Shown here: in pieces, positions 1-41,212 of the stretch
How the letters are laid out: every line of letters starts with the position of its first letter
How positions within the stretch are numbered: the first letter of the stretch is position 1
Assembly (NCBI GenBank): GCA_902617805.1
Contig: CACMYF010000008.1
Span: 1 to 41,212 of the forward strand
DNA: 41,212 nt
Direction of reading: 5' to 3'
Source: an uncultured Pelagibacteraceae bacterium
GTDB taxonomy: Bacteria > Pseudomonadota > Alphaproteobacteria > Pelagibacterales > Pelagibacteraceae
Notes under the pieces: generated by a model
Databases searched by the model: none
What the model was told of the DNA's origin: nothing
What the model saw: the letters and a program-made list of their open reading frames with translations, nothing else
Made by a program: the position numbers and the translations under genes

Positions 1-12
1 TTCTTCAATCAT
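1..12 (-). CDS. Possible first four codons of the next dcw gene (ftsA expected)
   Basis: An ATG at 12-10 overlaps the end of ftsQ in another frame and reads Met-Ile-Glu-Glu to the window edge. In dcw clusters ftsA normally follows ftsQ, and stop/start overlaps are the rule here, so this could be the ftsA start. Only 12 bases are visible, so this is a positional inference. Confidence 0.25.
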
Positions 13-676
13 TTAAAATTAATTGATTATTAATACGAGCATCAATTGATGTATTTTTTTCAAATTTCTTTTTATTCATTAGTTTAAAAACATTATCTAA
101 AGTATCTCCGATATTTTCGTGGGGTAATTTTAAAAAAATATTATTTTTTAATTCTAGATCCCATCTTTTAGATGGAAAAAAATACAAATTTTTTATTTCA
201 TCAAAAGAAAATTTTGACTTATCAATTATATTTTTTATTTCTAAAAACTCATTAATTTTTGGATTACCGAAAATAAAAGGTAGCTCATTATTATGAGTTT
301 GATTTTTCAATAATTTTCCATTCGATCCAATAATAAAAATTTTTTTTTCTCTACTTATTTTTGCTAAATAAATAGTTTTTTCAATTTTAATATCTAGGGT
401 GTGTGGATAAATTTTAAATATTTTAAAACTCTCAACTAAACTATTGTTGTTAATAATTTCATAAATTTTTCTCTTTTTCATTAAAAAAATATTTTCTAGA
501 TTTGAATTTTTTATTTCTTTAATTATTATTTGGTTCTCAGTTTCACCTAAACCTGAAACTTTTATAAAATAATTATTTTTGAAATTGTTGATATTTAAAT
601 TTGTATTCTGAATTGAGCCCAAAAAAAATAGTAAAAAAAAATAAATAAAAATTTTTTTACTTTTGTGTTGATGCAT
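5..676 (-). CDS. ftsQ: Cell division protein FtsQ
   Basis: FtsQ is a bitopic inner-membrane divisome protein that links early division proteins to the FtsWI septal synthase. The 223-residue product has a short basic N-terminus, one hydrophobic helix at about residues 9-21, then a POTRA-like segment (about 38-108) and a beta-rich C-terminal domain. Sequence conservation is low, as usual for the family, and the assignment leans on topology and position directly after ddl. It is shorter than typical FtsQ (about 250-300 residues), mainly through a short cytoplasmic tail. The ATG at 676 overlaps the end of ddl by 20 bases, suggesting translational coupling. Confidence 0.85.
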   Translation of the reverse strand: MHQHKSKKIFIYFFLLFFLGSIQNTNLNINNFKNNYFIKVSGLGETENQIIIKEIKNSNLENIFLMKKRKIYEIINNNSLVESFKIFKIYPHTLDIKIEKTIYLAKISREKKIFIIGSNGKLLKNQTHNNELPFIFGNPKINEFLEIKNIIDKSKFSFDEIKNLYFFPSKRWDLELKNNIFLKLPHENIGDTLDNVFKLMNKKKFEKNTSIDARINNQLILND

Positions 677-1571
677 CTTCTAAAATCCATTCAATGAGTT
701 TTATAAAATTTATTCCTTTATATGCAGCTATTTCTGGTACAAGAGATAATTTTGTCATGCCTGGTTGAGTATTAATTTCTAATAAATAAAATTTTCCATT
801 AAAAAATTTAAAATCTGATCTGGTCACACCACGGCAACCAATTATTTTATGTGCCTTATGTGCAATTTGAAGAACTTGATTAATTTTATTTTTGGGTAAA
901 TCGACTGGTATAATGTGTTGTGTTTTAGCGTTTGTATTATATTTAGCTTGATAATCATAAAATTTCCTTTTTGGCTTAAGCTCAATTGCTCCCATTTTTT
1001 TATTACCCATAATTGCGACTTGAATCTCTCTACCACCAATAAATTCCTCAATCATAACCTTTTTATAATTTTTAATTGAATTTAAAATCTTAATGACATT
1101 TTTCTCATTACATATGTATACATTTACACTTGATCCTTCATTCAAAGGTTTGACCACTACTGGGAATTTTAATTTTTTTTTAATTTCTGTAATTAACTTG
1201 TAGGAAGAAATATTATAGGAGTGTGTAATATATTTTGGTGTTTTAATATTATTTTGAATAAAAATTTTTTTAGAGATTTCTTTATCCATCGCTAATGATG
1301 ATGCAATTACTCCAGAATGGGTATATGGAATTTTAAATCTTTCAAGAATAGTTTGGATATAACCATCTTCACCAAATTGACCATGTAATGCATTAAAAAT
1401 TATACTGGGATTAAAAGTTTTTATATTTTTTGCTAAATTATGATCCGGCTCAGATATTTTAACTCTATAACCATTTTTTTTTAATTCTTTTGCGACCTGT
1501 ATTCCAGTATCAAGACTAATTAATCTCTCTTTGGAAATTCCGCCTGATAGTATTAATATTTTTTTTTTCAA
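657..1571 (-). CDS. ddl: D-alanine--D-alanine ligase
   Basis: Ddl joins two D-alanines with ATP in the cytoplasm, giving the dipeptide that MurF adds to the peptidoglycan precursor. The 304-residue product has the N-terminal glycine/serine loop (LSGGISKER), the HGQFGEDG segment, and an ATP-grasp domain with VVKPLNEGSSV and a C-terminal LLEINTQPGMT metal/ATP site. Length is normal. The start codon is TTG at 1571, two bases after the murB stop; no in-frame ATG would keep the N-terminal motif. It is followed by ftsQ with overlap. Confidence 0.95.
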   Translation of the reverse strand: MKKKILILSGGISKERLISLDTGIQVAKELKKNGYRVKISEPDHNLAKNIKTFNPSIIFNALHGQFGEDGYIQTILERFKIPYTHSGVIASSLAMDKEISKKIFIQNNIKTPKYITHSYNISSYKLITEIKKKLKFPVVVKPLNEGSSVNVYICNEKNVIKILNSIKNYKKVMIEEFIGGREIQVAIMGNKKMGAIELKPKRKFYDYQAKYNTNAKTQHIIPVDLPKNKINQVLQIAHKAHKIIGCRGVTRSDFKFFNGKFYLLEINTQPGMTKLSLVPEIAAYKGINFIKLIEWILEDASTQK

Positions 1572-1572
1572 T

Positions 1573-2478
1573 TTATTCTAATATTTTTATTTCTGTTTCT
1601 AATTTAATGCCTGTTTTTTTAAATACACTTTCTGAAACAAAATTAATTAACTTTTTCATATCTTCAAACTTAGCATTACCTTTATTTACAAAAAAATTAT
1701 AGTGTTTTTCTGAAATTGATGCATCTCCAAATGATTTTTCAATGGGCACGGACTCTTTAATCAATTCCCAAACTTTTTTATCTGATTGGTCTATAGGATT
1801 TTTAAAAGTACTACCACTTGTCTTTATTCTTGTTGGTTGAGCTTCTTCTTTTTTTTCTTTCAATATTCTTATTTCACTTTTGATAATGTCTTTATCTTTC
1901 TTAAAGCCTTTAAATGAAGCGCTTAAAAAAATAAGTTCATCAGATAATCCGCTTTCTCTGTACTTAAAATTCATCTCTTTTGCAGGTATAGTTATTATTT
2001 CACCTGATTTATTAACTGCCTGAATAGAAATTAAAATATCTTTAAATTCTCTTTGAAAACAACCTGCATTCATTTTAATACCTCCACCAATTGTACCTGG
2101 TATACATGATAGAAACTCAAAACCACCAAGACCATTTTCCATTGCAAAGTCTGATAATGATTTATCATTAACAGCACTCCCGGCTATTATAATTTCATCA
2201 TTTAATAAAGAGATATTATTAAAATTTTTTGAAAGTTTAATTACTACACCATTAAATGTTTTATCCGTAATCAAAGTATTTGAGCCAGCACCTAATACAA
2301 ATATCTTTTCTTGATTTTGAATTTTTTTGAGAAATCTAATTAATTCTTGTAGGCTATCTGCTTTAAAGAAAGCTTTTGTTTTACCCCCTATATTAAACCA
2401 ATTTTTTTTTTTTAAATCATAATCTAACTTTAAATTATTACTAAATTCTTCAATCAGCTCTCCTAAATCAATTTTCAT
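1573..2478 (-). CDS. murB: UDP-N-acetylenolpyruvoylglucosamine reductase
   Basis: MurB is the FAD enzyme that reduces UDP-GlcNAc-enolpyruvate to UDP-MurNAc with NADPH. Visible signatures are the FAD-binding GAGSNTLI loop, IPGTIGGGIKMNAGC, a YRESGL motif, and SGSTFKNP carrying the proton-donor serine region; a C-terminal glutamate lies in the LETEIKIL tail. At 301 residues it is normal for the short alphaproteobacterial type. The ATG at 2478 overlaps the murC stop as ATGA, and the gene ends two bases before the ddl TTG start. Confidence 0.96.
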   Translation of the reverse strand: MKIDLGELIEEFSNNLKLDYDLKKKNWFNIGGKTKAFFKADSLQELIRFLKKIQNQEKIFVLGAGSNTLITDKTFNGVVIKLSKNFNNISLLNDEIIIAGSAVNDKSLSDFAMENGLGGFEFLSCIPGTIGGGIKMNAGCFQREFKDILISIQAVNKSGEIITIPAKEMNFKYRESGLSDELIFLSASFKGFKKDKDIIKSEIRILKEKKEEAQPTRIKTSGSTFKNPIDQSDKKVWELIKESVPIEKSFGDASISEKHYNFFVNKGNAKFEDMKKLINFVSESVFKKTGIKLETEIKILE

Positions 2479-3872
2479 GATAACAATTTAGGCAATTCTC
2501 TCATCCAACTTGAGATAGTCCCTGCACCCATTCCTATAACTATTTTTTTTCCATATATGTTTGCTTTAATAAATTTTGCTAATTGAAATTTATCATCTAC
2601 TAAAAACAATTGAACTCTAGAGTTTTTAATAATCTCTCTCGCAAATTTTAAATAACTAAATCCAAGCTTTAATTTTTCTCCAGCAGTATAAATTGGAAAC
2701 AAAATTAATTTATCTGCATTTTTGAAAGCAAAAGTAAATTCTTTTTTTAAATCTTTTAGTCTTGATATTCTATGTGGTTGGAAAATACATATCTTTTCAT
2801 AATCTTTATAAACTTTTTTTACACCATCCAGTACTTCTTTGATTTCTGTAGGATGGTGGGCATAATCATCATAAAAATCTACATTATTAAAATTGAAAAT
2901 TTTATTAAATCTTCTCTGAACTCCTTTAAAATTTTTAAGTCCTTTTTTTATATTATTTATTGGTAGGCCCACTGTTAATGCTAATGCTGCTGCAGCTACA
3001 GAATTTTTAATATTATGTGTTCCTAATAAAGGAATTTTAAATTTTTTAATTAATTGATTTTTTTTATTAGGTAATTTTATATTTAAGTCAAACTCAGAGT
3101 ACTCTTTTAATTGTTTTATATTTTTAATACAAAAATTTGATTTGGAATCTAGTCCATATGTATAGAAGTTTTTATTTTTGATATTTTTAATTAAACTTTT
3201 GTTATTTTTATCATCTAAACAAATAAATGATTTTCCAAATGAAGGGACTTTATTAACAAAATTTTCAAAATATTTATTTAATTTATCCATAGTGCCATAA
3301 TAATCCATATGCTCTCGATCTATATTAGTGATGATTGAGTATGTTGGGGGTATGAACACAAAACTTCCATCAGACTCGTCTGCTTCTAATATAGACCAAT
3401 CACTTTTTCCAAGCTTTGCGGAATTATTAATCGAATTTATTACTCCACCATTGATGATTGTGGGATCAATTTTTGTTTCTTGAAATATAGAAGCTATTAA
3501 TGATGTTGTTGTAGTTTTGCCGTGCGAGCCAACAACTACAATATTTTTTGTTAAAGAAACAATGTTGGCTAGCATTTCTCCTCTTTTATATATAGGTAAT
3601 TGTTTTTTTTGGGCCGCAAGAAGTTCTGGATTATTTTTTTTAATAGCAGAAGATACAACTAGGATAGTCCCTTTTTCTATATTTTGTTTCTTATGTCCAA
3701 TGAAAACTTTTATTTTTTCTTTTCTTAATCTCTCAATATTTTTATTATTTGTAATATCACTGCCTTTAACTTTAAAACCTTTACCTTTCATTATAAGTGC
3801 TAAACCACTCATACCTATTCCACCTATTCCTACAAAATGTATTAGTTCCGTTTTTGCTAATTTAATTTTCAT
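2475..3872 (-). CDS. murC: UDP-N-acetylmuramate--L-alanine ligase
   Basis: MurC adds L-alanine, the first stem-peptide residue, to UDP-MurNAc with ATP. The 465-residue protein shows the N-terminal Rossmann-like loop HFVGIGGIGMSGLA, the P-loop GSHGKTTTT, the central YDDYAHHPTEI motif, and a C-terminal domain ending in IGMGAGTISSW. Length is normal for the family. Its ATG at 3872 lies inside the end of murG (11-base overlap) and its TGA overlaps the murB ATG, so murG-murC-murB are tightly coupled. Confidence 0.97.
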   Translation of the reverse strand: MKIKLAKTELIHFVGIGGIGMSGLALIMKGKGFKVKGSDITNNKNIERLRKEKIKVFIGHKKQNIEKGTILVVSSAIKKNNPELLAAQKKQLPIYKRGEMLANIVSLTKNIVVVGSHGKTTTTSLIASIFQETKIDPTIINGGVINSINNSAKLGKSDWSILEADESDGSFVFIPPTYSIITNIDREHMDYYGTMDKLNKYFENFVNKVPSFGKSFICLDDKNNKSLIKNIKNKNFYTYGLDSKSNFCIKNIKQLKEYSEFDLNIKLPNKKNQLIKKFKIPLLGTHNIKNSVAAAALALTVGLPINNIKKGLKNFKGVQRRFNKIFNFNNVDFYDDYAHHPTEIKEVLDGVKKVYKDYEKICIFQPHRISRLKDLKKEFTFAFKNADKLILFPIYTAGEKLKLGFSYLKFAREIIKNSRVQLFLVDDKFQLAKFIKANIYGKKIVIGMGAGTISSWMRELPKLLS

Positions 3873-4926
3873 TAATAATTTTTAATATTTTTTGATTAAC
3901 ATCATTCCATGTATTTTGATAATTTAATTTCTGTAAATTATTTTTTTTTGTCATGTAATCTTGACTTTTATTTGTCAATTCTAATAAAAATTTCTCAAAT
4001 TTGTGGTCATCAAAATTTTTTTGATCAATTATCCAACAACAATCCTGTTCCTCATAATATTTTGCGTTTTCATACTGATGATTATCTTTTGATGACGGAA
4101 GTGGTATTGCTATAAATGGAATATTTAAAAAAGATAATTCAGCTAAACTTGAGGCACCCGCTCTAGTTATGCATAAATCTCCTTGTTTTAAAACCTCATT
4201 AAGATTATGATCAAAACTGAAAACTCTACTTTCAATATTATTTTGAAAATAAAAATCTTTTAAAAAATTTATATTTTTCTCGCTTGTTTGATGAATAATT
4301 TTTATAGATACTTTTTTTGCTAGACTCACAAAAGATTTATTTAAAAGCTCATCAAAGATTTTTGCACCCTGACTACCTCCCATGATTATAATTGTAAATA
4401 AATTGTCATATTTTTGATACGTACTGGTTTCATAATATTCTTTTCGTATCAAAGGTTTAATAGTAGTTAATTTGTGATTAATTTCAGATGGTAAATTAAT
4501 TAAATTCTTCGAATAACATATTAATTTTCTTGAAAAATTTAAAAAAAATTTATTTGCTCTTCCAAGAACTATATTTGGTTCAATTAAAAAAATATTAATT
4601 CCCAATATTTTTGCTGCTAAACATAGTGGCAAAGACATATAGCCTCCTGTAGAAATTAAAATCGAAATATTGTTTTTTTTTAAAAGAAAAAAAGATTTAA
4701 TAGTTAGAAAAAATATTTTTAAAAATGAAAAAGGAAGTAAAAAATAGTTATTTAATTTTGGAGTGTTGATTACAAATACTTTATAATTCTTATCTAAATA
4801 TTTAAGACCTCTTTTATCAGTAGAAATCAAGGTTTCATGAGTATTTTTCAAATGATTATAAATTGTAATTGCTGGTATGACATGACCTCCAGATCCACCT
4901 GTAGAAATTAAAACTTTTTTTTTCAT
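3862..4926 (-). CDS. murG: UDP-GlcNAc:lipid I N-acetylglucosamine transferase
   Basis: MurG is the GT-B glycosyltransferase that turns lipid I into lipid II on the inner face of the cytoplasmic membrane. The 354-residue product begins with the glycine loop ISTGGSGGHVIPA, has a second ISTGGYMS loop, and carries the UDP-GlcNAc site in the C-terminal half (IIMGGSQGAK, ITRAGASSLAEL, then a DNHQYENA motif). Length is normal. It starts three bases after the ftsW stop and overlaps murC by 11 bases. Confidence 0.96.
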   Translation of the reverse strand: MKKKVLISTGGSGGHVIPAITIYNHLKNTHETLISTDKRGLKYLDKNYKVFVINTPKLNNYFLLPFSFLKIFFLTIKSFFLLKKNNISILISTGGYMSLPLCLAAKILGINIFLIEPNIVLGRANKFFLNFSRKLICYSKNLINLPSEINHKLTTIKPLIRKEYYETSTYQKYDNLFTIIIMGGSQGAKIFDELLNKSFVSLAKKVSIKIIHQTSEKNINFLKDFYFQNNIESRVFSFDHNLNEVLKQGDLCITRAGASSLAELSFLNIPFIAIPLPSSKDNHQYENAKYYEEQDCCWIIDQKNFDDHKFEKFLLELTNKSQDYMTKKNNLQKLNYQNTWNDVNQKILKIINEN

Positions 4927-4929
4927 TTA

Positions 4930-6051
4930 TTAAGTTATTTTTCTTTTTGTTAAATTTAAAATGATACCAGCTAATATTGATGTACTTATTATTGATGAAC
5001 CACCATAACTTAAAAAAGGTAATGTCATTCCAGTGGTTGGAAATAATCTTATATTAACTCCAATATGAATTGTGGCCTGCATTAATATTAAACTAATAGA
5101 TCCGATTAAAATAAGTTTAGCTTTATCATTTGTTTCAAAACTTATTTTTTTGAAAACCATATAAATCAAAATTAAAAACAATAATAATATTAACATTATG
5201 GCAACAACACCGAACTCCTCAGAAATTACTGAAATAATGTAGTCAGTATGAGCTTCAGGAACTCTATTTTTAAGAACTCCTTCACCTATGCCTTTTCCAA
5301 AAAAACCTCCACTTGAAATTGACTCTATTGCTTTATCAGATTGAAAATTATGAGTACCTGTTTCTCTATTAAAAAATGAAAAAATACGTCCTTGTATATA
5401 ATCAAACTTAGGGACAAAAATAATAAGATAAGCAAGCAAAAATGCGCCAACGATAAATATTGCTAAAAGAATATATATATTAATTCCCGATGTGAAGATT
5501 AGAACTGCCCAACAAAATACTACTAATAAAGTTTGGCCAATATCTGGTTGGGCTATTAAAAGTAAAGAAATAACAGATATCAAAATAATAGTTATCAAAT
5601 ACTTAAATAAAATATTTGATCTAATATCACAAAAAATAGTTGCTAAAATTATTATCAAAAATGGTTTTAAAACCTCTATAGGCTGAAATCTTGGTAAGAA
5701 AAATAAGTCTATCCATCTTTTAGATCCTTTAACTTCAACACCAACGAATGGCACCAAAAATAAAGAAATAAGTGAAATAAAAAAAAGAAAAATAGAGTAT
5801 TTATATAATTGATCTGAATTTAAAGAGGAAAATATAAAAATAAGAGTTATTCCAATTAACACATAAATCAAGTGTTTAAAAAAGAAGAAATAACTGTTGG
5901 TATCTAACTTATCAGAGGCTATTAGAGAAGTTGAAACTAAAGAAAAAAATAGTCCAATAACAAATAATAGACTTATTAGTAAAAAAATAGATTTATCTAT
6001 GTTTTTCCACCATTGATAATAAAATTTGTAAACAATACTATTGCTTTGCAT
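4930..6051 (-). CDS. ftsW: Septal peptidoglycan polymerase FtsW (SEDS family)
   Basis: FtsW is the SEDS glycosyltransferase that polymerises lipid II at the septum with FtsI. The 373-residue protein has about ten hydrophobic segments and SEDS signatures: a KGSKRWIDLFFLPRFQPIE block, the QPDIGQ motif, an extracytoplasmic loop with GKGIGEGVLKNRVPEAHTDYI, and the C-terminal PFLSYGGSS. RodA is the main alternative, but the dcw position between murD and murG favours FtsW. Its ATG at 6051 overlaps the murD stop by 14 bases. Confidence 0.95.
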   Translation of the reverse strand: MQSNSIVYKFYYQWWKNIDKSIFLLISLLFVIGLFFSLVSTSLIASDKLDTNSYFFFFKHLIYVLIGITLIFIFSSLNSDQLYKYSIFLFFISLISLFLVPFVGVEVKGSKRWIDLFFLPRFQPIEVLKPFLIIILATIFCDIRSNILFKYLITIILISVISLLLIAQPDIGQTLLVVFCWAVLIFTSGINIYILLAIFIVGAFLLAYLIIFVPKFDYIQGRIFSFFNRETGTHNFQSDKAIESISSGGFFGKGIGEGVLKNRVPEAHTDYIISVISEEFGVVAIMLILLLFLILIYMVFKKISFETNDKAKLILIGSISLILMQATIHIGVNIRLFPTTGMTLPFLSYGGSSIISTSILAGIILNLTKRKIT

Positions 6052-7336
6052 TTATATACTTTTTAATTATTTGATTAAAATGAAAACCTCTATCTTCAAA
6101 ATTTTTGAAACTATCGAATGAAGCTCCAGCTGGACTGAAAAAAATAATATTTTTTTTAGATTTTTGAATATTAATTTCTGAAAAAATAACTTTAAGAGTT
6201 TCTTGTAAATTTTTAAATTTTCTAATTTTTAATCTATTTTTTAAAATTTTTGTAAATTTTCTATGATGTGATCCAAAAATATAAGCTTTGATATTTTTAC
6301 AATTTATTTTTGATAGTTTAAATTTATCTCCTTTTTTGGGAATTCCTCCTAAGATCCAATATGCATCATTTAAATTTTTTAATATATTTTCTGAGGAAGC
6401 AAAGCTTGTAGATTTGGAGTCGTTAATTATTGTGAGATTTTTTTTATCAAATATAATTTGTTGTCTGAAATCTAGGCCTTTAAATTTATTAATGGTTTTA
6501 ATTAATTTTTTAAAATTAAGTTTTAATGTTGGAGCAATTTTTAATATGAATGATAAATTTTCTTTATTGCCATTAGATAAAAAATATTTATTAGTAATTT
6601 TATTAAACTTTTTATCTATACTTGAAGTCTGTACTCTGTAGATTTTTGAACTATATTTATTTTTATTTAATTTTTTAGTTATTAGTTCATCCTCTTTTTT
6701 TACATATGCAAAAGATCCTCTTACTTGAGATTTTAATAATTTAAATTTTGCATTTATATAATTTTTTAAACTTTTATGTCTCTCAATATGGTCTGCAGTT
6801 ATGTTTAAAATTAATGCATACTTTGATCTAAATACTCTACTGTAATCTAGCTGATAAGAAGAGGCCTCTATTACAAAAATTGTTTTTTTTGTAATATTTT
6901 TCTCTGATAATGCTGGATTACCAATATTACCAATAAGTCTTGAGTCTCTTTTTTGATCGATTAAAGCATCATGTAAGATTTTAGCAGTTGTAGATTTACC
7001 GTTAGTTCCAGTAATCGTAATACTTTCATTGTTATAAAATGAAAACAAAACATCAAGGTCAGTATGAATTTTTTTAAAATTTTTCTTTAAAAATTTTGAT
7101 AATTTACAATTTGAGATATCAATTCCAGGACTAATAATAATTCTATCAAAATTTATTTTTTGAATTTGCTTTAGTTTAATTATTTTTTTTTTAAGTTTGG
7201 ATTTAATTTTTTGATTGTCGTCGAACAAATATACATCCGACTTGTTTTTTAAAAACTTATAAGATGAAATACCACTCTTTCCTAAACCGTAAATTAATAT
7301 TTTTTTTCTTAAAAAAATATTATTAAATATTTTCAT
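6038..7336 (-). CDS. murD: UDP-N-acetylmuramoylalanine--D-glutamate ligase
   Basis: MurD adds D-glutamate to UDP-MurNAc-L-Ala. The frame stays open upstream to a TTG at 7393, but the ATG at 7336 is preferred. It shares one base with the mraY stop (TAATG) and puts the N-terminal ILIYGLGKSGISS loop near the start, as in the family (432 residues). Other signatures are the P-loop GTNGKSTTAK, a DHIERH motif, NDSKSTS, and a C-terminal IIFFSPAGASFDSF. The sequence is lysine/asparagine-rich and diverged, but motif order is intact. Confidence 0.94.
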   Translation of the reverse strand: MKIFNNIFLRKKILIYGLGKSGISSYKFLKNKSDVYLFDDNQKIKSKLKKKIIKLKQIQKINFDRIIISPGIDISNCKLSKFLKKNFKKIHTDLDVLFSFYNNESITITGTNGKSTTAKILHDALIDQKRDSRLIGNIGNPALSEKNITKKTIFVIEASSYQLDYSRVFRSKYALILNITADHIERHKSLKNYINAKFKLLKSQVRGSFAYVKKEDELITKKLNKNKYSSKIYRVQTSSIDKKFNKITNKYFLSNGNKENLSFILKIAPTLKLNFKKLIKTINKFKGLDFRQQIIFDKKNLTIINDSKSTSFASSENILKNLNDAYWILGGIPKKGDKFKLSKINCKNIKAYIFGSHHRKFTKILKNRLKIRKFKNLQETLKVIFSEINIQKSKKNIIFFSPAGASFDSFKNFEDRGFHFNQIIKKYINAKQ

Positions 7337-8421
7337 TATCTTAATTTTAAGGTAGCTAAACCAATCATTGCTAAAATTATTGAGATAATCCAAAACCTAA
7401 TCACAACTGTAGACTCTGGCCATCCTTTTTTCTCAAAATGATGATGAATGGGTGCCATTTTAAAAATTCTTTTGCCTGTAAGTTTAAATGAAATTACCTG
7501 AACCATTACTGAAACTGCCTCTAGTACAAAAAGACCACCAGTAATAGCTAAAACAATTTCATGCTTTGTGATAATTCCTACTGCACCTAAAGATCCTCCA
7601 AGAGATAATGAGCCTGTGTCACCCATAAAAATTTTAGCAGGTGGAGCATTAAACCATAGAAATCCTAAACAAGAGCCAATAATTGCCCCACAAAAGATTG
7701 ATACTTCTCCTGTTCCTTCTATGTAGGGAATTTGTAAATAATTTGAAAATACTATGTTTCCAGTAACATAACTTATAAAAGCAAAACATGCCGCAACTAA
7801 TATTACAGGCACTGTTGCTAGACCATCTAATCCATCTGTAAGATTAACAGCATTTGACGAACCAATAATTACAAATATTGCAAATGGTATAAAAAACCAT
7901 CCAAGGTTTATAATTAAATTTTTAAAGAATGGAAAATATAAATTATTTAAATCTTGATAATCGTTTAAATAAACAAAAAAACTTACACCAATAATTGCTA
8001 AAATTATTTGTGAAGTTATTTTGAACTTTGAAGAAATTCCTGATGAGTTGCTATATTTAATCTTTTTAAAGTCATCATATGCTCCCAACAAACCAAAAGT
8101 AATTGCTATGTAGATACAAAATAAAATATTAATATTTGATAAATCTGCCCAAAATATTACTGATACCAATAAGCCGAATAAAATTATTAAACCTCCCATT
8201 GTTGGTGTACCAATTTTTTTAACTATATGATCTTCAGGTCCATCGCCCCGGATTGGATTTAAAATTTTTTGTTTTGAAAAAAATTTAATAAAAGGACCTC
8301 CAATAATCAGTACAATAACCAATGAGGTGAAAAAAGATAAACCTGTTCTAAAAGTTAAATATTTAAATACATTTAAAAAACTAAAAGTATCAACAAAATT
8401 TAATAAAAATTGATAAAGCAT
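7336..8421 (-). CDS. mraY: Phospho-N-acetylmuramoyl-pentapeptide transferase (lipid I synthase)
   Basis: MraY transfers phospho-MurNAc-pentapeptide to undecaprenyl phosphate, making lipid I. The 361-residue polytopic protein has the family motifs: GTPTMGG near residue 72, the aspartate pair in GAYDDFKKI, NLTDGLDGLA, FMGDTGSLSLGG and the MAPIHHHFEKKGWPE histidine loop. Length is normal. It is joined by one-base TAATG overlaps to murEF upstream and murD downstream. Confidence 0.98.
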   Translation of the reverse strand: MLYQFLLNFVDTFSFLNVFKYLTFRTGLSFFTSLVIVLIIGGPFIKFFSKQKILNPIRGDGPEDHIVKKIGTPTMGGLIILFGLLVSVIFWADLSNINILFCIYIAITFGLLGAYDDFKKIKYSNSSGISSKFKITSQIILAIIGVSFFVYLNDYQDLNNLYFPFFKNLIINLGWFFIPFAIFVIIGSSNAVNLTDGLDGLATVPVILVAACFAFISYVTGNIVFSNYLQIPYIEGTGEVSIFCGAIIGSCLGFLWFNAPPAKIFMGDTGSLSLGGSLGAVGIITKHEIVLAITGGLFVLEAVSVMVQVISFKLTGKRIFKMAPIHHHFEKKGWPESTVVIRFWIISIILAMIGLATLKLR

Positions 8422-11264
8422 TAATGCAATCCTTTCAGATCTTTTACTATGTCGTTGAATCCTGTCGCAAGTGAGGCTTTAATCATTAAATAATCATTAT
8501 TATTTAAATCATTTCTAATCAATTCAATAATTTGAGAATTGTTTAATAAAATCCTGCCCTTTTTAGCTTTTGAGATATTTTCAAATATCATTGAAGCCAA
8601 TTTTCCTTTAACAAATACCTTATCTATCTTGGTTTGATTAATTATTGGAGCAATAGATTTATGAAGTTTTTTAGAATGACTACCCAGCTCTAACATGTCA
8701 CCAATTAGTATATATTTATTTGATTTTTTTGAGTTTATTTTATCAAAATTTTTTATTGCTGATTTTAATGATAGAGGATTTGAATTATAACTTTGATCAA
8801 TTAAATTAATTTTTTTATTATCAATTTTTAATTCACAATGATCTCCCCTTCCTCCCGGAATTTTGAAATTGAGAAAAATATTTTCATTAAGTTTAAATAT
8901 ATTTTTATAAATACTAATAACTGCTAAAGCAGAAAGTGTATTGTATATATTGTTTTGAAAATTGTTAGATAATGTGAAATATTTTTTTTTATTATTTGAT
9001 CTAACAATAATTCTAAATTTTTTTGCAAAGGTCTTTATATTAATTAATTTAATATCTGCTTTCTGACTTTTAATACCAAAAGAAACAACTTTAATTTTAT
9101 TTTCTTTGGCAATTTTTTTATGCAATTGAAAAAAGTTATCGTCTGCATTTAATACAACATAACCATAAGGTTTTATGTTGTTAATAATTTCAGATTTTGC
9201 CAAAGCAATCTGTTTAATATTTTTAAAATTTTTAGCATGTGCATAATTTATATTTGTTATTACTCCAACATCTGGTGCTATTATTTTTGATAAATAATCA
9301 ATTTCACCTTTTTTATCCATTCCAACTTCCAAAATTCCAAATTGATCATTTTGGTTTAAATTAAAAAGACTCAAAGGGACTCCAAATTTATTATTATAAG
9401 ATTTTGGAGAAATACTCACTTTCGAAATTTTACTTAATACATTGCCCAACAATTCTTTAAGTGTAGTTTTGCCACAACTACCTGTAATAGCTATAATATT
9501 TGTATCAATACTTTTTCTAAAATTTTTTGAAATATCTGTTAGGAATTTTAAAGTATTTTTCACTTTAATCTGACGATTTTTATTTAATTTATTTTGGATT
9601 TTGTTTACTACAGCTAACGATGCTTTTCTTTTGAATGATTGTGCAACATATTTATTACCATCATTTTTTTTGCCTCTAATTGCAAAAAAAATATCGTTTT
9701 TAGTAACTTCTTGAGAATTAATTCTTGCCGTTTTTAAAGATGTGGAGGGAGATAACTTTTTAATTTTAACCGCCTCTTTAATCACATTTAATTTTAAATT
9801 ATTCGATAAAGTATTATTTTTACTCTTAATAGAATTTAGAATTACTTTTCTATCTGAAAAGAAAATTTTCTTATTTCCAATATCTTGAATTTTCTCATGG
9901 CCTTTTCCAGCAACTAACAAAATATCACCTGAATTCAGATTACGAACGGCTTGTTTTATTGCTATTGCTCTATTAGAAATTTCGATAATTCTTTTTTTTT
10001 TAATACCTTTTTTTATATCTCTTATTATTTTTTGAGGATTTTCAAATCTAGGGTTATCATTTGTAAGAATGATACTATCTGCAAAACTACTGGCTATTTT
10101 TCCCATTTTTGATCTTTTATTTTGATCTCTATTTCCCCCACAACCGAATAGAACTGTTATTGCTTTATTGGGAAATTGTTCTCTAAGGTTTAAAAGACAC
10201 GTTTTTAAAGCATCAGGCGTATGAGCATAATCCAGAATTACTTTTGATTGATTTTTAATTTTACCAATTTTTTCAAACCTTCCCTCAATTGGTTTTAATT
10301 TTGGAATTGTATTTAAAATTTTATCTAAACTAATACCGCTATATTTTGCTGCAATTATTGCCATTAAAACATTTTTTAATTGAATTTTTCCAATTAAATT
10401 TAAATTTATATCTCTTATAGAGCTATTTAATTTAATTCTAAGAAATTGACCCTCTCCTTTAAAGTTATGAGATAAAAGCTCTAGATTATTTTTCTCATCA
10501 TTAAGTGTGTGCAATTTTAATTTCTTATTAATTGCAATTTTTTTTATATTTTTAAACTCCGGTATTAATTGATCTGTAATTACATTGCCTCTTTTTTGGA
10601 TTAGATTTTCAAATAAATACAGTTTAGCTTTTAAATAATTTTTTAAATTTATATGATAATCAAGATGATCCTGGGATAAATTAGTAAATATACCCGAATT
10701 AAACTTTAAACCATCTAATCGATTTTGTTTTAAACCATGACTTGAGGCTTCCATAATTACATGATCTATTTTTTGAGTTTTTAATTTACTCAAAATTTTA
10801 GCCAATTTAATTGGATCTATTGTGGTATTAGATAAATTCAAATTAATTCTTTTTGATTTAACACCTAATGTACCGATTGAAGCAACCCTTTTATTATTTA
10901 ATTTTAATATTTGATAATAAAAATCAGCAACTGAAGATTTTCCATTTGTGCCTGTAACTGCGATTAAATTTTTTGGTTTTTTATTATAAATTTTAAAAGC
11001 AGTTTCAGCTAATAATTTTCTTATATTTTTTGTATGAATATATAAAATTCCATTTTGGAATTGATTTACTTTTTTTTCAGTTACGATAATTTTAGATCCT
11101 TTTTTAATTGCTTTAGGTATAAATTTATTACCATCAATAGTATTTCCTTTGATTGCAAAAAAAATATTATTTTTTTTAACACTCTTAGTATCAAATGAAA
11201 TTCCTGAAAAAGAAAAATTTTTAAAATTTTGATTTATGTTATGAAAGTAGTCTCCTAGAAGCAT
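8421..11264 (-). CDS. murEF: Fused MurE-MurF ligase (meso-DAP-adding and D-Ala-D-Ala-adding)
   Basis: One 947-residue frame carries two complete Mur ligases. Residues 1 to about 478 are MurE: a first-domain IFFAIKGNTIDG motif, P-loop GTNGKSS at 105-111, DYAHTPDAL, and DNPR at 403-406, the loop that marks specificity for meso-diaminopimelate. Residues about 490-947 are MurF: IFFAIRGKKNDG, P-loop TGSCGKTT at 594-601, and a YNSNPLS motif. The linker has no Met and no stop, so this is a genuine fusion. It performs two consecutive pathway steps, adding the third residue and then D-Ala-D-Ala. It starts two bases after the ftsI stop. Confidence 0.96.
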   Translation of the reverse strand: MLLGDYFHNINQNFKNFSFSGISFDTKSVKKNNIFFAIKGNTIDGNKFIPKAIKKGSKIIVTEKKVNQFQNGILYIHTKNIRKLLAETAFKIYNKKPKNLIAVTGTNGKSSVADFYYQILKLNNKRVASIGTLGVKSKRINLNLSNTTIDPIKLAKILSKLKTQKIDHVIMEASSHGLKQNRLDGLKFNSGIFTNLSQDHLDYHINLKNYLKAKLYLFENLIQKRGNVITDQLIPEFKNIKKIAINKKLKLHTLNDEKNNLELLSHNFKGEGQFLRIKLNSSIRDINLNLIGKIQLKNVLMAIIAAKYSGISLDKILNTIPKLKPIEGRFEKIGKIKNQSKVILDYAHTPDALKTCLLNLREQFPNKAITVLFGCGGNRDQNKRSKMGKIASSFADSIILTNDNPRFENPQKIIRDIKKGIKKKRIIEISNRAIAIKQAVRNLNSGDILLVAGKGHEKIQDIGNKKIFFSDRKVILNSIKSKNNTLSNNLKLNVIKEAVKIKKLSPSTSLKTARINSQEVTKNDIFFAIRGKKNDGNKYVAQSFKRKASLAVVNKIQNKLNKNRQIKVKNTLKFLTDISKNFRKSIDTNIIAITGSCGKTTLKELLGNVLSKISKVSISPKSYNNKFGVPLSLFNLNQNDQFGILEVGMDKKGEIDYLSKIIAPDVGVITNINYAHAKNFKNIKQIALAKSEIINNIKPYGYVVLNADDNFFQLHKKIAKENKIKVVSFGIKSQKADIKLINIKTFAKKFRIIVRSNNKKKYFTLSNNFQNNIYNTLSALAVISIYKNIFKLNENIFLNFKIPGGRGDHCELKIDNKKINLIDQSYNSNPLSLKSAIKNFDKINSKKSNKYILIGDMLELGSHSKKLHKSIAPIINQTKIDKVFVKGKLASMIFENISKAKKGRILLNNSQIIELIRNDLNNNDYLMIKASLATGFNDIVKDLKGLH

Positions 11265-11266
11265 AA

Positions 11267-12958
11267 TTAATTAACCTCTATATATTTTGTGGCTAAAATA
11301 GGCCCAATTTTGTCTATGACCTTTCCTGCTACCTCAACTGATGTCCAGCCTGCACTATTTTTTAAAGTTCCCTTCCAACCACCATCCATATGTCTGTATT
11401 TGTAATAATAATCTTTAGATTTTTTAGGTCCATCTAACATAACAACAAATACATATTGAGGGTTTGATGTCGGTAATATTGATGCAAATGTATTCACTTT
11501 ACCTTCAGAATATTCTCCATTTAAAACTTTATCAGCAGTACCTGTCTTTCCTCCAATTTCAAAATTAGGAACATTTGCAAATTTAGCTGTTCCTTCGCTA
11601 GTATTTACTACTTTTCTTAGAGCACTTACAACCTGATCAGAAACTTCTTTTCTAACTAATGATTCACCTTTTTTATAATTGCTTTTATCTTTACTAATCA
11701 ATGTTGGATTAATTTCAAATCCTCCATTAGATAAGATTGCATAGCCTTTTGCTAATTGAAGAAGTGTAGTAGCTATTCCATGTCCATAAGAAGCAGTAGC
11801 TAATCTACATTTTCCAAATTCATAATTTTTTTGTGGAGCGACTTCCTCTATATCAAAATCAATATTGCTTAATATTCCAACTTTTTCTAAAAAAGATTTA
11901 AATTTGTCTGGGCCAATTTTTTGAGCAATTCTGACAGATCCTATATTTCCAGATCTGACTAAGATTTGCTCTGCAGTAAGATTAGATGGTATATCGTCAT
12001 CATATTCACCTATTCTGTATCTGTCACATTTTATTGATTTAGGTAAATCTATAAATTCTGTTTCTGGTTCTATTATATTTTCATTAAGAGCGTTAGCATA
12101 AGTAAATGTCTTAAAAACTGAACCAAGCTCATATGTTCCTTTGGTGACTCTATTAATATAATTTGCATCAGTTAGATTTTGTCTTTCATTTGGATTAAAA
12201 TCTGGCAAAGAAACTAATGATAGAATATTACCGTTATTGACATTCATTAATATAGCGGCGCTACCTTTGCTTTTAAAAATTTCCTTATATTTAATTAATT
12301 CTTTTCTAATTAAAAATTGAATATCTTTATCTAATGTAAGTTTAATTGATTTTTTAGATTTTCTAAGTTCATCATTTAACGATTTTTCTAATCCCGAAAT
12401 ACCATTGTTATCATCATCTATCTGACCTAAAACATGACTAAAAAGATTTTTTTGTGGATACATTCTTAAAACTCTTTCTTCTGGAACTAAAGATTTGTCT
12501 CCCAATTTCATTATTTTTTCATAGTTTTCCTCTGAAATTTTCTTCTCTAAATAAAAAAATTTCTTAGTTTTTATTTTTTTTTTAATTTCATCAAAATTTT
12601 TATCAGGAAAAATAATATTTAAACTTAGAAGTAATTTTTTTTCATTGATTATATCTGAAGTTTTTAAACCAATATCAATCGATTTAACTGTCTTGGCTAA
12701 ATAATTTCCATTAATATCTATAATGTCTGCTCGATAAAGCTGATTTTTAGATACAGGAAGATTATTTATTTTTTCTAATTTACTCTTTCGTGAACCCAAG
12801 TGAACTAGGTGTATTGAGTAAATTAAATATATAATAAAAAAAACAAAGAAAATAAAAGCTACACGATTAAACTGAATATTTAATCCATTCTCTTTTTTCT
12901 TAAATATAAAATCGCTTTTATAGTCTTCTATAGTTAATTTCGATTTATTATCAGTCAT
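11267..12958 (-). CDS. ftsI: Septal peptidoglycan transpeptidase FtsI (PBP3)
   Basis: FtsI crosslinks septal peptidoglycan as the partner of FtsW. The 563-residue protein has a basic cytoplasmic tail, one transmembrane helix at about 33-53, a dimerisation-type domain, and a transpeptidase domain. All three penicillin-binding motifs are visible: SVFK with nucleophile Ser280, SGN at 336-338, and KTG at 471-473. Length is normal. Its ATG overlaps the ftsL TAA by one base and it ends two bases before murEF. Confidence 0.97.
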   Translation of the reverse strand: MTDNKSKLTIEDYKSDFIFKKKENGLNIQFNRVAFIFFVFFIIYLIYSIHLVHLGSRKSKLEKINNLPVSKNQLYRADIIDINGNYLAKTVKSIDIGLKTSDIINEKKLLLSLNIIFPDKNFDEIKKKIKTKKFFYLEKKISEENYEKIMKLGDKSLVPEERVLRMYPQKNLFSHVLGQIDDDNNGISGLEKSLNDELRKSKKSIKLTLDKDIQFLIRKELIKYKEIFKSKGSAAILMNVNNGNILSLVSLPDFNPNERQNLTDANYINRVTKGTYELGSVFKTFTYANALNENIIEPETEFIDLPKSIKCDRYRIGEYDDDIPSNLTAEQILVRSGNIGSVRIAQKIGPDKFKSFLEKVGILSNIDFDIEEVAPQKNYEFGKCRLATASYGHGIATTLLQLAKGYAILSNGGFEINPTLISKDKSNYKKGESLVRKEVSDQVVSALRKVVNTSEGTAKFANVPNFEIGGKTGTADKVLNGEYSEGKVNTFASILPTSNPQYVFVVMLDGPKKSKDYYYKYRHMDGGWKGTLKNSAGWTSVEVAGKVIDKIGPILATKYIEVN

Positions 12959-13263
12959 TACTCTTTAATAATTTTAAAATTTTGGATTTTATTTATATCT
13001 TCTGAAATTTCGTAGATTTTTATGTCGTTTATATTTTTTTGAATTAACTCATCATCAAAATACTGAGATTGATATTCAAGTAATCTTTCTGCAGAACTTA
13101 AATAATCATATTCTAAAGATACGTTTTCAAATTCAGAGTTTAAAACTCTAATATTCTCTTTTGCTGTAAATATTTCATCTTCAATCTGTTTGGTCGTATT
13201 TTTTATTATTGCAGTTGACAAGACTAAAAAAAATATAACTACTACTAAAAAAAACTTTTTCAA
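12958..13263 (-). CDS. ftsL: Cell division protein FtsL
   Basis: FtsL is a small bitopic protein that forms the FtsQLB complex and activates FtsWI. The 101-residue product has an N-terminal hydrophobic helix (about 4-20) followed by a heptad-like, acidic periplasmic region compatible with a coiled coil. Sequence alone is weak; identity comes from size, topology and the position between rsmH and ftsI. The start is TTG at 13263, overlapping the rsmH TGA, and the end overlaps the ftsI ATG by one base. Confidence 0.8.
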
Positions 13264-14270
13264 AATTTATCTCCATAATTTTCAATTTCTATATAGTTTC
13301 TGAACTGTTCCTCTACATCGGTATGAAAATTATAAAAATCTTTTTTTTTAATCACATATCTAAATTTAGCAGATCTAGAAGGTGGGTTTTTGGTTACTTC
13401 ATCATCTGATGGTATTATTGGTTTTTTTTGAGTTAAATTAAATAGAGTCTCTGCTTGTTCTATGACAGGGCTATATCTTGAAATACTTTTATTTTCAGAA
13501 AGACTTTTAAAAAAATATTTTACAATTTTATCTTCCAAAGAGTGAAAAGTAACTACTCCTAAAATACCACCTTTTTTTAAAACTTTCGTAGCATTGATGA
13601 GTCCAAATATTAATTCACTTATTTCTTTATTTACAAATATCCTAAGAGCTTGAAAAACCTTGGTTGCATTATGAACTTTAAAATTTTTTCTTTTTTTTGA
13701 TTTATCGATAATTTCAACTAAAGATGTGGTATCAATTTTATTTTTAGATCTTTCTTTTATAATATTACGAGCAATGTATTTTGCTTCTTTTTCATCTCCA
13801 AAAAATTTAAAAATTTTTTCTAATTCTTTTTCATCTAGTTTATTAATTGCATCCTCTGCTGAAAAAGTATTTAGTCCCAGCTGCATATTTAATTTACCGC
13901 TGGCATCGAATGATAATCCTTTTTTTGGATCTTTTATTTGAGTATAAGAGTAACCAAGATCAAAAATTACACCTCTTATATTTTCATTTTTGAGCTTTAA
14001 ATTACTTAATTGACTAAATTTTATATTTTTAAAAATAAATCTATCTTCAAAGTTTTCTTTTAATTTATTAGCAATTTTTTCACTCTCTATGTCTCTATCA
14101 ATAGCTATTACTTTTGTATTTTTAAAATCTAAAATTTTTTTGGAATAACCGCCTTGACCGAAAGTACAATCGATAAATGTGCCACCATGTTGAGGGGAAA
14201 TAACGCTAATAATTTCTTTTAGCAGCACCGGATAATGCTTTTGCATTTTCGGTACTATGGTGGCGTCCAT
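13260..14270 (-). CDS. rsmH: 16S rRNA m4C1402 methyltransferase RsmH (MraW)
   Basis: RsmH methylates N4 of C1402 in the 16S rRNA P-site using S-adenosylmethionine. The 336-residue protein has HYPVLLKE at the N-terminus, the SAM loop [38 protein letters not shown], and [12 protein letters not shown], with a basic PSRSAKFR motif near the C-terminus. A second Met nine codons in (before QKHYPVL) is a possible alternative start. An AAGAGA stretch before ATG 14270 could serve as ribosome binding site. The gene follows ftsZ rather than mraZ. Confidence 0.97.
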
Positions 14271-14288
14271 TTATCTCTTGGAAGACCA

Positions 14289-15770
14289 TTAATTTTTTTG
14301 TCTTCTTAAGAATGCTGGTATCTCAAGATCATCTTCTTCCTCTTGATCTGAGGTTAATAAATCTTCAGGGCTTGAATTATCAGATTCTGAACTAAATAAA
14401 TCTGGTGCATCTGAGTCAACTCCAAATTCTTTTAAATCATTAGAGGTTTCTTCTTCGTTGTTAATATCTTGATTCTCTTCTTGGGTAGTTTCCATAGCTT
14501 CTTGAGCAAAAGATTTCTCCATTTCATTTACTGAACTATCCTGAACTATACTCTCACTTTCCAGGTTAGTATTTTGAACAACTTCTTCACTCATCATCTG
14601 ATTATGAGAATTCTCAGTTTGTTGTTCTTGGATAATCTCATTTTCAAGCTTTAAAGCATTCGCACCATGTGTAATTGGATTTGATGCTGTTGTGTTTGAA
14701 AAATTGAAAGATTGAGATGATCCCATGTTTGAAAAATCAGAGTAACCTGGATTACGATTTTGAATTCGATGAACCATATTTACTACTGATTTTGATTCTG
14801 GTTGTTGACCATCTAATGATGTTGCAACAATTGAAACTCTCATTTTTCCATCTAGCTCTGTATCAGTGATTGCGCCAATTATTAACTCTGCTTCAGGATC
14901 AACTTCTGCTCTTACTTTATTTACAGCCTCGTCAACCTCAAAAAGTTTTAGATCTTTACCACCAGTAATATTTACTAGTAATCCTTTTGCACCTTTTAAA
15001 GTATAATCATCAATTAATGGATTGCTAATTGCCATTTCTGCTGCTTTAAGAGCTCTACCTTCTCCCTCGGCTTCACCTGTGCCCATCATGGCTTTGCCCA
15101 TTGCTGCCATAACAGTTTCAACATCAGCAAAATCTAAATTAATTAAACCAGGTCTAACCATTAAATCTGTTATACTTTGTACACCATGCATCAAAACATT
15201 GTTTGAAAGATTAAATGACTCTTCAAAAGTAGTTTGTTCATTTGCAATTTTAAATAGATTTTGATTTGGAATAACAATTATTGTATCAACATGTTTTCTT
15301 AACTCTTCCAAACCTTGTTGTGCTCTTCTCATTCTAGAGGGGCCTTCATATAAAAATGGAAGAGTCACAACACCTACAGTTAAGATATTTAATTCTTTAG
15401 CAGCTCTTGCGATGACATGAGCAGCACCAGTGCCCGTTCCACCACCCATACCAGCTGCAATAAAAACCATGTTTGCACCTTGAAGTGTATTTACAATTTC
15501 ATTTAAAGATTCATCTGCAGCTGCTTGACCGATATCAAGTTTTGCACCTGCTCCTAAACCTTTTGTTAAATTTAAACCAATTTGAATTCTTGTTTTTGCT
15601 TTACTAAGCTTCAAATCTTGAGCATCAGTATTTACTGCGATAAATTCTACACCTTGTAGATTATTTTCTATCATTTCGTTAATTGCATTTCCTCCAGCTC
15701 CACCAACTCCTAAAACTAGTAGTCGTGGTTGTAGCTCTTTTATCTCTGGTGCTTTAAAGTTAATTGTCAT
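14289..15770 (-). CDS. ftsZ: Cell division GTPase FtsZ
   Basis: FtsZ is the tubulin-like GTPase that forms the Z-ring. The 493-residue protein has an N-terminal GTPase domain with [15 protein letters not shown], the tubulin signature GGGTGTGAA and the T7-loop [11 protein letters not shown]. An acidic, Gln/Asn/Ser/Glu-rich linker of about 130 residues follows, then the C-terminal peptide [12 protein letters not shown], which contacts FtsA and other partners. The long linker is common in alphaproteobacteria. A purine-rich GGGATAAAAG precedes the ATG. Placement between mraZ and rsmH is unusual, since ftsZ normally closes the cluster after ftsA; here it is next to the promoter. Confidence 0.99.
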
Positions 15771-15780
15771 CTTTTATCCC

Positions 15781-16239
15781 CTATTGTTTGTTATGTTGAA
15801 GCTCCCATTTAAGATTACCACGATTAATATTTGCTTTTTTCCTCGCTGTTATCTTAAATTTTTCAAATGCCGTTGGTTCCCATATTTGAAATGTCTGGCC
15901 TTGACCAACAAACAACATGCTATTTTTTATTTTTGCATGTTTTAATAATTTTGATGAAAGTGAAATTCTGCCTTCACTGTCGAATTGTAAATTTATACTT
16001 TCTGCTAATATTGATGTTGCAAAGTAATCTCTTTTTTCCTCGAAGGGGTTTAAGGAGTCAATTGCTGAAGAAATTTTTTCAATTCTATCTTGAGAACATG
16101 CTTCTATTGAGGAGTTATTAAATGAAGGATAACAAATAACACCATTGTAACCTAGATTGGATAAATGTGACCTAAAACTAGCAGGCACAGATACTCTCCC
16201 TTTTTTGTCTAATTTGTTTTCGTATGTAGATAAAAACAT
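15781..16239 (-). CDS. mraZ: Transcriptional regulator MraZ
   Basis: MraZ is a ring-forming DNA-binding protein that represses its own dcw operon in the species studied. The 152-residue product has two SpoVT/AbrB-like repeats, each with the DxxxR signature: DKKGR at 11-15 and DSEGR at 87-91. Length is normal. It is the first gene of the cluster, with ftsZ starting 10 bases downstream. The presumed operator (three TGGG repeats on the opposite strand) lies 30-55 bases upstream within the promoter. Confidence 0.96.
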   Translation of the reverse strand: MFLSTYENKLDKKGRVSVPASFRSHLSNLGYNGVICYPSFNNSSIEACSQDRIEKISSAIDSLNPFEEKRDYFATSILAESINLQFDSEGRISLSSKLLKHAKIKNSMLFVGQGQTFQIWEPTAFEKFKITARKKANINRGNLKWELQHNKQ

Positions 16240-16256
16240 AAAACATAAATTCCTTT

Positions 16257-16276
16257 ATTCCCATATAAATGGGAAT
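16257..16276 (-). promoter_or_regulatory. Inverted repeat in the mraZ 5' leader
   Basis: Two 8-base arms (ATTCCCAT and ATGGGAAT) are separated by a 4-base loop. With transcription starting near 16277, the arms would form a hairpin at the very 5' end of the dcw mRNA. One arm also contains a TGGG unit of the operator. It may stabilise the mRNA or serve as part of the MraZ site; both are inference. Confidence 0.4.
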
Positions 16277-16293
16277 TTATGGGATATTATGGG
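16270..16293 (+). promoter_or_regulatory. Putative MraZ operator: three TGGG repeats
   Basis: TGGG occurs at 16270-16273, 16280-16283 and 16290-16293, an exact 10-base period, on the strand opposite to mraZ. MraZ is known to bind TGGGN direct repeats with 5-base spacers upstream of mraZ, which gives the same period. The repeats flank the -10 box and reach the expected transcription start, fitting autorepression by promoter occlusion. Orientation relative to mraZ is not a test I could make against other species. Confidence 0.6.
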
Positions 16294-16312
16294 TTTTACA
16301 ACTAGACGTCAA
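16284..16312 (-). promoter_or_regulatory. Sigma70-type promoter of the dcw cluster
   Basis: On the minus strand, TTGACG (16312-16307) and TAATAT (16289-16284) are separated by exactly 17 bases, close to the sigma70 consensus. The predicted start near 16277 gives a leader of about 38 bases before the mraZ ATG. No other stretch of comparable size without coding exists within the cluster, so this is probably its main promoter. Confidence 0.7.
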
Positions 16313-16420
16313 TACCTATTATTTAGGCACTGCTATTGTTTTAGTGATAAAATAAATAGACACTGAAACTTAAAAAAATGAGAACAAACGAAGAAACTTA
16401 TGTTGATATTTTTATTTGAA

Positions 16421-16779
16421 GTGCCAGATAAACTATAAGCCGGGTTCTGTCATTTAAACCTATCATTTGTCTAGGCTTAAGATCACTCTTAAGCTCAAGC
16501 AACTAACCCTGATGACTAGCCAAGGACGGCTTTTAGTTTTTCAACAATGTCATCTCTACTTAGTCTTGCTCCCAGTGGGGTTTTCCAGCGTTCATTGTTA
16601 CCAATAGAACCGGTGTGCTCTTACCACACCTTTTCACCCTTGCCATGTTATGGCGGTTTATTTTCTGTGGCACTATCCCTAGGGTTTCCCCCGCCAGGTA
16701 TTACCTGGCACTGTGTCCTTGTAGAGCCCGGACTTTCCTCTTTAAATTTAATTAAAGCGATAAGTCATTTATCTGGCAA
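16421..16779 (-). ncRNA. rnpB: RNase P RNA (bacterial type A)
   Basis: This is the catalytic RNA of RNase P, which trims tRNA 5' leaders. On the minus strand the 5' end holds the near-universal block GAGGAAAGTCCGGGCTC, and the 3' end holds the matching ACAGAACCCGGCTTA; together these form the conserved core including P4. The ends pair as P1: TGCCAGATAAA at the 5' end with TTTATCTGGCA at the 3' end, which sets the limits to within a few bases. A GGTGTGGTAAGAGCACACCGG segment typical of the specificity domain is also present. It lies between the amidase gene and the dcw promoter. Confidence 0.97.
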
Positions 16780-16783
16780 TTTG

Positions 16784-16811
16784 AATTTATTACTTAAGTT
16801 GTAAATTTCAA
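16784..16811 (-). promoter_or_regulatory. Candidate rnpB promoter
   Basis: On the minus strand TTGAAA (16811-16806) and TAAATT (16789-16784) are 16 bases apart, with the second box ending about 5 bases before the P1 helix of rnpB. Both boxes are only fair matches in an A+T-rich background. Confidence 0.4.
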
Positions 16812-16817
16812 GTAAAA

Positions 16818-17549
16818 TTATTTAAATTTTTTTACTAAATTTTTACTAATTATTAAACATTCCTCATCAATAATACCATTTATTAACTCTTGTCTAAATC
16901 TTCTTTGAAAAGCGGATGTAAGTAAATTTGAATATTTGATATTTTTTTTATTTAAATTTTTTGCATAACCCAATTTGTATAGATTTTTAATAAAATGTTT
17001 TTTTTGTATTTCTGTAATTCTTTGATTTCTTGTTTTAATAAGTTTTTTTATATTTAAACTGTGCCAAATACCTATTTTTTTTTTTGATAAATAGTGCCAT
17101 GGAAATTTTTCTCCAGGATCTTTTTTTCTATCTGGAGAAATATCTGAATGACCTAATATACATTTAGATTTAATTTTATATTTTTTTATAAGAAATTTAC
17201 TTAATTTCAAAATTGAATTAATTTGTTTTTTTGTAAAATTGTTATATTTGAATTCATGCCCAGGATTGCTTATTTCAATACCTAAAGAGTGCTTATTAAG
17301 AGATTTAAAATTTTTCCAGAACGATGCTCCAGCATGCCACGAAATATATAAATCAGGAACCAATGTTAATATTTCACCATTTTTTTTAATTAAATAATGG
17401 CTACTAACTTTAGTTCCTTGGCTGGTTAATTTTTTAATTGCATCAGTTTCTTTTTTCATTCCTGTGTAATGAAAAACAATGAATCTGATTTCATTTTTTT
17501 TTCTTTTCTTTATCTCAAAATTAGGAGAGTAATTTATAGTTGTATTCAT
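16818..17549 (-). CDS. N-acetylmuramoyl-L-alanine amidase, AmiD/AmpD-like (Amidase_2)
   Basis: This zinc amidase cleaves the bond between MurNAc and the stem peptide. The 243-residue protein has an Amidase_2 domain with probable zinc ligands His27 (FHYTG), His134 (GHSDISPD) and Asp144 (DPGEKFPW). A C-terminal helical segment (about 185-240) resembles a peptidoglycan-binding domain, with a FQRRFR motif. That layout matches AmiD, but AmiD of E. coli is a lipoprotein while this one lacks any signal peptide, suggesting a cytosolic muropeptide-recycling role like AmpD. It is divergent from mlaA. Confidence 0.87.
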   Translation of the reverse strand: MNTTINYSPNFEIKKRKKNEIRFIVFHYTGMKKETDAIKKLTSQGTKVSSHYLIKKNGEILTLVPDLYISWHAGASFWKNFKSLNKHSLGIEISNPGHEFKYNNFTKKQINSILKLSKFLIKKYKIKSKCILGHSDISPDRKKDPGEKFPWHYLSKKKIGIWHSLNIKKLIKTRNQRITEIQKKHFIKNLYKLGYAKNLNKKNIKYSNLLTSAFQRRFRQELINGIIDEECLIISKNLVKKFK

Positions 17550-17617
17550 AAAATTTAACGTTTAATTTTTGGCTATTTATAAACACTTTATAGACATGTT
17601 TTTAAATTAAATCTTAT

Positions 17618-17647
17618 TTTACAAATGATAACTAAATATTATATAAT
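17618..17647 (+). promoter_or_regulatory. Candidate mlaA promoter very close to the start codon
   Basis: TTTACA (17618-17623) and TATAAT (17642-17647) are 18 bases apart. The -10 box ends only five bases before the mlaA ATG at 17653, and no Shine-Dalgarno sequence precedes that ATG. If used, the mRNA would be leaderless or nearly so. Confidence 0.4.
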
Positions 17648-17652
17648 TAAAT

Positions 17653-18450
17653 ATGTTTAAAAAATTAGCAATAACAATAATTTCTGTTTTTTTACTTGCT
17701 TTTAACGCTAATGCTGGTTCAGACAATGAATTAACAATAAACAAAGATCAACCAAAAGAAATTAAAGATTGTTTTGAAAAATTAAATAGAGTTACTTTTT
17801 CATTTAATCAAAGTTTGGATGCAGCAATAATCAAACCAATTGCCAAAGGTTATAGAAAATTGCCGGATCAGGTTCAAAAAGGAACTGAAAATGTAGTTAA
17901 CAATTTATCTAATCTAATAACAATTCCTAATAATGTTTTGCAGGGAGATATTAAATTAGCATTAATAAATACTGGAAGATTAGTTGTAAATACAACCGTT
18001 GGAATATTGGGTACAATCGATGTAGCCAACAAGATGGGGTTCCCAAAGTATGAAAAAGAAGATTATGGTCAAACTTTAGGAGCTTGGGGTGTGGGACCTG
18101 GCTGTTATTTAGTTCTTCCAGTTTTAGGACCTTCAAATTTAAGAGACACAGCCGGATCATTTGCAAATGTCATGGGAGGAGATCCTTGGTATAATGCATC
18201 ATCTCATGGCAATAATGAATTTTTAAGTGAACGAATTTTTCTTACATCCAAAGCTTTAAGCGGTATAAGCTTTAGATCAAATAATATTGAGTCGCTCGAT
18301 AATCTTGAAAAAAATTCAATTGATTTTTATGCATCAGTAAGAAGTTTGTACACACAAGACAGGGAAAACAAAATTAAAAATAATCAAAGAGGAAGCATTG
18401 AAGTTCTCTATAAAAATGAAGAAGACTGGGAAGAAATAGATAGTCAATAA
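17653..18450 (+). CDS. mlaA: MlaA/VacJ family outer-membrane lipid asymmetry protein
   Basis: MlaA removes phospholipids from the outer leaflet of the outer membrane and passes them to MlaC. The 265-residue product has a signal peptide (residues 1-21, ending in ANA), then the family hallmarks: FEKLNRVTFSFN, a NNLSNLITIPNNVLQGD helix region, GRLVVNTTVGILGTID, and ETLG-like GQTLGAWGVGPGCYLVLPVLGPSN. Most MlaA proteins are lipoproteins; here no lipobox cysteine follows the signal, and the first Cys (40) is well inside the mature protein. mlaC follows after 21 bases. Confidence 0.93.
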   Translation: MFKKLAITIISVFLLAFNANAGSDNELTINKDQPKEIKDCFEKLNRVTFSFNQSLDAAIIKPIAKGYRKLPDQVQKGTENVVNNLSNLITIPNNVLQGDIKLALINTGRLVVNTTVGILGTIDVANKMGFPKYEKEDYGQTLGAWGVGPGCYLVLPVLGPSNLRDTAGSFANVMGGDPWYNASSHGNNEFLSERIFLTSKALSGISFRSNNIESLDNLEKNSIDFYASVRSLYTQDRENKIKNNQRGSIEVLYKNEEDWEEIDSQ

Positions 18451-18471
18451 CTTAATTCTTTATTAATAAAT

Positions 18472-19053
18472 ATGAAAAAAATAATTTTAATATTATTATT
18501 ATTAAATCTAAACAACCATGTTTACTCAATTGAACCAGATGTTTTTGTTCAATCTACAGTAAATAGAGCATCTCAGATACTTTCAAAAAATATTTCTAAA
18601 GAGGAAAAAATTGATAAATTAAAGAGTATCGCTAAAGAGACTGTTGATATTAAAGGAGTGGGTTTTTATTCACTTGGTTCAACTAGAAAAACGTTAAACG
18701 ATAATCAAAAAAAACAATATCTTTTTTTATTTGAAAATTATTTTTTAAAAAGCTTTTCTAGTAGATTATCAGAATATACAAATCCTGAAATTGATGTAAC
18801 TAACAAAGAAGTATTAAATAAAAATTATACAATAGTTAATAGTATTTTAGTAGCTACAGAAAACAGACCTGAAGTAAAAATTGACTGGCGAATTTACACA
18901 AAGAACCCAAACAATCCACTAATCAGAGATTTAATAATAGAAGGTCTCAGCCTAGCTAGAACTCAAAAAGAGGAATTCGCATCAATTCTAAATTCTAACG
19001 ATGGTGACATTAACGCTCTTTTTAAAACTTTAGAAGAATTTTCAAAAAATTAA
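18472..19053 (+). CDS. mlaC: Periplasmic phospholipid shuttle MlaC (Ttg2D family)
   Basis: MlaC carries phospholipid across the periplasm between MlaA and the MlaFEDB transporter. The 193-residue product has a signal peptide (about 1-19, ending VYS). The body fits the family: an N-terminal helical stretch, then FYSLGSTRKTLNDNQKKQY, FENYFLKSFSSRLSEY, and a beta segment containing VKIDWRIYT and IRDLIIEGLSLARTQKEEF. Length is normal. No mlaFED genes occur nearby, so the transporter must be encoded elsewhere. Confidence 0.92.
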   Translation: MKKIILILLLLNLNNHVYSIEPDVFVQSTVNRASQILSKNISKEEKIDKLKSIAKETVDIKGVGFYSLGSTRKTLNDNQKKQYLFLFENYFLKSFSSRLSEYTNPEIDVTNKEVLNKNYTIVNSILVATENRPEVKIDWRIYTKNPNNPLIRDLIIEGLSLARTQKEEFASILNSNDGDINALFKTLEEFSKN

Positions 19054-19068
19054 ATGCTTAATAAAGAG

Positions 19069-19113
19069 TGGTGGGCCCGCCAGGACTCGAACCTGGGACC
19101 AATACATTATGAG
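19069..19113 (-). repeat. Left attachment-site repeat: truncated copy of the tRNA 3' part
   Basis: These 45 bases are identical to 20827-20871, the 3' part of the intact CAU tRNA gene (CCA end, T arm, variable loop, anticodon 3' stem and anticodon loop). Similarity continues for about seven more bases with two mismatches, then stops. The D arm and 5' acceptor strand are missing, so this is not a tRNA gene. It is the expected displaced half of a tRNA split by site-specific integration. Confidence 0.9.
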
Positions 19114-19175
19114 AGTCCTGAGAAAATCCAAATTAACATAGTAATACTTTGCTTATTTAAATTTGATTTTAATTC

Positions 19176-19199
19176 TTACACAATTTCGTACACAACGAA
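19176..19199 (-). repeat. Left inner repeat, probable integrase arm-type site
   Basis: The 24-base unit matches 20733-20756 with two differences. On the minus strand it contains two TTGTGTA heptamers 12 bases apart separated by CGAAA. A further related AGTGTACG, in the other orientation, sits at 19222-19229 next to the stop of the following gene. Tandem short direct repeats near an att core are typical of integrase arm sites; binding is inferred. Confidence 0.55.
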
Positions 19200-19230
19200 A
19201 AAATGAAATTAAAGAAATAAAAGTGTACGT

Positions 19231-19800
19231 TTAATCAAATTCACCCTCTTTAGTCATCACTGGTAAATCAAACATTATATCTCTTAATTTTTTTTTGTAT
19301 TTTTCTAGGTCTATAAATTCGTAATATTTTATAAAATTTGATGTTTCTGTAACGTTATATATTTCTAATCTTTTAAAAAAATATTCCATAAAGTTAATTC
19401 TTCGCTCTATGTATAATAATTTTGCTTCCTCCATTTCACTATATGCCATAGCGTGCATTTCTAAGGATGCGGGAAACCAATGAGCTTTATAATAATCATC
19501 TAAATTAAATAAATCAGATGGTTTCCAGATAATTTTTCTATTACCAAATCCAAGATCTTTAACAAAGTTTTGAAACATCCCGCCCCCATCTTCAGTAGCA
19601 AATGGAACTCTAGGATGAGCTTGGGTTCTATCAGTTATATCTAAAAAGATACCCTCTAAATGTTGCAGCTGACCGTATTTTGTATTTCCTTTTTCGATTA
19701 GTTCTTCCATACCTTTGTGAAGTTCTTTTGCAAACTCATAATCTTGATTTTCAAAATAAATATTTGTTCTTTTTTGAAAATAATTACGGATAAAGTTCAT
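19231..19800 (-). CDS. Hypothetical protein, soluble, last gene of island cassette
   Basis: I do not recognise this 189-residue protein. It has no signal peptide or membrane segment. It is rich in aromatic and charged residues, with a glycine stretch (ATEDGGGMFQNF, about residues 69-80) and a long probable helical region in the C-terminal half with several Glu, Met, Tyr and Arg residues around HWFPASLEMHAMAYSEMEEA. An in-frame TTG at 19809 directly after the previous stop could add three residues; the ATG at 19800 is preferred. It ends beside the left inner repeat. The tight junction with the upstream membrane protein suggests a joint role. Confidence 0.75.
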   Translation of the reverse strand: MNFIRNYFQKRTNIYFENQDYEFAKELHKGMEELIEKGNTKYGQLQHLEGIFLDITDRTQAHPRVPFATEDGGGMFQNFVKDLGFGNRKIIWKPSDLFNLDDYYKAHWFPASLEMHAMAYSEMEEAKLLYIERRINFMEYFFKRLEIYNVTETSNFIKYYEFIDLEKYKKKLRDIMFDLPVMTKEGEFD

Positions 19801-19809
19801 TAATTTCAA

Positions 19810-20124
19810 TTATTTGCGTGAAGAAGCTCCCATTGAAGCATAAATAATTATCATAATAAAAAAAATAATTCCCATTAATAGAGATTTTTCATAATAGATG
19901 TCTGAAAATTTTTCATATACTATTTTGGAATCAGCCAAAGTTTGAACTATTAATCTAAAAGGAAAAAAAATTAAATCTTCAAAACTATCAAAGCCATATT
20001 TCAAAATTGAGAAAAAAGAAATTACAAGGAGAATCAAAAATTTACCAACTAACCAAATAACACTTAAAGAAACCCATAAAGGAAAGGTAAATACGATCCA
20101 TATAAAGTGTCCTAAATTTTCCAT
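19810..20124 (-). CDS. Hypothetical small membrane protein, island cassette
   Basis: The 104-residue product is not recognised. It has a long N-terminal hydrophobic region (about 6-44, possibly two helices), a central amphipathic part with aromatic and acidic residues (FDSFEDLIFFPF), and a C-terminal transmembrane helix (about 82-98) ending in a short basic tail. It overlaps or abuts the following gene with no gap, so translation of the two is probably coupled. Confidence 0.7.
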   Translation of the reverse strand: MENLGHFIWIVFTFPLWVSLSVIWLVGKFLILLVISFFSILKYGFDSFEDLIFFPFRLIVQTLADSKIVYEKFSDIYYEKSLLMGIIFFIMIIIYASMGASSRK

Positions 20125-20153
20125 ATAGTTAAAAAAATTACCAAAATTTTAAT

Positions 20154-20387
20154 TTAAAAACATCTAATTTTAAATGAATTTGGAAAAATTCCCTTTTCTG
20201 AGGTAGTCTCACAAAGCTTTTCAACTACTCTTGTTACTCCACGTTCAAAAATTTTATTTCTGGCTGGATCAAGGCCATAATCTCCCGCTTTAGCTTCAGA
20301 GATTAAACTATCTTTAAAAATTTGAACATTTAAGATGATTATTCCTATAGCAATTATTGTTAAAATTGATTTAGTATATTTATCCAT
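20154..20387 (-). CDS. Hypothetical small single-pass membrane or exported protein, island cassette
   Basis: The start chosen is the ATG at 20387, because AAAGGAGA lies at ideal distance upstream; this is one of the few strong Shine-Dalgarno sites in the window. The frame is open to 20423 but the longer form lacks such a signal. The 77-residue product has a hydrophobic helix (about 6-24) and a short extracytoplasmic-type tail with ISEAKAG, which could be a cleavage site. Two cysteines (in KLCETT and IRCF) near the C-terminus could form a disulfide. No function is recognised. Confidence 0.7.
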   Translation of the reverse strand: MDKYTKSILTIIAIGIIILNVQIFKDSLISEAKAGDYGLDPARNKIFERGVTRVVEKLCETTSEKGIFPNSFKIRCF

Positions 20388-20425
20388 AAAGTCTCCTTTC
20401 TTTTGTAAAAAAAGTTTAAACATTT

Positions 20426-20692
20426 TTAAAACAAACTTCCAATACCTATAACTACTATTGCAAAAATGATTATTAAAATTATTGAATTTTTATTATTGCT
20501 AGCTTCGTAATGCTGAAAACACATACCATTATGTTTTTCTCTAACACCTGAAAGATTATAACATCCGTCTATAATACATTTGGGACTTTTGTCAGAAAAT
20601 ACTGTTGTAGGTGCAGGAACACCGCACTTTGGACAATTGCTAGCTTTATCTGAAACATCATTACCACACTCTTTACATTCATAAATTGCCAT
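20426..20692 (-). CDS. Zinc-ribbon membrane-anchored protein, first gene of island cassette
   Basis: The 88-residue product starts with a treble-clef/zinc-ribbon motif, CKECG...CPKCG (Cys at 6, 9, 20, 23), as in short zinc-ribbon domains. A second Cys/His cluster follows (C39, C44, C58, H61) that could bind another metal. The C-terminus is a transmembrane helix (about 69-87), so the metal domains probably face the cytoplasm. It is the promoter-proximal gene of the island and separated by 38 bases from the next. The partner of the ribbon (nucleic acid or protein) cannot be told. Confidence 0.75.
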   Translation of the reverse strand: MAIYECKECGNDVSDKASNCPKCGVPAPTTVFSDKSPKCIIDGCYNLSGVREKHNGMCFQHYEASNNKNSIILIIIFAIVVIGIGSLF

Positions 20693-20732
20693 TAAAAAAC
20701 ATTATCAGACTAGTACATTTCAAAAAAGTTAA

Positions 20733-20756
20733 TTACACAATTTCGTATACAATGAA
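20733..20756 (-). repeat. Right inner repeat, probable integrase arm-type site
   Basis: This matches the left unit at 19176-19199 in 22 of 24 bases and in the same orientation. It lies 70 bases from the right core repeat and upstream of the zinc-ribbon gene. On the minus strand it carries TTGTATA and TTGTGTA heptamers 12 bases apart. The rest of 20693-20826 shows no gene. Confidence 0.55.
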
Positions 20757-20826
20757 GGCTTCATCTCTTCATTTTTTTGAAAAATTTTATAAAATTTAAA
20801 TTTTTTAACGTTGATTTTACTAGATT

Positions 20827-20903
20827 TGGTGGGCCCGCCAGGACTCGAACCTGGGACCAATACATTATGAGTGTACTGCTCTAACCAACTGAGCTACAGG
20901 CCC
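20827..20903 (-). tRNA. tRNA with CAU anticodon, probably tRNA-Ile2 (lysidine-modified)
   Basis: The 77-base gene folds into a full cloverleaf: a 7-bp acceptor (GGGCCTG with CGGGCCC, one U-G pair), D arm GCTC/GAGC, anticodon loop CTCATAA, T stem CCAGG/CCTGG with TTCGAGT loop, discriminator A, and encoded CCA. CAU could be Met or Ile2. The C4-G69 and C5-G68 acceptor pairs are recognised by TilS in E. coli tRNA-Ile2, so Ile2 is favoured. The 3' part serves as the integration site of the adjacent island. Confidence 0.93.
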
Positions 20904-20961
20904 AAAGCTCATACTAATTATATCATTTTTATATAGTTATCAATTGAAGATAATTTTTAAT

Positions 20962-21036
20962 TGGTGGGCCGTGTTGGTTACGCTCCAACTACCCCTGCAA
21001 TGTCAATGCAGTACTCTACTATTGAGCTAACGGCCC
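20962..21036 (-). tRNA. tRNA-Val (GAC) with atypical D and T loops
   Basis: All four stems pair: acceptor GGGCCGT/ACGGCCC, D stem GCTC/GAGT, anticodon stem CTGCA/TGCAG with loop TTGACAT (anticodon GAC), and T stem GTTGG/CCAAC. Discriminator A and CCA are encoded. The T loop is AGCGTAA instead of the usual TTCGANT form, and the D loop is only AATAGTA, lacking the GG pair. It begins four bases after the rpoD stop on the same strand, so it may be processed from the rpoD transcript. Confidence 0.85.
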
Positions 21037-21040
21037 TATA

Positions 21041-22864
21041 TTAACTTTCTAAGAAACTTTTTAATTGCTTAGATCTGCTTGGGTGTTTTAACTTTCTAAG
21101 TGCTTTAGCTTCAATTTGTCTTATCCTTTCACGAGTTACAGAAAACTGTAGTCCAACTTCTTCTAAAGTATGATCAGTATTCATTCCAACTCCGAACCTC
21201 ATTCTCAACACTCTTTCTTCTCTAGGGGTTAATGTTGATAAAATTTTAGTAGTTGCTTCACCTAAATTTGATTTTATAGCTTGTTCTAGAGGTGCTAAAG
21301 CTTTTGTGTCCTCTATAAAATCTCCTAAACTACTGTCTTCCTCATCGCCGACGGGCTTTTCTAATGATACAGGTTCTTTTGATATTTTTAGAACTTTTCT
21401 TACTTTGTCTAATGGCATTCTTAATTTTTTTGCTAATTCTTCTGGCGTTGCTTCTCTTCCAAACTCACTAAGGATTAATCTTTGTGTACGAACTATTTTA
21501 TTGATTGTTTCTATCATATGGACTGGGATACGAATAGTTCTTGCTTGATCGGCAATAGATCTTGTTATTGCTTGTCTAATCCACCATGTTGCATATGTTG
21601 AAAACTTATAACCTCTTCTATATTCAAATTTATCAACAGCCTTCATCAATCCAATATTACCCTCTTGAATTAAATCTAAAAATTGAAGACCTCTATTTGT
21701 ATATTTTTTTGCTATAGAAATAACTAATCTTAAATTTGCTTCTACCATTTCTTTTTTTGCAATTCTTGACTCTTTTTCACCTTTTTGAATTCTACTGACT
21801 AGCTTTTTAAAATCTGTTACTGAAATTCCTAGTTTGTGACTTATTTCAATTAACCTTTCTCTTATATTTTTAAATTCATCTTTATTCTTCATAAAAAACT
21901 GTTTCCAAATAGAATTTGTATCTAAAAATTTTTTAAGATTTGGATTTATCTCATTACCAACATAAAATTTAATAAATTCATTTCTTGGAATTTTATGGTC
22001 CATTGCGAGTCTTAATAAGTTTCCTTCTAAAGAGATTATTTTTTTATTTTCTACATAGTGTTTCTGAACTAGTTCCTCTAAAACTGATGGGGATAATTGA
22101 AGGGATTTTATATTTTCTAATATCTCGTTAACTATTTTTTCATATCCTTTTTCTTTAGCTAATGAAAAATTTTGGGAGTTTAAAACACAATCTAATTTTT
22201 CTTTTTGATACTTTATTAATTTTGTATATTCTTTAGTTAAAGTATGTACCGTTTTTAAAACCTTGGGTTTAATTTCAGTTTCCATTGCGGCAAGAGTAGG
22301 ATTAAAGTCATCATCCTCATCTGATGAACCTTCTTCTTTATCTGTTTCTCCAGAATTTTTTTGCTTGGCACTTGGTCCAGTTGTCTCGTCTTCCATATAA
22401 TTAGTATCTATATCTATGATTTCACGAATAAGTATTTCATCTTTTTGTAATTGTTCATTCCAATCAAAAAATTGTTGTGCAGTAATAGGGCTTTGAGAAA
22501 GAGCAATCAACATTACATCTTTTCCAGCTTCGATTCTTTTTGCTATTGCAATTTCACCTTCTCTCGAAAGTAATTCAACTCCTCCCATTTCACGAAGATA
22601 CATTCGTATAGGATCATCACTTTTTTCAATAGTTTTATTTTCTTCTTTGTTTAAATTTTCTTTCTTTTTTAATCCTTTGAAGTCAGATTTTTTTTCAACT
22701 AAAGTAACATTTTCATCTAAAATATGGATAAATGCCTGTGCTAAATTTTCATCAGAAAGATTTCTTTTTCCTAAAGATTTGCTTAACTCTTCGTAAGTTA
22801 TAAAACCTCTATGGGTTCCTCGACCCATAAGCCTAGCAAATGATTTTGTAATAATTCTTTCCAC
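21041..22864 (-). CDS. rpoD: Primary sigma factor RpoD (sigma70)
   Basis: RpoD directs RNA polymerase to housekeeping promoters. The 607-residue protein has a short region 1.1 (about 8-58), region 1.2 beginning [12 protein letters not shown] at 84, and a non-conserved acidic segment. Regions 2.1-2.4 contain [22 protein letters not shown] and [10 protein letters not shown], then region 3. Region 4.2 carries [17 protein letters not shown]. The start is GTG at 22864: a stop codon lies four codons upstream in frame and no closer ATG keeps region 1.1. It follows dnaG by 67 bases, the usual macromolecular-synthesis arrangement. Confidence 0.98.
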
Positions 22865-22931
22865 GATAATTTGAGTTTAAATGTCTTATATAATGTCAAT
22901 TATATAAAAATCTATTAATAATTTAGACAGT

Positions 22932-24707
22932 TTAATTGAGATTCTGCTTTTTTTTGAGCTCTTTTAACTCATTAAATGTAGTCTCGCTCATATCCAATGA
23001 AAACTTCGATTCTAATTCCTGGATTCTGAACTCAAGATCATAATTCATCAAATCCCTAGAAATATCCTCTAATAATTCTATTATTTTTTGATCATCATCT
23101 GATTGATTTTTTAAAATATGCTTAATCGGGGCAAATTTGTTTATTTTTTCTATTAATTGAACATCCAAGTTAAGATCTTGAATTGTAATTTGTGAATCAG
23201 AATTTAATTTTTCTACAATCATTTCAAATATTTTTTTATTAGACTCAGTAAATAATTTAATATTTTCAATCAAATGAATATTTGCTTGCAACAAATCTAA
23301 TTTATTTATGACTATATACAATAAAGAAAACTCTTTTAATTCAACTCCAGTCAAAGACTGACTTTCATGAAAATATTTTTTTGTACTTTCTAAAGATTTT
23401 GTTTTATTTGAATAAAATCTTTTATTATTTTGGTTGGAATGTGGCGTTAACTCAGCAATTTTTTCTAAAAAATATTCCAAAACATATTTTTTTATAAAAT
23501 CATCTTTTATTGTATTTGCAATTCCTCTTAGTTTTTTCTCAAAAATAGCCATAGATGATGGATTATTTTTAGTTTGTTTTTTATAATGACTAAAAATAAA
23601 TTTATGAATGGATAATTTGCTCTGCTTTGTAAAATCTTCAAAATTAGCCTTACCATTTTTATTTACATAGCTATCTGGATCTTCTTTATCTGGCAAAAAT
23701 AAAAATGAAATTTGTTTTTCTGGTTTTAGTTCTTTGATTGAATTTTCAGCTGCTCTAACAGCAGCTTTATATCCACTTTCATCACCGTCAAAACAAATTA
23801 TGATATCATCAAAAAATTGGTTTAAAGTTAAAATTTGTTTGTCGGTTAAAGATGTACCAAGATTTGCTACTGCGTTATCTATTCCATTTTTACTAAGACC
23901 TAAAACATCCATATATCCTTCAACCAGATAAATATGATCAATTTTATTAGAAAGTTTTCTTGCTAGATCTAAATTATATAAATTTGATCCTTTTTTAAAA
24001 AAATTAGTTTCAGGTGAATTTATATATTTGGCTAAGTAATCTAAATTTTCAATTATTCTTCCACCTAAAGCTATTGGTTGACCTGAAATATTATTTATTG
24101 GAAATATTAATCGACCTCTAAATCTTTCAACATAAATTTTTTTTTTCTCGTCTAAATAAAATAAACCAGTTTCTGCTAAAGTTTGTTCATTATAATCTTT
24201 TTTTAATTTTTCAAAAAAATTCGGATTTTTGTCTATGTATCCTATTTTGAATTTTTTTACTTCACCTTTACTTAGTGATCTATTTTTTAAATAATCTCTA
24301 GCAATCGAATAATCCTCGTTTTTTAAAAGTTCATTGTGATAAAAATCTACATACTGACTATAAATAGATTTGTACTCATTCCATTTTTTCTCTCTTTCTT
24401 CATCATGTTTTGAAAACATATATGGCTGCATACCTGCTAATTGGGCTAAATATTTAACTGCTTCACCAAATTTTAAATTTTGAGTTTTCATTACAAAATC
24501 AAAAATGTTGCCATGTTCTGAAGTTGCAAAACAATGATAAAATTCTTTTTCATCATTCACGGTAAATGAAGGTGTTTTTTCATTTTTGAAAGGTGATAAT
24601 CCTACAAATTCTTTACCTCTTTTTTTTAAGGAAACAGTTTTTGTTACAACCGTTGAGACTTTCAACCTATTTTTAATTTCATCAAGATACTCTTTTGGGT
24701 ATTTCAT
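22932..24707 (-). CDS. dnaG: DNA primase DnaG with degenerate zinc-binding motif
   Basis: DnaG makes RNA primers at the replication fork. The 591-residue protein has the N-terminal CHC2-like domain, an RNA polymerase core with a Toprim region (LVEGYMDVL, FDGDESGYKA, DPDSYV), and a C-terminal helicase-interacting region. Length is normal. In the N-terminal domain the usual CPFH...CxxC ligands are replaced by Ser38, Lys41, Cys59 and Thr62, so three of four zinc ligands are gone although the flanking NEKTPSFTVN and FYHCF blocks remain. The ATG overlaps the yqeY TGA. Confidence 0.96.
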   Translation of the reverse strand: MKYPKEYLDEIKNRLKVSTVVTKTVSLKKRGKEFVGLSPFKNEKTPSFTVNDEKEFYHCFATSEHGNIFDFVMKTQNLKFGEAVKYLAQLAGMQPYMFSKHDEEREKKWNEYKSIYSQYVDFYHNELLKNEDYSIARDYLKNRSLSKGEVKKFKIGYIDKNPNFFEKLKKDYNEQTLAETGLFYLDEKKKIYVERFRGRLIFPINNISGQPIALGGRIIENLDYLAKYINSPETNFFKKGSNLYNLDLARKLSNKIDHIYLVEGYMDVLGLSKNGIDNAVANLGTSLTDKQILTLNQFFDDIIICFDGDESGYKAAVRAAENSIKELKPEKQISFLFLPDKEDPDSYVNKNGKANFEDFTKQSKLSIHKFIFSHYKKQTKNNPSSMAIFEKKLRGIANTIKDDFIKKYVLEYFLEKIAELTPHSNQNNKRFYSNKTKSLESTKKYFHESQSLTGVELKEFSLLYIVINKLDLLQANIHLIENIKLFTESNKKIFEMIVEKLNSDSQITIQDLNLDVQLIEKINKFAPIKHILKNQSDDDQKIIELLEDISRDLMNYDLEFRIQELESKFSLDMSETTFNELKELKKKQNLN

Positions 24708-25168
24708 TGTTTGTTCAATAATTCTTTAATCATTGATCCTGCTTTTGAAAAATCGATTTCGTCTGCATGAGTTTTTTTTAGTTCACCCATAACTTTTCCC
24801 ATGTCTTTTATTGAATTTGCTCCAATTTTCGAAATAACATCTGCACAAATTTTATTAGTTTCCTCTTCACTAAGCTGCTTTGGTAGGAAACTTGTTAAAA
24901 TATCATGCTCATTTTGCTCAACCTCTAAAAGGTCTGTTCTATTATTTTTTTTATAGATATCAATCGATTCGGCTCGTTGTTTAACCATTTTTTTTAAAAG
25001 TTTCTTAATGTCCTCATCATCAGTTTCTTTTTTGTTAGGGCCTGATCTGTTAACAATATCCAAATCCTTAATCGAAGATAATATTAACCTATAGGTTGAT
25101 ATTTTATTTTTATCTTTAGATTTTAAAGCATTTTTATATTCGTTTTCGATGGTCTGTTTTAATGACAT
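24704..25168 (-). CDS. yqeY: YqeY/GatB-like protein
   Basis: YqeY proteins are about 150-residue helical proteins related to the tRNA-binding tail domain of GatB; their role is unclear. This 154-residue protein has the family pattern: RLILSSIKDLDI, KKMVKQRAESIDIYKKNNR, EQNEHDILTSFLPKQLSEEE, and the terminal DMGKVMGELKK segment. In many alphaproteobacteria it precedes dnaG-rpoD, as here, with a 4-base ATGA overlap. It diverges from carA across 126 bases. Confidence 0.9.
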   Translation of the reverse strand: MSLKQTIENEYKNALKSKDKNKISTYRLILSSIKDLDIVNRSGPNKKETDDEDIKKLLKKMVKQRAESIDIYKKNNRTDLLEVEQNEHDILTSFLPKQLSEEETNKICADVISKIGANSIKDMGKVMGELKKTHADEIDFSKAGSMIKELLNKQ

Positions 25169-25244
25169 AATTTTTTAATCTACTTTAAAGAAAAAATTCT
25201 TCAAAAGAAAAATTGTTTTTTTACAATTTTATATTACATCTGTG

Positions 25245-25290
25245 TTGCGATAATAAAGCAATTATTGTATTAACCTTTAACTCATGAGTT
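25245..25290 (+). promoter_or_regulatory. Candidate carAB promoter, palindrome and mini-ORF
   Basis: TTGCGA (25245-25250) and TATTAA (25268-25273) are 17 bases apart, a fair sigma70 promoter. Just downstream is a perfect 12-base palindrome, AACTCATGAGTT, at 25279-25290, where an operator could overlap the transcription start. It contains an ATG (25284) opening a four-codon frame whose TGA overlaps the carA TTG start. No Shine-Dalgarno sequence is evident. Confidence 0.4.
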
Positions 25291-25294
25291 GTAA

Positions 25295-26491
25295 TTGAAC
25301 AAAAAATCAAAAAAAACTAACTCAAAAATAAAATCTCAAATCAATACAGGCGTTTTAGTTCTCGAAAATAAAAAAGTGTTCAAAGGAATTGGAATTGGTT
25401 ACCAAGGAGAAGCCACAGGCGAAGTTTGCTTTAATACATCATTAACAGGCTATCAAGAAATCATCTCTGATCCGTCATACGCAGGTCAAATTATTAACTT
25501 TACCTTTCCCCATATTGGAAATGTTGGAACCAATAAAGAAGATCATGAATCTGATAAAATATGGGCAAGAGGAGTGATAATTAATTCTGAAATAACTTCA
25601 CCCTCAAATTACAGATCATTCCTACATTTAGATACTTGGTTAAAGAAAAATAAAATTGTTGGAATTACTGGCTTAGACACCAGAAGCCTAACAAACTTTA
25701 TAAGAGACAAAGGTGCCCCCAAAGGTACTATTTGTTATTCAAAAAAAGGAAAATTTAATATCCATAGATTGACTAACTCTACAATAAAATGGAGTGGATT
25801 AAAAAATCTTGATCTCGCAGAAGTAGTTTCAACCCAGAAAAATTATATTTGGAAAGGTCTTAAAACATGGAAAAAAGAACTTGGATATAAAAAAAATAAT
25901 AAGAACTCATTTCATGTTGTTGCAATTGATTATGGAATAAAAAAAAACATCTTAAGATATTTCTCTGACTTCAACTGTAAAGTTACAGTTGTCTCCTGTA
26001 AAACTAGTGCCCACAAAATTTTAGCTTTAAAACCAAATGGAATATTTTTATCAAATGGTCCTGGTGATCCAGCTGCAACAGGGAAATATGCTATAGAAAT
26101 TATTAAAGATTTAATTAAAAAAAATTTACCAATATTTGGTATTTGTTTGGGTCATCAAATTTTAGCATTGGCATTAGGTGGTAAAACAAACAAAATGAAA
26201 CTTGGTCATAGAGGAGCAAATCACCCTGTTAAAAATTTAATTCATGATAATGTTGAGATAACGAGTCAAAACCATGGGTTTGAAGTAGTTAAAGAAACAT
26301 TACCAAAAAATATTGAGGTCACACACAAATCTTTATTTGATAATAGTATTGAAGGTATCAAGCTAAAAAATAAACCAGTCTTTTCAGTTCAATATCATCC
26401 AGAGTCTAATCCAGGGCCTCAAGATAGTGTTTATTTGTTTCAAGAATTTATTAACAACATGAAAAAAAATGCCAAAAAGAAAAGATATTAA
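25295..26491 (+). CDS. carA: Carbamoyl-phosphate synthase small (glutaminase) subunit
   Basis: CarA hydrolyses glutamine and channels ammonia to CarB for arginine and pyrimidine synthesis. The 398-residue protein has the CPSase N-terminal domain ([46 protein letters not shown]) and a class I glutamine amidotransferase domain with FLSNGPGDP, nucleophile Cys284 in GICLGHQ, and the [12 protein letters not shown] His/Glu pair. The start is TTG at 25295; an in-frame stop is directly upstream and no ATG occurs before the conserved domain. It overlaps carB by 23 bases. Confidence 0.97.
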
Positions 26492-29400
26492 AAAAATATT
26501 AGTTGTAGGAGCTGGTCCAATAATTATAGGACAAGCATGTGAATTTGATTATTCAGGAACACAAGCATGTAAAGCTCTTAAAGATGAGGGTTATAAAGTA
26601 GTCTTAATAAATTCAAATCCTGCAACAATTATGACTGATCCAGATATTGCGGATAAAACTTATATTGAACCAATTACACTAGATGTATTAGAAAAAATTC
26701 TAAAGAAAGAAAAACCCAATGCAATTCTTCCAACAATGGGTGGGCAAACTGCGCTTAACCTTGCAATGGAAGCAGAGAAAAAAGGAATTCTTAAAAAATA
26801 CAAAATTGAGTTGATAGGAGCAAATTCTAAAGCAATTTCTAATGCCGAGGATAGAAAGAAATTTAGAAAAAATATGATAGATATTGGTTTAGATTTACCA
26901 AAATCAGAAATTGTAAATAATAATAATCAAGCATCAAAAGTATTAAAAAAAATTGGTTTACCTGCAATTATAAGACCTGCTTTTACACTTGGTGGGCTTG
27001 GTGGGGGAATAGCCAAAACTAGAAAAGATTATTTTAAGATTGTTAAAAATGGATTGCATGAATCTCCAGTAAGCCAAGTTCTTGTAGAGGAATGTTTAGA
27101 GGGCTGGAAAGAATTTGAGATGGAGGTTGTAAGAGATAAGAAAGATAATTGTATAATTATTTGCTCAATTGAAAATATAGATCCAATGGGAATTCATACA
27201 GGTGACTCAGTAACAATTGCACCAGCTCTTACACTTACAGATAAAGAATACCAAGTAATGAGAAATGCATCTATTGCATGTTTAAGAAAAATTGGAGTTG
27301 AAACTGGAGGATCGAATGTTCAGTTTGCTATCAATCCTAAAAATGGTCGAATGGTTATCATTGAAATGAATCCACGTGTATCAAGATCATCAGCACTTGC
27401 ATCAAAAGCAACTGGATTTCCAATTGCGAAAGTAGCTGCAAAATTAGCGGTTGGTTATACTCTGGATGAATTAAAAAATGAAATAACTAAAGTTACTCCT
27501 GCATCATTTGAACCAAGTATAGATTATGTGGTGACTAAAATTCCAAGATTTACATTTGAAAAATTTTCTACTTCACCTGCAACTTTAGGAACATCAATGA
27601 AATCGGTAGGTGAAGCAATGGCTATTGGAAGAAACTTTAAAGAATCTTTACAAAAGGCGCTGGTATCTCTCGAAACTGGTTTTTCAGGTTTAGATAGAAT
27701 TTTTGATTTAAGTAAAAAGCAAATTGAAAAAAAGCTTAAAGAAACTATTCCAAATAAGATATTACTAGTTGCTGAAGCAATTAGAAAAAAAATAAACTTA
27801 AAGAAAATATATAATTTATCCAAAATTGATCCTTGGTTTTTAGAACAAATCAAAGAGATAGTCGATTGTGAAACACAAATAAAAACTAAAGGAGTTCCCA
27901 GGGATTTTGCAGAATTTAATAGAATAAAATCAATAGGATTTTCAGATAAAAAACTTTCAGAGTTAACTAAAACGTCGGAAGAAATTGTTAGAAGAAAAAG
28001 ATCAGCGCTTAAAATACTTCCAGTTTATAAAAAAGTAGATACTTGTGCAGCTGAATTCAAATCATTTACGCCTTATATGTATTCAACATATCAAAGAAAC
28101 TTTTCAATTAACTCAGAATGTGAAGCAGATCCATCTAATAAGAAAAAAATAATTATTCTTGGAGGAGGACCAAATAGAATTGGTCAAGGAATTGAGTTTG
28201 ATTATTGCTGTTGTCAGGCAAGTTTTTCATTAAAAGACGCAGGTTTTGAGACAATTATGGTTAATTGTAACCCTGAAACAGTCTCAACAGACTATGATAC
28301 GAGTGATCGATTATACTTTGAGCCTTTAAATGAAGAATATGTTTTTAACATAATTAAAAAAGAACAAGAAAAAGGAAATCTGATAGGAGTAATAGCTCAG
28401 TTTGGAGGCCAAACTCCAATTAAACTTGCTAAATTTTTGCACGATAACAAGCTTCCAATTTTAGGAACTCAATATACCTCTATAGATTTAGCAGAGGATA
28501 GAGATAGATTTAGAAATTTATTAAATAAATTAAAACTAAAACAAGCAGAGAGTGGGATTGCAAAGACATTTAATCAAGCAATAAAAATTGCAGACAAAAT
28601 AGGATTACCATTAATGGTAAGACCTTCATATGTTCTAGGTGGAAGAGCAATGGAAATTGTTCATGAAAAAAATCAGCTTAAAAAATTTGTTGAAGAGGCA
28701 TTTAAAGCCGCGGAAGAAAATCCAATTTTGATTGATAAATTTATTGATCATGCAATGGAAGTAGATGTGGATGCCATATCGGACGGAAAAATGGTTCACG
28801 TTGCAGGAATTATGCAACATATCGAAGAAGCTGGAATCCATTCAGGAGACTCGGCTTGTAGTTTACCACCTGTATCGATTAAACCTTATCTTCTTAAAGA
28901 AATAGAAAATCAAACTAAAAAACTTGCTATAGCTTTAAATGTAAAAGGTTTCATGAATATACAGTTTGCAATTAAAAAAGATGAAATTTATGTGATTGAA
29001 GTAAATCCTAGAGCTAGTAGAACAGTTCCTTTTGTATCAAAAGCAAAAGGTCTACCCCTTGCTAAAATTGCATCAAGAGTAATGGCTGGTGAAAAATTAT
29101 CTAAGTTTAATTTAAAAGATAAATCTAAAGGTATGTACGCAGTCAAAGAAGCTGTATTTCCATTTAATAAATTTCCAAATAGTGACTTGTTGTTAGGACC
29201 TGAAATGAAATCAACTGGGGAAGTGATGGGATTTGATAAAAATTTTGGAATGGCATTTGCCAAAAGTCAGATTGCGGCTGCTAATTCATTACCAAAAAAA
29301 GGATTAGCTTTTATATCTCTTAAAGATAGTCACAAAGATGAAGGAATAGATTTAGCTAAAGAACTTCTTAAACTCAAGTTTACGTTATGTGCAACTAGAG

Positions 29401-29693
29401 GAACTGCTGAATATATTCGAAAACATGGAATGAAATGTAAAATTATTAATAAAGTAAGCACAGGTTCGCCTCATATAGTAGATGTTTTGGACTCTAAAAA
29501 AATTGCATTAGTGATAAATACTGGAGGCGGAAATAGTGAACATCGATTAAGTGACGCAATAGCTTTAAGAAGAGCAACACTAAAGAATAAAGTTCCTTAT
29601 TGTACTAATATGTCTACTGCACAAGCTTGTTTAGAGGCAATTAGATCTCTAAAAACAAAAAAATTAGAAGTGACTTCTCTTCAGAACGTTTAA
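26469..29693 (+). CDS. carB: Carbamoyl-phosphate synthase large subunit
   Basis: CarB makes carbamoyl phosphate from bicarbonate, ammonia and two ATP. The 1074-residue protein is full length. It has two homologous ATP-grasp halves: the N-terminal half starts [20 protein letters not shown] and the second starts at about 559 with [17 protein letters not shown]. An oligomerisation region lies between them, and a C-terminal MGS-like allosteric domain (about 940-1070) includes [14 protein letters not shown] and [14 protein letters not shown]. carA and carB are adjacent and overlapping. The stop overlaps the convergent oxygenase stop. Confidence 0.98.
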
Positions 29694-30355
29694 GAATGTA
29701 CTTTCCAATCAGTTTCAAAAGTAACATAATTTACTTGAATACATCTTCTTTCTTTAACAATTTTTTTTTTCTCCATACCATGCCATGTGTTTGGTCCGCT
29801 GGTAAATAGATAACCATAATTATGTTTGTAAGGAAGTGTCTTAACCTTTTCTAATTTTTCATTGTAAAAATCAGTTCCTAAATCTTCAGATTCATTTGTT
29901 TTATTAACAAATATTAAGCCTGACATAAGTTTTTCTTTAATATCACAATGGGGTTTTAACCAAAAACCTTCTCGGTCACATATAACTTCAACCCTAACAT
30001 AGGAATTTGATAAATCTTTATTTATCATTTTAGAAATTGTTTCATGTGTTTCTTTAGACTGAAGTTCATTTACAAATTTTACTAAATTTGGAAATTTAGA
30101 TGCGTTTTCTTTATTAATGAAACATCTAAACTTTATTGCTTGTCCCCCTGAAGCTATACCTTTTCTAAATTCTGCAGCTCCACCATCTATTGCTCTTGTT
30201 CCATCATAATTAAGATTATGTTTACTAACATCAGGAATGTCAGCTTTAACTATTTCATCAATTGCTGAATCTGACAAAGCATCACTATACTCCCAGTGAT
30301 TAAAAGGGAAATTATATTTTTTTGAATTATTTTTAATTGAATTTAAAAATGACAT
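29690..30355 (-). CDS. 2-oxoglutarate/Fe(II)-dependent oxygenase-like protein
   Basis: The 221-residue protein has the iron facial triad of the 2OG-Fe(II) fold: HxD at His136/Asp138 (KPHCDIKEK), a distal His192 (NTWHGM), and an arginine pair at 203-204 that could bind 2-oxoglutarate. Such enzymes hydroxylate proteins, lipids, nucleic acids or small molecules; the substrate cannot be told. It resembles the prolyl-4-hydroxylase-like group in layout. It starts at the last base of the ELM1-family gene (TAATG), so the two are coupled, and converges on carB with overlapping stops. Confidence 0.8.
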
Positions 30356-31299
30356 TATAATTGAATTTTTTCTTTAATAATTTTTGCTACTCTATTCGTT
30401 TCATCTAATTTTTGATAGCTCCAATTTTCAACTTCTTCACCTAAGTTTCTTGTAATATTTAATTCTCTAAATAAATTTCTAAAATTCTGAAATCTGACGT
30501 CTTTTCTTTTTGGTAAAATATTAGCTACATAAATTGGTTTTCCAGTCAGAGCAGCTTCGGATATCATTGAGCTAGAATCACATGTAACAACTATATTTTC
30601 TGAAATAGCTAAAGCTGAAAGATAAGCTTTTTTATCAACATTCATAATCACAGTATGATTTTCCCCAAAAAACTCTTTTGCATAATGTATAGTATTTAGT
30701 GGTGTTCTCATTGAAGGTATTACCACAAGTTGAAAATCATATTTTTTCAATAGTTTGTAAAAAATTGAAAAGATATGCTTCATATTTTTTGTTGAGTAGT
30801 CATAATATTTTGTAGGACCACCCATTATCAAACACCAAACTTTTCTATTATCCTGTTTGATATATGAATTTAAATAACCTCTATTTTCTTCAATTTCATT
30901 TTCCGTTAAATAGTGAATTGCACCTTTTGTTTTAATTACATTTATACCGCTTATCCCATCATGTTCTGGAGCAACGATAAAATCGAAATGATTTAGATCT
31001 ACTTTTGGATCTTGAATATGAATATTTAAAACTTTTTTTTTTGAAATACTTTTTAAATGAATTGAGGGAATCACGCTTTTTCTTCCGCATGAAATAATTA
31101 CATCAAAATCTGACTCGTTTATTTTTTGATAAATATTTTGTGATATTGGAGTTAATTTTGGAGGAACAATTTTCCAAAAATTATTTAGTTCAACCTTATG
31201 GTGTGTGAAATCTAAATCTAAAGCTTTAGCTAAACCTTCTACCTGGCTTATCATACCATGCATTCCCTGGGTTAATAAAATACCTTTTAATTTAGACAT
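30355..31299 (-). CDS. ELM1-family protein (DUF1022, GT-B-like)
   Basis: The 314-residue protein matches the family named after plant mitochondrial fission factor ELM1, which is widespread in alphaproteobacteria. Characteristic parts are the N-terminal LTQGMHGMISQVEGLAKAL, ISCGRKSVIPSI, IHIQDPK...FDFIVAPEHD, LIMGGPTKYY, IPSMRTP, and VTCDSSSMISEAALTGKPIYV. The two-lobed pattern and the C-terminal SEAALTGKP motif resemble GT-B glycosyltransferases. Bacterial function is unknown. It diverges from trxB across only 21 bases. Confidence 0.85.
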   Translation of the reverse strand: MSKLKGILLTQGMHGMISQVEGLAKALDLDFTHHKVELNNFWKIVPPKLTPISQNIYQKINESDFDVIISCGRKSVIPSIHLKSISKKKVLNIHIQDPKVDLNHFDFIVAPEHDGISGINVIKTKGAIHYLTENEIEENRGYLNSYIKQDNRKVWCLIMGGPTKYYDYSTKNMKHIFSIFYKLLKKYDFQLVVIPSMRTPLNTIHYAKEFFGENHTVIMNVDKKAYLSALAISENIVVTCDSSSMISEAALTGKPIYVANILPKRKDVRFQNFRNLFRELNITRNLGEEVENWSYQKLDETNRVAKIIKEKIQL

Positions 31300-31320
31300 T
31301 AATCACTATATAGCTTTCAT

Positions 31321-32265
31321 ATGAGTCAAAATCCAACTAAACACACAAAAGTGTTAATAATTGGATCCGGCCCTGCCGGATACACTGCAGCAGTTTATGC
31401 TGCTCGTGCAATGTTAAATCCCATTTTGATTTACGGATCTGAGCCAGGAGGACAATTAACGACAACAACTGATGTTGAAAATTATCCAGGATTTTCTGAA
31501 GTTATTCAAGGACCATGGTTAATGGGTCAGATGAAAGAACAAGCAAAAGCAGTTGGAACTGAAATGATTGAGGACCATATTGGATCTGTAAATTTAAAAA
31601 GCTCACCGTTTGAGGCAATTGGTGATAGTGGTCAGAAATACACTGCTGATAGTATTATTATATCTACTGGAGCACAAGCTAGATGGTTAAATATAAAGTC
31701 GGAACAGGAATTTAGAGGTTTTGGAGTTTCAGCATGTGCTACGTGTGATGGTTTCTTTTTTAAAAATAAAGAGGTTGCTGTAGTTGGTGGAGGCAATGCA
31801 GCAGTTGAAGAAGCAATGTTTCTTACAAAGTTTGCTTCAAAAGTAAAATTAATTCATAGAAGAGATAGTCTAAGAGCTGAAAAGATGCTTCAAAAAAAAT
31901 TAATGGAAAATAAAAAAATAGAAATTATTTGGGACTCTGTTGTTGAAGATGTAATTGGAGATAAAGATCCTAAAAATGTTAAAGGTTTAAAAATTAAAAA
32001 TGTAAAAACGAATAATATAGAAGAATTAAAACTAGACGGTGTTTTCATTGCAATTGGTCACGATCCTGCAACTAAACTTTTTAAAGATCAGTTGGAAATG
32101 GACACTGAAGGTTATTTAATTACTAAACCAGATTCTACAGAGACAAATGTTCCTGGTGTTTATGCTGCTGGAGATGTTAAAGATAAAACTTTTAGACAAG
32201 CCGTTACTGCTGCAGGAATGGGTTGTATGGCAGCATTAGAAGCTGAAAAATTCCTATCTCACTAA
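31321..32265 (+). CDS. trxB: Thioredoxin reductase
   Basis: TrxB is the FAD enzyme that reduces thioredoxin with NADPH. The 314-residue protein has an N-terminal FAD loop (IIGSGPAGYTAA), the redox pair Cys139/Cys142 in CATCDG, an NADPH loop (VVGGGNAAVEEA) followed by HRRDSLRAEK, and a C-terminal FAD motif (GVYAAGDVKDKTFRQAVTAAG). Length is normal for the low-molecular-weight type. Its last 12 bases overlap the convergent Rossmann-protein gene. Confidence 0.98.
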   Translation: MSQNPTKHTKVLIIGSGPAGYTAAVYAARAMLNPILIYGSEPGGQLTTTTDVENYPGFSEVIQGPWLMGQMKEQAKAVGTEMIEDHIGSVNLKSSPFEAIGDSGQKYTADSIIISTGAQARWLNIKSEQEFRGFGVSACATCDGFFFKNKEVAVVGGGNAAVEEAMFLTKFASKVKLIHRRDSLRAEKMLQKKLMENKKIEIIWDSVVEDVIGDKDPKNVKGLKIKNVKTNNIEELKLDGVFIAIGHDPATKLFKDQLEMDTEGYLITKPDSTETNVPGVYAAGDVKDKTFRQAVTAAGMGCMAALEAEKFLSH

Positions 32266-32906
32266 TTCAACAATTTCGTTTGATTCAAATATACTTTGAT
32301 TAATATTTTCATTTGCCAACTTTACCATTGCTTTGGCAACTATTTCTGCCTTGATGGGTCTCATTTTTCTTAAAGGTCCAACTAATATTGGGGTTAAAAG
32401 TTTGAATAATATTATACCAAGTTTCTCGCCTATTCTTTTTTCTTTTCTATTACCCAATAAAAAGGATGGTCTCATAATCCCAATTTTATCAAAATTGAGA
32501 TTTTTAATTTCTTTTTCAACCAATCCTTTGAATTTTAAATAATCACCTGAACTTTTAGGATCTGCATACCCAGATGATACAAAAAAAAAAGATTTAATTA
32601 AATTTGATTTTGCGATTTGGGCAATTTGTTTAGGAATATTTAGTTCAATTCTCTCATATTCATTTTGATTAGGTGAATTTTTTCTTGTTGTACCAATACA
32701 AAAAAAACATTCTTCACCTGTTATATCATTTCTATTCTTTTCCAAATCATTAAAATCAGTTTCAATTATTTTAATTTTTGGATCACTAATTTCTATTTTT
32801 GAACGAACAAAAATTTTTATTTTTGAATAATTTGAATTCAAGATGAGTTGATTAACAAGATGTCCACCAACTAAACCAGATGAACCAAACACTAGGGCTG
32901 TTTTCA

Positions 32907-32907
<1 letters not shown>
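32254..32907 (-). CDS. NAD(P)-binding Rossmann protein, TIP30/HTATIP2-like
   Basis: The 217-residue protein is an atypical short-chain dehydrogenase/epimerase relative. It starts with the nucleotide loop FGSSGLVGGHL, has CFFCIGTTRKNS after the third strand, a VSSGYADPKSSGDYLKFKG segment holding the YxxxK pair, and IMRPSFLLGNRKE. That order is typical of the HTATIP2-like branch (oxidoreductases of unknown substrate). It follows aspC with a one-base TAATG overlap and converges on trxB. Confidence 0.8.
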
Positions 32908-36298
<3,391 letters not shown>

Positions 36299-36317
<19 letters not shown>

Positions 36318-37051
36318 TTATTACTGGTGGAGCTACTCGAATGGGTGCTGCAATTGCAAGAAAGTTATCTGGTCCAAATATTGAAATCTTAATCCATTAT
36401 AATAAATCAAAATTAAAAGCAGGAAAATTAAAAAAAGAATTATCTAGCAAAGGCACAAAAGTATACTTAGTCAAAGGTGATTTAAGCAAAGAAACTGATA
36501 TAAAAAAAATTATTAAATTTGCAAAATCAAAACTAAAATATTTTGATTGTCTTGTTAACAATGCCTCCTTATTTGAAAATGATAAATTAGAAAATTTCTC
36601 GTTAGATAGTTGGAGTAATCATTTGAGGACAAATTTAAGAGCACCTGCACTATTAACAAAAGAATTTGCTAAAAATGTTAAAGGCAAAAATAATAATATT
36701 ATAAATATTATTGATCAAAGAGTGTTCAAATTAACTCCTTACTTTTTTTCATACACTCTTAGCAAAACTGGTTTGTATACTTTAACAAAAACTAGTGCCA
36801 TGAGTTTGGCTCCTAATATAAGAGTCAATGCAATTGCACCTGGACCCACTATAAAAAATCAAAGACAATCTGAAAAACATTTCAAAAAGCAATATTTAGC
36901 AACACCCCTGAAAAGACAAGTTGATGTGGAACAAATATGCAATGCTGTTGACTTTTTTATTAAAAATATATCTATTACTGGTCAAGTTTTAGCTATTGAT
37001 AGTGGTCAAAATCTTAACTGGCAAACACCAGATGTAATAGGTAAAGAATGA
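36299..37051 (+). CDS. Short-chain dehydrogenase, FolM/pteridine-reductase-like
   Basis: The 250-residue protein is an SDR with the TGxxxRxG nucleotide motif (Thr9 to Gly16, ATR in the middle) seen in pteridine reductases PTR1 and FolM, rather than the usual TGxxxGxG. The catalytic set is Asp139, Tyr152, Lys156; spacing of 13 between Asp and Tyr matches PTR1. NNAS follows strand 4 and NAIAPGPT follows the active site. FolM reduces dihydromonapterin and can reduce dihydrofolate. Overlap with folB supports a pterin/folate role, possibly supplying dihydrofolate reductase activity. Confidence 0.82.
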
Positions 37052-37473
37052 AAAAAAATAATTTAAAAATTGTCAAAATAGATAAAAATAAAAGCCTATT
37101 TAATTATGAGAAAAAAATCCTAATTAATGAATTAATCTTAGATTTAAAACTTGGTTATTACGATTTTGAAAAAGAAAAACCACAGAAAGTTAAATTTAGT
37201 CTTGAAATAGACTATGAGGACAAAAAACCTTCAAGCGATAAAGACATAAAATCCATTGTTAATTATGGAACTATAGTAAAATTAATTACGAAACTTGTAA
37301 AAAAGAAACATTATAATTTCCTAGAAACTTTAGCAGAAGCTGTTTTTGACGAACTATTTAGAGACAAAAGGATTGCTAAAATAATGCTAAAAATTGAAAA
37401 ATTAGAAATTTTAAAACAGTGTTCATCTGTTGGTATTCAAATTACCAAAAAGAGAAGCCATGATAAGCTCTGA
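37048..37473 (+). CDS. folB: Dihydroneopterin aldolase
   Basis: FolB converts 7,8-dihydroneopterin to 6-hydroxymethyl-dihydropterin in folate synthesis. The 141-residue protein has an N-terminal extension of about 20 residues, then the family pattern: [14 protein letters not shown], a VNYGTIV motif, [13 protein letters not shown], and a KIEKLEI...SSVGIQI end with the catalytic-type lysine. The match is modest but position after a FolM-like SDR (ATGA overlap) supports it. It overlaps uvrC by 14 bases. Confidence 0.87.
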
Positions 37474-39295
37474 AATAGGAAAAGAAGTAATTAAAAAAGA
37501 GCTACCTCTAGTACCAAAACTTCCAGGCGTATACAGGATGCTTAATGAAAACAATGAAATTCTTTATGTGGGTAAAGCCAAAAATTTACCAAATAGGTTA
37601 AAGAGTTATGTTGCAGAAAAAAATCATATAATTAGAACTGAACGAATGTTATCTCAAACAAGAAAATTAGAGATAACAACAACATCTAATGAAAGTGAAG
37701 CTTTACTACTAGAAGCAAATTTAATAAAAAAACATAAACCAAAATTTAATATCCTTTTACGTGATGATAAGTCATTTCCATTTATATTTATTGGTAATAG
37801 GGATAAATGGCCTCAAATAAAAAGACATAGAGGAAAAAAAACAAAAGAAGGTTTTTACTTTGGACCTTTTGCATCTGCTGGTTCAGCTAATTGGACAATC
37901 AAAATGATCCAAAAAATTTTTCATTTAAGAGTTTGTGATGACACTGTTTTCAAAAACAGAGAAAGACCTTGTATTTTATATCAAATAAAAAGATGTTCTG
38001 GACCTTGTGTAGGATATGTAAAAAAAGAGGAATATAATCAAACAGTAGAAGATGCTATTGAATTTGTTTCAGGCAAATCTAGGAAAATTCAAAAAAATCT
38101 TTCTAAACAAATGGAAAAAGCAAGTGAGGATCTTGATTTTGAAAAAGCTGTAATTTTAAGAGATAGAATTAAAGCATTAAATATAATTCAATCTTCACAG
38201 AGAATTAATGAAGCAAACTTAGTTGAGGCAGATGTTATTGCAGGATATAAAGAATCTGGAAAAACTTGTATTCAAGTATTTTTTTATAGATCTAAACAAA
38301 ATTGGGGTAATCAAGCTTTTTTTCCAAAACACGATCCAGATGAAAAGTTTAGTGAAATCCTGAATTCATTTGTATCTCAATTTTATGAAAATAAAAGCGT
38401 TCCTTCCTCAGTTATTCTTTCAGAAGAAATAAAGGAAAAAGCATTAATTGAAAAAACACTAACACAAAAAGAAGGTAAACAAATAAATATTTCCGTTGCA
38501 AAAAAAGGATCAAAACTAAAAGTAATTAATCAAGCAATTAAAAATGCAAAGGATAGTCTTAATAGAAAACTTTATGAAAGTCAGAATAATAAAGAATTGT
38601 TCGACGCAGTAGCTAAAAAATTTAATTTAGAAACCAATATAAATTTAATTGAAGTTTATGATAATAGTCATATTCAGGGTACAAATAGTGTTGGCGCTTT
38701 AATAGCCTACGGCGATGAAGGATTTATAAAAAAAAGGTACAGAAAATTTAATATTAAGCATAAAAAAAATGAGCAAGACGACTATGGAATGATGAGAGAG
38801 GTATTAAATAGGAGGTTCAAAAGAGCAGTTCAAGAAAAAGATAATTACCTTGCTTTTCCTGATTTGGTTCTGGTAGATGGGGGGAAAGGTCAATACTCAG
38901 TAGCCAGAGAGAGCCTAAATGAATTAGGACTTCACGACATTCCGATTATTGCAATAGCAAAAGGTAAATTTAGAAATAGTGGAAATGAAACTTTTTTTCA
39001 TAATGGTAAAGAATACAAATTTACAAGAAACGACCCTACACTATTTTTTCTTCAAAGAATTAGGGATGAATCACATAGATTTGCTATTAGTGCTCACAGA
39101 GCAAAGAGAAAAAAAGGTATAAGCAAATCTCTGTTAGATCAAATAGAGGGGATTGGGGCTATAAGAAAAAGAGCTTTATTGAACCATTTTGGATCTGCAA
39201 GATCGGTTGAGTCTGCTAGTTTAGATGAAATAAAATCTGTAGAAGGTGTTGAGGAAAAAGTAGCAAAAAAGATATATAACTTTTTTCACGAATAA
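37460..39295 (+). CDS. uvrC: Excinuclease ABC subunit C
   Basis: UvrC makes both incisions in nucleotide excision repair. The 611-residue protein has a GIY-YIG-type N-terminus ([23 protein letters not shown]), a Cys-rich turn ([18 protein letters not shown]), a UVR segment ([16 protein letters not shown]), an RNase H-like endonuclease domain ([33 protein letters not shown]), and C-terminal helix-hairpin-helix repeats. The ATG at 37460 is preferred over an in-frame TTG at 37430 inside folB. Confidence 0.97.
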
Positions 39296-39297
39296 TT

Positions 39298-39882
39298 ATG
39301 CTAAAAAAAATTCCAAACTTATTAACGATAGGGCGAATAATAATTGTTCCCTTTTTTGTTTTAGCTTTTTATCTTCCAGGATTTTATGGTGATCTTACTG
39401 CTTTAATATTATTTATTGTTGCATCATTTACAGACTTTTTAGATGGTATGTTGGCTAGAATGTTTGGGGTAGAGTCAAAACTGGGTGAATTATTAGATCC
39501 TATAGCTGATAAAATTATTGTTGCTACAGCATTAATACTTTTGGTTATGGATGGAACGATCAGAAATTACGAGGTAATTGCAGCAATTATAATTCTTACC
39601 AGAGAAATTTTAATTTCAGGTTTGAGAGAATTTTTGGCAAAAGGAAGAATCAAACTTCCTGTTTCAAATCTTGCAAAACTTAAAACTGTATTACAAATGG
39701 TATCAATAGCTCTTTTGTTGTCTGGAGACACAGGAAATAAAATAATTAATTTTCAAGACTATAATGCCCAAACAATAGGTATAATTCTTTTATGGTTATC
39801 CGCTGCTTTAACACTTTTTACTGGATATGATTATATGAGAAAAGGTATTGATCATGCTATGTCTGAGGATAGTAAAGACTAG
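39298..39882 (+). CDS. pgsA: CDP-diacylglycerol--glycerol-3-phosphate phosphatidyltransferase
   Basis: PgsA makes phosphatidylglycerol phosphate in the inner membrane. The 194-residue protein has about five hydrophobic helices and a perfect CDP-alcohol phosphatidyltransferase motif: Asp46, Asp49-Gly50, Ala53-Arg54, Gly63, Asp67, Asp71. The N-terminal NLLTIGRIIIVPFF and the later LTREILISGLREFLA are typical of PgsA rather than PssA. It starts two bases after uvrC, a pairing common in proteobacteria, and its TAG overlaps the ilvE stop. Confidence 0.96.
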   Translation: MLKKIPNLLTIGRIIIVPFFVLAFYLPGFYGDLTALILFIVASFTDFLDGMLARMFGVESKLGELLDPIADKIIVATALILLVMDGTIRNYEVIAAIIILTREILISGLREFLAKGRIKLPVSNLAKLKTVLQMVSIALLLSGDTGNKIINFQDYNAQTIGIILLWLSAALTLFTGYDYMRKGIDHAMSEDSKD

Positions 39883-40760
39883 GCTGCTTTTTTCTTCCTA
39901 ACTAATGCCTGATAACTTTCATTCAAATCAATAATAGTATCACAAACTTTAAATTGATTTTCAGCAATACAAGATACTGGAGTTACCTCTGCTGCTGTTC
40001 CTGTTAAAAAACATCCAACAAAATTTGGTAGTTCCGTTGGACTAATTTTTCTTTCGTGTACTTTTATATTTTTTGATTTTGCAATTCCAATTACAGTTCT
40101 TCTTGTAATACCGTCTAAAAAAGAATCTGGTATGGGAGTGTGAATTTCTCCATTTTTATCTTTGAAAAAAATATTAGCTCCAGTTGCTTCTGCAATATTT
40201 CCTTCATGATCAAGCATTAAAGAATCGGTATATCCTTGCTTTTCTGCCTCATGTTTTGAGAGAGTACAAATCATGTAAAGACCTGATGCCTTTGTATCCC
40301 ATGGTATTGTATTAGGTGCTGGTCTTCTCCAATTTGAAATATTTAATCTTATTCCTTCTACTTTAAGTTTAGGGTCAAAATAAGATCCCCATTCCCACGT
40401 TGCAATCGCAACATGTATTTTTGTTTGTTGCGCAGAAATAGCCATCATCTCACTACCTCTCCAGGCAACAGGTCTAACATAACCATTTTCTACTTTTTGA
40501 GTTGCGATAATTTTATTTGATGCATTATTGATTTCTTCTTCTGTGTATGGAATTTCAAAACCCATTCTTCTAGCAGAATGAAAAAATCTGGCTGTGTGCT
40601 CCTCTAATTTGAAAATTGAACCATCATAAACTCTCTCACCTTCAAATACACAACTAGCATAGTGCATACCATGGCTTAAAACATGGAGTTTAACGTCTGC
40701 CCAATCAACTAATTCGTTGTTGTACCATATTTTTCCAGATCTCTTATCGTAAGGTATCAT
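39879..40760 (-). CDS. ilvE: Branched-chain amino acid aminotransferase
   Basis: IlvE performs the last step of Val, Leu and Ile synthesis, using glutamate. The 293-residue fold-type IV PLP enzyme has HYASCVFEGERVY, RPVAWRG, the PLP lysine Lys157 in DTKASGLY, EATGANIFF, DGITRRTVI and a FLTGTAAEVTPV segment. Length is slightly short of the family average but complete. D-amino-acid transaminase is a possible alternative; the FEG and GTAAEV motifs favour IlvE. It diverges from the MarR gene. Confidence 0.93.
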   Translation of the reverse strand: MIPYDKRSGKIWYNNELVDWADVKLHVLSHGMHYASCVFEGERVYDGSIFKLEEHTARFFHSARRMGFEIPYTEEEINNASNKIIATQKVENGYVRPVAWRGSEMMAISAQQTKIHVAIATWEWGSYFDPKLKVEGIRLNISNWRRPAPNTIPWDTKASGLYMICTLSKHEAEKQGYTDSLMLDHEGNIAEATGANIFFKDKNGEIHTPIPDSFLDGITRRTVIGIAKSKNIKVHERKISPTELPNFVGCFLTGTAAEVTPVSCIAENQFKVCDTIIDLNESYQALVRKKKAA

Positions 40761-40833
40761 GTGTGAAAATTTTTTTAATTTATAACTGAAAAATATCTTT
40801 GTATCTTTAATATGTCAATATAACTTACCTATT

Positions 40834-41212
40834 ATGAAAGAACTTTTGTATTTAAAAGATGACCAGCTTAAAGATCTAATTGAAAAACTATTTGTAAGCT
40901 ACAGAGAAACGTTTTCTGACTCTAAAAAAATATTAGACAGATATTCGATTGGTTTAGCGCACCATAAGGTAATTCATTTACTGTCAATGTATGAAGGGAT
41001 ATCGATTTCAGAGCTACTTAAAAGATTAAAAGTCACAAAACAAAGCTTAAATCGTGTTCTCAAGGATTTAATTAAACTTGAAATCATTATGTTTAAAAAA
41101 GATGCTAAGGACACTAGAGTAAAGCATGTTTTTCTTAATGATAAAGGTAAAAAAATTTTTAATGACATTTTTAATATACAGAAAAAGAGAATTTATAATG
41201 CTTTACTAAATT
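40834..41212 (+). CDS. MarR-family transcriptional regulator (3' end beyond window)
   Basis: The frame from ATG 40834 is open to the window end, giving 126 codons without a stop. It encodes a MarR-type winged helix: an N-terminal helix for dimerisation, the recognition region ISISELLKRLKVTKQSLNRVLKDLIKLEII, and a wing FKKDAKDTRVKHVFLNDKGKKIF. A C-terminal helix is cut off. Alphaproteobacterial MarR genes beside ilvE include the PetP type that is paired with a response regulator, but that is inference from position. The 73 bases to ilvE must hold promoters for both. Confidence 0.85.
   Translation, partial: MKELLYLKDDQLKDLIEKLFVSYRETFSDSKKILDRYSIGLAHHKVIHLLSMYEGISISELLKRLKVTKQSLNRVLKDLIKLEIIMFKKDAKDTRVKHVFLNDKGKKIFNDIFNIQKKRIYNALLN

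Follow-up and report, generated by a model that had tools for sequence, protein, structure and literature searches.

Small integrase-free cassettes at a single tRNA gene in SAR11 genomes, probably mobilised in trans

Among the closest described systems are cis-mobilizable elements (CIMEs), e.g., the Dehalococcoides ssrA islands described without integration modules (PMC3146451), and tycheposons, which are described in PMC10872708 as elements of 4-200 kb with a tyrosine recombinase. The same description covers fGI-2, an additive flexible island in 'Ca. Methylopumilus' that is recognisable by repeated copies of the final 20 bp of tRNA-Lys (PMC10872708). PICMI minimalist phage satellites are reported to encode an integrase, AlpA and a primase (PMC10803314), and CALINs (integron cassettes without integrase) and MITEs are presented as non-autonomous units for which the enzyme is supplied in trans (PMC11389934). 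We compare with these systems a tRNA locus in the window, i.e., the whole stretch of 41,212 nucleotides from an uncultured Pelagibacteraceae bacterium that was analyzed here, together with a family of related elements (family A) to which the insert at this locus belongs.

A preliminary description of the window had reported a perfect 45-bp duplication of the 3' part of a tRNA gene around four same-strand genes, and this holds. Positions 19069-19113 (left core, minus strand) are a direct copy of positions 20827-20871 (right core, minus strand), with perfect identity over 45 bp and 96% identity over 52 bp, and the insert measures 1,758 bp from core to core. The right core is the 3' part of an intact tRNA-CAU gene (20827..20903, minus strand; ARAGORN; Rfam tRNA 72.7 bits), the integration target, which may be of the Ile2 type instead of Met; the repeat begins at the 3' CCA end of this tRNA and ends inside the anticodon loop. 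The left chromosomal flank is mlaC (18472..19053, plus strand; Pfam MlaC, E = 7e-29), whose stop codon lies 15 bp ahead of the left core, and on the right tRNA-Val(GAC) (20962..21036, minus strand; ARAGORN) lies ahead of rpoD.

Between the cores, inner repeats, for which the preliminary description gave no positions, occur at 19176-19199 and 20733-20756 (92% identical). They fall within the conserved ends of family A. The left end (19114..19232; alignment of four elements and consensus of 18) contains the left arm motif CAATTTCGTACACAACG (consensus CAATTTGGTATACAATG; 19181..19197, plus strand; +113 from the core start) as well as GTGTAC at 19223..19228 (+155 from the core start), which was located at +154/155 in the four elements compared first. 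The right end (20708..20826; alignment of six elements and right-end model) contains the right arm motif CAATTTCGTATACAATG (20738..20754, plus strand; -89 from the right core) and, adjoining the right core, AACGTTGATTTTA (20807..20819). In 19 of 31 family-A elements, part of the latter, GTTGATTTTA, occurs in the final 30 bp, and it was found beside the tRNA in none of 52 empty sites; AACGTTGATTTTA is a possible IHF-like bend site.

All four ORFs inside the insert are located on the minus strand. For ORF1 (19231..19800; 189 aa, cluster c4), Pfam gave no match at E ≤ 1, the best match in the PDB was not significant (E = 0.42), no viral relative was found, and the AlphaFold model was unusably poor (mean pLDDT 46). 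Relatives of ORF1 are carried by the elements of G120, G083 and L295, with a remnant in G251. A profile search of 81 genomes matched ORF1 in the window and in genome G037, where the copy adjoins a gene read by eye as groEL, with no tRNA or family ends there; the ORF1 gene family is thus not confined to the cassettes. ORF2 (19810..20124; 104 aa) appears hydrophobic by eye, and ORF3 (20154..20387; 77 aa, or 89 aa with an upstream start, 20154-20423) has a hydrophobic segment at its N-terminus, also by eye. ORF4 (20426..20692; 88 aa) combines an apparent N-terminal zinc ribbon (Pfam DUF7129, E = 1.8e-4, and Zn_ribbon_3, E = 0.0016, both short of the curated cut-offs) with a C-terminal hydrophobic segment, and a close copy (92.5% DNA identity) is present in the G323 element. 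As the preliminary description had stated, the element shows no recombinase: its four ORFs had no recombinase match in Pfam or PHROGs, and an integrase HMM was silent in the insert at E ≤ 10. A single PHROG "transposase" match (E = 0.23) was dismissed as noise.

Overall, 31 complete family-A elements were identified, all in SAR11 genomes, the only group from which the family is known here, and all at this tRNA. Nineteen come from a set of 399 genus genomes, with their two ends on a single contig, and 12 from 30 named contigs, where the search pattern contained the tRNA end, so that these hits are located at this tRNA by construction. The elements range from 1,061 to about 3,325 bp in length (median 1,832; n = 31) and have conserved ends of about 115 and 125 bp in common. 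As the displaced core is an exact 45-bp copy in 24 of the 31 elements (window counted), the repeat is not a product of chance. Two decayed members, G395 (12 mismatches in the core) and G068 (core broken up; about 3,325 bp), were left out of the 18-element end consensus. In none of the 31 elements did the integrase HMM yield a match at E ≤ 10.

The 17-bp arm motif, which was defined on the same elements it was scored in, occurred (at least 12/17 matching bases) at +112/113 in 25 of 31 elements and at -88/89 in 24, being missing on the left from six and on the right from seven; with at least 13/17, the counts were 22 on the left and 24 on the right. The best score inside cargo was 12/17. Among 3,000 mononucleotide-shuffled 200-bp ends, scored at any position, 200 reached at least 12 and 27 reached at least 13. 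Being found at a fixed distance from the core and absent from cargo, the motif would appear to behave like the arm sites of an integrase.

The cargo is variable and mosaic across the family. Clustering of 110 ORFs from 30 complete elements and 5 partial pieces (L314 left out) gave 69 clusters, including 52 singletons; L314 itself carries one gene of G251 and one gene of G272. The cargo list includes restriction-like nucleases, the nuclease-like products being MrcB_N-NucS_C, GIY-YIG and HNH proteins, and PADLOC returned mostly candidate PDC models and weak Cas matches, from which we make no claim that the cargo holds known defence systems. Among 60 cargo representatives (which omit clusters shorter than 60 aa and most plus-strand ORFs), no match was named integrase, AlpA or primase, PHROG matches being mostly unnamed, and no Pfam match named a transfer function. 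Of the 29 elements with a minus-strand rightmost cargo ORF, 14 have the start of this ORF at a distance of 147-152 bp from the core. The built-in promoter that this fixed distance might suggest is not supported, as a sigma-70 scan found no excess of promoter-like sites over shuffles.

If the locus were an ancient feature, all relatives should, as the preliminary description put it, carry the same four genes and partial tRNA copy. Instead, on the mlaC side the site was empty in 52 of 77 relatives, i.e., the mlaC stop lay directly ahead of an intact tRNA. These 77 are the fetched relatives with mlaC on the contig (38 further stretches are not counted in), from 80 initial loci picked roughly in the order of tRNA matches and not at random. 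The 52 comprise 50 relatives with a gap of 2-58 bp between the mlaC stop and the tRNA, as well as L082 and L091, whose tRNA has a mismatch. Eleven other stretches between mlaC and the tRNA hold one conserved gene unrelated to the cargo (six), other genes (four) or, in L051, a gene of a cargo family.

In G277 and G341, the cargo is 98% identical at the DNA level, as compared to 75% for mlaC and 83% for rpoD; identity is 97-98% inside the elements but falls to 82% and 71% immediately beyond the cores. Cargo genes were closer than their hosts' mlaC in 57 of 95 pairs (in 42 of 95 by more than 10 points); as they were not closer in the other 38, some of the sharing of cargo is old. Distances between element ends were not correlated with distances between mlaC genes (Mantel test, n = 27, leaving out G068, G395 and one more element; r = -0.08, a value equalled or exceeded in 1,610 of 2,000 permutations). 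Neither a circle junction nor an A-A tandem was seen in the sequences examined. From these comparisons of sequence, the mobility of family-A elements is well supported, and the preliminary claim of site-specific insertion into the tRNA by a mobile unit is upheld by the empty sites, the host-independent spread and the edges at the cores.

As the cassettes seem to move between genomes without an integration enzyme of their own, these data suggest gene shuffling at this tRNA site by an enzyme borrowed from elsewhere. Islands that bear an integrase were found at the same tRNA in 4 of 399 genomes (G010, G337, G415 and G447; the integrase of G010 and G337 belongs to family C); their core is the same as that of the cassettes and their arms are different, the islands read at this tRNA having GTACTCA arms versus the TACACAA type of family A. 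Stacked elements were observed in G120 and G256 (both A+B) and in G337, the only one of the 31 elements beside an integrase island. The window genome (assembly 78% complete) encodes a single PF00589 protein, Xer-like, 325 aa in length and not at this locus. Exact scans of viral contigs with the 45-bp core, a 27-bp core, the right junction and the arm motif gave no matches. The whole tRNA matched 786 phage records, none at 95% identity or above. By blastn, no credible phage match was among those listed for the right end (6 weak matches, E = 0.4) or for the left end (178 records, the 10 listed being tRNA genes). The viral loci found with an integrase profile numbered 12, with identities of 22-26%, while for the G010 integrase there were 113 matching phage records, none of which reached 60% identity. 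The earlier proposal that another element's integrase mobilises the unit best accounts for the data, although no integrase with matching, TACACAA-type arm sites was found at this tRNA or in the window genome.

We consider, with a probability of roughly 0.78, that the window island is a non-autonomous integrative cassette of family A that is mobilised in trans. The mobile unit would consist of an attachment site (the 45-bp core and the conserved ends, in which the 17-bp arm motif occurs on both sides as a direct repeat) and its cargo, one to few genes lying between. A tyrosine integrase from another element would attach to the arms and, by cutting within the core common to both partners, insert the circular cassette into the tRNA gene. 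The 3' part of the tRNA would then be restored by the core of the cassette, with the copy that it displaced remaining next to mlaC, and the site would become empty again upon excision. We infer the mobilisation in trans, the circular intermediate and the function of the arms, and some vehicle would presumably carry the cassettes between cells.

That vehicle could be a helper phage which packages the cassettes and brings the integrase, i.e., a phage satellite as a special case of mobilisation in trans; marine satellites exist (PMC10803314, PMC11389934), and the narrow size range of the elements is compatible with packaging limits. This special case appears unlikely, given that no integrase, AlpA or primase was named among the matches of the cargo representatives (most PHROG matches being unnamed), that a 1.8-kb unit would need concatemers and that core and ends were not in viral contigs by exact search, a result that packaging would still allow. 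The preliminary description had also considered a decayed island. If each element were the immobile remnant of a larger integrase-bearing island, the integrase would have been lost independently each time; the use of the same tRNA by integrase islands and the decayed state of some members (G395 and G068) are consistent with this. Independent decay is nevertheless disfavoured, and we regard it as improbable, because ends, arm spacing and a narrow range of sizes are common to the 31 elements, not one of which has an integrase match, while the displaced core is mostly exact and near-identical integrase-free cargo occurs in divergent hosts.

Recombination is frequent in SAR11, and cargo could also move by ordinary recombination between flanks instead of site-specifically. 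Exchange inside elements is visible: the left ends of G031 and G277 are 82% identical and the adjoining stretch is 98% identical, and L314 combines genes of G251 and G272. As an account of how the elements move, this is nonetheless very unlikely: the high identity between G277 and G341 ends at both cores and continues neither into mlaC nor into the tRNA spacer, most relatives are empty, and host and end similarity are uncorrelated. Still slightly less credible is the action of the host's own Xer-like recombinase on the cassettes. It is the sole PF00589 match in the window genome, and 53 of 73 genus genomes searched have such a match, mostly one of about 325 aa; however, Xer enzymes normally work on dif sites, which have no arm sites, and the islands with an integrase at this tRNA bring their own integrase and arms. 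Vertical inheritance of an ancient fixed feature has hardly any likelihood given the patchy presence, the empty sites and cargo identities far above host identity in many pairs, even though some genomes carry, between mlaC and the tRNA, a separate pair of genes that does appear to have been inherited vertically.

SAR11 bacteria are extremely abundant and streamlined, and how they acquire accessory genes is poorly known. Family-A cassettes at one site represent a concrete and testable route of gene acquisition, for which attachment sites and arm motifs are predicted and both empty sites and a list of cargo are known. With them, the concept of helper-dependent mobile elements would come to include units of about 2 kb whose cargo can be exchanged, and they predict an undiscovered integrase, perhaps in pelagiphages. 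A broader reading, which we put forward tentatively as somewhat less probable than its opposite, is that SAR11 exchanges cassettes at a single tRNA gene, with minimal units (an attachment site plus one to few genes) circulating under a trans-acting integrase and with some cargo being solitary nucleases of a phage-defence flavour; streamlined genomes would then gain integron-like gene swapping at almost no genome cost.

The comparison with tycheposons made in the preliminary description does not stand: the cassettes share with them marine or aquatic streamlined hosts and a tRNA-gene anchor, but at 1.06 to about 3.3 kb and with no tyrosine recombinase they differ in both size and enzyme from the elements described in PMC10872708. 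As in fGI-2, repeated tRNA ends bound variable genes in a streamlined aquatic bacterium; a family of conserved ends or arm motifs is not part of the fGI-2 description in PMC10872708. Like the PICMIs as reported, the cassettes are small, site-specific and marine, but the int, alpA and primase genes reported for PICMI/PICI were not among the names matched by the 60 cargo representatives. With CALINs and MITEs as presented, they would share the nature of non-autonomous units with an enzyme supplied in trans, whereas the cassettes have as their site the core of a tRNA accompanied by arms in direct repeat, as is also found in tyrosine-integrase phages. As in tRNA genomic islands of the tyrosine-integrase type, the intact tRNA lies on one side, a displaced fragment at the far end and empty sites in relatives, but the integrase HMM detected no integrase of their own in the 31 elements. 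Compared to the CIMEs described, family A differs in its conserved ends, recurring arm motif, size of 1-3 kb and exchangeable cargo, and in that no relative carrying both an integrase and these arms was found, while one of 31 elements was seen beside an integrase island. Overall, the cassettes resemble cis-mobilizable elements as described to date, in that attL and attR flank them at an RNA gene with no match to an integrase or named transfer gene in between (PHROG matches being mostly unnamed), and in that they can stand in tandem with other islands.

The element in the window (family A) has mlaA and mlaC as its left flank; on its right stand an intact minus-strand tRNA-CAU gene (20827-20903), a minus-strand tRNA-Val gene (20962-21036) and then rpoD. 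A displaced 45-bp core (19069-19113), a perfect copy of the 3' part of tRNA-CAU, lies 15 bp from the mlaC stop, and the two core starts are 1,758 bp apart. Between them are an inner repeat pair (19176-19199 and 20733-20756; 92% identical) and four ORFs, all on the minus strand, none of which had a Pfam match above the curated cut-off; ORF4 showed a weak zinc-ribbon match. The tRNA may be of the Ile2 (lysidine) type and not Met: the anticodon is all that ARAGORN uses for naming, and similar tRNAs of phages carry Met or Ile annotation. A class A bacterial RNase P RNA is also encoded in the window (16420-16776, minus strand; Rfam, 290 bits).

The tRNA pair was searched in the window's own genome and in 199 relatives and matched in 199 of these 200; we fetched the locus from 80 relatives, chosen roughly by match order, and mlaC was on the contig in 77 (G-numbers denote SAR11 genomes, L-numbers fetched loci or contigs). 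The site was empty on the mlaC side in 52 of these 77: in 50 an intact tRNA lies 2-58 bp from the mlaC stop, and in the remaining two (L082, L091) the tRNA carries a mismatch and the gaps measure 24 and 36 bp. In some of these relatives the interval between the two tRNAs holds other inserts. Four relatives (L040 from G102, L043 from G031, L053 from G120 and L059 from G045) carry on the mlaC side an insert with a clear copy of the tRNA 3' part, L053 having two inserts in tandem; in L037 (G068) the copy is degraded. The other 20 relatives have different stretches here, of which 11 were read. In L046, L075, L104 and similar loci, two conserved genes occupy about 1.1 kb between mlaC and the tRNA; this stretch appears to be vertically inherited and unrelated to the cassettes. 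A weak match to the family-A right end also occurs in L104, L106 and L052. On the opposite side of the tRNA, L066 (G105), L071 (G094) and L077 (G107) have larger inserts (approx. 3.2, 13.8 and 20 kb) that leave the 5' part of the tRNA duplicated close to tRNA-Val; their fetched parts gave no match to a tyrosine integrase.

Family A is named for inserts that have both ends in common while most of their genes differ: the one in the window and those of G031, G120 (first insert) and G045. A right-end model (six sequences, including 2-3 tRNA bases) matched 41 of 399 genus genomes at E ≤ 1e-3 (24 with E ≤ 1e-8), and a left-end model (four sequences, including 9 core bases) matched 22 of 399; these counts include the six and four source genomes, respectively. 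Both ends occurred on a single contig, 1.0-3.3 kb apart, in 19 genomes. All 19 elements sit at tRNA-CAU. In 17 the intact tRNA gene follows the right end; in G120 a family-B insert separates the two; and in G337 the next feature is an integrase island that adjoins the cassette and shares its core. A right-junction pattern, which contains the tRNA 3' end so that the site was fixed in advance, matched 30 contigs across a species-genome collection (84,980 genomes per its description). All 30 are titled Pelagibacteraceae, Pelagibacterales or Pelagibacter, most with single-cell style names (judged from the names) and four with a MAG prefix; 12 yielded further complete elements. Judged by these relatives, the window also comes from a SAR11 bacterium.

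The 31 complete elements range from 1,061 to approx. 3,325 bp (median 1,832); 24 of them have an exact displaced core. A 17-bp motif, CAATTTGGTATACAATG, recurs at two positions: +112/113, counted from the start of the left core, where 25 of the 31 elements score at least 12/17, and -88/89, counted from the right core, where 24 do; at 13/17 these numbers were 22 and 24. The highest score in cargo interiors was 12. Among 3,000 mononucleotide-shuffled versions of the 200-bp ends, with position left free, 200 scored at least 12 and 27 at least 13. Because CAATTTGGTATACAATG was derived from the same elements, the scores are partly built in, and more weight rests on its fixed positions. The CAATTTGGTATACAATG repeats, as putative arms, resemble the arm-type sites of tyrosine integrases, which are likewise repeats at a fixed distance from the core. 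In G245, G308 and G421 the arm positions hold different sequences. Of the 31 elements, 19 have GTTGATTTTA in the final 30 bp ahead of the tRNA; none of the 52 empty sites has it beside the tRNA.

Two cargo genes of G277 and G341 share 98% DNA identity, as compared to 75% for mlaC and 83% for rpoD. The ends and shared cargo are 97-98% identical, and because identity falls to 82% immediately left of the element and to 71% immediately right of it, the exchanged tract ends at the cores. Eight further pairs showed 95-98% identity in the left cargo stretch and 70-84% on the mlaC side; their element ends range from 73 to 99%, and for several of them the alignment on the rpoD side was poor. Overall, 57 of 95 cargo gene pairs were more alike than their hosts' mlaC genes, 42 of them by >10 points, whereas 38 (many of them pairs of the c1 cargo family) were not. 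Distances between ends did not correlate with mlaC distances (r = -0.08, n = 27 elements; 1,610 of 2,000 permutations were at least as high).

Cargo ORFs (≥50 aa) from 30 complete elements and five partial pieces numbered 110 and formed 69 clusters, of which 52 are singletons; among the short plus-strand ORFs, some are probably spurious. G031, G341 and G277 have their first and last genes in common and different middles, and L314 combines a gene with 97% protein identity to one of G251 with another 100% identical to that of G272 and G413. The c1 gene is common to ten elements and is accompanied by c2 and c3 in six, this module having opposite orientations in G474, G423 and G461 as compared to G245, G308 and G421, the last three being the cassettes with differing arms. 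L051 (G070) has a c1-family gene between mlaC and the tRNA, with no tRNA copy, and is probably a decayed cassette. Most cargo representatives lack a Pfam match, as at most 22 of 60 can have one; domains found at E ≤ 0.001 included T5orf172/MUG113 (GIY-YIG), MrcB_N with NucS_C, HNH_4, HATPase, alpha/beta hydrolases, Adhesin_E and zinc ribbons. PADLOC matches were mostly to candidate models, and some cargo could serve in phage defence. A near-identical MKKLLGIVVLGLLLSGNAYA-like signal peptide opens otherwise different cargo proteins in G068, G341, G251, G288, G272 and L317, as if secretion leaders were shared or recombination took place at the leader.

An HMM built on 31 SAR11 integrase and Xer-type proteins gave no match inside the 31 family-A elements at E ≤ 10; on whole loci, the G337 match was in the neighbouring island. 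A single PF00589 protein (325 aa, Xer-like) is encoded in the genome of the window, at another place. On the simplest account, the mobile form of family A would be a circle, consisting of right end, core and left end, and a trans-acting integrase would recombine it with the tRNA. An island in G010 has a 52-bp tRNA copy followed, after 89 bp, by a 322-aa tyrosine integrase and, beyond it, genes for DNA methylase and Z1/ResIII helicase. A profile search with this integrase gave matches in 21 of the 399 genomes (E ≤ 1e-5), with a CAU tRNA copy before the integrase gene in four (G010, G337, G415 and G447, the last with one internal stop). Other matched SAR11 integrases with a readable site (including L243-L257) use different tRNA or tmRNA/tmRNA-like sequences and have short repeats of their own immediately ahead of the gene (both partly by eye). 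The G337 island arms, GTACTCA, differ from those of family A. Family B (G102, G120 and G256; 54-bp core in G102 and G120) had no integrase match in the whole-locus scan, and may be mobilised by the G010/G337-type integrase, since its arms (TGAGTAC, two members read) are the reverse complement of GTACTCA. By the methods used, no integrase matching family A was found in the 399 genomes, viral contigs or phage records; it may thus be rare, be carried by phages outside the sampled set, or belong to elements whose ends differ.

We found no earlier description of family A in the literature searched, which covered subscription journals thinly. Gene indels in SAR11 core regions are discussed in passages that do not name the mlaC/tRNA-CAU locus (PMC2217521), and tyrosine recombinases and tRNA genes adjoin a transferred operon in Pelagibacterales (PMC12416821). 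Tycheposons are 4-200 kb, with a recombinase in that paper's cases, and tRNA-end repeats are reported there in an additive island (PMC10872708). In Dehalococcoides, 15 ssrA islands have no integration modules and were suggested to be possibly cis-mobilizable (PMC3146451).
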